Assembly: GCF_014117325.1 (NCBI RefSeq)
Contig: NZ_CP059732.1
Coordinates: 2,989,001-3,053,000 of the forward strand
Direction: 5' to 3'
DNA length: 64,000 nt
From: Spirosoma foliorum
GTDB lineage: Bacteria; Bacteroidota; Bacteroidia; Cytophagales; Spirosomataceae
Positions 1-64,000 of the stretch are shown in pieces. The notes under the pieces are model-generated. The model was not told the DNA's origin, searched no databases, and saw only the letters and a list, made by a program, of their open reading frames with translations. A program made the position numbers and the translations under genes. Numbering within the stretch: the first letter of the stretch is position 1; every line of letters starts with the position of its first letter.

Positions 1-6
1 TAAATT

Positions 7-873
7 ATGCCACGAATTATCAAATCTGGATTGATACAAATGAGTCTGCCGATGACCGAAGGGGAAGGCACGATGGAAGAAATTAAAGAAGCCATGATCC
101 AAAAGCACATTCCGCTCATCGAAGAAGCGGGGGAGAAAGGTGTGCAGATTCTGTGCTTACAGGAAATTTTCAGTACCCCCTATTTCTGTCCAGGTCAGAA
201 TAGTGCCTGGTATGCGTCGGCAGAATCCGTTCCGGGCCCAACCACCGACCGGATGGCGGAATACGCAAAAAAATACAAAATGGTGATGATTGTGCCTGTC
301 TACGAAAAAGAGCAGGCAGGTGTTCTCTACAACACCGCAGCAGTCATGAATGCCGACGGAACGTATCTAGGCAAATACCGCAAGAATCATATTCCGCACA
401 CATCCGGTTTCTGGGAGAAATTTTTCTTTAAGCCCGGTAATCTGGGGTATCCAGTCTTCCAAACGATGTATGCCAAAGTCGGAGTCTACATCTGTTACGA
501 TCGACACTTCCCCGATGGTGCGCGTTGCCTTGGCCTGAATGGCGCCGAAATCGTCTATAATCCATCGGCTACCGTAGCCGGTCTATCGCAATATCTCTGG
601 AAACTGGAACAACCCGCCCATGCAGCAGCCAATGGCTATTTTATGGGATGCATCAACCGGGTTGGTGAAGAAAAACCCTGGAACCTGGGTCGGTTCTACG
701 GCTCCTCTTATTTTGTTGATCCGCGCGGTCAGATTTTCGCCACGGCTTCAGAAGACAAAGATGAGCTGTTGATTTCCGAGTTCGATCTCGATATGATCGA
801 CGAAGTCCGCAGTGTCTGGCAGTTCTTCCGCGACCGCCGTCCCGAGACGTATGGTAAATTGGTAGAGTTATAA
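7..873 (+). CDS. Nitrilase-superfamily amidohydrolase, probable beta-ureidopropionase
   Basis: 288-residue carbon-nitrogen hydrolase. The nitrilase catalytic triad is readable: Glu53 (in LQEIFSTPYF), Lys126 (KYRKNHIP) and Cys163 (VYICYDRHFP). Length fits the cytosolic beta-ureidopropionase/N-carbamoylputrescine amidase branch. The next two same-strand genes are PreT and PreA, which reduce uracil and thymine, so the likely role is hydrolysis of N-carbamoyl-beta-alanine in the third step of reductive pyrimidine degradation. That assignment comes from context; the family also contains N-carbamoylputrescine amidases. Only six bases precede the ATG, so the ribosome site and any promoter are outside the window. 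A dihydropyrimidinase for the second step is not in this window and may lie just upstream. Confidence 0.85.
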   Translation: MPRIIKSGLIQMSLPMTEGEGTMEEIKEAMIQKHIPLIEEAGEKGVQILCLQEIFSTPYFCPGQNSAWYASAESVPGPTTDRMAEYAKKYKMVMIVPVYEKEQAGVLYNTAAVMNADGTYLGKYRKNHIPHTSGFWEKFFFKPGNLGYPVFQTMYAKVGVYICYDRHFPDGARCLGLNGAEIVYNPSATVAGLSQYLWKLEQPAHAAANGYFMGCINRVGEEKPWNLGRFYGSSYFVDPRGQIFATASEDKDELLISEFDLDMIDEVRSVWQFFRDRRPETYGKLVEL

Positions 874-876
874 CTG

Positions 877-981
877 AATGAATAATGGACAATGAATAAT
901 GGATAATGTCAGTTCGGGAATTCGTCCCCATTCTTTGGTCCTCACAGTTCATTGTACATTATTCATTGTCCATTATTCATT
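877..981. repeat. Long intergenic inverted repeat with AATGAATAATGGAC-type arms
   Basis: Perfect 25-bp arms at 877-901 and 957-981, separated by 55 bp. Each arm is itself built from near-repeats of AATGAATAATG. It fills the whole space between the nitrilase stop and the preT start, so a transcript across the cluster would carry a strong hairpin just before preT. A related but not identical repeat lies between preA and the permease gene. Confidence 0.85.
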
Positions 982-984
982 AAC

Positions 985-2328
985 ATGCCTATCCTCAACA
1001 ATCGCTTAACGGCTGAACAGTACGAGCAAAACTTCAGCGACATCCACCCGCCGTTCGAGTCACGGGAAGCGGCTTTGGTGGAAGCGAATCGCTGTTTGTT
1101 CTGCTATGATGCACCGTGTACAAAGCGCTGCCCGACGAGCATCAACATACCCAAGTTTATCAAGCAGATTACTACCGATAATGTTAAAGGCTCGGCCTAT
1201 ACTATTTTCGATGCCAACATTATGGGTGGGGGGTGCTCGAAAGTATGCCCAGTCGAGAAATTATGCGAAGGCTCCTGCGTCTATAATCTGTTAGAGGAAC
1301 CGCCCATTCCAATTGCCAAACTCCAGCGTTATTCTACCGAGAAAGCAATTGCGCATAAGTGGCCCCTGTTCCAGCGAAAACCAGAAACGGGTCGAAAAGT
1401 GGCAATTGTAGGGGCTGGTCCAGCGGGTTTGAGCTGTGCGCATGTTCTGAGTCGGGAAGGTGTCGATGTAACGATCTATGAAAAGGAAGCCAAAGGCGGT
1501 GGGCTGATGACCTACGGCATTGCGGCCTATAAAGTGACCCCCGAATTCTGTGAAGATGAAGTCAATTTTATCACTTCCTTAGGCGGCATCGACATCAAAT
1601 ATGGGCAGGAATTGGGGAAAGATGTTTCTCTAGCTGATTTACAGGCTAATTACGATGCAGTTTACTTAGGTATTGGCGTGGGTGTAGCCCGGCAACTGGA
1701 CATTCCTGGCGAAGACCTTGCTGGTGTTGAAGACGCCATTCGATTCATTTACGACATCCGCGAAAAAGGCTATCCATCCATTCCCGTTGGCGACAAAGTA
1801 GCCGTAATCGGCCTTGGTATGACTGCCATTGATGCTGCCACGCAAGCCAAACGACTCGGTGCCAAAGAAGTAACCATCGTTTACCGGCGTACTCAGGCCG
1901 AGATGCCAAGCACCGAAGTTGAGCTGAATCTGGCTAAATTAGACGGATGCAACATCATCTGGCTGGCGTCGCCCAAAGAAATCCTTGGCGAGAACGGTCA
2001 GGTTACGCAACTGATTTGCAACGTCATGGAATTGGGCGTACCCGATGCCAGTGGCCGGCGTTCGCCAGTAGAAACGGGAGAGACGATTACGTTGAACGTC
2101 GATATGGTGATCAAAGCTGCCGGGCAGGTTCCATACGAGGCACTGGTCAGCAGTAATCAGCTCAATCACTGGAGCGGCAAAATAGCCATCGATAGTAACT
2201 GTGCTACAAACATCCCCGCAGTCTTTGCCGGTGGCGACTGCGTAAACGGCGGCAAAGAAGTCGTTGATGCCGTACAAGCGGGAAAAGATGGTGCGAGGGC
2301 GATATTGAATTTTATAAAGAGTGAATGA
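985..2328 (+). CDS. preT: NAD-dependent dihydropyrimidine dehydrogenase, FeS/flavin subunit PreT
   Basis: 447 residues from the ATG at 985. An ATG 33 bp upstream is in frame but lies inside the inverted-repeat arm and encodes non-conserved residues. This is the glutamate-synthase-small-chain fold. Residues 37-49 and 84-98 carry the eight cysteines of two N-terminal 4Fe-4S clusters (CLFCYDAPCTKRCP, CSKVCPVEKLCEGSC). GAGPAG at 143-148 is the FAD-binding loop and GLGMTA at 276-281 the NAD(P)-binding loop. PreT passes electrons from NADH to PreA, which reduces uracil and thymine to the dihydro forms in the cytoplasm. The last codons and stop lie within the left arm of the next intergenic inverted repeat. 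Confidence 0.92.
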   Translation: MPILNNRLTAEQYEQNFSDIHPPFESREAALVEANRCLFCYDAPCTKRCPTSINIPKFIKQITTDNVKGSAYTIFDANIMGGGCSKVCPVEKLCEGSCVYNLLEEPPIPIAKLQRYSTEKAIAHKWPLFQRKPETGRKVAIVGAGPAGLSCAHVLSREGVDVTIYEKEAKGGGLMTYGIAAYKVTPEFCEDEVNFITSLGGIDIKYGQELGKDVSLADLQANYDAVYLGIGVGVARQLDIPGEDLAGVEDAIRFIYDIREKGYPSIPVGDKVAVIGLGMTAIDAATQAKRLGAKEVTIVYRRTQAEMPSTEVELNLAKLDGCNIIWLASPKEILGENGQVTQLICNVMELGVPDASGRRSPVETGETITLNVDMVIKAAGQVPYEALVSSNQLNHWSGKIAIDSNCATNIPAVFAGGDCVNGGKEVVDAVQAGKDGARAILNFIKSE

Positions 2329-2419
2329 GCGAAAGAATGAAAGAGCGGGTTGGCACTCTAATGTGCTATTTGACCCGTCTTTTCACTCATTCACTCATTC
2401 ACTCATTCACTCTTTAAAT
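2312..2419. repeat. Inverted repeat of GAGTGAATGAG-type units between preT and preA
   Basis: The left part (about 2312-2350) reads AAAGAGTGAATGAGCGAAAG and continues to GAGCGGGT. The right part (about 2373-2419) starts ACCCGTCTTTTCACTC and holds four successive CACTCATT units before CTCTTTA. The arms are imperfect and of unequal unit number, as expected if they change by repeat slippage. The preT stop codon lies inside the left arm and preA begins three bases after the right arm. Confidence 0.8.
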
Positions 2420-2421
2420 AC

Positions 2422-3690
2422 ATGGCAGATTTACGCGCAAACTTCCTCGGCATCAAATCGCCAAATCCGTTCTGGCTGGCGAGTGCCCCCCCGACGGATA
2501 AACAATATAACGTGCTCCGGGCCTTCGAAGCCGGTTGGGGCGGTGTCGTCTGGAAAACCTTGGGGAGTCAGGTAAAAAATGTATCCTCCCGCTATTCGTC
2601 CATTGATTATGGTGGCACGAAAATGATGGGGTTCAACAACATCGAACTCATTTCGGATCGTCCGCTCGACATCAACCTGCGCGAGATTGCCGAGTGCGTA
2701 CGTCTCTTTCCTGATCGGGCGATGATCGTCTCACTCATGGCCGATAATACCCGTGAGAAGTGGCATGAATTAATCGCTCAGGTTGAGGATACAGGTGCCC
2801 ATGGCCTCGAACTAAATTTTGGCTGTCCCCACGGCATGACCGAGCGCGGTATGGGTGCAGCCGTTGGGCAAGACCCGGAAATTGCCAAAATGGTAGTCGA
2901 ATGGGTCATGGAAAAGGCAACGCTTCCGGTTATTACCAAGCTCACGCCTAATGTTCACTCGGTGGTACCGACGGGTCGGGCTGCGGTTGAAGGGGGTACG
3001 AATGCGCTGTCGTTGATTAATACGATTCAGTCGGTAACGGGAGTCGATCTGGATACGTTTGTTCCCAATCCATATGTCGCGGGCAAGTCGGTTTATGGCG
3101 GTTACTGCGGCCCGGCCGTTAAGCCAATCGCCCTAAAAATGCTGACAACTATTGCGCAGGACCCGGTTACGGCCCCACTGCCGATTTCTGGCATTGGCGG
3201 AGTGAGCACCTGGAAAGATGCCGTTGAGTTCATGCTGCTAGGAGCCTCGAATGTGCAGGTTTGTACCGCCGTTATGAAGCACGGCTTCCGCATTGTGGAA
3301 GACATGTGCGATGGCATGAACAACTGGATGGACGAAAAAGGCTTTAAAACCCTCGACGATTTCATCGGCAAATCGGTACCTACGATCACCCATTGGGAAG
3401 ACCTCGACATCAATTACCATATTGTTGCCAACATCAATCAGGACAAGTGTATTCACTGCGGCTTGTGCTACATCGCCTGCGAAGACACTTCGCACCAATC
3501 GATTAATCTGACATTTGGCAACCCTTACAACACGTATTCGATTAAAGAAGATGAGTGTGTTGGGTGCAATTTGTGTAAATTAGTCTGCCCGGTCGATAGT
3601 TGCATCACGATGGTGGAGCAGCGCAAGGGTGACGAATACCTGAACTGGAAAGAGTTTCAACGGCGCGGACTGCCCTTGAATGATCACTAA
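2422..3690 (+). CDS. preA: NAD-dependent dihydropyrimidine dehydrogenase catalytic subunit PreA
   Basis: 422 residues. The N-terminal ~320 residues are a dihydroorotate-dehydrogenase-like FMN barrel, with the family motif GCPHGMTERGMG near residue 137 and KLTPNV after it. The C-terminus has two ferredoxin-type 4Fe-4S sites: Cys343/346/349/353 and Cys379/382/385/389. It reduces uracil and thymine using electrons from PreT. In mammalian DPD the general-acid cysteine sits in GLACGQDP; the matching stretch here is AAVGQDP, with Val in its place. From memory bacterial PreA proteins share this, so I do not take it as loss of function. It follows preT after a hairpin-rich 93-bp gap. Confidence 0.92.
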   Translation: MADLRANFLGIKSPNPFWLASAPPTDKQYNVLRAFEAGWGGVVWKTLGSQVKNVSSRYSSIDYGGTKMMGFNNIELISDRPLDINLREIAECVRLFPDRAMIVSLMADNTREKWHELIAQVEDTGAHGLELNFGCPHGMTERGMGAAVGQDPEIAKMVVEWVMEKATLPVITKLTPNVHSVVPTGRAAVEGGTNALSLINTIQSVTGVDLDTFVPNPYVAGKSVYGGYCGPAVKPIALKMLTTIAQDPVTAPLPISGIGGVSTWKDAVEFMLLGASNVQVCTAVMKHGFRIVEDMCDGMNNWMDEKGFKTLDDFIGKSVPTITHWEDLDINYHIVANINQDKCIHCGLCYIACEDTSHQSINLTFGNPYNTYSIKEDECVGCNLCKLVCPVDSCITMVEQRKGDEYLNWKEFQRRGLPLNDH

Positions 3691-3788
3691 TTAATGTATA
3701 ATGAATAATGTGAAATGAATAATGAGGCCCAGACTTCTCAGTTATTCATTATCAATTTTACATTACTCATTATCCATTTTACATTTCA
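3691..3788. repeat. Degenerate inverted repeat of AATGAATAATG units between preA and the permease
   Basis: The left half contains TATAATGAATAATGTGAAAT and a further AATGAATAATG. The right half contains TTATTCATTATCAATTTTAC and then ATTACTCATTATCC. Units resemble those of the 877-981 repeat but arm order and mismatches differ. It starts at the preA stop and ends a few bases before the permease ATG. Confidence 0.75.
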
Positions 3789-3796
3789 ACTAACCT

Positions 3797-5170
3797 ATGA
3801 GCGAACCCGTTAGCGCACAACCCACTCGTCTCGTTTACGGCCTGGAAGACAAAGTCCCTTTGGTTCCGGCGCTCCTGGTGAGTTTACAACAGGTTGGCGC
3901 TATGGTCGTAGGCACCATCACGCCAGCGCTGATTTTGTCGGGCATTCTGCATTTCAAACCAGAAGAGACTGCTTATCTGGTAAGTATGGCATTGGTGGCA
4001 TCGGCCCTAGGTACGTTTCTACAAACCATGCGGTTTGGTATCATTGGTTCTGGACTACTCAGTATTACCGGCACAAGTTTTGCCTTTCTGGCCCCACTTA
4101 TTCAGGCAGGCACCATTGGTGGACTATCACTCATGGTCGGTATGTCGCTGGCGGCAACACCCGTTCAACTCGTGTTGGCCCCATTTTTACCTAAACTGAA
4201 ACGCTTATTTACACCACTAGTTTCGGGTATTGTAGTGTTACTGATTGGACTTTCGTTAATTCCAACCGGTATGCGAAGTATCGCCCGATTACCGACAGAA
4301 GGTGCTCCTGCGTGGAGCGGTGGTCTGGTTGCGCTGATTGTTATTCTGGTGATGATCATTGCTCAATCGATTGGCAAAGCGTGGGCACGAATGGCAGCTG
4401 TGCTTGTCGGCGTGGTTACTGGCTATACCATTTGTGGCGTAATGGGCTGGCTTCAACTTCCCGCTCCCAGCAATGGCACCTGGCTCACAGTTCCTCAGTT
4501 ATTTCCGTATGGCCTGGCCTTTAAGTGGGAATTGCTGTTTCCATTCGCGTTTATCTACCTCGTTTGCGTGCTGGAAGCAATGGGCGATATCACAGCAACG
4601 TCTCAATTATCAGGTTTGCCCACAGACGGTCCCGAACACTGGGCACGTATTCGTGGGGGCATTTTGGCCGATGGGATAACCTGTATTGGCTCCACCTTGA
4701 TTGGCGGTTTTCCAAGTGCTACCTACGCCCAAAATAACGGGGTCATTCAAATGACAGGCGTTGCAGCCCGCCGGATTGGGTGGCTCATGGCGATCATTCT
4801 GCTTTGCCTGGGGCTATTTCCGCCCGTTGGACGCTGGATTACGGTCATGCCACCCTGTGTTCTGGGCGCGTTAGCCATCATGCTCTTTGGTCTAGTCGCC
4901 GTATCAGGCTTACGCCTGATAGTACCGGGTGGCTTATCCCAACGGGACGCGTTAATTGCAGCGATTTCATTAGGGGTTGGCATCGGGGTTCCTTCGCAGG
5001 AAGACTGGTTGAAAACGCTTCCTAACGTTGTGCAAACGTTTCTGGAATCGGGGGTCTCGGCAGGTGGATTAGCAGCTTTATTGCTCAATCTCTTCTTACC
5101 AACTGGCGACAAAGAAAAGAAGCTGGAAGAGAAACCAGCCGAAAGTAATCTAACAATCAGATCTTCATAG
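3797..5170 (+). CDS. NCS2-family nucleobase:cation symporter (uracil/xanthine permease)
   Basis: 457-residue, very hydrophobic protein with about 12-14 membrane segments. It belongs to the nucleobase:cation symporter-2 (NAT/NCS2) family: it has the family signature QNNGVIQMTGV and the membrane Glu in LEAMGDITATS, typical of XanQ/UraA-type carriers. It should import a purine or pyrimidine base across the inner membrane. It sits between the pyrimidine-reductase genes and the xanthine dehydrogenase genes, so sequence and context do not separate uracil from xanthine/urate; the EAMGDITATS stretch leans towards the purine branch. The C-terminal ~20 residues are hydrophilic (DKEKKLEEKPAES). Confidence 0.88.
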   Translation: MSEPVSAQPTRLVYGLEDKVPLVPALLVSLQQVGAMVVGTITPALILSGILHFKPEETAYLVSMALVASALGTFLQTMRFGIIGSGLLSITGTSFAFLAPLIQAGTIGGLSLMVGMSLAATPVQLVLAPFLPKLKRLFTPLVSGIVVLLIGLSLIPTGMRSIARLPTEGAPAWSGGLVALIVILVMIIAQSIGKAWARMAAVLVGVVTGYTICGVMGWLQLPAPSNGTWLTVPQLFPYGLAFKWELLFPFAFIYLVCVLEAMGDITATSQLSGLPTDGPEHWARIRGGILADGITCIGSTLIGGFPSATYAQNNGVIQMTGVAARRIGWLMAIILLCLGLFPPVGRWITVMPPCVLGALAIMLFGLVAVSGLRLIVPGGLSQRDALIAAISLGVGIGVPSQEDWLKTLPNVVQTFLESGVSAGGLAALLLNLFLPTGDKEKKLEEKPAESNLTIRSS

Positions 5171-5198
5171 AACACTGATTATCATGATTTCTCAGATA

Positions 5199-5285
5199 TT
5201 TTTTGTCATTTCGACGTCAGAAGAAATCTCAAGCTTGCCTAATGAGAATTTTCAAGATTTCTCCTGACGTCGAAATAACAAAAAA
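5199..5285. repeat. 31-bp inverted repeat, TCATTTCGACGTCAG type
   Basis: Arms at 5199-5229 and 5255-5285 match over 31 bp with two differences. The core is ATTTCGACGTCAG followed by GAAATCT. Outer T6/A6 ends let it act as a bidirectional terminator after the permease gene. The rest of the gap to the xdhA start holds nothing else I recognise. Confidence 0.8.
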
Positions 5286-5382
5286 GCTAGTATTTTCTGT
5301 AAAAAGGGAAGTATAAACAAGCTCATTATTAAGTCATACTGATCATAAAAATCAGCCGGTCCGCCGGTGCGGTTCAACTCTA

Positions 5383-6804
5383 TTGATAACCTTCATCCTC
5401 AATAATAAAGAAGTCAGTACATCGATGCCCCCAGGCACACCGGTGCTCGACTTTGTGCGCTATAATCAATACTTAACTGGCACTAAAATTGGCTGTCGGG
5501 AAGGCGATTGTGGAGCTTGCACGGTACTCGTTGGTGATCTATCAACCAATGAGTTACGTTATCGAACTGCAACCTCTTGCCTGATGCCGCTCGGCAACGC
5601 TCACGGCAAACACATCGTAACCATCGAAGGGCTCAACATGGCCGATCTGAACCCAATTCAGCAGGCAATGGCCGACGAATCGGCGACGCAATGTGGGTTT
5701 TGTACGCCAGGGTTTGTGGTATCAATGGCGGGCTTTTGTCTGAGTAAGAAATCACCGACCCCGCAAAACGCCATCGCTGCTGTCGACGGGAATATCTGTC
5801 GATGCACAGGTTACAAATCCATCGAACGGGCGGCTACTCGGGTGGCGTATTTATTGGAAAACCGACACGATCAAAACCCGGTACAATTTGCTGCCAGTCA
5901 CGCTATTCTACCCGCCTATTTTGCCACTATTCAGGCTCGCTTACAGTCATTGTCCTCAACTCCAAATGGCGAATTGGCGAATGAAGTCCCAACGGCTCAA
6001 CGCGTGGGCGGTGGAACAGATCTGTACGTACAGAAACACGATGAAATCAAGGATGCCTCGATTCGCTTTCTAGCCGACAATACGGACTTAAAAGGAATCA
6101 GACAGCAAGGCGATCAATGCGTGATCGGTTCGGCGACAACGGTCACGGATCTCATCGAATCTCCTTTAATTCAGCAGTATTTCCCTGATTTCAAGCAGTA
6201 TACAACGCTGGTATCTTCAACGCCTATCCGAAATATGGCGACCATTGGGGGCAACTTCATCAACGCATCACCCATTGGCGATTTCACCATTTTTTTTCTG
6301 GCTCTGGATGCCGAATTAACCTTTCGTGAAGGCGATTCCGTAAGAGAAATCCCGCTTCGCAACTTGTATCTGGGGTATAAAACCCTCGACAAACATCCCG
6401 AAGAGCAGCTGGAACAGATACGCTTTTCGCTACCGAACAAACAAGCCCGATTCAATTTCGAGAAAGTCAGCAAACGAACACACCTCGACATTGCCAGCGT
6501 TAATTCAGCTATTGCGATTACAGTCGAAAACGATGTGATTACCCACGTTCGACTATCGGCAGGTGGCATCGCTCCTATTCCAAAGCAACTAATCAACACA
6601 GCGGAATTTCTAACCAGAAAGCACCTGACTGAAGCGTTGATTCTGGACGCTATAGCCGTTGCACAAACCGAAAGCGCGCCTATCAGTGATGCCCGAGGTA
6701 CCGAAGCCTACAAACGTTTGTTGCTTGGACAATTAATCAAAGCACATTTTATCAAACTGTTTCCTGAATTGAAGGTAGAACAGTTGCTAACACTCAAAGT
6801 ATAG
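5383..6804 (+). CDS. xdhA: Xanthine dehydrogenase small subunit (2Fe-2S and FAD domains)
   Basis: 473 residues. The start is TTG at 5383: the family normally begins with a residue pattern like MITFxLN, which is encoded here directly from this TTG, while the first in-frame ATG (residue 15) would remove a beta strand of the ferredoxin domain. First 2Fe-2S cluster: Cys38, 43, 46 and 66. Second: Cys104, 107, 139 and 141. The FAD-binding domain begins around GGGTDLYVQ (209-217) and includes TIGGNFINASPIGD. With XdhB it oxidises hypoxanthine/xanthine to urate in the cytosol. No signal peptide. Confidence 0.92.
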   Translation: MITFILNNKEVSTSMPPGTPVLDFVRYNQYLTGTKIGCREGDCGACTVLVGDLSTNELRYRTATSCLMPLGNAHGKHIVTIEGLNMADLNPIQQAMADESATQCGFCTPGFVVSMAGFCLSKKSPTPQNAIAAVDGNICRCTGYKSIERAATRVAYLLENRHDQNPVQFAASHAILPAYFATIQARLQSLSSTPNGELANEVPTAQRVGGGTDLYVQKHDEIKDASIRFLADNTDLKGIRQQGDQCVIGSATTVTDLIESPLIQQYFPDFKQYTTLVSSTPIRNMATIGGNFINASPIGDFTIFFLALDAELTFREGDSVREIPLRNLYLGYKTLDKHPEEQLEQIRFSLPNKQARFNFEKVSKRTHLDIASVNSAIAITVENDVITHVRLSAGGIAPIPKQLINTAEFLTRKHLTEALILDAIAVAQTESAPISDARGTEAYKRLLLGQLIKAHFIKLFPELKVEQLLTLKV

Positions 6805-6823
6805 AACGCGATCAATCTGTGGC

Positions 6824-6918
6824 GTCAGTTTCTCAAAACTGACGAGAGAGGTTTCTCAAAACCTACTCTAACACGAGGTTTTAAGAAACCTCGCAATGTC
6901 AGATTTAAGAATCTGACA
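6824..6918. repeat. Four tandem small hairpins between xdhA and xdhB
   Basis: Four short perfect palindromes in a row: 6824-6843 (GTCAGTTT, loop CTCA), 6849-6864 (AGGTTT, loop CTCA), 6874-6893 (CGAGGTTT, loop TAAG) and 6897-6918 (TGTCAGATT, loop TAAG). All have four-base loops. The stems are variants of two sequences, a GTCAG type and an AGGTTT type, in the order GTCAG, AGGTTT, AGGTTT, GTCAG. Confidence 0.85.
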
Positions 6919-6952
6919 TCACTTGAATCATTTGAAAATCGGCATAAACGCA

Positions 6953-9265
6953 ATGAAAAACATAGATTCCAGGACACACGTACGGGGCGAGTCGGTTTAT
7001 CTGGACGATATTCCGGTTATTCAGGGTACGTTGTTCGGAGCCGCTTTTGGTTCGCCAGTAGCACATGGACTCATCAAGAACCTCAATCTGGCAGCGGCCG
7101 AAGCCATGCCGGGAGTGGTTCGTATTTTAACCTATAAAGACGTAACTGGTGAGAATCAGATTGGCGGCATTATTCCCGACGAACCGTTACTGGCCGAGCA
7201 CCATGTCGATTATTGCGGCATGCCCGTTGCTTTTGTGATTGCTGAAACTGATGATGAAGCTCGAGCCGCGGTTAAACGCATTACGATCGATATTGAGCCA
7301 TTGCTCGTCATCACCGACCCGCGAGAAGCGCAGGCCGTTGGCCAGTTAATTGTTCCTCCGCGAACATTCCGTTTGGGCGACTCAGCCACTGCCTGGACAG
7401 CGTGCGACTATATCGTGGAAGGAACCGCTGATACGAATGGCCAGGAGCATCTTTACATTGAAACGCAGGGCGCTTATGCTATTCCCCAGGAGAATAACGG
7501 GATCAAACTCTATTCGTCAACGCAGGGACCAACGGCGGTTCAACGTGCCGTTTCGAAATCATCGGGGCTTCCGATGCACCAGATTGATGTCGACGTAACC
7601 CGGCTAGGTGGTGGATTTGGCGGGAAAGAAGATCAGGCCAATATGTGGGCCGCCTTGTGCGCCTTAGCCGCTCATATTTTGAATAAGCCCATCAAATACT
7701 CGCTGCATCGAATGGAGGATATGGCCATGACGGGCAAACGTCACCCCTACTCGTCCGACTTTAAACTGGGGCTCGATAAAGACCTGAAGATGGTTGCTTA
7801 CGAAGTAACCTTTTATCAGAACGCCGGTGCGGCCGCCGACTTATCTCCGGCGGTCATGGAGCGGACATTGTTCCATTGCACGAACACTTATTTCATTCCG
7901 AACGTAACCGCAACAGCATATAGTTGCCGAACGCATTTACCGCCCAACACGGCATTTCGGGGATTCGGTGGGCCGCAGGGTATGTTCGTAATTGAAGCCG
8001 CTATTGCCAAAGCCGCCGAAGAATTAGGCGTCCATGCATCGGTCATTCAGGAGAAAAATCTGCAACAAACGGGCGACGAATTCCCCTTTGGCCAGAAGGC
8101 CCAGAGCGAAGCGCACGCTTGCTGGCACAAAACAGATGAGCTATATGCAGTGAGCGAAATTCGGCAAAAAATAGCCTCATTTAACAGTGTTAACCAACTG
8201 TATAAGAAGGGCATGGCATTAATGCCCATTTGCTTCGGAATCTCGTTCACAAACACCCGAATGAATCAGGCTCGCGCCCTGGTGCATGTCTATACCGATG
8301 GTAGCGTAGGCGTCAGTACGGGTGCGGTAGAGATGGGCCAGGGCGTAAATACCAAAATGCTCCAGGTAGCGGCACACATATTTTCCATCGATAGTAAGCG
8401 GGTCAAAATTCAATCGACTAGCACCTATCGTATTGCCAATACATCCCCTTCTGCCGCCAGCGCCACTGCCGATTTAAACGGGAAAGCGGTCGAGATTGCC
8501 TGTATCGAAATTATGCGTCGATTGAAAGCTGTTGCAGCTGAAGAATTAAACGTCGACGTAACCAGCGTCAGCCTGAAAGACGAATGGGTTTATGTAAATG
8601 GTCAGCAAACAGACTGGGATTGGAACCGACTTTTGATTGCGGCCTATGCGCAACGGGTGAGCTTATCCGAGCATGCCCATTATGCCACGCCAGACATTCA
8701 TTATGATAAATCGTTGGAGAAAGGACATCCATTTGCCTACCATGTTTACGGCACGGCCATCGTGGAAGTAACGGTCGACTGTCTGCGGGGAACCTACGAA
8801 ATCGATGCCGTTAAGGTGGTGCATGATTTTGGGTCTAGCATGAATCCGCTCATTGATCGGGGTCAAATTGAAGGCGGCATTGTACAGGGCATTGGTTGGA
8901 TGACGATGGAAGAAGTTGTGTTCGATAAAGCCGGTCGACTACGTTCGAACGCCTTATCGACGTACAAAGTCCCGGATATTTATTCCGTTCCGAAAGAAAT
9001 TACGATTGAACCTCTCCAGACAGAGACCGAAAACTTAGCCCTATTTCGGTCGAAAGCCGTTGGGGAACCCCCGTTAATGTACGGCATTGGCGCTTATTTT
9101 GCCTTACGGAATGCGGTGCTGGCATTCAACCCATCGGCCACGATTCCGTTTGATGCCCCCATGACTCCGGAAAAAGTCCTGCTGGCTTTGTATCATGTGA
9201 ACCCTGCCCAGACTTCATCTTATGCCCAAACCCAAACAGCTAACGACCTGGCAGTTAATCCATAA
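6953..9265 (+). CDS. xdhB: Xanthine dehydrogenase molybdopterin-binding large subunit
   Basis: 770 residues from the ATG at 6953, chosen because MKNIDSRTHVRGES matches the usual start of this family; an in-frame TTG at 6923 would add ten residues. Molybdenum-cofactor motifs are GGGFGGKEDQ, GAVEMGQG and the catalytic glutamate of SKAVGEPPLM (about Glu705). It pairs with XdhA to form the molybdenum hydroxylase that oxidises hypoxanthine/xanthine. The 3' end overlaps xdhC by 44 bp in another frame, which suggests coupled translation. No signal peptide, so cytoplasmic. Confidence 0.92.
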   Translation: MKNIDSRTHVRGESVYLDDIPVIQGTLFGAAFGSPVAHGLIKNLNLAAAEAMPGVVRILTYKDVTGENQIGGIIPDEPLLAEHHVDYCGMPVAFVIAETDDEARAAVKRITIDIEPLLVITDPREAQAVGQLIVPPRTFRLGDSATAWTACDYIVEGTADTNGQEHLYIETQGAYAIPQENNGIKLYSSTQGPTAVQRAVSKSSGLPMHQIDVDVTRLGGGFGGKEDQANMWAALCALAAHILNKPIKYSLHRMEDMAMTGKRHPYSSDFKLGLDKDLKMVAYEVTFYQNAGAAADLSPAVMERTLFHCTNTYFIPNVTATAYSCRTHLPPNTAFRGFGGPQGMFVIEAAIAKAAEELGVHASVIQEKNLQQTGDEFPFGQKAQSEAHACWHKTDELYAVSEIRQKIASFNSVNQLYKKGMALMPICFGISFTNTRMNQARALVHVYTDGSVGVSTGAVEMGQGVNTKMLQVAAHIFSIDSKRVKIQSTSTYRIANTSPSAASATADLNGKAVEIACIEIMRRLKAVAAEELNVDVTSVSLKDEWVYVNGQQTDWDWNRLLIAAYAQRVSLSEHAHYATPDIHYDKSLEKGHPFAYHVYGTAIVEVTVDCLRGTYEIDAVKVVHDFGSSMNPLIDRGQIEGGIVQGIGWMTMEEVVFDKAGRLRSNALSTYKVPDIYSVPKEITIEPLQTETENLALFRSKAVGEPPLMYGIGAYFALRNAVLAFNPSATIPFDAPMTPEKVLLALYHVNPAQTSSYAQTQTANDLAVNP

Positions 9266-10199
9266 AAGTGGGCAACAGAACCTGCCGGTCATGCTGCTGT
9301 ATGTACTCGAAAGTCACGGAAGCAGCCCCGGACGTCAGGGTTTCCTGATGGCCGTTAATACACTGGGTGAGATGGAGGGTTCTATCGGTGGGGGTATCAT
9401 GGAGCATAAGTTTGTGGAAATGGCGAAGGAGAAACTGAACTATTCAACTTCTGAGCTTTCCATTCGGACGCAATACCACGACAAAACCGCAGCTCATAAC
9501 CAAAGTGGCATGATCTGCTCTGGTGACCAAACGATTCTGTTGTATCGTGTCCAGGCGGTTGATGTGACTGCCATTAACGCCATTATAACTTGTCTTGAAC
9601 AGAACCGAAACGGACTGATTGAGTTATCGCCTTCGGGTATTCATTTCTTCGCTGATCAGGTGCCCGAAACCAATTACCGATTCACAATGGAATCGGAGGA
9701 GAACTGGTCGTATCAGGAACGATTAGGCTACAAAAACCAGCTTTCTATCATTGGTGGCGGACATTGTGCGCTGGCTTTATCGCGCATAATGGGAACGATG
9801 GACTTCTATATACGCCTGTTTGATGACCGCCCAGATTTGTATACTGCTGGATTAAATGACGCAGCACACGAAAAAATCGAGGTCAGTAGTTATAATGACC
9901 TAACCAATCTGATACAGCCTGGCGAACACCATTATGTCGTTATCATGACCTTTGGCTACCGTACCGATGATCTGGCGATACGAGCGTTACTGGATAAACA
10001 GCTTACGTATATCGGAGTACTGGGCAGCAAGACCAAAATCGAAAAACTGTTTAACGACTATCGGACAGAAGGCATTGACGATGAAACGTTGAGTCGGATT
10101 CATGCCCCTATCGGTTTACCCATACATAGTCAAACACCCGAAGAAATCGCCATTAGCATTGCCGGTGAGATTATTCGCGTGAAGAACAGCAAACACTAG
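9222..10199 (+). CDS. xdhC: XdhC/CoxI-family molybdenum cofactor insertion/sulfuration factor
   Basis: 325 residues. The N-terminal XdhC domain contains ESHGSSPGRQGFLMAV and GSIGGGIMEHKF. The C-terminal Rossmann-like domain starts near LSIIGGGHCALAL. XdhC binds molybdopterin cofactor and delivers the sulfurated form to XdhB. The start lies inside xdhB; the overlap keeps the hydrophobic strand before the GSSPG motif, so I accept it. It is the only XdhC-family gene in the window, although a second molybdenum hydroxylase is encoded at 24.9-28.9 kb. Confidence 0.88.
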   Translation: MPKPKQLTTWQLIHKSGQQNLPVMLLYVLESHGSSPGRQGFLMAVNTLGEMEGSIGGGIMEHKFVEMAKEKLNYSTSELSIRTQYHDKTAAHNQSGMICSGDQTILLYRVQAVDVTAINAIITCLEQNRNGLIELSPSGIHFFADQVPETNYRFTMESEENWSYQERLGYKNQLSIIGGGHCALALSRIMGTMDFYIRLFDDRPDLYTAGLNDAAHEKIEVSSYNDLTNLIQPGEHHYVVIMTFGYRTDDLAIRALLDKQLTYIGVLGSKTKIEKLFNDYRTEGIDDETLSRIHAPIGLPIHSQTPEEIAISIAGEIIRVKNSKH

Positions 10200-10254
10200 T
10201 TTTGCCCCTAGGTTTTTCAACCTACCCAATCAGGCCCGTATGGAGTCAAACTGC

Positions 10255-11550
10255 TTATTTCTCCTGATCCAGCGCCAACATCGTTTGCAGTAACACATTG
10301 GCACCATTGCCAAGATCCACTCCTTTCGAAAACTCTTTGGGTGAATGGCTAATGCCTCCTACACTCGGAATAAAAATCATGCCTACAGGTGCAATTTGAG
10401 CCATCTCCTGCGAATCGTGTCCGGCACCACTTTGCATATATCGATAGGATAAGCCCAACATTTTAGCGGCATTGATAATTTTATCCTGAATTGGTTTGGC
10501 CGTAAGCGCCGGCGTGACCCCAATAGACGATTGCGTAAATGTGATGGTCGTTTCGGAGGCTTTGGCAATTCCTTGAGCTTTCGCGTCGAACTCCCGAAAC
10601 AGTTGCCAGATCTTATCATGCGACAAATCCCGGATTTCAACGCCCAACACTACCTTACCAAGAATTACATTGTACGCACCGGGCTCAGCAGCAATTTTTC
10701 CAATGGTGCCCACTTGCCGACCTTCATGGCTCGTAATCACTTCATTCAACGCAACAATCACTTTGGCAGCGGCTAACAGCGCGTCGCGTCGCACGTTCAT
10801 GGGAGTAGTTCCTGCATGATTGGCAGCTCCCTCAATCGTTGCATCCCAGTGTTCAATGCCAACAATCCCTTCCACCACGCCAATCTGGAGGTTTTCGGTC
10901 ATCAGGATACCACCCTGCTCAATGTGTAACTCGATAAACGCAGCCACATCGCCTTTTTTTCTGACTACCTTGCTAAGGCTATCGGGATTTCCACCAATGG
11001 CCCGAATACCATCGGCAATTGTCAGCCCACTTTGCGTGACCGATTTTAACGCTGCCGGGCTGATTTTACCAATCAAAGCTCCACTGCCAACCGTCCCACC
11101 TTCTTCATTGGCAAAAATGATCAACTCCAACGGGTGTTCGGTAATTATATTATTTTCATTGAGAGTCTCGATTAGTTCCAGCGCACTTATAGAACCGACA
11201 GGGCCATCATAATTGCCCCCATTCGGCACGCTATCAATGTGCGATCCAAAAGCGATGGGCTTCAACGCTGGATTTTTGCCTTTTCGTCGGCCAATAATAT
11301 TCCCGGCAAAATCAATGGATACGTCAAGTTTAGCCTTTTTCATGAGGTCGATGAAGTAAGCACGCCCATCCTGATCGGCTTTGCTGTACGCCACTCGCCC
11401 TATTCCACCATTGGGTAATTCACCAAACTTTGACAATTCCAACAACCGGGCCTGAATTCGTTGTTGGTTGATTTTCAAACTGCTCCCCTTTAGCTGAGCC
11501 GTTACGTTGGCAAATGTTAAACAGAGGCAAGCGAGTAGTATGTGTTTCAT
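10255..11550 (-). CDS. Exported M20-family amidohydrolase (allantoate amidohydrolase/N-carbamoylase type)
   Basis: 431 residues. Residues 1-19 are a classic Sec signal ending VTAQ, so the enzyme is probably periplasmic. The mature part is a di-zinc amidase: metal ligands in GSHIDSVPNGGNYDG (His104, Asp115), FANEEGG (Glu149/150) and ELHIEQGG (His209), with a later His in GGISHSPKE. The family contains allantoate amidohydrolase, beta-ureidopropionase of the non-nitrilase type, and L-N-carbamoylase. Its place beside the xanthine dehydrogenase and pyrimidine genes supports a ureido substrate. These enzymes are normally cytosolic, so the signal peptide is unusual. It converges on xdhC. Confidence 0.8.
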   Translation of the reverse strand: MKHILLACLCLTFANVTAQLKGSSLKINQQRIQARLLELSKFGELPNGGIGRVAYSKADQDGRAYFIDLMKKAKLDVSIDFAGNIIGRRKGKNPALKPIAFGSHIDSVPNGGNYDGPVGSISALELIETLNENNIITEHPLELIIFANEEGGTVGSGALIGKISPAALKSVTQSGLTIADGIRAIGGNPDSLSKVVRKKGDVAAFIELHIEQGGILMTENLQIGVVEGIVGIEHWDATIEGAANHAGTTPMNVRRDALLAAAKVIVALNEVITSHEGRQVGTIGKIAAEPGAYNVILGKVVLGVEIRDLSHDKIWQLFREFDAKAQGIAKASETTITFTQSSIGVTPALTAKPIQDKIINAAKMLGLSYRYMQSGAGHDSQEMAQIAPVGMIFIPSVGGISHSPKEFSKGVDLGNGANVLLQTMLALDQEK

Positions 11551-11596
11551 GGTTTTTTCAGGTTATATCTGTTATTCTATGCCTATTTACAAAAAA

Positions 11597-11669
11597 AGGG
11601 CTTTCGCTCGGCGCGACCCCATGGTTCAATTGAACTATCTGGATTATCGCAGCACCGAACAAAAGCCCT
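11597..11669 (-). terminator. Probable terminator after the M14 peptidase gene
   Basis: Outer arms AGGGCTTT (11597-11604) and AAAGCCCT (11662-11669) pair, with further pairing of GCTCGGCGC against GCACCGA inside and a small palindrome TTCAATTGAA in the loop. On the minus strand the stem is followed by seven T, directly downstream of the peptidase stop at 11700. Confidence 0.65.
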
Positions 11670-11699
11670 AAACTAACTTAACAAAAATGGGAGTAATTT

Positions 11700-14276
11700 T
11701 TAATTACCCACCATGAACACAGCATTGCTAAACAACAATTTGCCGTTATACCAGAAACCCCGGAAAAGTGGATCGTCGGCCAGATACACGATACTTCCCC
11801 GGCCATAATTCTGAACGCCCATGAGCAGGGTATTTTTTAATTTCTCTTTGGCGTTTTTACCCGAGAAACCAGCTACGTAATTGTCGCCTTTCAGATAACC
11901 TACATTCCAGCCATCTTTCAGAAAATCGAAGTTGAACGCATTCTGAATCAGCGCGTAATATCCGCCGGTCAAGCCAAATCCCAGTGGGTGGCTCGTATCA
12001 ATATTCACTCGATAAATACTACCGGGGATATCGTCGGAAATAGCTGTCCGTTCCCGATCAGCATAGAGCTTGATTGAATCGGTTGTGTTGTCCTTTTTAG
12101 CCTTGTCTTTGTCAGCCGGTTTATCTTCCTTCTCTTTCAGCGCAAAACCATCCTTACCTGCCAAAAATGCAGCTGCCCGTTCCATGGCAATCAGCTTCCC
12201 TCCTGTCCGAACCCATTCTTTGATGGCAGTCAGAACTCGCTCATTCAGGAAGCGACCATAGTTGTAGTTGGTTGGCAGAATGAGTACATCCAGTTTGTTC
12301 CATTCAACATTGCCAAGCGTATTCATATCCAGCAATGTGATCGGGTAATTCAACTCCTGATCGAAGAAATGCCAGACTTCACCAGCCGATGGAGGTGGTG
12401 TTCCATCGCCAAGCACAACCGCTACGCGTGGAGCTTTCAGGCCAGTCACATAATCAGAGCCAAAATCAGACCCTGTCGTTACAAAGCCCGTTTGCACCGC
12501 TACAACTTCGGCACCCGCTTGTGAAACGGCCTGCATGACCACACTACCCAATCGGTCGCCAAGACGTTCATTTCCTGTTCGGGTAATGATTAACGTGCCA
12601 GATGGATACGTTTTACCTTCTACTTCAAACTGCTTTTCAGCCGCGCGGACCCGGACTTTCTGTTTGAGCAGAGCCGCCAGTGTTTGCACCGCTGGCACCG
12701 ACTGCCAGCGAACCAGATATGCGTAGGCCGAGGCTGGCACAGGGGCGGCAGCAGAAGCTGCGGGAGCCGTTGATGTTGGCGTTAGTTTAGTCGTTAGACC
12801 ATAGGTTTGCAATCCAAACGCATAGGGCAATGACCAGGCCGTAATGTCGTAAGTCGCGGAATCTTCTAATGCAGAATTTTGCTCAAACAGGATTTTGAGA
12901 AGCGTAGATTTAGGCTGATAGGCGCTAATTACGATATCTTCGGCCGCTATCGAAACCGTTTTATCCGTTTTCTGGGTGGTATAATTGAATCCACTAGCCA
13001 CCGTCTGGGCTTTACCAGCATAACCGAAACTGATTTTATTACGCTCCAGCAATTGTAGCAAAGCCTTCGACCGTCCAGCATCGCCATTTGATTTGATCAC
13101 GTAGCTCTTGTAAGCTCCTATGGGCGTATTTCGCGATTTGTCGAAGAACTGCCCAAACTCTTTCACAATTTCCGCAGGGCGGTCAGCAACCGATTCCAGG
13201 GTTGCAATACTAGCTGTATAGTGGTGATCGATTCGTTGGCGTAACGTAAGCGTATCGCCATCCGCTTTTTCAATAGCCAGACCTGCCCGACTATTGCCAC
13301 CCTGCTCATACGTCATCCCAATTGCCCCATTGTAGGTTGGGTACGTATCGCCATAACTTGGGTAGAACAAATCAAAGCGTTCGCGGGTGTAATAAAGCCA
13401 GCCATTTTTGTCGAAATAACGGCTGCAATATTCGCCAATCGTTTGCTGGAATTTCCGCTGATACGGTGTAATATCTTCGTGATAAGGTTTGGCCGATGGG
13501 GCAAAATAATAGGGACTCTCTACACCCATTTCATGGAAATCACCGTGCAGTTGAGGCATCCACTGTTGGTAAAGTGCCATTCGCTGTTGGGTAATTTCCT
13601 GTGTTTGCCAGGCCCAGTCGCGGTTTGGATCGAACAGATAGTGCGTATAACGACCACCGGGCCAGGGTTCGCTGTGTTCACGAGCCGATGGAGTTGGATT
13701 CGGATTACGTCCCAGCATCTGATTATACCAGTTCACATACCGATCATGGCCATCAGGATTCAGACCGGGATCAAGAATAACCACGGTTGAGTTCATAATC
13801 TTCTGTGAAACGGCATCTGAGGTATTTAATAATCGATACAAGACGTCCATAAACGCTTCGGAACTGACAGCCTCATTACCGTGAACGTTGTAGCTAAGCC
13901 AGGCAATTGGCGGTTGGGTAGCCGATGTTGGGCTACCTTCCATCAGGCCTATCCGTTTTAAGTTGTTGGTTCGGATTTCCTCCAGTCGGGCCATGTTGGC
14001 TTCTGAGCCAAGCGCAACAACCATAAGCTGTCGACCTTCGTAGGAGGTTCCATACGGAATCAGTTTAATCCGATTGGGAAGTTGACGGGCTACCTGTTCG
14101 GCATACGCCAATACACGATGGTGGGGAGTAAATCGATCGCCAATCTTGTAACCAAGAAACTGAGCGGGAGATAATGGCGTAGTTGATGAGGAGGAAGGCG
14201 CTTGCGCCTGAACTGACCTAGTCTGAACTGACAGCGATGCAACCGTCAGACCAGCCAGCAATAAAAGGTGTTTCAT
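11700..14276 (-). CDS. Secreted M14-family zinc carboxypeptidase
   Basis: 858 residues from the ATG at 14276; a longer frame to 14438 exists but its extra codons run over the tRNA promoter and give a non-signal sequence. MKHLLLLAGLTVASLSVQTR is a Sec signal. The zinc site is HGNE (His132, Glu135) plus a third ligand in HGDFHEMG (His248), with LDPGLNPDGHDRY between. The peptidase domain ends near residue 400; the rest includes a region resembling a class-I glutamine amidotransferase fold (KLDVLILPTNYNYG, GGKLIAMERAAAF), common in large Bacteroidota M14 enzymes. Residues around 765 are Lys/Asp-rich (KEKEDKPADKDKAKKDN). Likely periplasmic protein digestion. Confidence 0.88.
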   Translation of the reverse strand: MKHLLLLAGLTVASLSVQTRSVQAQAPSSSSTTPLSPAQFLGYKIGDRFTPHHRVLAYAEQVARQLPNRIKLIPYGTSYEGRQLMVVALGSEANMARLEEIRTNNLKRIGLMEGSPTSATQPPIAWLSYNVHGNEAVSSEAFMDVLYRLLNTSDAVSQKIMNSTVVILDPGLNPDGHDRYVNWYNQMLGRNPNPTPSAREHSEPWPGGRYTHYLFDPNRDWAWQTQEITQQRMALYQQWMPQLHGDFHEMGVESPYYFAPSAKPYHEDITPYQRKFQQTIGEYCSRYFDKNGWLYYTRERFDLFYPSYGDTYPTYNGAIGMTYEQGGNSRAGLAIEKADGDTLTLRQRIDHHYTASIATLESVADRPAEIVKEFGQFFDKSRNTPIGAYKSYVIKSNGDAGRSKALLQLLERNKISFGYAGKAQTVASGFNYTTQKTDKTVSIAAEDIVISAYQPKSTLLKILFEQNSALEDSATYDITAWSLPYAFGLQTYGLTTKLTPTSTAPAASAAAPVPASAYAYLVRWQSVPAVQTLAALLKQKVRVRAAEKQFEVEGKTYPSGTLIITRTGNERLGDRLGSVVMQAVSQAGAEVVAVQTGFVTTGSDFGSDYVTGLKAPRVAVVLGDGTPPPSAGEVWHFFDQELNYPITLLDMNTLGNVEWNKLDVLILPTNYNYGRFLNERVLTAIKEWVRTGGKLIAMERAAAFLAGKDGFALKEKEDKPADKDKAKKDNTTDSIKLYADRERTAISDDIPGSIYRVNIDTSHPLGFGLTGGYYALIQNAFNFDFLKDGWNVGYLKGDNYVAGFSGKNAKEKLKNTLLMGVQNYGRGSIVYLADDPLFRGFWYNGKLLFSNAVFMVGN

Positions 14277-14374
14277 GTATGCGATGAAAAAAAAAAATGA
14301 AAAAGCTAACCTCTTCAAAAATAGCAGTAAATCGGCCACAAACCTTTTTTTTGAAAAAATTTTAGGGGCAGGTA

Positions 14375-14404
14375 TTGCATGTAAAAAAAAACGCCTTACC
14401 TTTG
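14375..14404 (+). promoter_or_regulatory. Bacteroidota-type promoter for tRNA-Glu
   Basis: TTG at 14375-14377, exactly 19 bp, then TACCTTTG at 14397-14404: a full match to the Bacteroidota primary sigma consensus TTG-N19-TAnnTTTG. It ends 59 bp before the tRNA. Confidence 0.8.
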
Positions 14405-14463
14405 CACCACGATTCGCCACCAGGGCAGCCACAAACAAACCTGATGGGTCTTTTAAACAAGAC

Positions 14464-14535
14464 GGCCGATTCGTCTAGCGGTTAGGACATCGCCCTTTCA
14501 CGGCGGTAACACGGGTTCGATTCCCGTATCGGTCA
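14464..14535 (+). tRNA. tRNA-Glu (anticodon TTC)
   Basis: 72-nt cloverleaf. Acceptor strands GGCCGAT (14464-14470) and ATCGGTC pair over seven positions with one G-U, discriminator A at 14535. The D-loop is TAGCGGTTAGGAC, the anticodon loop CTTTCAC gives TTC, and the T arm is CGGGTTCGATTCCCG. The 3' CCA is not encoded; the sequence continues CTAA. Confidence 0.95.
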
Positions 14536-14560
14536 CTAACAAGTCACTGCGGTGACACAA

Positions 14561-14598
14561 AAAATCCCTCAAATCTGTTCTTGATTTGAGGGATTTTT
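14561..14598 (+). terminator. Rho-independent terminator after tRNA-Glu
   Basis: AAAATCCCTCAAATC and GATTTGAGGGATTTTT form a perfect stem around a 7-base loop, with a T run at the end. It starts 26 bp after the tRNA. Confidence 0.85.
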
Positions 14599-14932
14599 GT
14601 TTTCCCTACTAGTTCTAAAAATTGCGGAGGGCGATGGATGGATCAGGGATCAATCCCAAAATTTGTGGATTGGGTCAGTAGAAAAAAGAACCATCAATGT
14701 AGTAGTCTTGTGAGCTTCAGGGCTCAATCTAGTGGGCATGTAATCTTTAGATAACGTAGAGGATTAGCACCTTAGCTGGCCGATTCTAGTAGCGACCTTG
14801 AGGCTTTAAAATCAGACAATTACATCGATTATCCGGTTAATAAATTAGTGTTTGAGATTGTGATTCTACGGCTCTGTTTTTACGTGACTTTTTTTAACTC
14901 TGTCATTCCAAACAGCAAACTCCCTCTAACTC
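14599..14932. other. Non-coding stretch before the microprotein region
   Basis: About 330 bp with no convincing reading frame, RNA fold or repeat that I can see. Only short unsupported frames occur. Confidence 0.5.
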
Positions 14933-15175
14933 ATGACACTCAAACTTATTTTCCTTGGCGGAGGCAGCCTCGCTTTCGGCCTCTTCCTTCTTTATCTATT
15001 TCGAACTTTCCGTCTGAAACCGGACTGCCCGCTTTGCGGAAATCCACATCCAGACCGAAAAGCTCGTTCTAGGGTGATGAAATTAATTCCATGTAAGGCT
15101 TACCAGTGCTCAGCCTGCGGAAAACGTTTTTATCAACTAGGATGGCAAAGTCCCCAACATCCTTTTCGAGCCTAA
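14933..15175 (+). CDS. Small membrane-anchored zinc-ribbon-like protein, copy 1
   Basis: 80 residues. Residues 4-25 form one membrane segment. A cytosolic or periplasmic tail follows with CPLCGNPHPDR (Cys32, 35) and YQCSACGKRFY (Cys59, 62), a likely zinc knuckle pair; an extra Cys54 is not in the paralogue. A second copy at 16368-16613 has the same layout and conserves the CPxCGNxHPDR, MKLIPxKAYQC and CxKR(F/Y)Y blocks while the DNA has diverged, which supports real coding. I do not recognise a named family. It is the first member of the small-protein region. Confidence 0.75.
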   Translation: MTLKLIFLGGGSLAFGLFLLYLFRTFRLKPDCPLCGNPHPDRKARSRVMKLIPCKAYQCSACGKRFYQLGWQSPQHPFRA

Positions 15176-15368
15176 TTAGTAAACAAACTATGTATCCCGG
15201 TCGGTGATTACTGATCGGGATTTTTCAGGAAATACGTTGTTTAAAAAAATAATTTACCCATTGTGTGGTGCTGGATTTATTACGCCAATTAATAAATTCA
15301 GATGGGTTAGCCTAAACTCAACCGTTAATCACTAGTTCCAAGACATATAGTTAGTTGCTGTTTACACC

Positions 15369-15545
15369 ATGCAAAAAAACTTCTTACGCTTATTAAGTCT
15401 ACTTTTTTTGCTAGCTGCCATAGCCTTTTTGTTTCTGGCAGGCTTCGCTCTTTATCAGAGCAAACTATCTACGGCCTTACTCTCCTTTGGTTCTGCCATT
15501 AGCTGCACAGGGCTTGCTATTTTCCTCTCGACAAAATCGGCCTGA
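15369..15545 (+). CDS. 58-residue two-TM microprotein, KSA family copy 1
   Basis: Reads MQKNFLRLLSLLFLLAAI... and ends SAISCTGLAIFLSTKSA. Two hydrophobic segments (about residues 8-27 and 36-53) join through a short LYQSKLS turn. Two other frames in the window have exactly the same length, layout and C-terminal KSA: 16777-16953 and 46027-46203. With the latter it shares FLRxLSLxFLLxAI, a GxALY turn and SxISCT. Unknown function; probably an inner-membrane protein. Confidence 0.7.
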   Translation: MQKNFLRLLSLLFLLAAIAFLFLAGFALYQSKLSTALLSFGSAISCTGLAIFLSTKSA

Positions 15546-15618
15546 TAACTTTCTGATTATACGCTTGCAAAAATTATAACTATTTCAGTTATTTATTGTC
15601 TTAAAAGCAATATAAGTG

Positions 15619-15644
15619 TTGCAGCATAACCGTTATGGTTGCAA
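15619..15644. promoter_or_regulatory. Operator-like palindrome upstream of a microprotein
   Basis: A 26-bp near-palindrome starting TTGCAGCATAAC and ending GTTATGGTTGCAA with a CG centre. TATAAGTG on the left and ACTTATA on the right extend the symmetry. It lies 44 bp before the ATG at 15688, a good position for a repressor or activator site. No regulator can be assigned; a solo LytTR protein is encoded 2 kb downstream. Confidence 0.4.
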
Positions 15645-15687
15645 ACTTATAGGTGTTTTTACGGTCTCTTATCTATATATTTTTCGT

Positions 15688-15792
15688 ATGCCACGTCCTT
15701 CTTTGTTTAAGGCAGTTAATGCGATTACTTGGCTAAGCGTATTTCTCATCAGCGCTTTACTGGCTACTTATATTTTGTGGGCGTTATTTTAA
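15688..15792 (+). CDS. 34-residue single-TM microprotein, W family
   Basis: Reads MPRPSLFKAVNAITWLSVFL then a hydrophobic run ending YILWALF. Basic N-terminus, then a Trp at the start of one membrane helix. Similar frames of 37-40 residues occur at 17068, 18673, 19154, 20181 and 20954; all place the Trp 8-18 residues in and end in a hydrophobic LLF/LLL/LIL-type tail, except the 17068 copy, which has a polar extension. Too short for ordinary gene calling; unknown function. Confidence 0.55.
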   Translation: MPRPSLFKAVNAITWLSVFLISALLATYILWALF

Positions 15793-15884
15793 CGTTGTGG
15801 TAAATACTACAATTTTTGCCACCAACTAGATAGGTATTGTGACTTTTTTAGCAGCTCTGCATCTAAGCATAAATACCTACCGTA

Positions 15885-15992
15885 ATGAATCGCAGATCAC
15901 TACCCATTCCTGGTCCCTGGACACTTATACTGTTTATAGCCACCTCGCTTTTCTGGCTGGTAGCTGAAGAACTTTTGACACTTATTTTCTAA
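15885..15992 (+). CDS. 35-residue single-TM microprotein, LPIPGPWT family copy 1
   Basis: Reads MNRRSLPIPGPWTLILFIAT and ends EELLTLIF. Basic start, then the motif LPIPGPWT at the membrane boundary, then one hydrophobic helix. A clear paralogue on the other strand at 46295-46396 has LPIPGPWTVILLIA, with many synonymous differences in the DNA. A strong terminator hairpin follows 23 bp after the stop. Unknown function. Confidence 0.6.
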   Translation: MNRRSLPIPGPWTLILFIATSLFWLVAEELLTLIF

Positions 15993-16015
15993 AGAATCAT
16001 CGACCTATTATTATT

Positions 16016-16053
16016 AAAAAGCCCCAAAGGACAATTGTCTGTTGGGGCTTTTT
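16016..16053. terminator. Bidirectional terminator
   Basis: AAAAAGCCCCAA (16016-16027) pairs with TTGGGGCTTTTT (16042-16053) around a 14-base loop. It closes the first set of microprotein genes. Confidence 0.85.
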
Positions 16054-16367
16054 AGTGATTTTTCCCCAACTAGCCTCCTGGTCACCCATTACCAGTCCTA
16101 ACATATAGGGACGACCGTTCCTGCGAGGTTGACGTGGATTATGCAGAGCCTAATTTGTCAGTAGGTGTTGACAGATCAATGATAACATGTTTATTTCTAC
16201 CGTAAATCAATAAAACTAATCGGTTGTTATACGTTGCCCAATCATCTAAAATTTGGCAAAAGATAGAATTTTGAAAGGATTCCGTTTCAGTCTTCATAGT
16301 TATCTAAATAGTTTGCTTGATAATATTGTAGTTAATAAGCTAATTCGTCCAGTAACTCCCTATTAAC
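16054..16367. other. Non-coding spacer
   Basis: About 310 bp. No credible frame, RNA or repeat seen. The last 40 bp before 16368 are the presumed leader of the next small gene. Confidence 0.5.
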
Positions 16368-16613
16368 ATGCAACTCAAATACATAACTTTCATCGCCGTC
16401 GCTAGTATTGCCTCTATCTTGTCCCTGATTTACGTATATAAAACATTTCGTTTTTCTAAAACTTGCCCCGCTTGTGGAAATGAGCACCCCGATCGCGTAG
16501 CTCGGCCTAAGCCAATGAAGCTAATTCCGAGTAAGGCTTACCAATGTACATCCTGCCGAAAACGTTATTATCATATAAGTTTGTTTGAATCGACACGATC
16601 ATTATCTGCTTAA
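16368..16613 (+). CDS. Small membrane-anchored zinc-ribbon-like protein, copy 2
   Basis: 81 residues, paralogue of the protein at 14933-15175. Membrane segment about residues 5-24, then CPACGNEHPDR (Cys33, 36) and YQCTSCRKRYY (Cys60, 63). The shared block MKLIPxKAYQC between the two knuckles is conserved. The four cysteines common to both copies make metal binding likely. No partner or pathway can be read from the sequence. Confidence 0.75.
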   Translation: MQLKYITFIAVASIASILSLIYVYKTFRFSKTCPACGNEHPDRVARPKPMKLIPSKAYQCTSCRKRYYHISLFESTRSLSA

Positions 16614-16776
16614 AGTAAGCTACGTATTTTTACTGTTGAGCATTTATCAAATATTTTTTCCTTTTTGCGATTCAGCCCCATATCGTACAAATCAACAAAA
16701 TGGTTGTTTAGTTATTTTCACTTAGTACCGTTAAACCTATCCTGGCTATTTCATACAGCCTTATTTATCTATATTC

Positions 16777-16953
16777 ATGAAAAAAGTGATGGCTCGATCT
16801 CTATCTTTTTTATTATTACTAACCGGTCTGTTCTTGTTTGTGGGTAGTGTTTTTTATCTATATCAGCATAATACCCTTTGGGCCGTGCTTGCGTTTCTCT
16901 CTTCGCTCATCTCTACAATCGTAGGGATTGTCGTATCCTTTAAATCTGCCTAA
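16777..16953 (+). CDS. 58-residue two-TM microprotein, KSA family copy 2
   Basis: Reads MKKVMARSLSFLLLLTGLFL, then VGSVFYLYQHNT as the turn and a second helix ending VVSFKSA. Same 58-residue length, turn position and KSA end as the copies at 15369 and 46027, with a low-identity hydrophobic core. It follows the zinc-ribbon-like gene copy by about 160 bp. Unknown function. Confidence 0.6.
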   Translation: MKKVMARSLSFLLLLTGLFLFVGSVFYLYQHNTLWAVLAFLSSLISTIVGIVVSFKSA

Positions 16954-17067
16954 TCTTTCTACAACTAAATATTATCTGCATCCTATTTTTTCTATTCAGG
17001 CAACCAAAGGGAGAGTTGTTACGTATAATAGGGTATTCGTTATCCTGCCAACTTTACGACTTTGGAT

Positions 17068-17187
17068 ATGTCTGACAATAAAAATTCGTGGCTCAATGCA
17101 GTCACTTGGGTGCTGGTGTTAGTCATAGCTGGGTTAATCATGCTACTGTTGGTAAGGAGATTATTCACAGAATCCATTACCGAATGA
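17068..17187 (+). CDS. 39-residue single-TM microprotein, W family
   Basis: Reads MSDNKNSWLNAVTWVLVLVI, continues through a hydrophobic helix to VRRLF and ends TESITE. The LNAVTW start of the helix matches VNAITW in the 15688 copy. It differs from the other copies in a polar start and a polar C-terminal extension. The stop overlaps the start of the next small gene (ATGA), which suggests translational coupling. Confidence 0.5.
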   Translation: MSDNKNSWLNAVTWVLVLVIAGLIMLLLVRRLFTESITE

Positions 17188-17285
17188 AGTTTCCCAAGTT
17201 TGACTTTGTACAGTTTATTGGTGTATTGCTTATTCTACTGCTCATTCTTGGCGCTGGAGCGCTTCTGTTATGGGCAATTTCATGA
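17184..17285 (+). CDS. 33-residue single-TM microprotein overlapping the previous stop
   Basis: Reads MKFPKFDFVQFIGVLLILLL then LGAGALLLWAIS. Short amphipathic start, then one membrane helix. The ATG overlaps the preceding TGA in the arrangement ATGA. No paralogue recognised in the window; the overlap with a family member is its main support. Confidence 0.45.
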   Translation: MKFPKFDFVQFIGVLLILLLILGAGALLLWAIS

Positions 17286-17793
17286 TTACTTTTTTAGCAA
17301 TCATCTAATCTAGCCCTGGTTATTCTGCTGAGTTTTGGGCCTCTCCTACTTTATAAGATAGGGCTGTAATTATATTGCCCGAAATTTCCTTAGCTCTCTC
17401 CTCCGCCTTACGCATTACCTACAGGATTGATACGCTAGCAGAAAGTCACCAGACTAGCTAAGTAACGTTAGGTGTCCCATAAATCACTTCAATTTCCCTG
17501 ACTACTTTCTTTTCTATTTCTTAATGTTTATTATATTCGCAACACGGTACTTAATATTGATCGTTTTAAGTAAACGGTAACTTACACATGAATTACATTT
17601 CTTATTAATTGTGCCTAATTTGACATTTATTTAGCCTTGCCTGTTGGAATAACAGATCATAACACACTGAATTACAGAAATTTAACACCTAAAAATTAAT
17701 AGTTTGAATTTTACTTGAGTTCTAGTTCATTTTTATCCATTCCGTATTGATCTCTTTGTAAAAAATTTCCCATCCACTTAAGCCATTTATGTT
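17286..17793. other. Non-coding stretch upstream of the LytTR gene
   Basis: About 500 bp, AT-rich towards the right. No frame, hairpin terminator or RNA fold stands out. The part near 17740-17790 is probably the promoter and leader of the LytTR gene; CTCTTTG at 17752-17758 resembles half of a -7 element but without a good TTG at the right spacing. Confidence 0.45.
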
Positions 17794-18195
17794 ATGAAGC
17801 GATTAGCTGCTGCTCAACTTCAGCATAAGTTCGACCCAACTCAAGTTATTTATTTAACTGGGGATGTTAACTACTGCTATGTTCACTTGATCAATGGTAA
17901 AGCTATTTTATCAAGCAGAACTTTAAAATGGTACAACGATCGGTGGCCCCATTTCATTCGTATTCATAAGGCTCATCTGATTAACCCGTTGCATATTCAT
18001 AGCTGTATTGTGGTTTCTTCTATTGTTGCCCATTTGATCATGCGTAACGGAGCCCGCCTACCTATTAGCAGAAGGCGAATCAGTCCGGTTATCGATCAAT
18101 TAGGTATCAACATACCTAAAAACACTTACGCGGGGTCTTACCAGATTCAACCCGACTGGAGTACGTATATTTCGCCCCAAGCTAAGCTGGCCTAG
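17794..18195 (+). CDS. Solo LytTR DNA-binding domain protein
   Basis: 133 residues. The core is a LytTR domain: VIYLTGDVNYCYVHLINGK, then SSRTLKWYNDRW, then FIRIHKAHLINPLHI, with a later LPISRRRI. No receiver domain precedes it, so it is a stand-alone DNA-binding protein rather than a full two-component response regulator. LytTR proteins bind pairs of short imperfect direct repeats. It lies in the middle of the small-protein region and is a reasonable candidate regulator for it, but no LytTR site could be assigned. Confidence 0.85.
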   Translation: MKRLAAAQLQHKFDPTQVIYLTGDVNYCYVHLINGKAILSSRTLKWYNDRWPHFIRIHKAHLINPLHIHSCIVVSSIVAHLIMRNGARLPISRRRISPVIDQLGINIPKNTYAGSYQIQPDWSTYISPQAKLA

Positions 18196-18239
18196 GCCAA
18201 AGGCGAGTTGGCAGTAACTTTTAATCATCGCGGCATAAG

Positions 18240-18276
18240 GACCGGCTTGCTTTGTGAACTACGGAGCAAGCCGGTC
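18240..18276 (+). terminator. Strong hairpin after the LytTR gene
   Basis: GACCGGCTTGCT (18240-18251) pairs perfectly with AGCAAGCCGGTC (18265-18276). No long T run follows, so it may be a stabilising 3' hairpin or a weak terminator. Confidence 0.55.
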
Positions 18277-18672
18277 AATTGTAGCTGCTCAGCTACTTAC
18301 TGCTTATAATTTCGACCAATGGTAGTGATTGTCCCTGCACATCAATTCGGCATAAAATAGTGTCTCTTTGTAACGCGTTTCCCGTTCTCACTCCAGCAAA
18401 CGTTTATGGCTAGCCCGTTAGTGGGCACTCAGTTCAATTGGCTATATATCGCTTAAAGCCTAGCTCCCTCTCCTGGTGCTACAATAAAGTTATTCCTTGC
18501 CGCTTCTCCTAGCCTCTACTATTCTCAGGCAACACACAAGATATTCTGACCAAAATGTGACTTTACAATTTTTTTTTTGTCTTAAAATCTGACTACTGCG
18601 ATTTATCGTAAGTAAAGCGAATCTAATCCATACTCATAATCGAATTATTACTGTTCACCAATCATTACTTGT
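18277..18672. other. Non-coding spacer
   Basis: Nearly 400 bp after the hairpin with no convincing gene. A T9 tract sits at about 18571-18579. Confidence 0.45.
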
Positions 18673-18795
18673 ATGGTTACGAGTCGCGTTTGTTTAGGTT
18701 CTCTTGACCTTGTTAAGACGATTACCTGGTCGGTTGTTTTAGGAATTAGCCTTATCTGTTTAATGGGTGTTGTTTCCCTCCTCTTCCACCTATAA
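18673..18795 (+). CDS. 40-residue single-TM microprotein, W family
   Basis: Reads MVTSRVCLGSLDLVKTITWS and ends VVSLLFHL. The DLVKTITW motif before the helix matches DLVNFLTW in the 19154 copy and VNAITW in the 15688 copy. It lies 11 bp before the GFGGW-family gene at 18807, so the two are probably co-transcribed; the same order recurs at 20181/20392. Confidence 0.55.
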   Translation: MVTSRVCLGSLDLVKTITWSVVLGISLICLMGVVSLLFHL

Positions 18796-18806
18796 GCTTA
18801 CATTCC

Positions 18807-19058
18807 ATGAGATTCTATCCTAAAATTTTCAAATTTGGCCCGGGTCGTAACTGTTATACTCTACCCGTTAGTGCAACTGGCTCACTCTGGTCTGGATTTG
18901 GCGGTTGGCATTACCGTACCTGTTCGTTTGCGCTGACTCCATCCCTACACCGACGGCCCAAACAATCTCAATCAGTTTGCCAGATTATTCAACCAGGGGT
19001 ACATTTCATATCCATAGGTGAGTACTTCAACCAGTTCCAGGCAGAACAATTTATATAA
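18807..19058 (+). CDS. Small GSLWxGFGGW-family protein, copy 1
   Basis: 83 residues, no membrane segment and no signal peptide. It shares with the frame at 20392-20706 a block of about 25 residues: NCYTLPVSATGSLWSGFGGW here against YCYSVPVSCSGSLWNGFGGW there, then VCQIIQPGVHFI against VCLIIQHAINYI. The DNA of the block differs at many third positions while the protein is kept, which supports translation and selection. Unknown function. Both copies follow a W-family microprotein. Confidence 0.65.
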   Translation: MRFYPKIFKFGPGRNCYTLPVSATGSLWSGFGGWHYRTCSFALTPSLHRRPKQSQSVCQIIQPGVHFISIGEYFNQFQAEQFI

Positions 19059-19153
19059 GCCCGAGTACGTTTAGGATTGGATTAAGATAAGTAGATATAG
19101 ACCTATTTCTGTTTTTACAGAACTATATGTAACTTCTACCTTCCTAACGAACC

Positions 19154-19267
19154 ATGAATCGCCTGCAACGTTCAACCCCTTTCGATTTAGTAAACTTCTT
19201 AACCTGGCTGTTCGCTGTCACCCTTTGCCTGCTTTATGCCTATGGCCTTTTAGTGTTATTGCTGTAA
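19154..19267 (+). CDS. 37-residue single-TM microprotein, W family
   Basis: Reads MNRLQRSTPFDLVNFLTWLF and ends in a Leu-rich tail. Basic start, FDLVNFLTW, then one membrane helix. Same layout as the copies at 18673, 20181 and 20954. No partner gene follows; the next 250 bp contain an inverted repeat. Confidence 0.5.
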   Translation: MNRLQRSTPFDLVNFLTWLFAVTLCLLYAYGLLVLLL

Positions 19268-19380
19268 CCGTGCTATATCCTTGTGGATGAAAATTAGTTT
19301 CTTTAGATTCTGACTGAATATCATCCATTGGTTATCAACACAATAGCAACAAGAGAAACAAACAAGTGCTTTACCAAAGT

Positions 19381-19497
19381 AGATTTTCGGGTTCGCCCGC
19401 ACGGTTGATTCTCTCGGATTCTATTGACGGTATTCTACTGCTAATCAATGTCTAAGCCATCAATTAGAATCAACCGCGCGGGCGAACCCGAGAATCT
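19381..19497. repeat. 32-bp inverted repeat with GC-rich arms
   Basis: Arms at 19381-19412 and 19466-19497 match with two differences; the core is CGGGTTCGCCCGC and the inner end GGTTGATTCT. Partial pairing continues inward (GATTCTATTGACGG). The arms are much richer in GC than the surrounding sequence. It lies between a plus-strand microprotein and the minus-strand FKBP gene and could terminate both. Confidence 0.85.
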
Positions 19498-19524
19498 CTA
19501 GAATCTAAATTGTTAAAGCATTAG

Positions 19525-20001
19525 TTAATTGATTCCAACCAGATCAATTTTAAAGACCAGTATGGAATTAGCAGGAATATCGTTCTGCTCTTGAGAACCA
19601 TAGGCCAGACTTGGGGGTAAATAGAGCGTAATAGTGCCACCAGGTGCTACTAAAGGAATGCCTTCCTGCCAACCAAGGATAAGCTGGTTTAGGCCAAAGC
19701 TTATTCCCTCTCCACTATCAAATACTTTTCCATTAGTTAACGTACCTGTATAATTAACCGTCACATTATCGCAAATGGTTGGTTTATTCCCCGAGCCTGC
19801 CTTCTGGATACTATAATAAAATCCGCGGGTATCGGCTTTGGCAGAAATTTTATTCCCTTCGATATATCGTTTTAAAGCTGTGGACTCTTCCAGAGGTGCT
19901 TTTGTGTCAACAGCTGTTTGAGTACAAGGCTGCTTATCAGCTGATTGGCAGCTACCAACAAGTACGGACAATGCAAGCAACGCGATTTTAATTTTTTTCA
20001 T
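19525..20001 (-). CDS. FKBP-type peptidyl-prolyl isomerase lipoprotein
   Basis: 158 residues from the ATG at 20001, chosen because it starts the signal sequence MKKIKIALLALSVLVGSC; a seven-residue longer frame is less likely. Lipobox cysteine Cys18. The FKBP domain occupies about residues 75-158: VTVNYTGTLTNGKVFDSGEG, LILGWQEGIPLVAPGG, YLPPSLAYGSQ, ILVFKIDL. It should catalyse prolyl cis-trans isomerisation in folding of exported proteins, anchored to a membrane. It is the only minus-strand gene in this small-protein region. Confidence 0.88.
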   Translation of the reverse strand: MKKIKIALLALSVLVGSCQSADKQPCTQTAVDTKAPLEESTALKRYIEGNKISAKADTRGFYYSIQKAGSGNKPTICDNVTVNYTGTLTNGKVFDSGEGISFGLNQLILGWQEGIPLVAPGGTITLYLPPSLAYGSQEQNDIPANSILVFKIDLVGIN

Positions 20002-20180
20002 CAAGAGAGGCCCAGTCGGCAATTTATTTTTAATGGTACCCGAATTAATCGTTTAACGTTCTTTTAAGCTAACTTTTTTTTACAAAATGGCTCTATATTG
20101 TCCCACAGAATACCATTATATTAATTCTAAAGCCAACTCATCGTATTTTTCGTTTGTTATAGAACTGGACATATACTGCT

Positions 20181-20294
20181 ATGGCTTTTCGATTTTGCAT
20201 CACATCGCTTAACCTGCCCAAGGTGTTCATCTGGTTAAGTATGCTAGGCATTTCGCTCCTGTTCTGGAGTGTCATTATCCGGCTTCTTTTCTAA
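20181..20294 (+). CDS. 37-residue single-TM microprotein, W family
   Basis: Reads MAFRFCITSLNLPKVFIWLS and ends SVIIRLLF. Same layout as its neighbours: basic start, NLPKVFIW before one helix, LLF end. It precedes the second GFGGW-family gene by about 100 bp, repeating the gene order at 18673/18807. Confidence 0.5.
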   Translation: MAFRFCITSLNLPKVFIWLSMLGISLLFWSVIIRLLF

Positions 20295-20391
20295 GTTCTT
20301 CCCTATTTATTATTCGGCCAATCCAAACGGATAATCTTTGGCGTAAATGCACTAATCTTCTTGTGCAATTACTGCCATGATTATAAAAAAA

Positions 20392-20706
20392 ATGTACCCA
20401 CACCTGTCTGTAAGGCGTTATTGTTACTCAGTACCGGTTAGTTGTTCTGGTTCGTTATGGAATGGATTTGGCGGCTGGCTTTTTCGTGTACTCACCTTGA
20501 GTAGCTATAAACGTCACGTCAGGAAAGATCGAAAAAAATTGGTCCGTACAGTCTGTTTGATCATCCAGCATGCTATTAACTATATAGATCGTACATATCC
20601 TTCTGCCCCTGCACATCCGTGCTTAATTCAACCAATAAGCCTATTTTCTAACACCCGTCTTTTATACCCATTCACCAGACATCTTATTCGCCACTCCCGA
20701 TACTGA
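20392..20706 (+). CDS. Small GSLWxGFGGW-family protein, copy 2
   Basis: 104 residues from the ATG at 20392; an in-frame ATG at 20377 would add MIIKK. It carries YCYSVPVSCSGSLWNGFGGW followed by a basic linker (KRHVRKDRKK) and VCLIIQHAINYIDRTYP, aligned with the 18807 copy. The last ~30 residues have no counterpart there and may be a drifted tail. No membrane segment except a weak hydrophobic stretch. Unknown function. Confidence 0.6.
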   Translation: MYPHLSVRRYCYSVPVSCSGSLWNGFGGWLFRVLTLSSYKRHVRKDRKKLVRTVCLIIQHAINYIDRTYPSAPAHPCLIQPISLFSNTRLLYPFTRHLIRHSRY

Positions 20707-20953
20707 GCCTATCCATCGACTGAGAATAAAAGATCTTTGCGTGTTTAGCAGGCTATTGAAGCTGTTTTTTAAGCATGATTTCTTTATTTTTCACTTTTTC
20801 TGAAAGTCTGAACCAGCATATTAGCCATTGACTATCAATAGACTAATCTCCTACCAAGGCATCTTCTGGCGTATATAACCAAGCATTATTAGCTAAACCA
20901 AAGTTGTTGGCATTAGAATTGCTCTGATCTCATGATATCGATCTTGCTTTATC

Positions 20954-21067
20954 ATGACTATTCGCATACGCATTACTTATTCTAACATTATTAGTGCTGC
21001 TATTTGGTTAGGTATGCTGGCTTTTTCTATTGCCTGCTGGGCTGGGATTATGCACCTTATACTTTAG
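20954..21067 (+). CDS. 37-residue single-TM microprotein, W family
   Basis: Reads MTIRIRITYSNIISAAIWLG and ends GIMHLIL. Basic, beta-like start, Trp at the helix boundary, one hydrophobic helix. It is the last of six such frames in about 5.4 kb. A longer overlapping frame (21004-21252) has no paralogue and I do not accept it. Confidence 0.5.
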   Translation: MTIRIRITYSNIISAAIWLGMLAFSIACWAGIMHLIL

Positions 21068-21370
21068 GCTATCCCTTACCGAGACTTGACTCCTGTTATT
21101 TGTCAGCGTTTGCTCTTACTAACGCTTATCTGATCAAGCATCCTATTGATTTGCCTTTTACTTGGGCAATTGATTTCTTCTTTAAGCTTTATATAGCTAA
21201 ATTATATCAGTCTATTCCCGAAGCAAGCCATCTGCCATATAGGTATACGTAAATGGATTAACCATTTCCTGGCTGAGGCTATTTACCCGAAAAAATTCAC
21301 CAAAATCCGCGACAGGGCGCATTATCTGTTGCTGCCTACAACAGTTGATTAATTGCACTTACAAGATTTT

Positions 21371-21655
21371 CTAGTTCCAGCGAGGATTGGTCAGGATAAG
21401 TATCAAGAAGAAAAGCCCGCCTAATAAGCCCGGTACTACCAAGATAGCCAGCAAAATTTTAGCTCCTGTTATATGCTGATGCGTATATAACCAATAGCTA
21501 CCTCCCAGAACAGCCCCTAATGCAGCCAGTATAAAAAACCACATGGCTCCATTGAACGAGGCTATACTACCGTCGGCGATACCAACAAAAAAGAAGTAGA
21601 AAAATACCAGAGCAATCAACGCATCAATTGCCCATAAAATCCAGAATAGATTCAT
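21371..21655 (-). CDS. Small three-TM membrane protein
   Basis: 94 residues. Hydrophobic segments at about 2-26, 34-56 and 65-90. It starts MNLFWILWAIDALIALVFFY and ends in the polar LTNPRWN. No catalytic motif and no family I can name with certainty; similar small proteins are common in Cytophagales. It stands alone, about 200 bp downstream of hemF on the same strand. Confidence 0.7.
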   Translation of the reverse strand: MNLFWILWAIDALIALVFFYFFFVGIADGSIASFNGAMWFFILAALGAVLGGSYWLYTHQHITGAKILLAILVVPGLLGGLFFLILILTNPRWN

Positions 21656-21852
21656 ACAGGTAAGTTGTTTTGAGCCAATAAAGCACTATTTTCAGAACAA
21701 CTAGCTACTGTTCGGGGAACCATCACTTGGGCCTTCGAACAGTAGACTCACAAAGCGTTAGCAGGGATAGAGCAAACAGCCAACAGACTTATTTACCTGG
21801 CTCTATCTCACCTCTGGTAAAGGTCGATAAAAAGTGAAATTCCGATACCAAC

Positions 21853-22767
21853 TTAAAGCCAGTTAATCCCTTTTTTAAGGAATTGTCCTGTCTGCTCTTC
21901 TTTGCTACCTGCCTCTGGTTTGAAATCGTAAATCCAATTGGCTTGCGGGGGCATACTCATTAAAATTGACTCCGTACGCCCATTTGTTTCGAGGCCAAAC
22001 TTAGTGCCCCGATCCCATACCAGATTAAATTCAACGTATCGGCCCCGACGTAATAACTGCCAGTTTTTTTCGTGCTCACCAAATGGCAAATCACGATTCT
22101 GCTTCATAAAATGGGTGTATATAGGCGCAAAAGAATTACCTACACCCTGTACAAAGGAGAACAAATCAGCTTTGTGCGAAGCATCTGTCGGTTTGAGATA
22201 ATCAAAGAAAATACCGCCAATTCCTCGCGTTTCCTGCCGATGAGGAATGTAAAAATAATCATCAGCCCAGGCTTTAAATTTATCGTAATAACCTGCGTCA
22301 TGATCGTTACAGACATTTTTAAGCTGTTGATGAAACCAGCGAGCATCATCTTCAACTACATAATGGGGCGTAAGGTCGATACCACCACCAAACCAGCAGT
22401 GACCGGTACTCATCTCAAAATACCGAACATTCATGTGAATAATAGGGACCATGGGGCTACGCGGATGCAATACGATGGAAACGCCAGTAGCATAAAAATC
22501 AGCGGGCTCCGTGAGTTGCAGCGTGCGTAAAGTAGCTTCTGTCGCTTCACCATAAACAGCTGAAAACCCAACGCCCCCTTTTTCAATAACATTGCCTCCC
22601 GTTATTGTCCGAGAACGGCCTCCCCCTCCACCAGGGCGCTCCCAATTATCTTCGTGAAATCGCCCTGCCTCATCGACTTCTTCAAGCGACTGACAGATGC
22701 GATCCTGTAAACTTTTAAAAAAATCAGTAATTATCTCTTTTGTAATTTCTTGCTCCGAGGTCATCAT
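21853..22767 (-). CDS. hemF: Aerobic coproporphyrinogen-III oxidase
   Basis: 304 residues, full length for HemF. The signature WFGGGIDLTP is at 125-134, and the conserved histidines are in VLHPRSPMVPIIHMN (His101, His111). It performs the O2-dependent oxidative decarboxylation of coproporphyrinogen III to protoporphyrinogen IX in heme synthesis, as a soluble dimer. Two in-frame ATGs start the gene (MMTSEQ); I keep the first. A Bacteroidota-type -7 element, TATCTTTG, lies only 5 bp before the start, so the mRNA could be leaderless or nearly so. Confidence 0.93.
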   Translation of the reverse strand: MMTSEQEITKEIITDFFKSLQDRICQSLEEVDEAGRFHEDNWERPGGGGGRSRTITGGNVIEKGGVGFSAVYGEATEATLRTLQLTEPADFYATGVSIVLHPRSPMVPIIHMNVRYFEMSTGHCWFGGGIDLTPHYVVEDDARWFHQQLKNVCNDHDAGYYDKFKAWADDYFYIPHRQETRGIGGIFFDYLKPTDASHKADLFSFVQGVGNSFAPIYTHFMKQNRDLPFGEHEKNWQLLRRGRYVEFNLVWDRGTKFGLETNGRTESILMSMPPQANWIYDFKPEAGSKEEQTGQFLKKGINWL

Positions 22768-22772
22768 AAGGG

Positions 22773-22780
22773 CAAAGATA
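22773..22780 (-). promoter_or_regulatory. Possible hemF -7 element
   Basis: On the minus strand this reads TATCTTTG, a perfect TAnnTTTG. No TTG lies at the expected 19-bp distance, so the promoter is incomplete by consensus. Its closeness to the ATG would give a leaderless transcript. Confidence 0.35.
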
Positions 22781-22788
22781 CGATTTGA

Positions 22789-23415
22789 TTACTCTGCCAG
22801 TTTAAGTGCATAACGAACCGGCCTGGGTTTATCGATCAAAATAAGCAAGCCACGCTCGGCAAGTTGGCGCAACAATTTACCAGCCCGGTAATCGGAGATA
22901 TTAATAAGCTTAGCGAATTTATCGGCCGTGATGTGATCATTTTTCCGTAGATATTGGATCAGCGTCCTGGCCATTGGCGATTTGAGTAGTTCGCGGTTGG
23001 CCATATCCGGCGTAATAATCAGTTTACTCGTGGGAACGGATTTATCTTTCGCCCGGACATAAATGGTGCGTTTTCCGGAATCATCCAGCACGTAATGAGG
23101 TTTTTCGTCGCTCTCGGTAACACTGATAACTAAAACCAGTCGACCATCAGGCGCTATTGTTTCGTAGCTAATACTTAACTCAGGCTCAATGAGTTTATTG
23201 GTTGCATATTCAATCTTTTCAATCTCCCGAAACTCAGATGTGACGCCCACAATTTTGCTATTATCGGCCACGCCAATTAATAAAATTCCCCCTGATGTGT
23301 TCGCAAAAGCAGCTAGTGTACGGGCAATTCGATCCGGTGATGACAATTGACGTTTGAATTCTAAACGGGTATGTTCTCCCTGTAAAATAAGATTATCGAG
23401 TTGATCGCGGGTCAT
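22789..23415 (-). CDS. AlbA_2/Schlafen-like domain protein with C-terminal winged helix
   Basis: 208 residues. Residues 10-125 match the AlbA_2 (AAA_4, Schlafen-type) domain: EHTRLEFKRQLSSPDRIART, AFANTSGGILLIGVAD, IYVRAKDKSVP. The C-terminal ~60 residues look like a winged helix (ITADKFAKLINISDYRAGKLL). Such proteins are often annotated as ATP-binding transcriptional regulators, and some act in defence, but nothing here links this one to a defence locus. It ends 21 bp before the hemF start on the same strand, so they may share transcripts. Confidence 0.78.
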   Translation of the reverse strand: MTRDQLDNLILQGEHTRLEFKRQLSSPDRIARTLAAFANTSGGILLIGVADNSKIVGVTSEFREIEKIEYATNKLIEPELSISYETIAPDGRLVLVISVTESDEKPHYVLDDSGKRTIYVRAKDKSVPTSKLIITPDMANRELLKSPMARTLIQYLRKNDHITADKFAKLINISDYRAGKLLRQLAERGLLILIDKPRPVRYALKLAE

Positions 23416-23567
23416 AATCAGGAAACTTTGTTCATAGTCTGTTGTTTGTTTTTGGAGCAGATTAAACTAAAATTAAACGCTGCTATAATTGGCTTCTAAT
23501 CGGCGAAAATGATATGGATTTAGGCGCTAAGATATTGTTTTCAATACCTAATTTTATAAATGGCTTA

Positions 23568-23604
23568 GACGAAAAAAGCGGACGATGTGTCCGCTTTTTT
23601 CGTC
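23568..23604. terminator. Perfect 16-bp terminator hairpin
   Basis: GACGAAAAAAGCGGAC (23568-23583) and its exact complement (23589-23604) surround a five-base loop; A6/T6 runs inside the stem make it work in both directions. It lies after the minus-strand gene at 23646. Confidence 0.8.
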
Positions 23605-23645
23605 TGTATTGCTAATTGGTTTCCCAATTTATGTTTACAAAAATC

Positions 23646-24128
23646 TTATTCAGCGGCAGGAGTCAAACGTTTACGGCCCCGTGGTTTTCCTGTATATTCA
23701 GGTTTTGGGCTATCGTTTGTTAACTTCAATTCATACCCAACAACATCGTTATCGTAGTCGAAAGGCTTAACCGTGAACGTATATTTTACATTCGCAAAGT
23801 CAATGCCGCCTTTCTGCAGGATGAATGGCAACGAAATGCTGTGGCTTTTAGCCGCTTTTTCTAATTCAAATGCCTCTTGATTTTCGCTTGTACTAGGAAT
23901 TAAGTAGAGCGACTTTATTTTGCGTTTGCCCTCCTGGGTTCCTACCTGAAATAGGTTATTTGATGGATCAAGACCTAATTGAGCAATCGATTTGTCAGGG
24001 AATACGACTTTGCCAGCAGACGAAATATAGCCTGTAACGGGAGCGGCTTTAGCTGTACTTTTCTTTTTTTGTTTTTTAGCTTCACTGTTCTCGTCAAGAG
24101 AAAAGAAGCGAATTTGTTTTGCTTTCAT
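23646..24128 (-). CDS. Uncharacterised protein with C-terminal AT-hook-like tail
   Basis: 160 residues. A Lys-rich linker (EAKKQKKKSTAKAAP, about 16-30) precedes a compact middle domain with GYISSAGKVVFPDKS, FQVGTQEGKRKIKSLYLIP and YTFTVKPFDYDND. The C-terminus has TGKPRGRKRL, close to the AT-hook core (K/R-PRGR-K/R) that binds the minor groove of AT-rich DNA. No signal peptide or membrane helix. I infer a cytoplasmic DNA-associated protein; the middle domain is not one I recognise. A TATATTTG promoter element lies 39 bp upstream. Confidence 0.7.
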   Translation of the reverse strand: MKAKQIRFFSLDENSEAKKQKKKSTAKAAPVTGYISSAGKVVFPDKSIAQLGLDPSNNLFQVGTQEGKRKIKSLYLIPSTSENQEAFELEKAAKSHSISLPFILQKGGIDFANVKYTFTVKPFDYDNDVVGYELKLTNDSPKPEYTGKPRGRKRLTPAAE

Positions 24129-24166
24129 TCGACAATTTAGTTATCGTTAACGGAGTTCCTCAAGCG

Positions 24167-24199
24167 CAAATATAGTAAGTCTTCTTACGAAAAAGTCAA
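24167..24199 (-). promoter_or_regulatory. Bacteroidota-type promoter of the AT-hook-like gene
   Basis: On the minus strand TATATTTG (24174-24167) matches TAnnTTTG. A TTG (in TTGAC, 24199-24195) lies 22 bp upstream, longer than the usual 19. The -7 element is good, the spacing poor. Confidence 0.4.
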
Positions 24200-24826
24200 G
24201 TTTATTGACAATACTTATTATTTCCAATTTATAAACCATCTTTCAGGATTTACTGCAAGTCCTATGTGCCTGAATAAATTACGTGATTAACAAATAGCAA
24301 ATACCTACTCATTAATTTTTGTTAACCATCGGGATAATTTAAGAAAATAATTTTGTGGATTTCTCCCCGATTCACAATTGGTCGGCAAATTATAATTCCA
24401 TTTTAAGTAGCCTTTTTTCGATATATTCTTAGACAGAACTGCCATTTTTAGTACCCAATTTTCTCCATTTTATAAAACAAACCTGTAAATAGGGCATCTA
24501 AAGACGGCTCTTTCACTACGATGGAGACTAGAAAAACTCTACTGAGCTGTTTTTAAAACAGATATAAATCCGCAGAGAAAATTACATGTTTGACCTTATT
24601 AATTCCCGCATCGACTTAGTGAGTTCTCGAATCGATTATTTTCTCCAACGTATGTTTTATACTAATTCAGGTGGCTTCACTTGTATCACTTTTACTATCA
24701 TTACAAAACAGGAATCAGTTGAAATTCCTAATTTTTGGCCTAAGAAAATCGTCTACACAGTAATAGTCTACTCCACCCAAGCGAAGCTCTCTACAGCTGG
24801 AAACGAGATTGAACTGGCAAAAAAAA
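24200..24826. other. AT-rich stretch without a credible gene
   Basis: About 630 bp between two convergent-to-upstream minus-strand units. An 89-codon plus-strand frame (24586-24855) runs into the terminator hairpin of the next operon and lacks recognisable features, so I leave it out. Its repeated NSRID/SSRID start is the only oddity. Confidence 0.5.
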
Positions 24827-24854
24827 TAGCCCTAGGATTGCAAATCCAGGGCTA
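24827..24854 (-). terminator. Terminator of the paoABC-like operon
   Basis: TAGCCCT...GGATT and AATCC...AGGGCTA pair with single-base bulges. On the minus strand the hairpin is followed by a run of T (A tract 24820-24826 on the plus strand). It lies 36 bp after the operon's last stop. Confidence 0.85.
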
Positions 24855-24889
24855 AAAATTCCGTACAACGCTAAATGAAGTTCAATCGC

Positions 24890-27016
24890 TTACAACACCT
24901 TATCTGGCGTAATTGGCAGTTCACGAACCCGTTTGCCAGTCGCATTGAAGACAGCGTTGGCCACGGCGGCTGCTACGCCCACAATACCCACTTCGCCAAT
25001 TCCTTTTACTCCCAGTGTATTAACATGGGTGTCATTCTCACGAATGAAAATAGCATCCAGCTGGCCGATGTCCAGGTTTGCCGGAACGTGATAATCAGCG
25101 AAAGAGCGGGTAACGAAATTACCCCAGCGTGGGTCCACAACCGACTCTTCGGTCAAGGCCATGCCGATGCCCCAGACATTTCCACCAATGATCTGTGAAC
25201 GGGCAGTTTTAGGATTCAAAATCTGGCCTGCTCCGGTCACTGCCAGAAAACGATTAACCCGAATCATGCCTGTCGATTTATTGACGGCTACTTCGGCAAA
25301 ATTGGCGTTGAAGCTATGAGCCGAATAATCTTCAGCACTTTCAGGTGCCTTGGAGTCTACCCGGACCTGATAGTCGGTTAGTTTTTCGGAGCGCATCAAT
25401 TGCGCAGCCGTTGGCGGAACAAAAAATTGCTTGCCCGATTTCGTCACTAATTCGTCCGTAATCTTCCGGCAAGCATCGTTCACGGCATTGGCATAACTGG
25501 CAGCTCCTACTGAACCCACCGCACCAGCGGCCGGGGGAAGATCCGAATCACCAATTTTCACCTTGACCTGCTGGATGGGTAATCCCAGAGCATCGGCAGC
25601 CGTTTGCGTCAGGATGGTGTAGGTTCCTGTACCCAGGTCCGCAGCGGCCAGTTCAACGGTAGCAATCACCTCATCGCCTGTACGTTTCAGCTTCACCGAA
25701 GCTGAAGTCGGTCGCTGGTGAGCGGGGTACGTTCCGGCCGAAACACCATAGCCAATCCAGTAATTACCCTGCTGGTTCTGACGTGGTTCAAGGTTTCGCT
25801 TGTCCCACCCAAAGGCTTTGGCACCTTCCTGCAGGCACTGCACCGTTGCGCGCGACGACCAGGGCTTGCCATTCGAGGGGTCGCGTTCGGGTTCGTTTTT
25901 GATTCGAAACGCAATCGGGTCCATCTTTAGCTTGTAGGCTAGCTCGTCCATCGCCGATTCGAGGGCAAAGCTGCCCGTCGATTTGCCGGGACCGCGCGCA
26001 TAGGTCGGCAGAATCAGGTTCATGGGCACCACCCGATACGTAATGAGCGAGTTAGGCGTGTCGTACATGATTTTTGAGCAATCGCCACAAGGCTCAACAA
26101 ACTCATCGTTGATGGCACAGTGGGTCGTAATCTCGTGGGCCAGTGCTGTCAGTTTTCCATCGGTCGTAGCGGCCAGACTTACTTTTTGATGGTTGTGCTG
26201 CCGCAAACCCACCGAATTGACCATCTGCTGGCGGGTAAGGGCGAGCTTAACGGGGCGATTCACCTGTTTGGCAGCTACAGCCGTCAGCGCCAGATTAGCC
26301 CATTGCCCACCTTTCGAACCAAACCCGCCCCCAACATAGGGCGATACGATACGCACCTGTTCGGGCTTCAGATTCAAGGTTGCGGCTGCTGCACTTTGCG
26401 CCCCATTCACGATTTGGGCACTACTATACAGCGTCACTTTGTCGCCATTCCATTCGGCAATAGCGGCATGAGGTTCCAGCGGATGGTGGTGTTCAATGGG
26501 TGTTTCGTACACTTCCTCCACTTTAATTGTTGCCTGACTGAGTGCGGCTTTGGCATCTCCCCGTTTGGCGTCAGCTTTCTCTTTATCCTTTGGCAAACGG
26601 GCCTGACTGGCCAGCTTATCAAAATCGACCTTAGGCTCTTTTTTATCGTACGTAACATGGATCAGCCGCGATGCATAGCGGGCCTGTTCGAAAGTTTCAG
26701 CCACTACGATGCCGATGTTCTGTCCAAAAAATTCGATCTCGGGACTTTGGAGGAGTGCTCCCCCGCGCAAACCACCTTTAACGTTCAGTTTAGGCGCATT
26801 TTGATGCGTAATTACGGCCAGCACGCCAGGGGCTTTCTCTGCGGCTTCGGTGTCGATGTTCTGAATCGTCCCGGCGGCAATGGTGCTTTTAAACAGAATC
26901 GCATAGGCTGGGTTCTTGACCGGATGATCCATTGAATAAGCGGCCTTACCCGTTACCTTGGCAATCCCGTCGATCCGACTGATGGGCGTGCCGATTGTTT
27001 TCGTTGTTTCCTTCAT
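24890..27016 (-). CDS. Molybdenum hydroxylase large subunit (PaoC-like aldehyde oxidoreductase)
   Basis: 708 residues. Xanthine-oxidase-family molybdopterin-binding subunit: GGGFGSKGGQWANLALT, ADLGTGTYTILTQTAADALG and the catalytic glutamate in VKGIGEVGIVGV (about Glu675). Its nearest described relatives are PaoC of the periplasmic aldehyde oxidoreductase PaoABC. It is the third gene of a minus-strand operon encoding FeS, FAD and Mo subunits in that order. It has no signal of its own, so export as a folded complex with the Tat-targeted FeS subunit is inferred. The aldehyde substrate is a family-level inference; isoquinoline oxidoreductases are an alternative. Confidence 0.88.
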   Translation of the reverse strand: MKETTKTIGTPISRIDGIAKVTGKAAYSMDHPVKNPAYAILFKSTIAAGTIQNIDTEAAEKAPGVLAVITHQNAPKLNVKGGLRGGALLQSPEIEFFGQNIGIVVAETFEQARYASRLIHVTYDKKEPKVDFDKLASQARLPKDKEKADAKRGDAKAALSQATIKVEEVYETPIEHHHPLEPHAAIAEWNGDKVTLYSSAQIVNGAQSAAAATLNLKPEQVRIVSPYVGGGFGSKGGQWANLALTAVAAKQVNRPVKLALTRQQMVNSVGLRQHNHQKVSLAATTDGKLTALAHEITTHCAINDEFVEPCGDCSKIMYDTPNSLITYRVVPMNLILPTYARGPGKSTGSFALESAMDELAYKLKMDPIAFRIKNEPERDPSNGKPWSSRATVQCLQEGAKAFGWDKRNLEPRQNQQGNYWIGYGVSAGTYPAHQRPTSASVKLKRTGDEVIATVELAAADLGTGTYTILTQTAADALGLPIQQVKVKIGDSDLPPAAGAVGSVGAASYANAVNDACRKITDELVTKSGKQFFVPPTAAQLMRSEKLTDYQVRVDSKAPESAEDYSAHSFNANFAEVAVNKSTGMIRVNRFLAVTGAGQILNPKTARSQIIGGNVWGIGMALTEESVVDPRWGNFVTRSFADYHVPANLDIGQLDAIFIRENDTHVNTLGVKGIGEVGIVGVAAAVANAVFNATGKRVRELPITPDKVL

Positions 27017-27030
27017 GGGATGTATTGCGC

Positions 27031-28044
27031 TTATGCTTTGCCGCCGTTCATGGCCATTTGCAAGGCCAGAACGATGCTTCGATTACCCAGTTCAACTTTA
27101 AATGCATTGTGTGCCAGCGGTTTGGCCTCAGCCATTTCAGCGGTAGCGGCCAGTTTGAAATTGGCTTCGGTGGCTTCTTTGCCAACCAGTAGCTGCTCGG
27201 CTTTCAACGCCCGCCAGGGTTTGTGGGCAACGCCCCCCATCGCAATACGAACAGCTTTAATTCGGTTGCTCGCTCCATCCATCTCCAAAGCAGCTGCCAC
27301 CGATACCAGCGCAAAGGCATACGAAGCTCGGTCGCGGACTTTGAGGTAGTACGACTTATCGGCAAATCGGTTCTTCGGCAGTTCAATGGCCGTAATCAGT
27401 TCGCCATGCGGTAAGTTGGTGTCCTGCTCTGGCTTATCACCTGGGAGCCGGTGAAAATCGCCCAGCGGAATCGATCGTTCCTGCCCGCTGGCGTTACGAA
27501 CCTTAACGACCGCATCCAATGCTGCCAGGGCAACGGCCATATCGGATGGATAGACGGCTACGCATTGTTCCGACCAGCCAAAGATGGCGTGCATCCGGTT
27601 GATACCTTCGCGGGCACCACAACCAGTCCCGGGTTCACGTTTATTGCAGGGCATAGCTACTTCGTAGAAATACGGGCAGCGGGTCCGTTGCAGTAGATTC
27701 CCGCCATTGGTCGCCATGTTCCGCAGTTGTCCCGATGCGCCCGCCAGGATGGCCTGCGTGAGCAAGGGGTAGTTCTGCCGGACCAGCGGGTGGTTTGCCG
27801 TTTCGGTGTTTTTGCTAAGGCCACCCAGTGAAATACCGCCCTGGTTCGTTCCGGTGGTTAGTGGCTTAATATCAGTCAAACCTAGTTCGGAAATGTCGAT
27901 GAGGGCGCCCGGTCGTTCAACGTCCTCCTTCATCAGGTCGAGTAGATTGGTACCGCCCGCAAGAAATTTGGCGGTTGGGTTCTGGGCCAGCATTTTGATC
28001 GCCGACGACGGGTCGGTAGCTCGGCTGTAGGTAAACGGTCTCAT
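27031..28044 (-). CDS. Molybdenum hydroxylase FAD subunit with 4Fe-4S insertion (PaoB-like)
   Basis: 337 residues. FAD-binding domain of the CoxM/PaoB type: FLAGGTNLLDLM near residue 28 and RNMATNGGNLLQRTRC at 108-123. The insertion holding Cys123, Cys133, Cys142 and Cys161 (RCPYFYEVAMPCNKREPGTGC...EQC) matches the extra 4Fe-4S site described for E. coli PaoB and absent from ordinary xanthine dehydrogenase FAD subunits. This is the best evidence that the operon is PaoABC-like. It lies 14 bp upstream of the large-subunit gene. Confidence 0.9.
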   Translation of the reverse strand: MRPFTYSRATDPSSAIKMLAQNPTAKFLAGGTNLLDLMKEDVERPGALIDISELGLTDIKPLTTGTNQGGISLGGLSKNTETANHPLVRQNYPLLTQAILAGASGQLRNMATNGGNLLQRTRCPYFYEVAMPCNKREPGTGCGAREGINRMHAIFGWSEQCVAVYPSDMAVALAALDAVVKVRNASGQERSIPLGDFHRLPGDKPEQDTNLPHGELITAIELPKNRFADKSYYLKVRDRASYAFALVSVAAALEMDGASNRIKAVRIAMGGVAHKPWRALKAEQLLVGKEATEANFKLAATAEMAEAKPLAHNAFKVELGNRSIVLALQMAMNGGKA

Positions 28045-28064
28045 AAGATACAGTTGCTAACAAA

Positions 28065-28865
28065 TTAAACCGAACGAAAAACCTGTTCGACAGGCTTGCC
28101 ACTATGAACCTCCTGAATGGCAGCGACAATATTAGGGTAGGCGCCACACCGGCAAATATTTCCGGACATACGCTCCCGAATCTCTTCATTAGAAAGCTTT
28201 GCTGGCCCCGCAGGCTGACGGACAGTCTCGCTAACGTAGCTCAGATGACCTTTTTTCGCTTCGTCGAGCATCGCCACCGCCGAGCAAATCTGGCCGGGTG
28301 TACAGAAGCCGCACTGGAATCCGTCGTGTTTCAGAAAAGCCTCCTGCACGGGGTGGAGCGAATTGCCCTGCGCCAGTCCTTCAATCGTCTGCACCGTTTT
28401 TCCTTCGCAACTCGCAGCCAATGTCAGGCACGACAACACCCGGTGACCATTTATGATGACCGTGCAGGCACCACACTGACCATGATCACACCCTTTTTTG
28501 GAGCCCGTCAGATCAAGTCGTTCCCGCAGGGTATCGAGTAATGTCATCCGGGAATCGACGGTTAGTTTGCGGGCCGTACCATTGACCTTGAACGAAACGT
28601 TCACCCCATTTTCAATACTCTCCAATGCATAGTCTGCCGGAGCAGCTTCGTTAAAGGGCCGGGTCATTAACTGTTCGGCTACTGCCGACTGGGCAGCCAG
28701 GATACCGCCACCCGCCAGTGTCATCAATTTGAGGAAATGCCGCCGGTTGACACCGGTATCAAGAATTTCGCTGAGGTCTTCGGGCATCAGATCAGCAAAC
28801 AACCGCTTTTCGTCCTCCGTCAATTCCGATGATTCGTTTTCGTCCATCATACCTTCCTTCATCAT
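28065..28865 (-). CDS. Tat-exported 2Fe-2S subunit of a molybdenum hydroxylase (PaoA-like)
   Basis: 266 residues. A Tat signal, NRRHFLK at 40-46, followed by LMTLAGGGILAA, sits behind an unusually long polar N-terminal region; internal ATGs (for instance residue 7) could shorten it. 2Fe-2S cluster one: Cys126, 131, 134, 146. Cluster two: Cys185, 188, 238, 240. It carries electrons from the Mo site to FAD and provides the export signal for the whole complex, which would act in the periplasm. First gene of the three-gene operon. No XdhC/PaoD-type chaperone gene follows. Confidence 0.9.
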   Translation of the reverse strand: MMKEGMMDENESSELTEDEKRLFADLMPEDLSEILDTGVNRRHFLKLMTLAGGGILAAQSAVAEQLMTRPFNEAAPADYALESIENGVNVSFKVNGTARKLTVDSRMTLLDTLRERLDLTGSKKGCDHGQCGACTVIINGHRVLSCLTLAASCEGKTVQTIEGLAQGNSLHPVQEAFLKHDGFQCGFCTPGQICSAVAMLDEAKKGHLSYVSETVRQPAGPAKLSNEEIRERMSGNICRCGAYPNIVAAIQEVHSGKPVEQVFRSV

Positions 28866-29126
28866 TAATTGATTGTTCGCAATCCCTTGCCAGCCGTATT
28901 ATGTATGTATCATCACGACGAACAGAGGGTTAACCACTTAGTAGAACTGATTGTTAGGATTGGAAACGCTTACTCACCAAACAGATTGAATACAGTTCGT
29001 TGACGGGCACTTTGGACGTGCCTTTGGGCAACCAGGTTGCCTGTACTAACCGAAGCCTGGAATTCGTAAAGTAGAACTCACAACTCACTGTATTTTACCT
29101 GTTACCTACTCCACCCCAACCTGTTT

Positions 29127-30320
29127 ATGCGTGCTACTAGTCTATTTTTGCTCCTTGTTCTGACGACGCTCATCTTGCCGACCGCCTGCGTGGATATGCT
29201 GGAGACTCCCATGAGCCAGCGGGTCAACGTGATTGTGGTTGACGCTACGCTGACCAATCTCAACGAGGATCAAAAGATTCACATTAATCGCTCCAAGTCC
29301 GACTCGCTGACGGGCCGCTTTGGCAGCCTGCCCATCACAGGTGCACTGGTGGAGGTTCTGGTTGATTCTGCCCAGGTGCTCGTTTTCACCGAGACCGACA
29401 CAGCTGGGGCCTACCGCTCTCCAGCAGGCTTTCGAGCCCAACCGGGTCACGCGTACCAACTGCGCTTTACCCTTAAGGATGGTACACACTATCAGTCAAC
29501 AACCGAAGTGATGGCCACGGTCCCTCCTATTGACCGCATCCATACCAAATTCAACCCCACGAGTTTACCCGCTATCCTTGGCGATGGTTCCATTAATCAA
29601 TACCGGGGAGCGCATGATATAACCATTGATTTTCAGGACCCCGCCGATCAACACAACTATTACCGCTGGGACTGGCTGCTGTGGGAGAAACAGGACTGGT
29701 GCCGAACGTGTGTGAATAATGAGTATGCGATCTACTCACTGACAACCCCGCCATTTCTGGTCGAAGACTGCTATGGACAGAAGTATGATAATGGGTACTA
29801 TGTTTACGATTACAACTGTCGCACCCAATGCTGGGAGATTTTGCACAATTACACCACCAACGTGTTCGATGATGTCTACAGTAACGGGGGACTGATTTTG
29901 GGCCGCTCAGTGGCCCAGATTCCGTTTTACCAAAAGAATGCCTGCTTAGTGCAACTTCGGCAATCTTCGCTTACGCGGCAGGCCTATCAGTACTACCGGA
30001 CTGTGGAAGAGCAGACCCAGAATAACGGGGGTGTGGCCGCTACTCCTCCCACAGCGTTAGTGGGTAACGTGCGCAATCTGGCCAATGAACATGAAAGCGT
30101 GATTGGCTATTTTACGGCCTCGGCAGTGGCCACCTCGCTGGACTGGATTGACCGACGTGACGCGACAGGTATCCCGCCGGGCCTATTTATCGCCTTGAAT
30201 AACCGCCCGCCCTCCCAACCTTTTAACCAGGGGGGCTATGGCTCCAAGGATTACCCGACGGCGACCTGTGTGCCAAGTGATGGTCGTACGCCTAACAAAC
30301 CGGTTGGCTGGTTAGAGTAA
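29127..30320 (+). CDS. DUF4249 family outer-membrane lipoprotein
   Basis: 397 residues. Lipoprotein signal MRATSLFLLLVLTTLILPTAC with the lipobox Cys at about 21. The DUF4249 fold follows: VNVIVVDATLTNLNEDQKIHI, then a carboxypeptidase-regulatory-like beta domain with SLPITGALVEVLVDS and GHAYQLRFTL. The middle is Tyr/Asp/Cys-rich (NYYRWDWLLWEKQDWCRTC). DUF4249 proteins usually sit beside a TonB-dependent receptor; none is adjacent here. Probably a surface or periplasm-facing lipoprotein in an uptake system encoded elsewhere. Confidence 0.85.
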   Translation: MRATSLFLLLVLTTLILPTACVDMLETPMSQRVNVIVVDATLTNLNEDQKIHINRSKSDSLTGRFGSLPITGALVEVLVDSAQVLVFTETDTAGAYRSPAGFRAQPGHAYQLRFTLKDGTHYQSTTEVMATVPPIDRIHTKFNPTSLPAILGDGSINQYRGAHDITIDFQDPADQHNYYRWDWLLWEKQDWCRTCVNNEYAIYSLTTPPFLVEDCYGQKYDNGYYVYDYNCRTQCWEILHNYTTNVFDDVYSNGGLILGRSVAQIPFYQKNACLVQLRQSSLTRQAYQYYRTVEEQTQNNGGVAATPPTALVGNVRNLANEHESVIGYFTASAVATSLDWIDRRDATGIPPGLFIALNNRPPSQPFNQGGYGSKDYPTATCVPSDGRTPNKPVGWLE

Positions 30321-30460
30321 GGTTAGACTAAGTACCCAAGTATTAATAGCTTAGGTTATTTTGAAAGGGCGTTTTTGTCCTGCTGACGAAGGAAACATGA
30401 CAAAAAATAATCTACAGTAGTTTAGTCGACCTATTTATATACGTAAAAGCTATATCAATC

Positions 30461-30739
30461 TTACCAGTTCAGATTTACGGATTTACATTTTGGGCATAAG
30501 CTGCTCCCTTCCAGTAAGACGCTAAAATTGCATCGATGGCAATGCCCTGGTATGGGTGTCATATGAAGCAGTACAGCTTTGGCTTGAGAAAAGCTCAAAT
30601 GGCTGATCTTTCGTAGTTGCTCCACTACAGCCAAGCTTTTTCCTTCTCTATACAGAAGTGACAGATCAGCTTTCTGATCAGTACTCAGGTCTGGTACAAC
30701 AATATCGAAACCACAACGGTCACAGTGAAGCGCATTCAT
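30461..30739 (-). CDS. Small zinc-ribbon protein with an L7/L12-like helical middle
   Basis: 92 residues. Cysteine pairs at the start (CDRCGFD) and at the end (CHRCNF, CPKCK) could hold one or two zinc ions. The middle, LYREGKSLAVVEQLRKISH then SFSQAKAVLLHM, resembles the REGKKIEAIKLLRE...GLGLKEAKD pattern of the ribosomal L7/L12 C-terminal domain. Cytoplasmic, function unknown. It lies at the left edge of the AT-rich accessory block. Confidence 0.65.
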   Translation of the reverse strand: MNALHCDRCGFDIVVPDLSTDQKADLSLLYREGKSLAVVEQLRKISHLSFSQAKAVLLHMTPIPGHCHRCNFSVLLEGSSLCPKCKSVNLNW

Positions 30740-30853
30740 TCCTATTGGGTAATCTAAGTTATTTTAGCCAAAGAAGGCAATAGCTGGACTTGTCAAGCCT
30801 TTTCTTACAATGGCGCTCCCACCCTCTTAACGGCCTACAATATACGTTCTATT

Positions 30854-31246
30854 GTGATTGAAAATGAAGTAGTATCTGCAATGGAGCGAACAGCCAGCCA
30901 AGGCGATTTTAGGGCGAATTTATCCAAAGGTGGTTATGGCCGCGCCATCAATCTAAGCGAAGCAGAAACAGCCATGTGTATTAAAGCTGCAAAAGCGGTA
31001 GGATTAGAGTTTGCTGGAGTAGATCTAATTCGTGAAAAAATGGGCCAGACCTATGTAACAGAGGTGAATAGCAACCCAGGAACAGGCATTATCGATATTA
31101 CAAAAAAGAATAACTTTGAGGGTCTAATTAAATTCATTGAAACTAAGTCGAATAAAACAGAATCGGCCCCATCCGATAATAAAAACAATGAAGAACTAGA
31201 AAATGAAAACGCAGAAGAAGCTTCACTAAAAGCTATCGAGCGCTAA
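30854..31246 (+). pseudogene. C-terminal fragment of a RimK-like ATP-grasp ligase
   Basis: 130 codons. IENEVVSAMERTASQGDFRA, NLSKGGYG, then AVGLEFAGVDLIREKMG and VTEVNSNPGTGI match the last third of RimK-type (alpha-L-glutamate ligase) ATP-grasp domains; VNSNPG is the Mg-binding motif. Similarity starts just before the ATG (YNIRSIVIE) and the N-terminal ~200 residues of the fold are missing, so it cannot be an active ligase alone. A 35-residue acidic tail (SAPSDNKNNEELENENAEEA) follows the domain. I read it as a remnant, possibly truncated by insertion or deletion at the block edge. Confidence 0.7.
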
Positions 31247-31380
31247 TATCCAAACAAGAAAAGGAAACTTAGACTATAACGAATACAGGTTTATTATTAT
31301 TTTTTCAGAAAAAATTTGGAAATAGAATCTAGAAATAGGATAAATATAGCATAAGTGAAATTTATGCTATATTCATTTGG

Positions 31381-31647
31381 TCATATCGGCCTACTAGTTG
31401 CCACAAGAATCTTTTTAGCTAAAAACTCAATTAAAGTAATATCATGACGTAAATATTTAACTTCAGGTGAAGTTGGAGTTAAAAGGTCATATGACCCATC
31501 GGTAGTTTTTGTATGAACTATTCTACATCTAATATCATATATACGTTCGCAAACATCCATTAAGATGTCTTCTTTGGTAGTTGTTAATATCTTTTTTTTT
31601 TGAAAGGCTAATTGAGCTTTTATCCAAAAAATAATCTTTACACTCAT
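31381..31647 (-). CDS. HEPN-like C-terminal portion, out of frame with the upstream gene
   Basis: An 88-codon frame that continues the protein at 31535-32671 if one A is removed from an A10 tract (plus-strand T10, about 31591-31600). In this frame the tract encodes KKK followed by ILTTTKEDILMDVCERIYDI, then RCRIVHTKTTDG. RCRIVH fits the R-x4-H catalytic motif of HEPN ribonucleases, with the preceding aliphatic helix (ILMDVCERIYDIR) in the expected place. Its own ATG at 31647 is probably not used. The tail ends LIEFLAKKILVATSRPI. Confidence 0.55.
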   Translation of the reverse strand: MSVKIIFWIKAQLAFQKKKILTTTKEDILMDVCERIYDIRCRIVHTKTTDGSYDLLTPTSPEVKYLRHDITLIEFLAKKILVATSRPI

Positions 31648-32671
31648 TATCTAATTCAATAAATTCTTTCAATTCTTTATCGTTGATACAGCTCTTTACT
31701 GTTGCTTTTAATTGCTCCAATTCTGAGCCAAATCCCTTTTGACCTTTACTTATTTTGACAGTAGAAAGCACTTTGGCAATATCTGAATCTTTGTTAGCGT
31801 TAAAACCAGGGTTTTTTAAAATATTTTTTATTCTATAATGTGCTTCATTTTCAGAAAAAACAGGAAAATAAAATTCTAATATCTGATAAAAAGCGAGAAA
31901 TTGGAGTAGTGGTAGTTCACCGGATGATCTTGCATACCAAAAAAAAGATATAGGCTCTTTATCATATTCATACATCGGGAAACTTATATCAATATCATAA
32001 TCAATCTTAACTCTAGATGCTCTATTCTTAGGTTCTTTATCCTGAGCGAGGTAGTGGCCAAAGTTTATTGAAAAATCAAGTTTAAATAAAAAAGAATTTC
32101 CAATTTTTTCTAGGTAATCTTTCGCTTCATCATGAGTATTAATTTTTACATTTTCTATCTGGATAGTAAGGCGATCTTTTATACGGTGCTCTTTATATCG
32201 AGACGAGGTCAAGATACTAAAATCGACACTTGATGTTCCAATCGAAATTTTAATACCATCGTTTGAAGGTGGGAAATAGTATCTATCGTTAATTAGACCA
32301 GTTTCTTCTATCGGTTTTATTGTATTAAATAGTCTACGAAGTTTAAAATTAAACCCAATCCCTATCATAGCTTTCCTCTGAACGGGATTTAATTCACACT
32401 CAATAGTGTCTTTATTTGAAGACCAAATCGCTTCATAACCTTTAATAAATTTATAATTTTCAATATTACTATTTAAAATCTTCTCTTTAGAGTAAGCAGG
32501 CAAAAATGTTATATTAACTATTTCTCTTTCTTTCGCAAATTTAGCTATTATAAATTTTGCAATTTCAATTTCATCCTCAACAAAAGATACGTCTTTCTCT
32601 AGTATTTCTACCTCTATGTTTGCCTTCTTTAATTTAGTAACTATTGATTCAATAATTTCTAATTCATTCAT
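31535..32671 (-). CDS. Uncharacterised accessory protein, probably cut short by an A10 frameshift
   Basis: 378 codons of AT-rich sequence. The protein is rich in Lys, Ile and Asp and begins MNELEIIESIVTKLKKANIE. Recognisable parts: a beta-rich middle (KISIGTSSVDFSI, VKIDYDIDISFPMYEYDKEP) and a helical region from about 255 (SFFWYARSSGELPLLQFLAF YQILE). After SISLSKKK the frame shifts into a non-conserved tail DINNYQRRHLNGCLRTYI; the other frame carries an R-x4-H motif. Together they would make a protein of about 460 residues with a C-terminal HEPN-like domain, seen in several abortive-infection families. It lies 62 bp after the LRR gene on the same strand. Confidence 0.65.
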   Translation of the reverse strand: MNELEIIESIVTKLKKANIEVEILEKDVSFVEDEIEIAKFIIAKFAKEREIVNITFLPAYSKEKILNSNIENYKFIKGYEAIWSSNKDTIECELNPVQRKAMIGIGFNFKLRRLFNTIKPIEETGLINDRYYFPPSNDGIKISIGTSSVDFSILTSSRYKEHRIKDRLTIQIENVKINTHDEAKDYLEKIGNSFLFKLDFSINFGHYLAQDKEPKNRASRVKIDYDIDISFPMYEYDKEPISFFWYARSSGELPLLQFLAFYQILEFYFPVFSENEAHYRIKNILKNPGFNANKDSDIAKVLSTVKISKGQKGFGSELEQLKATVKSCINDKELKEFIELDNECKDYFLDKSSISLSKKKDINNYQRRHLNGCLRTYI

Positions 32672-32733
32672 TTTGTCTAATATTTTATTGATTATGTAAA
32701 AGTTCTGTTATTACTTTTTCGATTTTACTTTAA

Positions 32734-34623
32734 TTAGGGCCTCATGAAGTTATCCATAATCTGCTTAATCGATTCAGCTAATTCAGGATTATTAAGTACT
32801 CCTTCAGCAAAGTCTTTTATCTTATCATAATACTTAACAACCTCCGGGATAACTTCGCCGGCGTCTTTGGCCATCTTGACAGCTCCCTTTGTATTTTCAA
32901 TCCAGCGACCGATTCGTTTTCCTAGGGTATTTTTTTCTTCATTCTTCAACTCTGGCTTTTGGGAGGCACTATCAATTTCCTTCTGCAAATCAGCTCCTTC
33001 ACGTCGCTGAAATTCCTTTAAATAAGGATCAACCACTTCCCTTAAGTTACTAAAATCGTTACCAATCTGCTGCTTAATTATAACATTAGTAGTAACGTTA
33101 GTAATTACATGTATGGGTTTTGTGATAGCTAAGATAGATTCTTGTTGACGTCGGATTATCTCTTCTTGCTGGGCCTCAGATTTACCTTCTAAGCGAGCAA
33201 ACTTTTGCTTTTGTTGTTGTACTTCTAGTGTCAACTTCTGGCTAATTTGCATAAGTTGATCTAAGCCACTTTCCATTTCATTTATAGCGCCATAAATTCC
33301 AGCCAGTATATCTTGATTGGAAATGTATTTTTCTGTAGAAAACCGAACTAAGCTGGCATTTTGAGTAAAATTAGTAGCCAAAGTTTGGGCAAATATAATA
33401 GCTGGGTCTCCTGTGGGACTAGGATATACCATACCCGTTTCGGCACCTTCATGTATCTTTGTTTTAAGAATATCGAAGAATTCTTTCAGTAGTTTGTCCA
33501 CCAATTCAGGATCTATATTCTCGTCAGGGATAACCTCGAATACCAAGCCATCACTTTCGTTATTTACATTTAAGGTGATTACTTTTTGGGTTCGCTGATA
33601 GTAAAATGTATTAAATCCACTAAAGTAAATCTTAAGTATCTCGCGCAATTGAATTGGCACACCTTGCCAAATTTTGGTAAAACTTTGTGAACGAAAGAAG
33701 GCCCGTTCTAGAAAAGGATTATCTCGGTAATCCAATATTAAATCAGAGCGTTCTAAGCCTTTAAGTTCTTTAGAAAATTCTTCTATTTTATTATTTCGAA
33801 TATTCAATGTTTTTAATTTTGGCAATAATTGTATATTATTTGGCAAATCAGAAATTTCATTATTACTTATATCTAAATTTTCTAAGTTTACTAGTTTAGA
33901 AATCTCTGAAGGTATATCTATTAATTTATTATAACTTAGACTAAGTGTTTCAAGCCTAGGTAGGTAGCATAGACTCAGTGGTATATCAGTTAATTTATTC
34001 TCTGAAATATTTAATTCTTTTAATGAATAATTCAGACCAATATTTGGCGGCAATTTGCTTATATTATTCCTAGAAGCCAGCAGTTTAGTCATTTCTGAAA
34101 AGTGCTCAATTTCATTTGGAATACTTTTAAATTCATTTTCAGAAATATCAAGAGTTTCAATTTGCATTTTTTTATTAAAAAAATTTTTAGGAAAAATATG
34201 CAATCTATTCCTACTAATATACAAATCCTCTAAATTCTTAAGTTTTGATATAACTCTAGGAAATTTTACAAATTGATTATCGCTCAAGTTCAAAATAGTT
34301 AAAAATTCTAATTCAGCAAAGCTTTTCGGAAGGCGTTTAAGTTTATTTCCATTTAAATAAAGAAAATTCAAATGACTAAGACTATTAAAATCATCAGATA
34401 ATTCTCCTATTTCGTTGTTTGAAATTGAGAGAGAGGTCAATTCCATTCTATACAAATCTTTTGGTATAGAATTAAGGAAATTATCATCTAAATTCACGAA
34501 GGAAATCCTACTAAGTTCTTCGACGGGGAGCTCAATATCACGTAAATTTAATGCCGACAAATCCAGCATAATTGATTTGTCATTTATTGCTTTTTCTATT
34601 ATTTCTATGACCTCGAATCTCAC
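32734..34623 (-). CDS. Leucine-rich-repeat protein with coiled-coil C-terminal half
   Basis: 629 residues starting at GTG (34621-34623). Residues 15-305 hold about a dozen 22-24-residue leucine-rich repeats of the form LxxLxLSxNxLxxIPxxI (for example LETLSLSYNKLIDIPSEI). A middle domain (about 320-430) contains FYYQRTQKVITLNVNNESDG and DPELVDKLLKEFFDIL, which I cannot name. Residues 440-500 are a Gln/Glu-rich coiled coil (LTLEVQQQKQKFARLEGK). The tail is helical (EVIPEVVKYYDKIKDFAEGV). No signal peptide, membrane helix, GTPase or NTPase motif. First gene of the two-gene AT-rich cassette beside tmRNA; LRRs suggest recognition of a partner protein. Confidence 0.8.
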   Translation of the reverse strand: MRFEVIEIIEKAINDKSIMLDLSALNLRDIELPVEELSRISFVNLDDNFLNSIPKDLYRMELTSLSISNNEIGELSDDFNSLSHLNFLYLNGNKLKRLPKSFAELEFLTILNLSDNQFVKFPRVISKLKNLEDLYISRNRLHIFPKNFFNKKMQIETLDISENEFKSIPNEIEHFSEMTKLLASRNNISKLPPNIGLNYSLKELNISENKLTDIPLSLCYLPRLETLSLSYNKLIDIPSEISKLVNLENLDISNNEISDLPNNIQLLPKLKTLNIRNNKIEEFSKELKGLERSDLILDYRDNPFLERAFFRSQSFTKIWQGVPIQLREILKIYFSGFNTFYYQRTQKVITLNVNNESDGLVFEVIPDENIDPELVDKLLKEFFDILKTKIHEGAETGMVYPSPTGDPAIIFAQTLATNFTQNASLVRFSTEKYISNQDILAGIYGAINEMESGLDQLMQISQKLTLEVQQQKQKFARLEGKSEAQQEEIIRRQQESILAITKPIHVITNVTTNVIIKQQIGNDFSNLREVVDPYLKEFQRREGADLQKEIDSASQKPELKNEEKNTLGKRIGRWIENTKGAVKMAKDAGEVIPEVVKYYDKIKDFAEGVLNNPELAESIKQIMDNFMRP

Positions 34624-34894
34624 AGTTTTAACAGTTATTAATAGAATAGACCTAATTTAAAATTTCTGTTACTTTAACGACTTAATCTAAAAATAAAAAT
34701 ATTTTAGTTGGCCAGCAAATTATTTGACCTTATTTCTCTACTTTACCTATTATTTTACAGTAAGCCCTACATCATTTTATCTATTATCTACAAAATATAT
34801 CTAATTAATAACATAAATTATTACGACATAAGAATATATTCAAAGCTCTTTGGCACTTTTTCACTTTAGACATTGTCTCCTATTTGTCAACTAT

Positions 34895-34931
34895 AAAAAA
34901 CCCCGAAATCAGGCTGATTTCGGGGTTTTTT
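34895..34931 (-). terminator. tmRNA terminator
   Basis: A perfect 17-bp stem, AAAAAACCCCGAAATCA against TGATTTCGGGGTTTTTT, with a three-base loop (34912-34914). It starts 11 bp after the 3' end of tmRNA on the minus strand. Confidence 0.9.
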
Positions 34932-34941
34932 GTTCTTTTTG

Positions 34942-35311
34942 TGGAGACGGAGGGATTTGAACCCTCGTCCAGTCAAGGAAACCAACGCGCTTTCTACATG
35001 CTTAGGTACACTTAGGATTGTCGGGAATCGGCCCGGTGTGTACCAGACCAAGCTTCATCCGTAGGTGCTTTTGTCTCGTCTGTTGTCAACACCATTATCC
35101 AGACCAGCGCTGCGAGTCGATGCCTCCTGATCCAGCCAGCAGCACGTAGGCCGGGGAGACAATGGCTATTGCTTAATCCTCCGGATTAGGCAGCCATGGC
35201 GTAGTTATATTCGCCAGTTATTGTTTTGACGATTTGTTTGGGCGGGAAATACCGTCAACTCCCGGCATGCTTACACGCGACCTCAGCAAGCTGTCAATTC
35301 CAGTCGCCCCC
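34942..35311 (-). ncRNA. ssrA: Transfer-messenger RNA (tmRNA)
   Basis: 370 nt. The 5' end GGGGGCG (35311-35305) pairs with the 3' end CGTCTCC (34949-34943) as a seven-pair acceptor stem, discriminator A at 34942; CCA is not encoded. The T arm reads GGGTTCAAATCCC and the D-like part GACTGGAATTGACAGC. The tag reading frame (35215-35186) encodes GEYNYAMAA then TAA, from resume codon GGC, and agrees with the Bacteroidota pattern G-E-x-x-Y-A-x-A-A. It rescues stalled ribosomes with SmpB and marks the peptide for proteolysis. A terminator follows. The AT-rich block lies directly downstream of its 3' end, a common integration site for islands. Confidence 0.95.
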
Positions 35312-35534
35312 ATATTGACCATACCTCAAAAAAGACGATTTACTCAGCTTTTCTTTCGATATGTGTTCTGGTTAACTTACTCCCGGCTCGTTTAGTTCGC
35401 CAATCCGTGCATTTACTAAGTTTTTGGCCAAAAGGTCACTTTAATTACATTATTTCAGGAAAATTTATCAACTTAATTTTATTCTAGTAGTTATATGGGT
35501 ATAGCCTAATCTTGATCTTGATTCCTCTCCTAAG

Positions 35535-36176
35535 ATGACCATTACTCCTTTCGAAACGAACCTCTACCAGCACCTGACTCCGTTTTTTGCGGAGCATGAG
35601 TTTGCGCTGTTGCCCGAAAAAAAACAGTTTCGGCGAATTAGTACCGGCGGATTTCAAAATATCATTTTATCGTCGGTGTTTTATGTCGATGATACCATGC
35701 TGGACGTAAATTTTGGCTGCCGGAATGAGCAGGTTGAACAAATTGCGCAGCAATTCCTGAATAATCAGCCCGATTGTCGGCTCGATGCCAATACATTCCT
35801 ATTGTCGATTAATCGCTTTAGTGGCGCTCAGTTTCCTCGCTACAAGATTCACTCGGGCGAAGCGCTTACCGATGTTTGTGGAAAAATTGAATTGTTCTTC
35901 AATAAATACGGCTTCAATTTTCTGGATTCGGCCTCTATCCTGTCCACAATTGATCAGTTGTTGAACGAACAGCCCAATCAGCCCTGTACGTATGTGTATA
36001 ATCAGACGCATCGTTGCTATAAAGGCCTGATTGCCGCCCGATTAAATCATAACCCATACTTCGACGACTTAGTAGACACCTATCGGCAATTACTGCTCCG
36101 GCTAACCCAAAATCCGTACGAGCAAGTGCATTTTGAGCGACTGATTGCGTATTTGCAACATTACTCGGCCAATTAA
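35535..36176 (+). CDS. Uncharacterised cytoplasmic protein
   Basis: 213 residues. Mixed alpha/beta composition with no signal, membrane segment or known motif. It starts MTITPFETNLYQHLTPFFAE and has a beta-rich stretch FRRISTGGFQNIILSSVFYV resembling DUF4304-type proteins, but I would not assign that family. It stands alone between tmRNA and a convergent hydrolase gene; the stop is 16 bp from the stop of the next gene. Confidence 0.75.
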   Translation: MTITPFETNLYQHLTPFFAEHEFALLPEKKQFRRISTGGFQNIILSSVFYVDDTMLDVNFGCRNEQVEQIAQQFLNNQPDCRLDANTFLLSINRFSGAQFPRYKIHSGEALTDVCGKIELFFNKYGFNFLDSASILSTIDQLLNEQPNQPCTYVYNQTHRCYKGLIAARLNHNPYFDDLVDTYRQLLLRLTQNPYEQVHFERLIAYLQHYSAN

Positions 36177-36192
36177 GTGTTGTTCCTGGCTG

Positions 36193-37161
36193 TTACTTTT
36201 TCACAAATCGCGCAATGGTTTCGACTAAACCGGGCGTGAGTGGTAAATGGGGTTGATTATACGTTTCTATATTCGCAGCCCGATCAAGGGGGGCATTCTT
36301 CAGCACGTGGTTCATCCGATCAATGAGCACCAGAGTAGCATCTGGACGAGCCGCTTTTAATCGTTCGGCCTCACTGGTAGCAACTTGAATATCGTGCTTC
36401 CCATTGATCAACAAGACTGGCCCCGCATATTTTTTAATCTCGACAGCCGGGTCATACTTCATCCAGGAAATCAGACCGGGTTGCATTTTAGCGTTGAACA
36501 TAGTCGCTAAAAAAGGATTCACCCGTTTAACTGGATACCCTTCCTTTAGCGAGTCCAATATAACCGTTGCCAATGAGCGAAGCGTGTCGGGAAGCGCCGT
36601 TTGAAACTGCACTTTCATGACATCGGCAATATTCTGACCCGCCCCCGCAATGGAAATATATTTATCCGCTTTTGTCTGCCTTGCCGCCAGCATACCTACC
36701 AGCGACCCTTCGGAATGACCGGCTACGATCACTTTCGAAAACCGCTTGTCGACCTGTAGCTGGTGAATGAATCCAACGGCATCACTTACATAATAATCAA
36801 ACCGATGTTTGTCGGTGCCAACGGCGGCTACAGCGGCTTTCAAATTGGTACCCGAGTAGCGTTTATCATAACGGGCTACGGCGATCCCCTGCCGAACTAA
36901 ACTGTCGGCCAGCATTTTAAAGGCATTCGATTTAAACCCATAGGTGCTGTTGCAGTCACGATCTGTCGGTCCAGAACCAGCAATCAATAGCACCACAGGT
37001 ACCCCTTTGGTTGCATTGTCAGGCACTGTCAATGTCCCATCGAGCGTGAGATCGGCACCAGCGGGCTCCGTTATTTTGTAGTGAATTGGCTCTTCGGTTT
37101 GAGCCAGGGCAATGCGGCAACTAGCTATCAGAAATAGTGCAGCGGTAAGCAGACGATTCAT
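36193..37161 (-). CDS. Exported alpha/beta hydrolase
   Basis: 322 residues. Sec signal MNRLLTAALFLIASCRIALA, cut near residue 20-21. Oxyanion region VVLLIAGSGPTDRD at 56-69; nucleophile elbow GHSEGS with Ser150; the acid and base are likely in INGKHDIQV and MNHVLK. It belongs to the secreted alpha/beta hydrolases (DUF3887/DUF1100 neighbourhood) common in Bacteroidota, probably esterases acting in the periplasm. Substrate unknown. It is downstream of the sdpRI-like genes on the same strand with a 39-bp gap and may be co-transcribed. Confidence 0.83.
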   Translation of the reverse strand: MNRLLTAALFLIASCRIALAQTEEPIHYKITEPAGADLTLDGTLTVPDNATKGVPVVLLIAGSGPTDRDCNSTYGFKSNAFKMLADSLVRQGIAVARYDKRYSGTNLKAAVAAVGTDKHRFDYYVSDAVGFIHQLQVDKRFSKVIVAGHSEGSLVGMLAARQTKADKYISIAGAGQNIADVMKVQFQTALPDTLRSLATVILDSLKEGYPVKRVNPFLATMFNAKMQPGLISWMKYDPAVEIKKYAGPVLLINGKHDIQVATSEAERLKAARPDATLVLIDRMNHVLKNAPLDRAANIETYNQPHLPLTPGLVETIARFVKK

Positions 37162-37200
37162 AAGTGGGAGAATTTAATTGAACAAATGGCTATGATGGAA

Positions 37201-37863
37201 TCAATTAAGCTGATGCTCTTTTTCCTGTTTGTGCAGTATGTACGAATAGACAACCGGAATCAGGGTAATCAAGCAAAAAACGCTCATCACGCCCCCTACT
37301 TTATAAGGCAAGGGCAACCCCAATGCCAATACGACACTCAATAGGCCACCTCCTACCATTAGCCAGCCACCCAGTCGGTGTGTTTTACGCCAGACAGTAT
37401 CACTGTCTAATGTCCAGGGAGTACGAATGCCCACAAACCAGTTGGGTTTTACGGTAGTCATGTAATTTCCCATACCTGCAATCAGCAATCCAACCAGTGC
37501 CAGAACGACTTCCGTTGTCGCCTTACCTTCTGTTGGGTGGCCAGCTATGTAAAATAACCAGCCCATAATAGCGGCAAACAGGAGCGTAACGGCAAAGCGT
37601 AATTTTTGATAGTTTGCGCTCTGCAATTGACCTTTAGGATCGAGAGCAGGCAAAAATCGAAGCATCAGGTAAAGAAATAACGAGATACCTCCTATCAATA
37701 AAGCAGCGGTTTCTTTTCGTTGCCAGTCATTCGGATTACCCTTCAAATCATAATGAATGGCTATTTCGGCGGGCAATTCACTCCAGATAATGCCCATATA
37801 AGCCAATGGAGCCAACATAACGGCAATCATCAGCAGTTCGGTTGGTGTTGAATTAGTTTTCAT
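37201..37863 (-). CDS. SdpI/DUF1648-family membrane protein
   Basis: 220 residues with about six membrane segments. The N-terminal DUF1648 motif is LPAEIAIHYDLKGNPNDW; the C-terminal SdpI motif is NWFVGIRTPWTLDSDTVWRK THRLGG. In Bacillus subtilis SdpI gives immunity to the SdpC toxin and sequesters the repressor SdpR at the membrane. The next gene upstream on the same strand is an ArsR-type SdpR-like repressor, 11 bp away, so the sdpRI arrangement is conserved. No SdpC-like toxin gene is present, and in this phylum the pair may have another role. Confidence 0.85.
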   Translation of the reverse strand: MKTNSTPTELLMIAVMLAPLAYMGIIWSELPAEIAIHYDLKGNPNDWQRKETAALLIGGISLFLYLMLRFLPALDPKGQLQSANYQKLRFAVTLLFAAIMGWLFYIAGHPTEGKATTEVVLALVGLLIAGMGNYMTTVKPNWFVGIRTPWTLDSDTVWRKTHRLGGWLMVGGGLLSVVLALGLPLPYKVGGVMSVFCLITLIPVVYSYILHKQEKEHQLN

Positions 37864-37874
37864 ACTTGATCGGT

Positions 37875-38171
37875 TTAGTTCTTCTGTTCAGGAATTTTCT
37901 CAGTTATTGATGTTTCTGTTTTCTGAAAGCTCATCAGCCAGGCCAGCAGCTCGTCAAGAACGGTCGTATTCAGGGAGTAATTGACAAACTGCCCCTGCTT
38001 GGTGGCTTCGACTAACCCAGCCTGACGTAACAAATCGAGGTGGTGCGAAATACTGGGCTTCGTCATATCGAATCGCTCGGCAATGTCGCCAGCGTTCAGA
38101 TCTCCCTCCCGCAGCAGGTCCAGTATCTGCCGACGGGTGGGATCGTTTAAGGCCTTGAAGAGGTTATTCAT
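37875..38171 (-). CDS. ArsR-family autorepressor, SdpR-like
   Basis: 98 residues. ArsR winged helix across about residues 3-80: LFKALNDPTRRQILDLLREG, then the recognition helix DMTKPSISHHLDLLRQAGLV and the wing EATKQGQFVNYSLN. No cysteine metal site is visible, so it is not a metal sensor. Together with the SdpI-like gene immediately downstream it forms an sdpRI-type unit. Two copies of TTAGACAAnTATCTAA lie 19-58 bp upstream of its start and are the likely binding sites for self-repression. Confidence 0.88.
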   Translation of the reverse strand: MNNLFKALNDPTRRQILDLLREGDLNAGDIAERFDMTKPSISHHLDLLRQAGLVEATKQGQFVNYSLNTTVLDELLAWLMSFQKTETSITEKIPEQKN

Positions 38172-38189
38172 CGCTATATGATTAAACTG

Positions 38190-38229
38190 TTAGACAAATA
38201 TCTAATTAATTATTTAGACAACTATCTAA
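38190..38229 (-). promoter_or_regulatory. Two-copy operator upstream of the sdpRI-like pair
   Basis: TTAGACAAATATCTAA (38190-38205) and TTAGACAACTATCTAA (38214-38229) differ at one base, and each is a TTAGA...TCTAA palindrome. Centres are 24 bp apart, just over two helical turns. Position and symmetry fit binding of an ArsR-type dimer. Confidence 0.65.
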
Positions 38230-38286
38230 TTATTAAGAAAAATCTATTTTTAGGGATGAATGGTCGATACTCAGGATGAATGGAAT

Positions 38287-38784
38287 TTAGTTGGAGATAA
38301 CGCTGATATTTCCACTACCTTCGATGTAACATGCTTTTACGCTGGCCATATCATCGACTCCCTGTTCGCGTAACATGCCGGTTAGCTCGGTTGGGGTAAT
38401 CAGCTCTTTTTTCATATTCTGGCGCTGCATGACTCCATTTTTAATGAGCAGAACTGGTTCGGGCTCCCCTATCTTACTAAAGAAAACCGACCGATACCCA
38501 AGCCAGTTAATAGCATAATCCCAGAAAACCAGAATACCCACCAGAACAAAACCTTCTGTAACAGAGGTATATTCTCCTGCCATTGAATTCTGCGATGCAT
38601 CTGAAATAAGCGTAATCAACAATAAATCGCTGATACCAAGCTGACCAGCGCCACGCCTAAAAAACCGAATGTAGGCAAAGCAGAACCAATACGTAATCGT
38701 ACCCCGAACCCCTATTTCCCAAAGAGACATAGAAGGCGTAAACATTTTATCCCAATCAATCGTGGCAAGGAGTAAACTATACAT
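38287..38784 (-). CDS. YetF/DUF421-family membrane protein
   Basis: 165 residues. Two or three N-terminal membrane segments (about 24-45, 50-68, 75-95) including ITYWFCFAYIRFFRRGAGQLGISDLLLITLIS, then a cytosolic YetF domain with GEPEPVLLIKNGVMQRQNMKKELIT and LREQGVDDMASVKACYIEG. The family is widespread and uncharacterised. Single gene, divergent from the plus-strand frames at 38.8 kb. Confidence 0.85.
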   Translation of the reverse strand: MYSLLLATIDWDKMFTPSMSLWEIGVRGTITYWFCFAYIRFFRRGAGQLGISDLLLITLISDASQNSMAGEYTSVTEGFVLVGILVFWDYAINWLGYRSVFFSKIGEPEPVLLIKNGVMQRQNMKKELITPTELTGMLREQGVDDMASVKACYIEGSGNISVISN

Positions 38785-38838
38785 AAGGTAGAGATGGCTA
38801 GTACGCTCCTATGAACTCATTTCAGCATCAGTGGTTTG

Positions 38839-38937
38839 ATGGGTTTCATCTTTCTTCTGATACAAATGGGCTTGGCTGTATCTATTTATGGAGTTACCTT
38901 TGCCATACATACGTACATTTCCCAGGTTATCGCCTAG
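38839..38937 (+). CDS. Possible 32-residue single-TM microprotein
   Basis: Reads MGFIFLLIQMGLAVSIYGVT then FAIHTYISQVIA. One strongly hydrophobic segment, stop TAG 63 bp before the DUF6580-like gene. No paralogue in the window and no ribosome site that decides it; a 60-codon frame overlaps it in another phase. Reported as a weak candidate only. Confidence 0.25.
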   Translation: MGFIFLLIQMGLAVSIYGVTFAIHTYISQVIA

Positions 38938-39000
38938 TTGAACCGATTCTGCCGAGGGCATTGTTATACACGAGTCAATCTATTAACCGCTGATTTTACC

Positions 39001-39543
39001 ATGAAGCCACTCCAAATTCGCTTACTTACCCTTTCGACCTTAGTACTTGCTACTGCTTTGTTCCGCCTGGTACCCCACTGGCCGAATTTCACGCCAGTAG
39101 CGGCTCTGGCTTTATTTGGCGCAGCTACCTTCGAACGCAAGTGGATCGGTTTAGTAGCCCCATTTGCGGCTATGCTCTTGAGCGATGCGCTGATTGGCTT
39201 TCATGGCAGTATGGGCGCTGTGTATATCAGCTTTGGTTTAACCTGGTTACTGGGTTTATGGGCTTTACAGCGTCCAACGGCTGGTCGGATTGCCATTGCC
39301 TCGCTCACATCGTCGATTTTATTTTTTCTGGTTACCAATTTCGCCGTTTGGTACGGTAGCTCTTATTACCCACAAACAGCGGCTGGCCTGATGACATGCT
39401 ATGCGGCTGGTCTAGCTTTTTATAACGGCACTTCTTTTTTCTTAAATGGCGTTATGGGTGATCTATTTTTTAGTGGCCTCTTGTTTGGCGGTTATTACCT
39501 GCTTAAACAACGCTTCATGGTGCTTCGCCCGGCACGCGCTTAA
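39001..39543 (+). CDS. DUF6580-family integral membrane protein
   Basis: 180 residues from ATG 39001; a longer frame to 38938 adds non-conserved residues. About five or six membrane helices. Family features: PHWPNFTPVAALALFGAATF near residue 25, LLSDALIGFHG, TNFAVWYGSSYYPQTAAGL and FYNGTSFFLNGVMGDLFFSG. The layout resembles small vitamin-transport S-components, but that link is weak. A strong bidirectional terminator follows. Confidence 0.8.
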   Translation: MKPLQIRLLTLSTLVLATALFRLVPHWPNFTPVAALALFGAATFERKWIGLVAPFAAMLLSDALIGFHGSMGAVYISFGLTWLLGLWALQRPTAGRIAIASLTSSILFFLVTNFAVWYGSSYYPQTAAGLMTCYAAGLAFYNGTSFFLNGVMGDLFFSGLLFGGYYLLKQRFMVLRPARA

Positions 39544-39566
39544 TTGAGCAGATTTTCAATCATACC

Positions 39567-39620
39567 ATAAACATAAAACGAGAGCAGTTCTGATTGAGCT
39601 GCTCTCGTTTTATGTTTATA
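39567..39620. terminator. Bidirectional terminator between convergent genes
   Basis: ATAAACATAAAACGAGAGCAG pairs with its complement, ending TTTTATGTTTAT, across a loop of about 10 bases. It separates the DUF6580 gene (+) from the GH63 gene (-). Confidence 0.85.
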
Positions 39621-39633
39621 CCTAAGTCTATTC

Positions 39634-42282
39634 TCACTTTAAGTTCGCATATTTTCGGCTGATTAATTCGGCGACCAAACCTGTCCATCCTGTTTGATGA
39701 CTGGCGCCTACACCCCGCCCATTGTCGCCATCAAAATACTCGTAAAACAGTACGTAATCGCGAAAATGGGGGTCCTGATATTTCGAATGCTGTCCAAAGG
39801 CGGGGCGTTTGCCAGCTTCATCTTTGGTAAACAGACTGATGAGTCGATTGGCGAGGCCACTTGCCACCTCTTTAAGGGTAACCTGTTGACCTGACCCGAC
39901 TGGGTACTCAACCGTAAAACTATCCCCGAAATAGCCATAAAACCGATACAAACTCTCTACAATCAGGTAGTTAGTCGGCATCCAGACAGGCCCGCGCCAG
40001 TTGCTGTTCCCCCCAAACATACCGCTATCGCTTTCGGCGGGGGTATAAGTTAATCGGAAGGTGGTGTTATCCAGCGTGAACTCGTAAGGATGATCCCGGT
40101 AAACCTTTGACACGGCCCGAATGCCATGTGGACTTAGAAACTCATTCTCGTCGAGCATCTTCGATAAGATGGCCTTCAACCGAAAACCCCGAAGTAGACT
40201 GAGCAGCCGCTTTTCATCGACCCCTTTTTCCGTATATCGTGACACCTGATTGTACAGATCCGGCCGGTGACTCTGGAACCAAACCATTCGTTTCAGAAAG
40301 GCCGGGTTTGCCTTCATCAATTCATCCTCCAATACCTCAACAGCAAACATGGGGATAAGGCCCACCAATGTTCGAACGCGCATCCGTTGCACACTGCCGT
40401 CATTCATTCGAAGTTGGTCGTAGAAAAACCCTTCGTTTTCGTCCCACAAGCCTACGTGCGTGTCTCCAATATTGGTAATAGCGCCTGCGATGTACAGAAA
40501 ATGGTCGAAGAATTTCGTCGCCATTTCATCGTATACCAGGTCATGCTTAGCCAATTCGAGCGCAATGCGCATCATGTTGAGGGAATACATGGCCATCCAA
40601 CTGGTTCCATCGGCCTGCTCCAGATGACTGCCATCCGGGAAAACGGTATTTCGGTCAAAAACGCCAATGTTATCTAAGCCCAGGAATCCGCCTTCAAAAA
40701 TATTATTGCCCGCTTCATCTTTCCGGTTTACCCACCAGGTAAAGTTGAGCATCAGTTTATGAAAAATACCCCGTAAAAATGTTCGATCTTCTTCGCCTGG
40801 TGGTTTTCGCTCAAGTTCAGAATGGTAAATTCGCCAGGCTGCCCACGCCTGCACGGGCGGGTTCACATCCGAGAAATTCCATTCATAAGCAGGCAACTGG
40901 CCATTCGGATGCATGAACCATTCGTTGGTCAACATCATAAGCTGTTGCTTGGCAAAACCCGGATCGATTATGGCCAGATTTACACAGTGAAACGCCCAGT
41001 CCCAGGCCGCATACCAGGGATATTCCCATTTGTCGGGCATTGAAATAACTGCCGCATTAATGAGCTGAAGCCACGTATGATTACGCCCTAAGGCCCGTTC
41101 GGGCGGTGGCGGTGGGTTATTCGGATCGCCAGCCAGCCAGCGCGATACATCGTAGTAATAGTATTGTTTGCTCCACAGCATCCCGGCAAATGCCTGACGC
41201 TGTACTAATTTTTCATCAGGTGTTGCTTCCTCGGGCTGAATATGGGCGTAAAACTCATCGGCTTCCTCCTTACGCTGCGCAATGATCTGATCAAATTCGG
41301 TGAAAGGCGCGATTAGATCAGCCACTGCCGTTCCCGGCGCTTCAAGCCGAAGCCGTATCTGAGCGGAGCCACCCGCTTCAATCGTGAACTGATAATGAGC
41401 GGCCGCTTTAGTACCCGTATGATCTGGGTTGACGGTATTCGCTCCCTGCACCACATGATCGTTGATGCCGTCCTTCGGGTAAGTTGATCCGGAATGGGTA
41501 TCGTACAGGCGGGCCTGATTGGTTTCATTTTCACAAAATAACCAGTCAGGCTGTCCTTCGGCATGCAGTACGTAATGCCCCAGATCAGAATCTTCGACCG
41601 ATACCGTTCCGTTGGGTTGCAATACCAACGACGGTCGATAATTGGGCACTCCATCTGAGTCATCGCCAAATATCCAGGTATTCCGAAACCAAAGCGTAGG
41701 TAGCAAATGAAGTTCAGCCGCTTCGGGACCACGATTATGCGCCGTCACCGTCATCAGTATATCTTTCGGACCCGCTTTGGCATACTCCACAAACACGTCG
41801 AAATAGCGATCTTCATCAAATATTCCCGTATCGAGCAGCTCAAATTCGGGGTCCAGACGGGTGCGTTTACGGTTTTCGTCTAAAAGCCATTGATACGGAT
41901 AGGCAGTCTGCGGGTATTTGTAAAGCATTCGCTGGTACGAATGCGTTGGAATATTATCGAGGTAATAGTAGAGTTCTTTAACGTCTTCGCCATGATTACC
42001 TTCACTATTCGTCAGACCGAAATAGCGCTCTTTCAGAATGGGATCTTTCCCATTCCAAAGCGCTAGGGCAAGACAAAGCTGTTGCCGATCATCGGAGATG
42101 CCTGCAATGCCTTCTTCGCCCCACCTATAGGTATAGCTCCGGGCAATATCGTGCGTTGTATACCTCCAGGCATCACCATTAGAGCTGTAATCCTCACGTA
42201 CGGTTCCCCACTGGCGGTCGGAAACATATGGACCCCACAGCCGCCAAATTGTATCGTCTAAACGTTGCTGTTCAATTGTCAC
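39634..42282 (-). CDS. MGH1-like glycoside hydrolase (GH63-type alpha-glucosidase)
   Basis: 882 residues, no signal peptide. The N-terminal part (WGPYVSDRQWGTVREDYSS, AWRYTTHDIARSYTYRWGE) and the (alpha/alpha)6 barrel (YPWYAAWDWAFHCVNLAIID, EGGFLGLDNIGVF, SNWRGPVWMPTNYLI) are typical of the bacterial GH63/MGH1-like family. Likely catalytic acids are the Asp of WDWAF and a Glu in the C-terminal barrel, which I cannot place with certainty. It should release glucose or mannose from a small alpha-glycoside or glycosylglycerate in the cytosol. An SDR with glucose-dehydrogenase-like features is encoded upstream on the same strand. Confidence 0.85.
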   Translation of the reverse strand: MTIEQQRLDDTIWRLWGPYVSDRQWGTVREDYSSNGDAWRYTTHDIARSYTYRWGEEGIAGISDDRQQLCLALALWNGKDPILKERYFGLTNSEGNHGEDVKELYYYLDNIPTHSYQRMLYKYPQTAYPYQWLLDENRKRTRLDPEFELLDTGIFDEDRYFDVFVEYAKAGPKDILMTVTAHNRGPEAAELHLLPTLWFRNTWIFGDDSDGVPNYRPSLVLQPNGTVSVEDSDLGHYVLHAEGQPDWLFCENETNQARLYDTHSGSTYPKDGINDHVVQGANTVNPDHTGTKAAAHYQFTIEAGGSAQIRLRLEAPGTAVADLIAPFTEFDQIIAQRKEEADEFYAHIQPEEATPDEKLVQRQAFAGMLWSKQYYYYDVSRWLAGDPNNPPPPPERALGRNHTWLQLINAAVISMPDKWEYPWYAAWDWAFHCVNLAIIDPGFAKQQLMMLTNEWFMHPNGQLPAYEWNFSDVNPPVQAWAAWRIYHSELERKPPGEEDRTFLRGIFHKLMLNFTWWVNRKDEAGNNIFEGGFLGLDNIGVFDRNTVFPDGSHLEQADGTSWMAMYSLNMMRIALELAKHDLVYDEMATKFFDHFLYIAGAITNIGDTHVGLWDENEGFFYDQLRMNDGSVQRMRVRTLVGLIPMFAVEVLEDELMKANPAFLKRMVWFQSHRPDLYNQVSRYTEKGVDEKRLLSLLRGFRLKAILSKMLDENEFLSPHGIRAVSKVYRDHPYEFTLDNTTFRLTYTPAESDSGMFGGNSNWRGPVWMPTNYLIVESLYRFYGYFGDSFTVEYPVGSGQQVTLKEVASGLANRLISLFTKDEAGKRPAFGQHSKYQDPHFRDYVLFYEYFDGDNGRGVGASHQTGWTGLVAELISRKYANLK

Positions 42283-42290
42283 GTTACTGA

Positions 42291-42338
42291 ATGTATGATG
42301 TAGGATCTATGAGGTAAGATATATCCTACATCATACAT
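42291..42338. repeat. 16-bp inverted repeat of ATGTATGATGTAGGAT
   Basis: Perfect arms 42291-42306 and 42323-42338, 16-base spacer. It lies between the SDR gene and the GH63 gene on the minus strand, just before the GH63 start. Confidence 0.8.
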
Positions 42339-42351
42339 CCTATATAAAAAA

Positions 42352-43161
42352 TCATCCGCCGGTAGAAAAGCCTTCAAAAACGGTCATGCCGCCGTCGATG
42401 AAGATGCTGGCTCCAGTGATGTAATCTGATTGATCGGACGAAAGAAATACGGCCAAATTGCCAATGTCCTGAGGCTGACCAATTCGGTTATAGGGAATCA
42501 ACGACATCAGACTGTTCAGCGCCTGCGGGGTTTCCCAGGCAGCTTTATTAATTGGCGTCTGAATGGCTCCTGGGCAAATGCTGTTGACCCGAATTTTACG
42601 ATCACCGTATTCCTGCGCCAATGATTGCATCAGCATTTTAATCCCACCTTTTGAGGTGGCGTAGTTGACATGGCCACCCCAGGGAATGAGTTCGTGAACA
42701 GAGCTCATACAGATAATTTTTCCGGTGGCTGCGGACACTTCAGGACGAGGACCACGGCGTAAAAACTCCCGGATTGCCTCACGAGCACATAAAAACTGTC
42801 CCGTCAGATTGACACTAATGACTGTATTCCATTGATCGAGGGTCATTTCGTCGAACTTCGAATCGCGTTGCAAACCCGCATTATTAATCAGAATATCGAC
42901 AGTGCCGAATTGAGCCACCACATCGGCAAATAGCTTGATGACCTGATCTTCTTTACTAACATCGCATTGAGCTACGATGCCGTTGCCACCCGCATCTGTA
43001 ATTTCTTTTAATACGGCATCAGCGGCCGGCTTCGTGGCCTCAACAGGATAGTTTACAACAACAGTAGCCCCAGCAGCCGCCATCGACTTGGCCACACCGG
43101 CTCCAATACCGCTGCTTGCCCCGGTTATAATGGCAATTTGTCCCTTCAATACTTGATCCAT
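42352..43161 (-). CDS. Short-chain dehydrogenase, glucose 1-dehydrogenase type
   Basis: 269 residues. Classical SDR: cofactor loop TGASSGIG at 13-20, NNAG at 93-96, catalytic Ser153/154, Tyr167 and Lys171 (YATSK). The C-terminus SDYITGASIFIDGGMTVFEGF is typical of glucose 1-dehydrogenases. Residue 38 onward (NYPVEAT) rather than an acidic residue after the second strand hints at NADP use. It would oxidise glucose or a related sugar; with the GH63 enzyme downstream, this may be a short disaccharide route. Confidence 0.85.
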   Translation of the reverse strand: MDQVLKGQIAIITGASSGIGAGVAKSMAAAGATVVVNYPVEATKPAADAVLKEITDAGGNGIVAQCDVSKEDQVIKLFADVVAQFGTVDILINNAGLQRDSKFDEMTLDQWNTVISVNLTGQFLCAREAIREFLRRGPRPEVSAATGKIICMSSVHELIPWGGHVNYATSKGGIKMLMQSLAQEYGDRKIRVNSICPGAIQTPINKAAWETPQALNSLMSLIPYNRIGQPQDIGNLAVFLSSDQSDYITGASIFIDGGMTVFEGFSTGG

Positions 43162-43304
43162 ATCTTGTAAAGCTGTATTTGTTAAGTGTAAGTCGCAGCC
43201 GATACATTTGGTTTAAAAGTTATTCCTGTTTAGTAACCTTTAATCTGCCTGAACAAGACTTATCAGCGGCAAACTACAAACGATTTATGGATTATTACCC
43301 GAAA

Positions 43305-43362
43305 TGAGTCTGTGTATCTGGGCATATTAAATGAATTTAATATGCCCAGATACACAGACTCA
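43305..43362. repeat. 58-bp perfect palindrome
   Basis: Arms of 28 bp with a two-base centre: TGAGTCTGTGTATCTGGGCA begins the left arm and ends as its exact complement at 43362. It lies between the frameshifted oxidase gene and the SDR gene on the minus strand. Such a perfect arm pair would form a long hairpin in RNA or a cruciform in DNA. Confidence 0.9.
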
Positions 43363-43382
43363 GCGTGCAGTTAAAGCTTGCG

Positions 43383-44646
43383 TTAGCTAAAGCGAAGGCT
43401 ATCGGCAGTAATCTCTGACAAGCCTTTACACCCGATTAAGCCCAGTGTTAGTTCAAGATCAGCAAGCAGATTCCGAATAACTGTTTCTACCCCAGCCTGC
43501 CCATCCAGGGCAAGTCCATACACGTAAGGGCGTCCAACACATACGGCTTTTGCGCCTAGGGCTATAGCTTTTATTACATCGCCCCCCCCCTCGGATACCG
43601 CTATCCAACAGTACCGGAATCTGTCCATTAATAGCAGAAACAACAGCAGGCAACGCTTCAATGGTGCTAATAGATCCATCGACCTGCCTTCCCCCGTGGT
43701 TCGAGACAATAACGCCATCCATACCGTAATCAACGGCTCGGCGCGCATCGTCGGGATGTAAAATTCCCTTGAGGAGAATTGGCAACTTGGTCTGTTCCCG
43801 CAGAAAGGCGAGGTCATCCCAGGTAATGGTTGGATTGCTATAAATACCCGAAAACAACGAAACCGCCCCCATTGCCCGTCCAGAGCGTAATTTATGTAGG
43901 AACGATCCACTTGGATAACGCCGAACGGCACCTAGTAGATGGCGAATGGTTGTCGTTGTAATCGTTGGGCGAGCCTTGGGCGGTTGTTGGATGTACTCAT
44001 CTAAAAGTTGCTGAAAAACGGGATCAGAGGTGTACTGTGCGAGGCCCTTTCCGTGCAAAAAAGGTAAGTGTCCCAACGACAAATCCTGGGTCCGCCAACC
44101 GAGCATGGTGGTATCGAGCGTCAGTACAATGGCGCTGCACTTACAGGCTTCAGCCCGCTGAACGAAACTACTGACCAACTCGCGGGAACGGCTCCAATAA
44201 AGCTGAAACAAACGCATCGAATTACCCATTACGGCCGAACAGTCTTCCATCGACACTGACGCCTGATTGGAAAAGATATAGGGTATGCCTGTTGCCTCAG
44301 CAGCCCTGGCCACCGCCAGATCGGCCTCGGGGTGGGCCATTTCCAAAACCCCAATGGGAGCTAATAAAATCGGCGAGGGTAGTTTCTGTCCGAATAGCTC
44401 AATACTCAGATCGGGATTTTCAACATTACGAAGCATTTTCGGGACTAGTTGCCACCGTTCAAACCCCTGCCGATTCGCCCGAACGGTTTGTTCATTCCCA
44501 GCCCCGCCTACAATATAGGCACTTGCCACCGGTGTCATTTTCTGGATAGCCGCCTGCTTCAACTGAAGCATACTGGCCGGAATTTTAGAAACCCGCCCCG
44601 CAAATCCGTCTAGATAAATCTTCCGTTGCCACTCTAAAGCCCGCAT
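43383..44646 (-). pseudogene. FMN-dependent alpha-hydroxy-acid oxidase/dehydrogenase with a G9 frameshift
   Basis: About 420 codons in two frames. Frame one (44646 to about 43590) encodes the FMN barrel: PILLAPIGVLEMAHPEADLA, TLDTTMLGWRTQDL, LPILLKGILHPDDA and VIVSNHGGRQVDG, where HGGRQ holds the catalytic His/Arg. At a run of nine G (plus strand C9, 43572-43580) the frame breaks after LLDSGIRGGG; the other frame continues DVIKAIALGAKAVCVGRPYVYGLALDGQAGVETV to the stop at 43383. Eight G would restore the protein. Family members oxidise lactate or related acids. It may be a sequencing error, a broken gene or a phase-variable one. Confidence 0.8.
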
Positions 44647-45085
44647 CTATTTGTCAATTAATCGAACGTTAAATATCACTATTTCAATGATTAATTGCGC
44701 TACAAAGTAGACGATCCAGCTAGTGGTCCGATAAGAATCATCCAATTTTCATTTTTATCATCCGATTTCAAGCGCTTTTAACCAGAAAACGCACGGTTCT
44801 ATAACACACTACTTTTAGTCAAAAATCCACGATTTGTATTATAACAATAAATTCTATTCCTGCAAATCAAGATAGTCCTATAATTTAAAATTATTAGAAA
44901 AATACAATTCATACGTTATTTATAGGGACTTGTTGTACTTTTTCAATAATCGGCCCACTAAACTTATATCAAATTGTATTTTTAAATGAATATTCACCCA
45001 AAAAAGGCTTTAAACGAATTATACTATTGCATTAAATCGTGTTTACCCCACACCTTTGTATCGGTTAAAACAAAATTTCAAACCA
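44647..45085. other. AT-rich intergenic region between divergent genes
   Basis: About 440 bp holding the promoters of two divergent genes. Near 45050-45057 CACCTTTG resembles the -7 element TAnnTTTG, with a TTG 21 bp upstream (45026), two bases too far; it could drive the gene at 45086. No small frame or RNA recognised. Confidence 0.4.
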
Positions 45086-45691
45086 ATGAAAAAGATCCGT
45101 TTATCAATCGCTGTACTTTTGTCAGTATGGAGTCTAGCCGGCACAGGAGTTGCCAATGCAGACAATGGTTCAGGAATGGGTGGTGTGAAAGTTGAGAAGT
45201 CCGAACAAAAGAAATTACGTGTTTATACAAAGCCGGGAGCAGCGGTTGACTTGGCACTTATTGATGCTGATGGCAACGTTCTCTATCGGGGAATCATTTC
45301 TAAAAACAACCAAAAGGCAACCTCGTTCAATCTGAACAGTTTACCCGATGGTCAGTATTTTCTGACGGCTGGCAACAACGCCTGGTGGATGTCGCAAGGG
45401 GTGACTATCAAAGCAAACGCTGTTAGCATCGATGAGCGTAATTTACAGCAAGTGGCTGAACCAACGCTAACTGCCTACGAAAAAAACAAATTCGAAGTGG
45501 TGTTGCCTTCTAAAAACGTAGACGAATCTATGGTGGCTATCTACGATCCACAGAACGTTCTGGTTCAAGTTGATTCGTTCAAAGGTTCTACTCGCCGTTT
45601 CGATTTGTCGAGCTTACCTGCTGGTGCCTATACATTCGTAGTTGGCCCAAATCAGAAGCAGTTTACAACTCGTGTCGATATTCAGCACTAA
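45086..45691 (+). CDS. Exported two-repeat beta-domain protein
   Basis: 201 residues from ATG 45086, where MKKIRLSIAVLLSVWSLAGT starts a Sec signal ending near ANADNG. The mature protein has two copies of a beta domain of about 75 residues: residues ~37-105 (AVDLALIDADGNVLYRGIIS, FNLNSLPDGQYFLTAG) and ~118-200 (MVAIYDPQNVLVQVDSFKG, FDLSSLPAGAYTFVVG). The LSSLPAGxYxFxV pattern resembles the C-terminal sorting-type and DUF3244-like beta sandwiches of Bacteroidota. Likely periplasmic or surface; function unknown. A terminator follows about 100 bp after the stop. Confidence 0.82.
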   Translation: MKKIRLSIAVLLSVWSLAGTGVANADNGSGMGGVKVEKSEQKKLRVYTKPGAAVDLALIDADGNVLYRGIISKNNQKATSFNLNSLPDGQYFLTAGNNAWWMSQGVTIKANAVSIDERNLQQVAEPTLTAYEKNKFEVVLPSKNVDESMVAIYDPQNVLVQVDSFKGSTRRFDLSSLPAGAYTFVVGPNQKQFTTRVDIQH

Positions 45692-45789
45692 GCTGAAATA
45701 GACAGCGAATCCTGTCAAACTAGTTCATTACCCATTCTCAACACGTATGGTCAGTCTTTTCGGACAAGCCTGGCCAAACCACTGATTCC

Positions 45790-45824
45790 GCCCCGTACTT
45801 TTCACAAAGTACGGGGCTTTTTTT
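45790..45824 (+). terminator. Rho-independent terminator
   Basis: GCCCCGTACTTT and AAAGTACGGGGC form a 12-bp perfect stem with a four-base loop, followed by seven T. Confidence 0.92.
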
Positions 45825-46026
45825 AGTACGATATTAGGGCAGACAGTACCAATAACGATGTTGTGAGCGAATTTAAAGAGCTTTTATTAAATATAACTTT
45901 ATCAAGAAAAAGCAAGCACATTCCTGTTCGTTGACTCGTATTAGTTTGTCCCGATTATCAACTAATTCTCGGAAAAATTACATCACAATAAAAAGTCAAA
46001 ATAATTATATTATGTAAAAGTCGAAC

Positions 46027-46203
46027 TTAAGCCGACTTCATTGATAAGGCCGTTCCGATGAGTGTACAACTGATTGACGAAACAAAGCAAAGAGAAGCAA
46101 GTAATAGATTGCCGCTATAAAGCGCATAGCCAGAAAGGCCGAGAAGCGAAATGGCAAAAAGCAGAAAAATAAGAGATAGGAATCTTAACAGCTTGTTTTT
46201 CAT
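46027..46203 (-). CDS. 58-residue two-TM microprotein, KSA family copy 3
   Basis: From the ATG at 46203 the frame reads MKNKLLRFLSLIFLLFAISL, a GYALYSGN turn, and a second helix with SSISCTLIGTALSMKSA. Same 58-residue length, turn and KSA end as the copies at 15369 and 16777, here 30 kb away on the opposite strand. With the 33-residue gene just upstream it repeats a pairing of two families also present near 15.4-15.9 kb. Confidence 0.75.
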   Translation of the reverse strand: MKNKLLRFLSLIFLLFAISLLGLSGYALYSGNLLLASLCFVSSISCTLIGTALSMKSA

Positions 46204-46294
46204 GCTACAAATTAACATTTGATGGAATGTGTAGCATTAAAATTACCTATACGCTACTAAATATTAGAAGTCAACTACACTCTACTTACAACCA

Positions 46295-46396
46295 CTACGT
46301 TAAAATTGCCCTGATTACCAAGCAAACCAGTGCTGCAGCAATCAAAAGAATGACTGTCCAGGGACCAGGAATCGGAAGCATTGTTTTACGTTTCAT
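46295..46396 (-). CDS. 33-residue single-TM microprotein, LPIPGPWT family copy 2
   Basis: Reads MKRKTMLPIPGPWTVILLIA then AALVCLVIRAILT. Basic start, LPIPGPWT at the membrane boundary, one helix. Paralogue of the frame at 15885. It lies 91 bp upstream of the KSA-family gene on the same strand. Confidence 0.65.
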   Translation of the reverse strand: MKRKTMLPIPGPWTVILLIAAALVCLVIRAILT

Positions 46397-46531
46397 GATG
46401 TATTAGAAACTTATAATGCTCAGACAATTCGAATCCTAAAAAGTCACGTAAAGGAACTCGTTGCTCATAGACTTTACTCCTTTACACTGACTAACAACGC
46501 TTTAATAGTCAACAGGTTATACAACTACAGC

Positions 46532-47425
46532 TTATTGATGAATCAATTTTTGAACAGCTAATTCTTTCATTTTACATTCAAAGATGATATCTACCTCTTT
46601 ACCATATGTATTTACGGTTGAATAGAGCCAGTCGGCATGGGCTTCTCGTCGGGCCTGAGGGTCCTCATGTAGCTGTCTGGAATCAGAGTAGTGAAATACA
46701 GGTCGTACATCCCAGGTATTATAAGCGGTCATAAAAGCCTCCTTTTCTGTTTGGTAGCCTGGGTTAAGGTGATGATGGAAGTAATCAAAGACAATTGGGA
46801 TACCCGTACGTTCGTAAAGCGAAACCAAATCTGTAACGGTATATAAACTCAGTCGGTCGTCGTTTTCAACCGTCAAACGAGCTCGAAGGTTGTCAGAAAG
46901 TAAGTTGAAATTTTGGGCAAAACGGGTCAATGTAGCCGCTTTATCACCATATGTGCCTCCTACATGAATATTTATTTTATTCCAATGCGATGGCTTCAGC
47001 CCCATTAGATCAAACAATTCTGAGTGTGTTTCAAGGTCTTTAATGGTATTGTCAAGTGTCTTTCCTTGTCCAGCAAGTTGATTAAATGGACCGGGATGAA
47101 TCGTCAGCCGGATTGGGCGGCTACCAATTTTCTTAAGCGTAGCCCAAATGTCTGGAAAATCAGGAAGATCAACGAGCCGATACTCAGAAGCCCAAGGAAA
47201 TATATCAGATGATATACGGAACAGGCCAAAGCCATTTTCAAGGTTCCAGTCTACAATCTTTAGTAAATCCTGTACATTTTTCAAGGCCAGTTCCGACGCA
47301 TAAGCAATGCCTTTCTCGGAAAATGTCTTTTTGATCATTCCCCTATTTGTGGTAACCTTATTGGCCTGCAGGGTTAAATTAATACAGGCATAGCCAGTAG
47401 CATGTGTTGTCAAATCCATGACCAC
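46532..47425 (-). CDS. uvsE: UV damage repair endonuclease UvsE
   Basis: 297 residues; UVDE TIM-barrel family. Typical motifs: GYACINLTL near the N-terminus, FGLFRISSDIFPWASE, RLTIHPGPFNQL, NKINIHVGGTYGDK, RLTVENDD and VFDYFHHHLNPG, which supply His, Glu and Asp ligands of the metal cluster. It nicks DNA 5' to UV photoproducts. The start could be the first Met or the Met at residue 3 (MDLTTHATGYACINL); both precede the first strand. Stands alone. Confidence 0.92.
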   Translation of the reverse strand: MVMDLTTHATGYACINLTLQANKVTTNRGMIKKTFSEKGIAYASELALKNVQDLLKIVDWNLENGFGLFRISSDIFPWASEYRLVDLPDFPDIWATLKKIGSRPIRLTIHPGPFNQLAGQGKTLDNTIKDLETHSELFDLMGLKPSHWNKINIHVGGTYGDKAATLTRFAQNFNLLSDNLRARLTVENDDRLSLYTVTDLVSLYERTGIPIVFDYFHHHLNPGYQTEKEAFMTAYNTWDVRPVFHYSDSRQLHEDPQARREAHADWLYSTVNTYGKEVDIIFECKMKELAVQKLIHQ

Positions 47426-47550
47426 TTAACCCAAAGTTTAGGTTTTGGGTTAAGTTTATTTTGACCGTTCGTTCAAAACTTAGCCCGGTAATTAATCGAT
47501 AGTGACTTATTTTACTATTAAAGTCCAACCATTTCCCTGATGGAGGATAT

Positions 47551-47976
47551 ATGCTGCATTATCTGTCTATGGAAGATTTTACCCCTGATCAACGTATTGG
47601 TATAATACGAGGCTACTGTACCATGGCCCAGGCTCTGAACGAGTATCAGGTAATACATTGGCCCGAGCTTTCGCACGAACAACATCTGGATCTGAATGCT
47701 TACCAGAATAGCTTACTAAATCGGGCACAGGATCTTGAAACGCAGGCATCTCGCCCTGCTTTTGTCAATGCATCGGTTATGGCGACCAATGTTCAACAGG
47801 CTACTGCCGATGCACAAGCCAGTCTAAGGCGTATTCGGAACCTTACTCTTGCGCTTAATGTGGGAGCCATCACGGTTGCGCTGGCGGCCTATGTTGCCCG
47901 AGCAAATTTGCGGGGGATACAAACGGCCCTACGTGAACTGGGCGATTTACTGATGCTTGAAAACAAAGTGGAGTAA
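47551..47976 (+). CDS. Uncharacterised protein with one C-terminal membrane helix
   Basis: 141 residues. The N-terminal two thirds are helical (TPDQRIGIIRGYCTMAQALN, LNAYQNSLLNRAQDLETQAS). A single hydrophobic segment lies at about 107-124 (LALNVGAITVALAAYVAR), followed by a short helical tail. Probably a tail-anchored cytoplasmic or inner-membrane protein. I do not recognise the family. The stop codon lies within a terminator hairpin. Confidence 0.7.
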   Translation: MLHYLSMEDFTPDQRIGIIRGYCTMAQALNEYQVIHWPELSHEQHLDLNAYQNSLLNRAQDLETQASRPAFVNASVMATNVQQATADAQASLRRIRNLTLALNVGAITVALAAYVARANLRGIQTALRELGDLLMLENKVE

Positions 47977-48006
47977 TTGGACCATCCTGAACGGTCCAAT
48001 TACTCC
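47970..48006. terminator. Hairpin overlapping the stop of the preceding gene
   Basis: GGAGTAATTGGACC and GGTCCAATTACTCC form a perfect 14-bp stem with a nine-base loop. The TAA of the gene at 47551 lies in the left arm. No strong T run, but the position between convergent genes suggests termination or 3'-end protection. Confidence 0.7.
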
Positions 48007-48027
48007 ACAAATCAACTTAGTAAATTC

Positions 48028-48480
48028 CTACAGAATCAACCCTGAAGGCGATTTTACACCAACCAGCTCCACCTCGAATGTTAACTCCTGCCCTGCCAGC
48101 GGATGGTTTGCGTCGAGTGTAACATTCGTTTCTGTCAAATCACGAACAATAACCGGGATGGGCCGGGGATTGCCATCTTCGTGCATATTGAGGGTCATGC
48201 CTACTTCGAGTGGAATATCATCCGGAATATCAGAACGATTCAGGGTAAAAATCATTTCTTCATTAGCGGCTCCATACGCATCCTCGACAGGAATGTTGAT
48301 GGTTTTCTTTTCGCCTGGGTTCATGCCTGCTACACCTTCATCGAATCCTTTGATCACCTGACCGCTACCAACTGTAAATTCCAGCGGTGTGCGCCCTGCC
48401 GATGAATCAAATATAGTTCCATCAGTTAAAGTGCCTGTGTAATGCACCTGAACGGTGTCACCAGATTTTGCTTGTGCCAT
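48028..48480 (-). CDS. SlyD-like FKBP peptidyl-prolyl isomerase
   Basis: 150 residues from ATG 48480 (MAQAKSGDTVQVHYTGTL); an 18-codon longer frame is unlikely. FKBP part: TDGTIFDSSAGRTPLEFTVG and VIKGFDEGVAGMNPGEK. The insert-in-flap domain typical of SlyD follows (EDAYGAANEEMIFTLNRSDI, GMTLNMHEDGNPRPIPVIV), then ANHPLAGQELTFEVELV. Cytoplasmic chaperone/PPIase. No His-rich metal tail as in E. coli SlyD. Confidence 0.9.
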   Translation of the reverse strand: MAQAKSGDTVQVHYTGTLTDGTIFDSSAGRTPLEFTVGSGQVIKGFDEGVAGMNPGEKKTINIPVEDAYGAANEEMIFTLNRSDIPDDIPLEVGMTLNMHEDGNPRPIPVIVRDLTETNVTLDANHPLAGQELTFEVELVGVKSPSGLIL

Positions 48481-48575
48481 AATACAAATGGTTTGTTGTA
48501 AACACTGCGGCAAAAATACCGGAACTTCCGACAAGAGTTTACTTTCTCATCAATTTTTACCAACTCAGGATTGGG

Positions 48576-48650
48576 GTTTGATGTTTGAAGTCCGATGTTT
48601 GACGTTAAGCAAGCAGACTAACGTCAAACATCGGACTTCGAACATCAAAC
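48576..48650. repeat. 32-bp inverted repeat, GTTTGATGTTTGAAGTC type
   Basis: Arms 48576-48607 and 48619-48650 match with one difference; 11-base spacer. The arm contains a repeated GATGTTTGA unit. It fills the gap between the PQQ dehydrogenase stop and the upstream region of the slyD-like gene. Confidence 0.88.
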
Positions 48651-48657
48651 TACTACT

Positions 48658-51522
48658 CTACTGTCCCACGGCTTCCATAAACTTGATACCGGACAGCGTC
48701 ATGAGCGGTTGAATCGACTTGGCCTGGTCGTTTTTGAAGACGAAATAGATGTCGTGAATTCCTTCGGTGTCTTTCAACGCCATTTTAACCGAAGGAACCG
48801 GACGCCGAAAAGGATTAGCTGCCGGGGCGGCTCCCGTTGTGCTTCCGGGTTTTGTTGCCGCCCCCGACTCCATCTGAGCCATTAGTTTTGCCATATCGAC
48901 TTCGGGAGCCAGTTCAACGTTAGCTTCCCCAATTAGTGGCCCTGTTGGCGAGTTCAGATGCGCTTCAATAGCGCCCCCCGAACTGCCTTCGCGTCGTTGA
49001 GCAGAAGCTTCAAAATCTAATTGTTTTATGCCTGTCAGATCGATACGATAGTAGCCAATGTAGCTATTAGTGTAGGGAATCACGTTCATACCCTTGCCCA
49101 TTCCCTTTGCTTTTAAATCGGCACCATGAACGATCGGGGCGTCCGACGCATTCATTTTCGGACTATGCAATACAATCATCCGCTCGGAAGTTTGCATGGG
49201 AACGGCTTTGCCACCCCGATCCGTATACGCTGCGCGTACCAGCACCGAACCCTTCCCATTATCTCCTTCGGGTATTTTGACACTGTAGTTTCCCTGCATC
49301 GGCAGCGAGCTGAACGTTTTATCGTTTATATTCAGAATGTATTTTACGATGACTTCTGCATCTGCCACCGACATAGCTGGGTGACCGGGCATCGCGACAT
49401 CGCCCCACACGCCTACTCCACCACTCCGAATTTTCTTCACCAGCTGATCGGTTGCGCCAGCGTTACCTTTGTACTTCGTTGCAATTGCGGTAAACATGGG
49501 CCCAACCGATTTAGTATTGACCTGATGGCATACTTTGCAATCGCTTTGACTAATCAGTGTTTGCGCAACGGCATATTGTGTAGAGGCATCGACACTCCGC
49601 TGACTTTGCATGACTTCGGCATAATCAAACCCTTCTGATGTGTAGTCAATACTCATGGCTACTTTGTCGGGGGTAATTTTTCCGTTGGTTAAGTCCCCGT
49701 CTTCCTTATCGTCTACACTAACCGCGTACCGAATGGGTTGACCCGGAAAGAAAAACGTCTTATTACTAGCCAGGTTAACGGCTACAGCAGGTGGCTCATT
49801 TCCGGCAATGATCTTCACAGATTTACTATTAGCCGCTCCTTTTGAATCAGTTACAGTCAACGTGGCCGTATAAACACCTGCTTTATCGAACGTAACAGTT
49901 GGCTCAGCGACATTGAAAACCTTAGGGGTCATGCCAGGCCCTGTTACTTTCCACTGATAGCTTAGCTTATCCCCATCAAAGTCTTTCGTACCGTTGGTTA
50001 ACAGTGTTAGATTTAAGGGGATAGCCCCGCCTTTCTTACTAGCTGATGCTTCGACGACGGGTCTGCGGTTTCCGCCATTGTACTCGATTCGAACCAGCCG
50101 CGCATTATCACTTTTACGAAACCAGTTACTACCATATTCAAGGGTGTACAAATCGCCATCGGGGCCAAACTTCATATCGATCGGCTCAACAGGATGGTAG
50201 TTGGGCACTACCCGCTCCATCGATTTGTAATTACCTTCAGCATCCATCGTCACGGCCATGATCCAGCCACGGGAGAAGTCGGTGATGATCCACTTGTTCT
50301 CATAATAAGCGGGCCAGGGGCGTTTTGCTCCTTTAAAATCAGCCTGATGATAAACCGGTCCGCCCGTGGCCGAACGCGAGCCAGTTCCGACTAGCGGAAA
50401 CTCTTCCGAGACACCATACGGGTAGTAAATAAAAGACGGGGCAACGGGAGGCAATTCTTTCAGACCCGTATTATTGGGCGAATTATTGACAACATGGTCG
50501 GGGTCTTTTTTCTCCAGCGGCTTTTTCTCGGCATAGTCATAAACAGGAAACGCCTGCCGATTACCAACAAACCACGGCCAGCCAAAATTACCCGGTTTTC
50601 GGGCCTGATTCAGTTCATCATAGCCACGAGGGCCAATTTCAGAATCGGCGGTAGCATCAGGACCCACTTCGCCCCAATACACATAACCGGTTTTGCTATC
50701 GATTGAAATCCGCCAGGGATTCCGATGCCCCATCGAATAAATTTCAGGGCGGGTTTTAGCTGTCCCTTTTGGAAAGAGGTTGCCATCCGGGATCGTATAG
50801 GTGCCATTGGCTTCCGGGTGAATGCGCAAAATTTTACCCCGAAGATCATCTGTATTACCCGCATGTCCCTGATCGTCCCAACTACTGCGCCCAGGGCGTT
50901 CGTCGGTTTGAGCCGCCTGCTGATTGCCCGTATTGTTTCCCACGGTTAAGTAAAGATTTCCGGCCCGATCCCAGGTCATCCCTCCACCGGTATGACAGCA
51001 TACCTCCCGTTGCGTAGGTACTTCGATCAGGATTTTTTCGGAGTTATTCACCAATTTATCATCCTTCACCTCCCAGCGAGTCAACAGGTGTTTTTTCTCC
51101 GTTGGATGCGCGTAGTATAGATATAGCCAGTGATTGGTCGAGAAATTGGGATCAAGACTCAAACCCATCAATCCCTCTTCGGCTTCCGATACCTTACCTT
51201 CTGCCGAGGTGTATTTCGTATTAACGGGTATCGTGGCAATCAAATCGACGGTTTTTGTGATCGGATCGTATTTTTTCAAGCCGCCTTTTCGCTCAATGAT
51301 GTAAGCGGTGCCATCTTTCAACACCTCAAACGTCATAGGTTCGTCCAGGTCATCGGCCACGAGTACAGGCGTAAAGCGACTATCGTCAGGCTTTTGAGAG
51401 GGAGAATCGTCCTGCACAACAAAAGACGCCAACCCAAGAACAAGTACCGCCTGTAAAGAAATGGCTAGCGGGCCAACCAAACGCGGACGCCATTTTTTAG
51501 CGTTAAACTGTAGATTTTTCAT
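48658..51522 (-). CDS. PQQ-type sugar dehydrogenase fused to PKD, cytochrome c and a C-terminal beta domain
   Basis: 954 residues. N-terminal signal anchor around 13-37. Residues ~50-480 are a glucose/sorbosone dehydrogenase beta-propeller (FEVLKDGTAYIIERKGGL, CHTGGGMTWDRAGNLYLTVG, MGHRNPWRISID). A PKD domain spans ~487-573 (DFDGDKLSYQWKVTGPG). A class I cytochrome c follows with the heme motif CKVCH at 662-666 and an axial Met in VAMPGHPAM. The last ~150 residues resemble a CBM6-like sandwich. It would oxidise a sugar in the periplasm and pass electrons to its own heme. The next gene upstream, 12 bp away, is a sugar isomerase, so co-transcription is likely. Confidence 0.85.
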   Translation of the reverse strand: MKNLQFNAKKWRPRLVGPLAISLQAVLVLGLASFVVQDDSPSQKPDDSRFTPVLVADDLDEPMTFEVLKDGTAYIIERKGGLKKYDPITKTVDLIATIPVNTKYTSAEGKVSEAEEGLMGLSLDPNFSTNHWLYLYYAHPTEKKHLLTRWEVKDDKLVNNSEKILIEVPTQREVCCHTGGGMTWDRAGNLYLTVGNNTGNQQAAQTDERPGRSSWDDQGHAGNTDDLRGKILRIHPEANGTYTIPDGNLFPKGTAKTRPEIYSMGHRNPWRISIDSKTGYVYWGEVGPDATADSEIGPRGYDELNQARKPGNFGWPWFVGNRQAFPVYDYAEKKPLEKKDPDHVVNNSPNNTGLKELPPVAPSFIYYPYGVSEEFPLVGTGSRSATGGPVYHQADFKGAKRPWPAYYENKWIITDFSRGWIMAVTMDAEGNYKSMERVVPNYHPVEPIDMKFGPDGDLYTLEYGSNWFRKSDNARLVRIEYNGGNRRPVVEASASKKGGAIPLNLTLLTNGTKDFDGDKLSYQWKVTGPGMTPKVFNVAEPTVTFDKAGVYTATLTVTDSKGAANSKSVKIIAGNEPPAVAVNLASNKTFFFPGQPIRYAVSVDDKEDGDLTNGKITPDKVAMSIDYTSEGFDYAEVMQSQRSVDASTQYAVAQTLISQSDCKVCHQVNTKSVGPMFTAIATKYKGNAGATDQLVKKIRSGGVGVWGDVAMPGHPAMSVADAEVIVKYILNINDKTFSSLPMQGNYSVKIPEGDNGKGSVLVRAAYTDRGGKAVPMQTSERMIVLHSPKMNASDAPIVHGADLKAKGMGKGMNVIPYTNSYIGYYRIDLTGIKQLDFEASAQRREGSSGGAIEAHLNSPTGPLIGEANVELAPEVDMAKLMAQMESGAATKPGSTTGAAPAANPFRRPVPSVKMALKDTEGIHDIYFVFKNDQAKSIQPLMTLSGIKFMEAVGQ

Positions 51523-51534
51523 CGCGGTAGGCTA

Positions 51535-52494
51535 TCAGGCTTGCAGTTTTTTTAGGTAATTGTAACTGGTCGTGATGCTCTCGATTGGCTCAGCCGCCAT
51601 ATCTTGCTCCACAAAGAAATACTTTAGACCAGCCGTTTTAGCCGCAGCAAACGCGCTCTTAAAATCGACAACTCCATTGCCAACTTCCGTGATTGTTTTC
51701 AGGTCGGCCTTAATATCTTTGGTATGCCATAAGGGGAAACGGCCAGGGTGTTCCTTGAATAGTTTAACGGGATCTTTACCCGCTTTGACTGCCCAGGCCA
51801 AGTCTAATTCCATCTTCACCAGTTCCTTATCGGTTTGTGACAGAATCAAGTCATAGGGCGTTTTTCCTCCTTCAACTGGGTCAAATTCAGTCGCGTGATT
51901 ATGGTAGGCAAACCCAATCCCTGCTTTTTTACACGCTTCACCCGTTTTCTGAAATACCTCAATCGACTTTTGAATCTCGTCGAGCGTGGCAACGGGTGTA
52001 CTGGCACAAACCAGATAACTCAATCCACCTTCAGCCGCCTGGTCAACAAGCTGCTGGTAATTATCACGCAGGCTGAGCATGGGGGGTATCTTGGAAAAAT
52101 CCATAGCTGGCCTTGGAGCAGCCCCACCGGCAGCTCCCGTTGTGCTGGCGGGTGGTGTTGGCCGTGGTTTAAACGGTGCGCCCATGGCATGGTGAGCCCG
52201 CCAGGTCATGCCTAGTCCTTCCACCAATGCTTTAAATTCTTTCGCTTTATAACCGTAATACCCTTCCCGTAAGCTAAATGCGGATTCTATTTCCTTATAA
52301 CCCACAGCCGCTACTTTTTCGAGCGTCCCTTTCGGATCGTCGCTCATGGGGCGAAACAGCGTAAATAACTGAAGCCCAATGGGGCGGGAAGCAACAGAAG
52401 AAAACAAGGAATCGGCCTTAGTCAATTCGGGCAATACAAGGCCACCCAGGGTTAAAGCTCCGGCATCGCGAAGAAACGAACGTCTGGTACGCAT
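51535..52494 (-). CDS. Tat-exported sugar phosphate isomerase/epimerase-family protein
   Basis: 319 residues. Twin-arginine signal RTRRSFLRDAGALTLGGLVL at 2-21. The mature part is a xylose-isomerase-like TIM barrel: FRPMSDDPKGTLEKVAAVGY KEIESA, GIGFAYHNHATEFDPVE, KMELDLAWAVKAG, LWHTKDIK and YFFVEQD, which supply the expected metal ligands (Glu, Asp, His, Glu). A Pro/Ala/Gly-rich insert (RPTPPASTTGAAGGAAPRPA) is present near residue 115. With the neighbouring dehydrogenase it probably acts on a sugar in the periplasm; no substrate can be named. Confidence 0.85.
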   Translation of the reverse strand: MRTRRSFLRDAGALTLGGLVLPELTKADSLFSSVASRPIGLQLFTLFRPMSDDPKGTLEKVAAVGYKEIESAFSLREGYYGYKAKEFKALVEGLGMTWRAHHAMGAPFKPRPTPPASTTGAAGGAAPRPAMDFSKIPPMLSLRDNYQQLVDQAAEGGLSYLVCASTPVATLDEIQKSIEVFQKTGEACKKAGIGFAYHNHATEFDPVEGGKTPYDLILSQTDKELVKMELDLAWAVKAGKDPVKLFKEHPGRFPLWHTKDIKADLKTITEVGNGVVDFKSAFAAAKTAGLKYFFVEQDMAAEPIESITTSYNYLKKLQA

Positions 52495-52630
52495 AGGTAA
52501 AAGTTTTGGAGTTTACTAAGACTACAGTTTTTGTATCAAAACAACTGCAGTTCGTTCACTACCAAAAACGCAATAGACCGAAGCCCGGAAAATATCGGCA
52601 GATCACCCGTTTCAGCCGATGAACAGGTTA

Positions 52631-52754
52631 CTGGTCAGGTATAGCCCGGAACTAGTTAAAGGTGGTCAGAAATTGCCCGTTTAGGTAAGTCGCTTTTGAC
52701 TACACCTGGCAATTCCTGACCACCCTAGACTATTTACTGACTATACCTGACCAG
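52631..52754. repeat. Imperfect inverted repeat with GGTCAG units, downstream of proS
   Basis: Outer arms CTGGTCAGGTATAG and CTATACCTGACCAG, inner arms GGTGGTCAGAAATTGCC and GGCAATTCCTGACCACC, with unpaired sequence between. It uses the same TGGTCAGG/CCTGACCA unit as the larger structure upstream of proS, so proS is flanked on both sides by related repeats. Confidence 0.8.
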
Positions 52755-52756
52755 AC

Positions 52757-54229
52757 TTAATAAGCTCTGGCAAACACAACGCGTCCTTTAGATGGCTTAC
52801 CCGAATAAACGCAAACTCCTTCTTCCGCTTCCTGATCAAATGGAATACAACGAATGGTTGCTTTGGTAGCCTCTTTAATGGCTTCTTCGGTTTCGGAAGT
52901 ACCATCCCAGTGAGCCATCAAAAAGCCGCCTTTCTCGATCTGCTCCTGAAACTGCTCGAACGTATCGACCCGGAAGGTATTATATTGCCGGAAGGTCTTG
53001 GCTTTCGCGTAAATCGTCTCCTGAATATCGTCAAGTAACGCTTTTATCCGCTCGGTCAGTCCGTCGAACGGTACCGTTTCTTTCGTTTTCAGATCCCGAC
53101 GGGCTATTTCGACTGTGCCATTTTCCAGATCACGACCACCCATCGCTAACCGAACGGGCACCCCACGCAATTCGTATTCAGCAAACTTCCAGCCTGGTTT
53201 GTTAGCATCCGAATCGTCGTATTTCACCGAAACGCCTGCCTTTTTCAGTTCCTGAATCAGCGGTTTGATTTTGGCGGTCAGCAACTCCAGTTGTTCTTCA
53301 GTACGATAAATTGGCACGATAACCACCTGAATAGGTGCCAGTTTTGGTGGCAACACTAAACCATCATCGTCGGAGTGAGCCATAATCAGCGCGCCCATTA
53401 AACGGGTTGAAACACCCCAGGACGTTCCCCAGACGTAATCTAGCTGGTTCTGCTTATTCAGGAACTGCACATCAAACGCCTTTGCAAAATTCTGACCCAG
53501 AAAGTGCGATGTGCCTGCTTGCAGCGCTTTCCCGTCCTGCATCATAGCTTCAATACAAAGCGTATCTTCGGCACCAGCAAAACGCTCGTTAGCCGTTTTA
53601 GCCCCTTTGATCACCGGTACGGCCATCCACTCTTCGGCAAACTGTGCATACACATCCAGCATCTGCTGGGTTTCAGCCTGTGCTTCCTCGGAGGTCGCAT
53701 GAGCAGTATGTCCCTCCTGCCAGAGGAATTCAGTTGTACGCAGGAAAATCCGCGTCCGCATCTCCCAGCGAACTACATTGGCCCACTGATTAATCAGCAA
53801 GGGCAGATCCCGATACGACTGAATCCAGTTTTTGTAGGTACTCCAGATCACCGTCTCCGATGTAGGCCGCACGATCAGTTCTTCTTCCAGTTTCGCTTCT
53901 GGGTCAACAATCACCCCCGAGCCATCTTCCGCATTTTTAAGCCGATAGTGTGTAACAACGGCGCACTCCTTAGCAAAGCCCTCTACGTGTGAGGCCTCCT
54001 TGCTCAGAAATGACTTGGGGATAAACAAAGGAAAGTAAGCATTGGAATGCCCTGTTTCCTTAAACATATCATCCAGGGCACGCTGCATCTTTTCCCAGAT
54101 CGAAAATCCATAGGGTTTAATAACCATACAGCCCCGAACGGCCGAATTTTCGGCCAGATCAGCCTTTTTAATTAACTCATTATACCACTCGGAATAATTT
54201 TCACTACGGGATGGAATTGCTTTTGCCAT
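52757..54229 (-). CDS. proS: Prolyl-tRNA synthetase, archaeal/eukaryotic type
   Basis: 490 residues, short form without the bacterial editing insertion. Class II motifs: [20 protein letters not shown], motif 2 [27 protein letters not shown] and motif 3 [18 protein letters not shown]. The anticodon-binding domain follows ([34 protein letters not shown]) and then a C-terminal zinc-type domain ending VVFARAY. It charges tRNA-Pro. Its leader region holds a ~200-bp degenerate inverted repeat, described separately. Confidence 0.95.
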
Positions 54230-54236
54230 GTTTTCA

Positions 54237-54440
54237 CTCGTCAGGAATGGTTAAGGGTAGTCAGGGTTTGTCAGAAGTGGTCAGGAGTAGTGAAGAGTGG
54301 CCAGGTTTTGTCGAGATTGGTCAAGGTTAATCAAAAAATGCTTAGCATTCCTGACAACTCCTGACCATACCTGACTATTCCTCACAACCCTTGACCATAC
54401 TTGACCACACTTGACTATTCTTGACTATATTTAACTATTC
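54237..54440. repeat. About 200-bp degenerate inverted repeat of ~10-bp units in the proS leader
   Basis: The left half is a run of units like GGTCAGGAGTAG, AGTCAGGGTTTG, GGTTAAGGGTAG; the right half, from about 54345, is a run of CCTGACCATA, CTTGACTATT, CTTGACCACA. The halves are complementary unit by unit but not exactly. It starts eight bases before the proS ATG (minus strand) and would form an extended hairpin in the proS leader. Confidence 0.8.
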
Positions 54441-54504
54441 TTAACTTTTTTTTTAAGACGGATTAAACCTTTATGTACAAAATGGAATCTAACTAAAAGA
54501 TAAC

Positions 54505-54534
54505 TTGCAAAGATAGGTTTTTACTCTATTTTTG
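54505..54534 (+). promoter_or_regulatory. Bacteroidota-type promoter
   Basis: TTG (54505-54507), 19 bp, then TATTTTTG (54527-54534): full consensus. It lies 80 bp before the plus-strand lipoprotein gene. Confidence 0.75.
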
Positions 54535-54613
54535 TAATCAAACCTGTCATTCTAGTGTTATAGATTAAAATGGCAGTTTTTACGAGTTTTTGTTACTTTA
54601 ATTCCCTTGCCAA

Positions 54614-55948
54614 ATGAAAACGCAACGACTATATTCTTATCTGACGTTGGCTGCTCTGTTTAGTATCTGGAGTTGTACCTCCAGCCGCCAGACTGCGCAG
54701 AACACCAGCGAAGCGGATGATCTGTATGGTGTTTCTGGTAATGCACCAGTCTATGCCAGCAATCGACAGTCGGATGGGTACAGTGGCCAGCAGTCGAGTC
54801 GTTCACTCCAACGCTACGACCGCCAGCAGCAACGTTCCCTCCGAAATGCCAATCCTGATTACGCAGACGATCAGCAGTATGGCGCAATGGGCACGAACAA
54901 CACCGATGAGTATTACACCGAGTTAAGTGCCCGTAAACTAAATCGGGGTCTCTCGCCCGATCCAGGCTGGAACGACAATGGTTCAAACGCTTACAATTCA
55001 GGCTTTGTAAATGGCTACAATGCCGCTACAACATCGGCTTACAGCTGGAACCGTTGGGGCTACAACAATACAGGCTTCTATAGCGGTCTCGGTTTAGGAA
55101 TGGGCATGGGGATGGGTTTGGGTGGTTATGGCTACAACAGCTTTGGATTTGGCTTCGGCAGTCCATTCTATTCGCCGTTCTACTCTCCTTTCTACGGCAG
55201 TGCTTTTGCTTATAGCCCATTCGGCTATGGCTCATTTTATGATCCGTTCTATAGCTCCTATGCGTATGGATACGGTGGTTATTATAGCCCATTCTATTCG
55301 TCGTACTATGGCGGAGGATATTACGGTGGCTCATACGTCAACAACGCTTATGTAGTTGGTGCTGACCCATATCGCACCCGGACCTATGCCCGAACAGCCG
55401 ATCGTTCGGCAGGGCGCTATTCAGCTCCTTTTGATAACTCGGCTCGGACGTATAATCCAGCAGGTGGCCGTACGAGTGCTAACTCAGGCTCAACATCGAG
55501 AAGCGATGGATATTATGCCCGTCCTAGCGGTGGTAGCAATCGCGGAAGTTACTACTACGACAACAGTTCGAGCAGTAACGGACGGACTAGCACCAACACA
55601 GTAGCTCCTTCTTACAATAGCGGCTCCAGCAATGGCAATAGCGAATACTATGCTCGGCCACGTGAGAGCAATCGGGGTAGCTACACACCTTCGACCAGTG
55701 GTTCTACCTATAGCAGCGGTAGCGGCCGAAGCAGTTATCAACCAAGCTACCAGCAGCCATCTTCGTCTTATCAGAGCCAAAGCAGCCGAGGTAGCTATAG
55801 CCAACCTCAACAGAGTTACAGCCAGCCAAACTACAGCCAACCAAGCCGTAGTTACAGCGCACCAAGCTACAGCGCTCCTTCGGGAGGTGGTGGATTCTCT
55901 GGTGGTGGCGGTGGTCACTCAGGCGGTGGCGGACGTGGTCCACGCTAA
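54614..55948 (+). CDS. Low-complexity Gly/Ser/Tyr/Gln-rich lipoprotein
   Basis: 444 residues. Lipoprotein signal MKTQRLYSYLTLAALFSIWS ending at the lipobox Cys21. Residues 30-125 are polar and Gln/Ser/Asn-rich. Residues 150-250 are a Gly/Met then Tyr/Phe/Gly-rich tract with repeated SPFYSPFY and YYGGGYYGGSY. Residues 260-444 are Ser/Tyr/Asn/Gln-rich with spaced Arg (NRGSYYYDNSSSSNG, SYSQPNYSQPSRSYS) and end GGGGGHSGGGGRGPR. This composition is prion-like and likely disordered. It should be on the outer membrane; an adhesive or matrix role is a guess. Confidence 0.82.
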   Translation: MKTQRLYSYLTLAALFSIWSCTSSRQTAQNTSEADDLYGVSGNAPVYASNRQSDGYSGQQSSRSLQRYDRQQQRSLRNANPDYADDQQYGAMGTNNTDEYYTELSARKLNRGLSPDPGWNDNGSNAYNSGFVNGYNAATTSAYSWNRWGYNNTGFYSGLGLGMGMGMGLGGYGYNSFGFGFGSPFYSPFYSPFYGSAFAYSPFGYGSFYDPFYSSYAYGYGGYYSPFYSSYYGGGYYGGSYVNNAYVVGADPYRTRTYARTADRSAGRYSAPFDNSARTYNPAGGRTSANSGSTSRSDGYYARPSGGSNRGSYYYDNSSSSNGRTSTNTVAPSYNSGSSNGNSEYYARPRESNRGSYTPSTSGSTYSSGSGRSSYQPSYQQPSSSYQSQSSRGSYSQPQQSYSQPNYSQPSRSYSAPSYSAPSGGGGFSGGGGGHSGGGGRGPR

Positions 55949-55967
55949 CAGGAATTAAATTATAAAT

Positions 55968-56004
55968 AAAAATCCCCGCTGATTAGACAATTAGCGGGGA
56001 TTTT
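55968..56004 (+). terminator. Rho-independent terminator
   Basis: AAAAATCCCCGCT pairs with AGCGGGGATTTT over an interrupted loop (GATTAGACAATT), T run at the end. Follows the lipoprotein gene by 20 bp. Confidence 0.88.
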
Positions 56005-56071
56005 CGTTTTGTATGTGTTGTGGAGCTCACATATTTGTAACGGGGTAATTAAACGTTTATAGAGTAATCTG

Positions 56072-56101
56072 TTCTAAGAACAAGCTCGTAGCGTAGATTT
56101 G
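56072..56101 (+). promoter_or_regulatory. Bacteroidota-type promoter before the FadL-like gene
   Basis: TAGATTTG at 56094-56101 fits TAnnTTTG. The -33 triplet at exactly 19 bp is TTC (56072-56074) instead of TTG. 40 bp before the ATG. Confidence 0.5.
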
Positions 56102-56140
56102 AAGCCATTTACACTCCACCTATTCGCTTTATAAAGCTTT

Positions 56141-57724
56141 ATGAATATGAATAAACATTCCTTTTTTACAGTAGCTTTCATGGTCGCATCGCATCTGGCT
56201 TTTAGTCAGGGAGCTGCTTTTGATTACGCCGATGATGCTTTTCGCTACTCCGATTTTAATCAGAATGGCACCGCTCGTTTCCGGGGCATTGGCGGTAACC
56301 ATTCAGCATTGGGTGGTGATGCCAGTAACCTAGGAGGCAACCCGGCCGGTTTAGCCTTCTATAACCGTTCGGAACTTAGCATTAGCCCGATGTTTACATC
56401 AGCTAACAATCAGAGCACGTTTTTAGGTCAACAGACAACCGGTAGCAGCGGCAAAGTGAGCATTGGGCAATTGAGCCTTATTTTACCCGGAAAAAACAAC
56501 AACGGCAGTGGCCGCTGGCGCCGAAGTTCGTTTGGTGTAGGCTACTCGCAGTCAGCGAATTTCTTTGATTATGTTGATGCCCGTGGTTTAAATAACAATC
56601 CAAACTCGTCTATTGCGCAGACTTATGTCAATTCGGCCAATGCAGCGCAGTATAGCGAAACGGAACTGATCAACGGGTTTGACCCCAATAATCGTCAGGC
56701 CGATTTTAAAGAGGCTGCGGCCTATGGTTTGTTTCTGATTAACCCGACTACAACCACAACACCAAGTTATTCAGGACCGCCTTATACGCGGTATGATGCT
56801 ACTACGCAGAAAGATCAACGCTCGACCATTACTCGCTCGGGTGCGCACTCCCAATGGACATTCGCCTATTCGGGAAACCTGGACGACAAGCTGTACATTG
56901 GTGGCTCAATTGCCTTAACCCACCTGAAATATGATTCGCAGGTCGTCTTTCTGGAAACGCCTGTAAATGGGAAAACCTTTGCGAACTATGGCCAAACGAA
57001 TGGCTTAAGTGTAAGAGGCAACGGGATCAACGCTACGTTTGGCCTTATCTATAAACTAATTCCGCAACTTCAGGTAGGTGCAACAATCGTTACTCCTACT
57101 TTCAGTAGCGCCAACGAAACATTTAGCCAAACCCTGACGGCAGTCGCCAAAGATCCTAATCTGCAACTGAAGACGAACTATGTCGATGTGGTTGATCCGT
57201 CGAATGACTTTACGTATTCGCTACAAACCCCATTACGGGCATCAGGTGGTGCTACCTACTTTATCGGTAATGGCAAAATTGGCTTCCTGACCGCAACGGC
57301 AGAGTATGTGAATTACCAGGGAATGCGGGTACGTACCTCATCCTTCACGAACGCACAGGACAACACCGACTTCAAAAACGATGTGAAGCGCTTTGTTCAG
57401 GATACCTATCAGAATGTGATCAACATTCGGGCGGGTGCCGAAATTCGGGCGGGCATTCTTCGTTTACGGGGCGGAGTAGCCTATATGCCAAGCGCTTATA
57501 AAATCGACCTGGATCGAGTAGCCAAAGCCGACCGCTCTAAACTGCTCCTTACTGCCGGGCTGGGCGTCCGAAACGATCGTTTTTTTGCTGACGTATCGGG
57601 TTCTTACCTAACTTATAAATCGGGTTACTCTCCTTTTGAGTTACCCAGCAGTGCTGATACACCGACGGTTGCTACCAGTAATCGCAGCACAAACCTTATG
57701 CTATCTCTGGGTGTATTTTTCTAA
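56141..57724 (+). CDS. OmpP1/FadL-like outer-membrane beta-barrel protein
   Basis: 527 residues. Signal sequence HSFFTVAFMVASHLAFSQ ends near residue 22. The N-terminal plug-like start FDYADDAFRYSDFNQNGTAR is followed by GIGGNHSALGGDASNLGGNP AGL, the NPAGL motif of FadL-type barrels. Alternating beta strands run to the C-terminal LMLSLGVFF, with the terminal Phe expected for outer-membrane insertion. It probably carries a hydrophobic substrate. Monocistronic, with its own promoter and terminator. The first Met is used; a second Met two codons later is equally possible. Confidence 0.82.
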   Translation: MNMNKHSFFTVAFMVASHLAFSQGAAFDYADDAFRYSDFNQNGTARFRGIGGNHSALGGDASNLGGNPAGLAFYNRSELSISPMFTSANNQSTFLGQQTTGSSGKVSIGQLSLILPGKNNNGSGRWRRSSFGVGYSQSANFFDYVDARGLNNNPNSSIAQTYVNSANAAQYSETELINGFDPNNRQADFKEAAAYGLFLINPTTTTTPSYSGPPYTRYDATTQKDQRSTITRSGAHSQWTFAYSGNLDDKLYIGGSIALTHLKYDSQVVFLETPVNGKTFANYGQTNGLSVRGNGINATFGLIYKLIPQLQVGATIVTPTFSSANETFSQTLTAVAKDPNLQLKTNYVDVVDPSNDFTYSLQTPLRASGGATYFIGNGKIGFLTATAEYVNYQGMRVRTSSFTNAQDNTDFKNDVKRFVQDTYQNVINIRAGAEIRAGILRLRGGVAYMPSAYKIDLDRVAKADRSKLLLTAGLGVRNDRFFADVSGSYLTYKSGYSPFELPSSADTPTVATSNRSTNLMLSLGVFF

Positions 57725-57746
57725 ACATCAGCCCATTATACTTCAG

Positions 57747-57774
57747 AAAAAGGCGACCAACTGGTCGCCTTTTT
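57747..57774. terminator. Bidirectional terminator
   Basis: AAAAAGGCGACCA and TGGTCGCCTTTTT form a nearly loop-free palindrome. Its GGCGACC core also forms the centre of the hairpin at 62132-62189. Confidence 0.85.
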
Positions 57775-57913
57775 CTGTTTCACACCTCACGAAAATTCTC
57801 ATTCTAAAACAGGTACGATTGAGCCACAAACCAGTATGTATACACAGTGGCCGGACAATAGACAACGACAAAACTATTGAGATGGCTGCGCTTATCATTG
57901 TAGAATGTCGTGT

Positions 57914-59518
57914 ATGTATAAACGGTTATTTTTCCTTGCCTTAATCTGGCTGAGTACCCCTGCATTCGCCCAGCAATCCGACGTTTTTACGGTTAAAAGC
58001 CGGGGCGCTAAAGGGGATGGCCATACGCTGGATACCGAAGCCATTCAGAAAACTGTCGACGAATGCGCTGCTCAGGGAGGGGGAACGGTTTTCTTTCCGG
58101 CAGGAAAGTACGTAACGGCTACCATTTTTCTGAAAGACAACATAACGCTGGAGATACCTGCCAGTACCACCCTGGTAGGCGCCACCGATATACAGCAGTA
58201 TCCTGTTATTACGCCAGCTATTTCCTACTACGGTAGTGAACATATTCATTTTGCCCTTTTTTATGCCGAGGGTCAAAAAAATATTACCCTGAAAGGGCAA
58301 GGTACGATTGATGGGCAGGGAAGCGCGTTTGTTGACAGTTCACAGTTCTTCCCTAAAAACTACAACTGCCGACCATTTCTACTTTGGTTTGTTAACGTGA
58401 AAGGATTAACGGTCAGCGGACTGCATCTACGGAATTCAGGGTTTTGGATGCAACATTACTTAAACTGCGAAGACCTGCTGATCGATGGCATTGAGGTGTT
58501 TAATCATAGCAATAAAAACAATGATATGATGGACATCGACGGTTGCAAAAACGTACGGATTGTGAATTGCCTTGGCGATAGCGACGACGATGGCATTACC
58601 TTGAAGAGCATGAATGAAAAGCCCGTCGACAATGTCGTGATCAGCAATTGTATCCTCAGTAGCCACTGCAATGCCATTAAATGCGGTACCGAGTCGTCGG
58701 GTGGGTTTCGGAATATTGCCATTACCAATTGTGTAGTACGGCCCTCTGTCATTTCAGATAAGGCTATCTACGGCAATCCTCGGGGCAATAGTGGTATAAC
58801 ACTGGCCAGTGTAGATGGCGGTCAACTGGATGGCATTGTCATCGACAATATCCGAATCGATGGGCCACAGGTACCCATTTTTCTGAGACTAGGCAACCGG
58901 GCAAGGCCGTATAAAAAAGATCAGGGTGAGGTTCCGGTTGGTACGTTCCGGAATGTGCAATTATCGAATATCGTGGCTACTGGCGCGTCTAAGCTGGGGT
59001 GTTTAGTGGCTGGATTACCTGGTCATGAACTCGACAATGTGCATTTGTCGAATATTTCCATTTCGTTTGCTGGAGGTGGCACCTTGGAGGATGCTCAGCG
59101 AGCTCTGCCGGAGAATGAGAAAAAATATCCAGATGCGGAGCAATTTGGTTTAAACAATGCCTATGGTTTTCAGGTACGCCATGTCCGCAACTTTTCGATG
59201 CATAACCTACACTTGTCCTATCAAAAATCGGATGATCGACCAGCCGTTGTGCTCAACGATGTGGATCAGGCAATAGTGGATGGCGTTACAGCGATGCACT
59301 CGGCCAAAAGTGAAGCTTATATCCGCGTAACCGCCAGCAAGAAAGTGCGTATTGCGAATTGTCAGCCCCGGCTTCAGTCGACAGGTTCTATGTTTCTGCA
59401 GTTGGAAACAATTCCACAGACTGACCTTGTAGTAGTAGGCAACGATCTCCGAGGCTTTCAGAAACCAGCCAAATCGAATAAGAAATACACTCTTTGGGTT
59501 GGCAACATTGGTCAGTAA
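57914..59518 (+). CDS. Exported glycoside hydrolase family 28 (polygalacturonase-type)
   Basis: 534 residues from ATG 57914 (MYKRLFFLALIWLSTPAFAQ, a clean signal peptide); ATG 57905 would add MSC. GH28 right-handed beta-helix: the start VKSRGAKGDGHTLDTEAIQK is typical, the catalytic region is NNDMMDIDGCKNV then GDSDDDGITLKS, and SSHCNAIKCGTESSGGFRNI carries the conserved His and Gly residues. The usual NTDG triad is altered to NNDMMDID. It hydrolyses pectin (homogalacturonan or rhamnogalacturonan) outside the cytoplasm. No polysaccharide-utilisation genes adjoin it. Confidence 0.87.
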   Translation: MYKRLFFLALIWLSTPAFAQQSDVFTVKSRGAKGDGHTLDTEAIQKTVDECAAQGGGTVFFPAGKYVTATIFLKDNITLEIPASTTLVGATDIQQYPVITPAISYYGSEHIHFALFYAEGQKNITLKGQGTIDGQGSAFVDSSQFFPKNYNCRPFLLWFVNVKGLTVSGLHLRNSGFWMQHYLNCEDLLIDGIEVFNHSNKNNDMMDIDGCKNVRIVNCLGDSDDDGITLKSMNEKPVDNVVISNCILSSHCNAIKCGTESSGGFRNIAITNCVVRPSVISDKAIYGNPRGNSGITLASVDGGQLDGIVIDNIRIDGPQVPIFLRLGNRARPYKKDQGEVPVGTFRNVQLSNIVATGASKLGCLVAGLPGHELDNVHLSNISISFAGGGTLEDAQRALPENEKKYPDAEQFGLNNAYGFQVRHVRNFSMHNLHLSYQKSDDRPAVVLNDVDQAIVDGVTAMHSAKSEAYIRVTASKKVRIANCQPRLQSTGSMFLQLETIPQTDLVVVGNDLRGFQKPAKSNKKYTLWVGNIGQ

Positions 59519-59652
59519 ACTGTGATTACCCGCTACCCCATAGGTCTTCGTTAGAAAAATCTGAACTTTTCAACAAACTAGTTTGGACTTTTCAACAAAT
59601 CACAATTCCATAGCATGGCTGAACTTTGCAGTATCAAACGTTCAATCATGAC

Positions 59653-60687
59653 ATGGAAACTCAACAAACCGTATTAGTAACTGGAGGTTCAGGATTTATT
59701 GCCTCTTATTGCATCATTGCGTTGCTCAAGAGTGGGTATAAGGTAAAAGCTACCCTGCGGTCACTCAACAAATCTGAACTGGTAAAACAAATGCTGAAAG
59801 AAGGCGGCTTGCGTTCAGTTGAGGGGTTATCTTTTGCGGAAGCTGATTTAGAAAACGAATCGAGTTGGGAAAAAGCAACGGAAGGCTGCCAGTATGTTAT
59901 TCACGTAGCGTCGCCTACACCTCATACAGACGCCAAAACAGAGGATGATTTCGTTATCCCGGCCGAAAACGGGGTACTGTTTGTGCTTCGGGCAGCCAGG
60001 AAAGCAGGCGTGAAACGAGTAGTACTTACGTCGGCTTTCGGAGCAGTGGGTATGGGTACCGTAAAAACTACCCCTTACACGGAAGAAGACTGGACAGTAC
60101 TGAACGAAACCGTGGCTCCTTATCAAAAATCGAAAACCATTTCGGAAAAAGCAGCCTGGAATTTTATCGAAACGGAAGGCGACGGAATGGAACTTGCCGT
60201 AGTAAATCCTACAGGTGTGCTGGGGCCCATTTTGTCGGACGATTTTTCGCATTCCATTCAAAATATTAAACAAATGCTGAATGGTGATATGACAGCCTGC
60301 CCTAAACTAATTTCGGGCTACGTGGATGTCCGTGACGTTGCCGACTTGCATTTGAAAGCGATGACCATGCCTCAGGCTAACGGACAACGCTTTATTGCCG
60401 TTGCCGGAGACGGTTTTTCGCTATTGGATGTAGCTAATGTGCTCCGAAAAAATCTGGGCGAAAAAGCCGCAAATGTCCCAACCAGAGAATTACCAAATTG
60501 GCTCATTAAATTACTGGCCCTATTCAATCCGAAACTCAAAGCGGTTGAGCCGTATTTAGGCATGGTAAAAAGAGCAAGCAGTGAAAAAGCCATATCGCAA
60601 CTAGGCTGGAAACCACGTTCTACCGAAGAGGCAATTTTAGCGACTGCCACTAGTTTAATCAACTTAGGTATTGTAAAAACGAAATAG
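59653..60687 (+). CDS. Extended SDR, dihydroflavonol-reductase/aldehyde-reductase type
   Basis: 344 residues from ATG 59653 (METQQTVLVTGGSGFIASYC); the frame is open to 59626 but those codons are not family-like. Cofactor loop GGSGFIA at 10-16, NADP-favouring KATLRSLNK after it, then VIHVASPTPH. The catalytic Tyr-x3-Lys is in APYQKSKTISE, followed by NPTGVLGP. Reduces small aldehydes or ketones with NADPH. First gene of a three-gene operon, ending 2 bp before the next ATG. Confidence 0.87.
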   Translation: METQQTVLVTGGSGFIASYCIIALLKSGYKVKATLRSLNKSELVKQMLKEGGLRSVEGLSFAEADLENESSWEKATEGCQYVIHVASPTPHTDAKTEDDFVIPAENGVLFVLRAARKAGVKRVVLTSAFGAVGMGTVKTTPYTEEDWTVLNETVAPYQKSKTISEKAAWNFIETEGDGMELAVVNPTGVLGPILSDDFSHSIQNIKQMLNGDMTACPKLISGYVDVRDVADLHLKAMTMPQANGQRFIAVAGDGFSLLDVANVLRKNLGEKAANVPTRELPNWLIKLLALFNPKLKAVEPYLGMVKRASSEKAISQLGWKPRSTEEAILATATSLINLGIVKTK

Positions 60688-60689
60688 CC

Positions 60690-61346
60690 ATGAAACTAAT
60701 CATCACCGGTGCAACAGGATTAGTAGGCGAAGGCGTTTTGCTGGTCTGCCTAGAAAACCCCGTAGTAACAGAAGTGCTTATCATTAATAGACGGTCACTG
60801 GCCCGTAAACACGCAAAACTAAGCGAGTTGATTGTAAACGATTTTTCAGACATCAACAAGTACAGTGCGCAACTAAAAAAATATGATGCCTGCTTTTTTT
60901 GCGCGGGCGCCAGTAGTATTGGCGAAAATGAAGCATCGTTTACCAAAAAGACGTATGATTTTGTCGTTCCATTTGCCAAAACTCTTTCAGAAATCAACCC
61001 AGCAATGACCTTCATCTATGTCTCAGGAAATCGTACCGACAGTACCGAGCAGGGAAAAGTTATGTGGGCAAGAGTAAAGGGGCGAACCGAAAATGCGTTG
61101 CTGAAATTACCATTTAAAGCCGTGTATGCTTTTCGCCCTGGATTTATGAAACCGGTAAAAGGGCAACAGAACGTGCGGCTGATTTACCGTGTTTTCGAAG
61201 CTTTTTATCCATTATGGCTATCCATTCTCCCTAACTGGACCTGTACCATGCGGGAAGTAGGACTGGCCATGATTAACTGCGTAGCCAAAGGATATAGCAA
61301 ATCTATTTTGGAAGTACAGGATATAAAATTGCAGGCAAAGCAATGA
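60690..61346 (+). CDS. Atypical SDR / NAD(P)-binding epimerase-like protein
   Basis: 218 residues. Cofactor loop ITGATGLVGEGVLL near the N-terminus. Tyr/Lys catalytic pair not in classical form; the section FIYVSGNRTDST and WARVKGRTENALLKLPFKAV YAFRPGFMKP matches the HTATIP2-like NAD(P)-binding group common in Bacteroidota. It starts 2 bp after the preceding stop and overlaps the AraC gene by four bases, so translation is coupled. Function unknown; may modify the same compound as the first SDR. Confidence 0.83.
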   Translation: MKLIITGATGLVGEGVLLVCLENPVVTEVLIINRRSLARKHAKLSELIVNDFSDINKYSAQLKKYDACFFCAGASSIGENEASFTKKTYDFVVPFAKTLSEINPAMTFIYVSGNRTDSTEQGKVMWARVKGRTENALLKLPFKAVYAFRPGFMKPVKGQQNVRLIYRVFEAFYPLWLSILPNWTCTMREVGLAMINCVAKGYSKSILEVQDIKLQAKQ

Positions 61347-62146
61347 AGATAACGGAAATAAAATCGTGTTTCGTAGGCCCGGCTATATCGCCGGAGCAAT
61401 TCATTGCCGAGCATTTCTTTTTGTTTCTGGCAAAGGGAACCATGAACGGTTATGACGGCAACAAGCACTATATACTCAGCCCCGGCGAAAGCTGCCTGGT
61501 TCGTAAAAACAGACTGGCCCGTTACAACAAAATAAAATCGAACAACGAGTTCGAAAAAGTCATTATCTTTTTTGATGAACCATTTTTGAAAAATTTCCAG
61601 CAAAAGCACACCATAACGTTAAAAAAGCACACGTCAAAAGATGCGTTCATTCGGATCAAAAAAGATAAGTTAATCAACAGCTTTCTACTCTCGCTGGAAC
61701 CTTACTACAATGGTTCCGGCATTATCAGCACTACTTTTTCTGACTTAAAACGGGAGGAATTATTGCTGATCCTCCTGGCATTACAGCCAGAATTATCGGA
61801 TGTGTTATTTGATTATGGCGTTCCCGGCCGAGTAGATCTGGAAGCGTTTATGCAAAAGAATTATAAGTTCAACGTGAACATGAAGCGCTTTGCCTTCCTT
61901 ACCGGGCGAAGTTTGTCGGCCTTCAAAAGAGACTTCAAAACCATTTTTGATGAAACACCCAATCGCTGGCTGGTGAAACGACGGTTACAGGAAGCCCGTT
62001 TCCTGATTGAAGAAAAAGGGCAAAAAGTCACAGATATTTACCAGGATCTAGGATTCGAAGATTTATCGCATTTTTCATTTGCGTTTAAAAAGGAATTTGG
62101 ATCAACAGCAACCGAGCTTTCTGAATCTGGCAATCTTCCACAATAG
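61343..62146 (+). CDS. AraC-family transcriptional regulator
   Basis: 267 residues. The N-terminal half (about 1-150) is a cupin-like sensing domain without clear motifs. The C-terminal AraC/XylS domain spans ~170-262: FNVNMKRFAFLTGRSLSAFK RDFKTIFDETPNRWLVKRRL, then VTDIYQDLGFEDLSHFSFAF KKEFG. Start ATG overlaps the previous stop (ATGA). It probably controls its own operon of two SDRs. The last codons (NLPQ) and stop are encoded in the left arm of a 27-bp perfect hairpin. Confidence 0.9.
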   Translation: MKITEIKSCFVGPAISPEQFIAEHFFLFLAKGTMNGYDGNKHYILSPGESCLVRKNRLARYNKIKSNNEFEKVIIFFDEPFLKNFQQKHTITLKKHTSKDAFIRIKKDKLINSFLLSLEPYYNGSGIISTTFSDLKREELLLILLALQPELSDVLFDYGVPGRVDLEAFMQKNYKFNVNMKRFAFLTGRSLSAFKRDFKTIFDETPNRWLVKRRLQEARFLIEEKGQKVTDIYQDLGFEDLSHFSFAFKKEFGSTATELSESGNLPQ

Positions 62147-62189
62147 CCAAAGGCGACCGCTTGGTCGCCTTTGGCTATTGTGGAAGATT
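62132..62189 (+). terminator. 27-bp perfect hairpin at the end of the AraC gene
   Basis: Arms 62132-62158 and 62163-62189 are exactly complementary, loop GCTT. The core GGCGACC/GGTCGCC equals that of the terminator at 57747. The right arm is not followed by T, so the hairpin may also stabilise the mRNA end. It overlaps the last five codons of the AraC gene. Confidence 0.85.
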
Positions 62190-62315
62190 CAATGAAACCC
62201 CTATAACCCACTAATTATTCGGGCGTAGCCATTGTTGGCCAAATTCACATCATAACTCATCGTTAGGTCATGCGCTACGTTTGAGGATATTACGCACTGG
62301 GATACATATGGCTAT

Positions 62316-62955
62316 GTGATTGTACGAAATGCAGTTTCTCGCAAGGATTGCGATCAAACCATTCAGCTGATCTGTGATTCCATTGATATTGACCGCTATA
62401 AGTCCGAAACATGGTACCGGCCCAGCCCAATGCAACAGGGAATCATGGTTCAATTGTTTCAACATCCACTTTTGGCCAGGAACCGCTCGTCGATTCGTAT
62501 CCGAAAAGCCTACGAACAGTTGCGGAATCGAACGGATTTGTGGGTATCTACCGACCGAGTCGGCTTTAATCCACCCGAAACAGAAAGCTGGCAATTTCCT
62601 GGACCTAATCTACATTGGGATGTCAGCTTAACTCTCCCAATTCCGTTTGGGCTGCAGGGTCTGCTTTACTTGTCCGATACCCAGCCTAATCAGGGAGCCT
62701 TTACCTTAGTGCCTGGATTCCAGCATCGAATCGCCGACTGGATTACCCAACTGCCTCCTCAGGCCAATCCCAGAACGCAGAACCTTCATGCTTTCGGCAC
62801 TACGCCTATCGATCGCTGCCAATGCGGGTGACTTTATTATCTGGCATCAGGCTTTACCGCATGGTAGTTCTCCAAATAGGTCGAGAGAACCCCGGTTTGT
62901 ACAATACATTAATTACGCTCCGTCCAACATTGAAGTAAATCCTGATTGGCAATAA
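62316..62955 (+). pseudogene. Frameshifted phytanoyl-CoA dioxygenase (PhyH-like) gene
   Basis: The first frame, from a GTG at 62316, encodes VIVRNAVSRKDCDQTIQLIC ... FPGPNLHWDVSLTLPIPFGL QGLLYLSDTQPNQGAFTLVPG, the PhyH fold with its Fe ligands HWD. It stops after TPIDRCQCG at 62831. From about 62810 the +1 frame continues IAANAGDFIIWHQALPHGSS PN and RFVQYINYAPSN to the stop at 62955, supplying the second Fe-binding His (PHG) and the 2-oxoglutarate Arg. The break lies in an ATCGATCG repeat. Upstream, family-like residues (HWDTYGY) precede the GTG with no in-frame ATG, so the 5' end may also be damaged. Confidence 0.75.
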
Positions 62956-63043
62956 CCACTCTTACTAATAAATCTTCGATCGATAATAAGTATCTGAAAC
63001 GTTGATGACTTAGAACCTGCGCAAAAATCAGATTTTTAATAAC

Positions 63044-63112
63044 TTACCCCCACCCCCCTGAAGGGGGCTTATTCCCACGATGAACTAAGCCCCCTTCAGG
63101 GGGTGGGGGTAA
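63044..63112. repeat. 27-28-bp inverted repeat, CCCCCTGAAGGGGGC type
   Basis: TTACCCCCACCCCCCTGAAG starts the left arm (to about 63071) and TAAGCCCCCTTCAGGGGGTG the right (63086-63112). Arms are nearly perfect; each contains its own small palindrome CCCCTGAAGGGG. The GC-rich arms stand out from the flanks. Confidence 0.85.
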
Positions 63113-63226
63113 AATCGAGCCTGTTTTTGTAAAATTCAGGTAGCCACTTAAACATAGAAGCACAGGATTATTTACACTAAAAATGTAAAACCCTGTGCTT
63201 TGCGTGCCTCTCCGTTTAAAAACCAG

Positions 63227-64000
63227 CTACTTGATATACAACCACTTGTTGTAGAGTGCTTTTTGCTCTGCCGTCTGATTAGGTAGTGGCTCCAGACGAT
63301 AACTTACCAATGGGTTTTGAGTAAGCGTAACTGGAATTTCGCGAACAAACCCGCCCCGATTGACAAGTACTTTCAAGGTTTCACCCATCTTTCGGCCACT
63401 AATGACTCGAAGCAGATCATCACCCACCCGAACTTTATCGACCGAAATAATTTCATCGCCCACGTTTAGGCCATCGTTGTACGCTGCTGATCCGCGACGG
63501 ACGCTTGAAATGGTTGATTTTCCATTGGCAATCGTCGTGGCAGCGCCCAGAAAACCGTCTTGAACTTTACTGGCCAGATTCACTAACTGCATCCCAACGG
63601 GCGCAAAATAAGCATCGTAGTTAATGGGCTCAGCCGTGTTTACCCCGATGTTAAAGAAATCATCGAGCTTCCGCCCCGCCACTTGTTCAGCAGCCTGCCG
63701 GAATTCGTTGTCAGTGAACCCCCGCTTCTGTTTTTTGTAATATTCGTTATACAGGAGCCGCATCAAATCATCCATGTTGCGCTGACCACTGCTGCCCGCC
63801 AGTATGGCCAAATTCAGCAGCGTGCCTAAAACACTCCCTTTGCTATAATACGATATTTGGGTGTTGGCCGAGTTTTCATTAGGCCGGTAGCCCTTAATCC
63901 AGGCGTCCCAGCTTGACTCAGCCGCCGATTGTATGCGCGTACCAGGCTGATTTTCAATCTCGGTAATGCCACTGGCGACGAGGGTCAAATAGGCATCTGG
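63227..64000 (-). CDS. M61-family peptidase with PDZ domain, C-terminal part (gene continues past the window)
   Basis: 258 codons visible; the frame is open to the right edge (PDAYLTLVASGI...). The visible part is the helical C-terminus of a glycyl-aminopeptidase-like M61 enzyme (SAAESSWDAWIKGYRPNENS, ISYYSKGSVLGTLLNLAI, KRGFTDNEFRQAAEQVAG) and then a PDZ domain (AAYNDGLNVGDEIISVDKVR, GETLKVLVNRGG). The catalytic HExxH lies outside the window. Probably exported. No terminator T run is visible; the GC-rich inverted repeat at 63.1 kb lies downstream. Confidence 0.88.
   Translation of the reverse strand, partial: PDAYLTLVASGITEIENQPGTRIQSAAESSWDAWIKGYRPNENSANTQISYYSKGSVLGTLLNLAILAGSSGQRNMDDLMRLLYNEYYKKQKRGFTDNEFRQAAEQVAGRKLDDFFNIGVNTAEPINYDAYFAPVGMQLVNLASKVQDGFLGAATTIANGKSTISSVRRGSAAYNDGLNVGDEIISVDKVRVGDDLLRVISGRKMGETLKVLVNRGGFVREIPVTLTQNPLVSYRLEPLPNQTAEQKALYNKWLYIK

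Follow-up and report, generated by a model that had tools for sequence, protein, structure and literature searches.

Small membrane proteins are difficult to annotate, and most of the known ones come from a few model bacteria. Among those of enterobacteria, the stress-induced AcrZ, MgtS and CydX are short, have one transmembrane (TM) helix, in some cases have stress promoters, and act on larger membrane complexes. TisB, Ldr and Hok are type I toxins. The LytTR Regulatory Systems, such as HdrRM and BrsRM of Streptococcus mutans, combine a LytTR regulator lacking a receiver domain with a membrane inhibitor (PMC6193735).

We analyzed a 64,000-nucleotide stretch of the Spirosoma foliorum genome (the window), which contains a region that resembles each of these systems in part. 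We read this region as an array of a Spirosoma very-small-protein system, that is, lineage-specific and partly co-regulated inner-membrane microproteins that are probably stress or signalling effectors. From sequence comparison, we put the probability of this reading at roughly 0.4. A library of open-access papers yielded nothing on a Spirosoma small-protein system like this one, nor on Spirosoma with LytTR.

Layout and coding character of the array

Fourteen microprotein frames, all on the plus strand, lie between tRNA-Glu and hemF (two A, two B, six C, D, D2, and two E). Among them lie R, a LytTR gene that encodes no receiver domain, and, on the minus strand, an FKBP gene, which is a conserved neighbor and is not counted into the microprotein set. 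Our positions agree with those in the original prediction for the tRNA, the short frames, LytTR, FKBP and hemF, and the count of 14 fits its "at least twelve" short frames. A D-B pair of the array's families (D3 and B3) was also seen at 46027-46396 on the minus strand, beyond the given range. The features are as follows.

14464-14536: tRNA-Glu
14884..14911, plus: promoter-like element GTGACTTTTTTTAACTCTGTCATTCCAA, ending 21 nt upstream of the A1 start codon
14933..15175, plus: A1, 80 aa, N-terminal TM helix followed by a CPxC...CxxC zinc ribbon
15369..15545, plus: B1, 58 aa, two-TM protein with C-terminal KSA, 193 nt downstream of A1
15688..15792, plus: C1, 34 aa, single-TM "TW" protein
15839..15866, plus: promoter-like element GTGACTTTTTTAGCAGCTCTGCATCTAA, 18 nt upstream of the D1 start
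15885..15992, plus: D1, 35 aa, LPIPGPWT single-TM protein
16010..16059, plus: hairpin, an inverted repeat that is terminator-like by eye, 3' of the A1-B1-C1-D1 group
16368..16613, plus: A2, 81 aa, TM zinc ribbon, 49% identical to A1
16777..16953, plus: B2, 58 aa, two-TM protein, 163 nt downstream of A2
17068..17187, plus: C2, 39 aa, single-TM protein
17184..17285, plus: D2, 33 aa, single-TM protein, ATGA overlap with the preceding C2
17794..18195, plus: R, 133 aa, solo LytTR DNA-binding regulator without receiver domain
18557..18584, plus: promoter-like element GTGACTTTACAATTTTTTTTTTGTCTTA, upstream of C3 and kept in loci L041, L051 and L113
18673..18795, plus: C3, 40 aa, single-TM protein
18807..19058, plus: E1, 83 aa, GFGGW protein, 11 nt downstream of C3
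19154..19267, plus: C4, 37 aa, single-TM protein
19525..19998, minus: FKBP-type isomerase (Pfam FKBP_C, 9e-20)
20181..20294, plus: C5, 37 aa, single-TM protein
20377..20706, plus: E2, GFGGW protein, 109 aa counted from its ATG
20954..21067, plus: C6, 37 aa, single-TM protein
21853-22767, minus: hemF, identified by eye
46027..46203, minus: B3, another B protein, beyond the given range
46295..46396, minus: D3, a further D protein upstream of B3, outside the given range
46420..46447, minus: promoter-like element GTGACTTTTTAGGATTCGAATTGTCTGA, upstream of D3

A REP-like origin of the palindrome at 19381-19497 was considered and rejected, as the 12-base core is present in 6 of 172 loci, each time overlapping that very place.

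Orthologues at the matching place in other species were found for six of the 14 frames (C3, C4, C5, C6, E1, and E2) and for R. Their dN/dS is 0.11-0.22 for C3, 0.08-0.12 for C4, 0.12-0.18 for C5, 0.07-0.19 for C6, 0.02-0.16 for E1 and 0.03-0.07 for R. For E2, where dS has reached saturation, pN is much lower than pS (0.34 versus 0.90). In all seven usable ungapped pairs (C6 gave two; C3, C4, C5, E1 and, in the relatives, F gave one each; a D2 pair is not counted), the true frame had the lowest pN/pS of the six frames. The testable orthologues (C3-C6, E1, and R) are under purifying selection and protein-coding. Together with the homologues, this upholds the original view that these are real paralogous genes. 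Among relatives, dN/dS is 0.07 for D2 and 0.10 for A3, and left of R it is 0.08 for an A gene and 0.21 for a 43-aa frame. The remaining eight frames of the array are supported by homologues elsewhere; D2 has relatives in L041 and L051 and shares 47% identity with an L051 frame that lies to the left of R. C4 is shortened in L051. Orthologous C copies are 55-84% identical, whereas the other C paralogues are only 21-35% identical to C1, so each C copy has been kept separately. The paralogue comparison proposed with the original prediction gave dN/dS of 0.25 (A1/A2), 0.39 (B1/B2), 0.30 (C5/C6), 0.14 (D1/D3) and 0.17 (B1/B3), figures that are near saturation (pS 0.67-0.72), and E1/E2 is saturated.

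In family A, residues C32, C35, C59 and C62 are invariant in a 32-row alignment and make up two CxxC zinc-binding pairs. The AF2 model of A1 has a mean pLDDT of 83. The positively charged side follows the helix in 36 of 40 A proteins and precedes it in 20 of 24 D proteins; this cue is weak in C (before the helix in 14/33, after it in 4/33). The E frames have no clear TM helix, and the AF2 model of the E fold was unreliable (pLDDT 46) and unusable. A and B genes overlap by ATGA in four loci, with no such overlap between the A and B genes of the window, and C and E are 11-12 nt apart in five loci.

LytTR and FKBP had been named as the only known families here. Indeed, among the proteins scanned (D2 not among them), no other Pfam or NCBIfam match reached a curated cut-off. 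Against zinc-ribbon models, A1 and A2 fall below every Pfam cut-off and A1 below the NCBIfam cut-offs. PADLOC phage-defence models matched none of eight proteins. PHROGs, which sets no cut-off, gave weak matches of A to a family of unknown function (E-value 8.5e-4) and of R to another such family (E-value 8e-8). The expectation that standard callers would mostly miss these genes holds only in part: a search of the protein database, for which C proteins are too short, returned 5 relatives of E and 12 of A, several of them named hypothetical protein, and for B the window's own protein alone.

Recurrence in Spirosoma and a promoter-like element

Spirosoma sp. KCTC 42546, S. telluris and S. arboris also carry the portion of the array to the right of R, altered by losses and insertions and, in S. 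arboris, split in two. The gene order C-E-FKBP is common to two species, one of which also shares hemF. Many other Spirosoma sites carry varying combinations of families A-E and this solo LytTR gene. Relatives of R are 61-83% identical to it, travel with the microprotein families, and adjoin dispersed groups in L111, L116, L119 and L123. Of the 244 members not in one of the three main clusters, 114 have another family within 2 kb, compared with a mean of 2.0 and a maximum of 11 in 2000 placements; the null is uniform placement, related species are counted though not independent, and the count includes the S. arboris main-cluster halves (105/235 by subtraction of those nine elements). By family, the counts are 29/86 for A, 18/18 for B, 16/38 for C, 22/50 for D, 19/25 for E, and 10/27 for R, whose membership cut-off of 170 bits was set after the list was viewed. 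Family D is confined to Spirosoma, E likewise apart from one weak match, and A was found in 13 of 36 genera of the family sample. This narrow distribution agrees with the lineage specificity that had been suggested.

Some A, C and D genes, though only a minority, have a bipartite promoter-like element, GTGACYTT-N14/15-TCYNA, upstream; most members have no recognizable copy. In 531,507 bases of loci chosen for holding these families, all 12 exact matches to the strict pattern lie upstream of family genes; the pattern was derived from nine of these 12 sites, and only L023 and L127 are independent new ones (L113 is the C3 orthologue). A looser pattern matched 18 times in the chosen loci, and only the same 12 matches precede family genes. 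Across four genomes the element is no commoner than its reversed control (28 versus 33 matches), and 11 of the 28 matches precede microproteins. A matrix score of at least 14, a cut picked after the scores were viewed, was reached by 9/128 members outside the training set versus 0/241 control regions. At set cuts of 10, 7 and 5, the excess was smaller, the corresponding numbers being 14/128 versus 6/241, 31/128 versus 19/241, and 53/128 versus 54/241; AT content upstream is 61.5% for members versus 57.6%. Upstream k-mer enrichment at first gave mostly AT-rich words, and GTGACTT became apparent only together with its partner box.

Candidate functions of the microproteins

Under the stress or signalling reading, an ECF-type (sigma-E-like) sigma factor would read the element upon envelope stress, with no particular ECF gene tied to the element, and R would tune local copies. 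D and probably C are predicted to be single helices with the N-terminus inside, B a two-helix hairpin in the membrane, and A a helix carrying a zinc ribbon at the cytoplasmic face. These proteins may bind and adjust larger inner-membrane complexes, with a separate partner for each paralogue, while E could be soluble, short-lived in part, and a partner of C or D. The membrane stress or signalling system of the original prediction, a candidate role, accords with the promoter-like element and with a LytTR regulator that travels alongside these genes. More tentatively, we suggest a genus-specific modular toolkit in which five microprotein families, together with a solo LytTR regulator of their own, are shuffled as small cassettes across Spirosoma genomes and partly wired by one shared alternative promoter type. 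Such a toolkit would represent a novel type of inner-membrane system for stress or signalling, with multiple components that are mainly proteins of ~110 residues or fewer.

It is also conceivable, if unlikely, that the one-TM and two-TM proteins are type I or holin-like toxins, maintained at scattered sites for addiction, programmed arrest or competition, and that E or A serve as their partners or antitoxins. Small size, hydrophobicity, multiple paralogues and dispersal in varying sets are consistent with this, and E sits 5-17 nt upstream of D in four of six E-D pairs. Nine of 23 E proteins end in AA, like proteolysis tags (the tmRNA tag ends in AMAA), versus 3 of 245 large ORFs. A precedent is Salmonella TimP, reported as a small toxic membrane protein under small-RNA repression (PMC7667032). 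However, the element ends 17-23 nt from the start codon in five of the six strict sites before A and D genes (the sixth, in L125, has 43 nt; L023, taken as C-like, is omitted from the count), which leaves little room for a structured leader. The distance to the C3 start is longer (88 nt). Five Rfam matches in 13800-22500 include no known antitoxin family. The C paralogues are conserved separately, and the synonymous divergence of the C genes is close to that of FKBP, so nothing points to an antisense RNA across the coding sequences; both observations count against toxins.

We consider it improbable that the set is a LytTR regulatory system in which one or more small membrane proteins hold R inactive and R, once released, switches the set on. 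R is a LytTR domain alone (PF04397, 48.4 bits, cut-off 22.6): Pfam finds only this domain in the 133 aa, and NCBIfam response-regulator models match by their C-terminal part only. R also co-travels with membrane proteins, and a LytTR regulator with a membrane inhibitor is the architecture outlined above. However, R lies 508 nt after the end of D2 and 477 nt before C3, which makes an operon unlikely, and among the 27 R copies not in the main clusters, 17 are without a family member at a distance of up to 2 kb. LytTR-type direct repeats precede the window R (9/10 positions match, 12-nt spacing; 6/200 shuffles as good), but nothing comparable was found in L041, L051, L113 or L116. No repeat pattern that could serve as a LytTR binding site is shared by all five R copies compared. 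By eye, L051 and L113 alone show an inverted repeat, GGTAACTTA...TAAGTTACC, upstream of R.

There is little to recommend the view that these are selfish or mobile microgene cassettes with no host role, spread by duplication or mobile elements. It would account for the shuffled order and for the strong copy-number differences (E has 15 matches in S. arboris and none in 30 of 36 Spirosoma genomes). Integrase-like genes were seen by eye near L022 and L128, and one E-D pair lies in a contig catalogued as viral; this pair was rejected as an independent occurrence, being 100% identical to an S. arboris region. Against this view stand purifying selection and the common gene order in the main cluster, and no terminal repeats, transposase or recombinase shared by the groups came to notice in an unsystematic look. 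Finally, that all frames are chance ORFs in a non-coding region has a negligible probability: 79 ORFs of at least 28 aa do overlap window positions 14000-22500, but dN/dS and the frame control refute this for C3-C6, E1 and R, as does pN far below pS for E2, and conservation in homologues argues against it for the other eight.

Comparison with known systems

Conservation alone reveals several microprotein families that, where scanned, reach no curated Pfam or NCBIfam cut-off and that share a link to a single regulator and, in part, to a single promoter-like element. A seemingly long intergenic region in Spirosoma can thus be gene-dense. One 6-kb array with one regulator and defined orthologues offers an experimental handle on bacterial responses built from microproteins.

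Family A shares two CxxC pairs with Zn_ribbon_8 and Zn_ribbon_IS1595 (Pfam) and the FmdB ribbon (NCBIfam), but it scores under their curated cut-offs and its TM helix precedes the ribbon. As in the LytTR Regulatory Systems, a LytTR regulator without a receiver domain is associated with membrane proteins. Here, in contrast, a common operon is unlikely, judging from the gaps; the direct repeats, which in those systems have 11-13 nt spacing and lie upstream of the regulator promoter, are seen before R in the window but not in four relatives; and many tiny membrane proteins take the place of one inhibitor. Type I toxins (TisB, Ldr and Hok) and TimP are likewise short hydrophobic paralogues in multiple copies, whereas in this array no known antitoxin RNA was recognized, the paralogues are individually conserved, and the element lies near the start of A and D. 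With AcrZ, MgtS and CydX, the array shares short one-TM proteins; it differs from them in that its proteins gave no match in the family libraries and form several paralogous families, which stand in arrays beside a regulator and a partner with a zinc ribbon.

Composition of the array and its relatives

In this part of the 8.85-Mb genome, the stretch that separates tRNA-Glu from hemF contains 14 short frames and a solo LytTR regulator, R, all on the plus strand.

Gene families between tRNA-Glu and hemF in the window
A: plus strand, 2 frames; transmembrane helix plus a CPxC/CxxC zinc ribbon
B: plus strand, 2 frames; two transmembrane helices
C: plus strand, 6 frames; one transmembrane helix, with Trp in at least 90% of 25 aligned members
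D: plus strand, 1 frame; one transmembrane helix, LPIPGPWT motif
D2: plus strand, 1 frame; one transmembrane helix
E: plus strand, 2 frames; GSLWxGFGGW motif
R: plus strand, 133-aa LytTR protein without a receiver

The left side, ordered A-B-C-D / A-B-C-D2, looks as if it had arisen by duplication, with identities of 49% between A1 and A2 and 38% between B1 and B2. Right of R follow C3-E1, C4, the neighbour gene FKBP (opposite strand), C5, E2 and C6; then, likewise on the opposite strand, come a gene for a 94-aa hydrophobic protein and hemF. Between C4 and FKBP sits a palindrome (window 19381-19497) whose arms, 32 nt each and 94% complementary, flank a 53-nt spacer; among the fetched loci, its core turned up only in those that overlap this site. 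Families D and B are also represented outside the array, by a D-B pair with its own promoter-like element (window 46027-46447, minus strand).

Parts of the array recur in other Spirosoma species. In Spirosoma sp. KCTC 42546 (locus L041), it reads C3-E1, C4, FKBP, F (a D-like frame of relatives), C5, D2, C6, an additional A on the side towards hemF, and hemF; E2 is absent and R lies 4.6 kb off, beyond inserted genes. In S. telluris HMF3257 (L051), the order is R, B, C3-E1, a shortened C4, FKBP, F, C5, E2, D2, C6, the additional A, and the 94-aa gene; hemF had no match in L051, although the locus runs 3.8 kb further. Left of R, this locus holds an A (33% identity to A2), a 43-aa frame (37% to C2), and a 35-aa frame (47% to D2). 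In S. arboris HMF4905, the array pieces are split over two contigs, neither piece lying at a contig end: L113 has A, a 43-aa frame, R, C3, E1, and C4, and L114 has F, C5, E2, C6, and the 94-aa gene. In two species, a block inserted between R and C3 (L041 11596-14927, L113 3547-8376) holds a LytS/LytR-like pair and other genes, as judged by eye from translations.

Coding status of the frames

Pairwise dN/dS was 0.03-0.07 for R, 0.11-0.22 for C3, 0.08-0.12 for C4, 0.12-0.18 for C5, 0.07-0.19 for C6, 0.02-0.16 for E1, and 0.08-0.17 for FKBP. Between relatives it was 0.07 for D2, 0.10 for A3, 0.08 for the A left of R, and 0.21 for the 43-aa frame, and in the locus pair L026/L027 it was 0.34 for A and 0.18 for B. 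dS was saturated for F (pN 0.10 versus pS 0.85) and E2 (pN 0.34 versus pS 0.90). The annotated frame had the lowest pN/pS of the six frames in 7/7 usable ungapped pairs. Same-place orthologues of A1, B1, C1, and D1 were not seen in the relatives; we regard these frames as real genes because homologues occur elsewhere. C3-C6, E1, E2, and R are practically certain to be genes, and the remaining window frames very likely are.

Distribution and co-localisation of the families

Among 36 Spirosoma genomes, A is present in 31, D in 22, C in 21, B in 7, and E in 6, the sixth being a weak match (E-value 1.7e-4). In the family sample, A occurs in 56/150 genomes and 13/36 genera, and D in 10/150 genomes, each Spirosoma. 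E was found in 2/291 genomes of the order sample, the window's own genome and one weak match (E-value 4.5e-4); that sample apparently lacks the other E-bearing Spirosoma, since none of these matched. The protein database gave five E relatives, three labelled Spirosoma. Beyond Spirosoma, C yielded weak matches alone (8 genomes, best 0.009). Across 182 kb of 20 fetched A loci (17 from other genera and 3 from Spirosoma), the C, D, and E profiles had no match and the B profile had two weak ones (E-values 0.003 and 0.007). S. arboris shows a strong expansion, with 15 matches for E, 12 for D, and 11 for A. In another genus (L071 3981-4202) and in Spirosoma sp. SC4-14 (L084 3697-3918), a single gene stands between A and a hemF-like gene, which, judged by eye only, suggests that the lone A there is perhaps the ancestral state.

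Whole-genome searches gave 277 element positions, with R counted from 170 bits up. Excluding the window, KCTC 42546, and S. telluris clusters, 114/244 elements had a neighbour of another family within 2 kb (A 29/86, B 18/18, C 16/38, D 22/50, E 19/25, R 10/27). Placing the elements at random inside each genome (2000 trials) gave a mean of 2.0 and a maximum of 11 under a uniform null that takes no account of the tendency of small genes to lie in gene-poor places and counts related species as independent; the gap is wide despite these simplifications. Subtracting the nine elements of both S. arboris halves leaves 105/235. A and B share a 4-nt ATGA overlap in 4/9 A-B neighbours (L021, L026, L027, and L028), and their gaps in the window are 163 and 193 nt. 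C-E gaps are 11-12 nt in 5/9 pairs (window, L029, L041, L051, and L113), and E-D gaps 5-17 nt in 4/6 (L115, L119, L120, and L124). R relatives adjoin E, C, D, or A in L111, L116, L119, and L123 with 61-71% identity to R; identity is 83% for the R copies of the main clusters.

Upstream signals, protein features, and possible function

Upstream regions carry GTGACYTT and TCYNA, 14-15 nt apart. The exact pattern (14-16 nt gap) matched 12 times, each match preceding a gene of family A, C, or D, in 531,507 bases from 48 stretches selected for holding the families; nine sites were already known when the pattern was defined, L023 and L127 were new, and L113 was an orthologue. The L023 frame is D by score and C-like by look. 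A looser pattern gave 18 matches in these stretches, with family genes following the same 12 alone. A weight matrix built from seven sites scored at least 14 for 9/128 members outside training versus 0/241 large-ORF upstream regions, the nine members representing eight sites, only two of them (L050 and L022) previously unseen. Members versus controls numbered 14/128 versus 6/241 at a score of at least 10, 31/128 versus 19/241 at 7, 53/128 (41%) versus 54/241 (22%) at 5, and 64/128 (50%) versus 79/241 (33%) at 4. The excess at loose cuts may be explained by AT-richness, as upstream regions of members are 61.5% AT versus 57.6% in the controls. Across four whole genomes, the pattern matched 28 times versus 33 for the reversed control, and microproteins follow 11/28 matches (5/9 in the window's own genome); the element is therefore informative through position, not number, and marks a minority of members. 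A GTAACTCCCTC-like stretch directly precedes several A start codons (e.g. window 14917-14932 and 16352-16367) and is possibly a translation signal; GTAACTCC, with at most one mismatch, occurs in 13/78 family upstream regions versus 2/160 controls.

In the AF2 model of A (mean pLDDT 83), a helix at 2-25 leads into a small beta ribbon. Positive residues lie after the helix in 36/40 A and before it in 20/24 D; this cue is less clear in C (14/33 before, 4/33 after). Nine of 23 E proteins (L115, L117, L119, L120, L124-L127, and L129) end in AA versus 3/245 large ORFs; the window E1 and E2 do not. These ends resemble that of the tag GEYNYAMAA of the tmRNA at window 34941-35311, as if they were a built-in degradation tag, and would fit rapid turnover.

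The microprotein families and R likely form one functional system. Our best guess, at a probability of about 0.4, is that the microproteins are effectors in an envelope or signalling response. Alternatively, they may be toxins, or the system may be a LytTR-inhibitor circuit or a set of selfish cassettes. In form, the upstream element appears similar to sigma-E-type promoters, whose consensus is GGAACTT-N16-TCTGA. The flavobacterial ECF motif of PMC9723704 differs in having a CGT box. Regulated small membrane proteins are already known as a general kind; what is new here is the families and their modular association.
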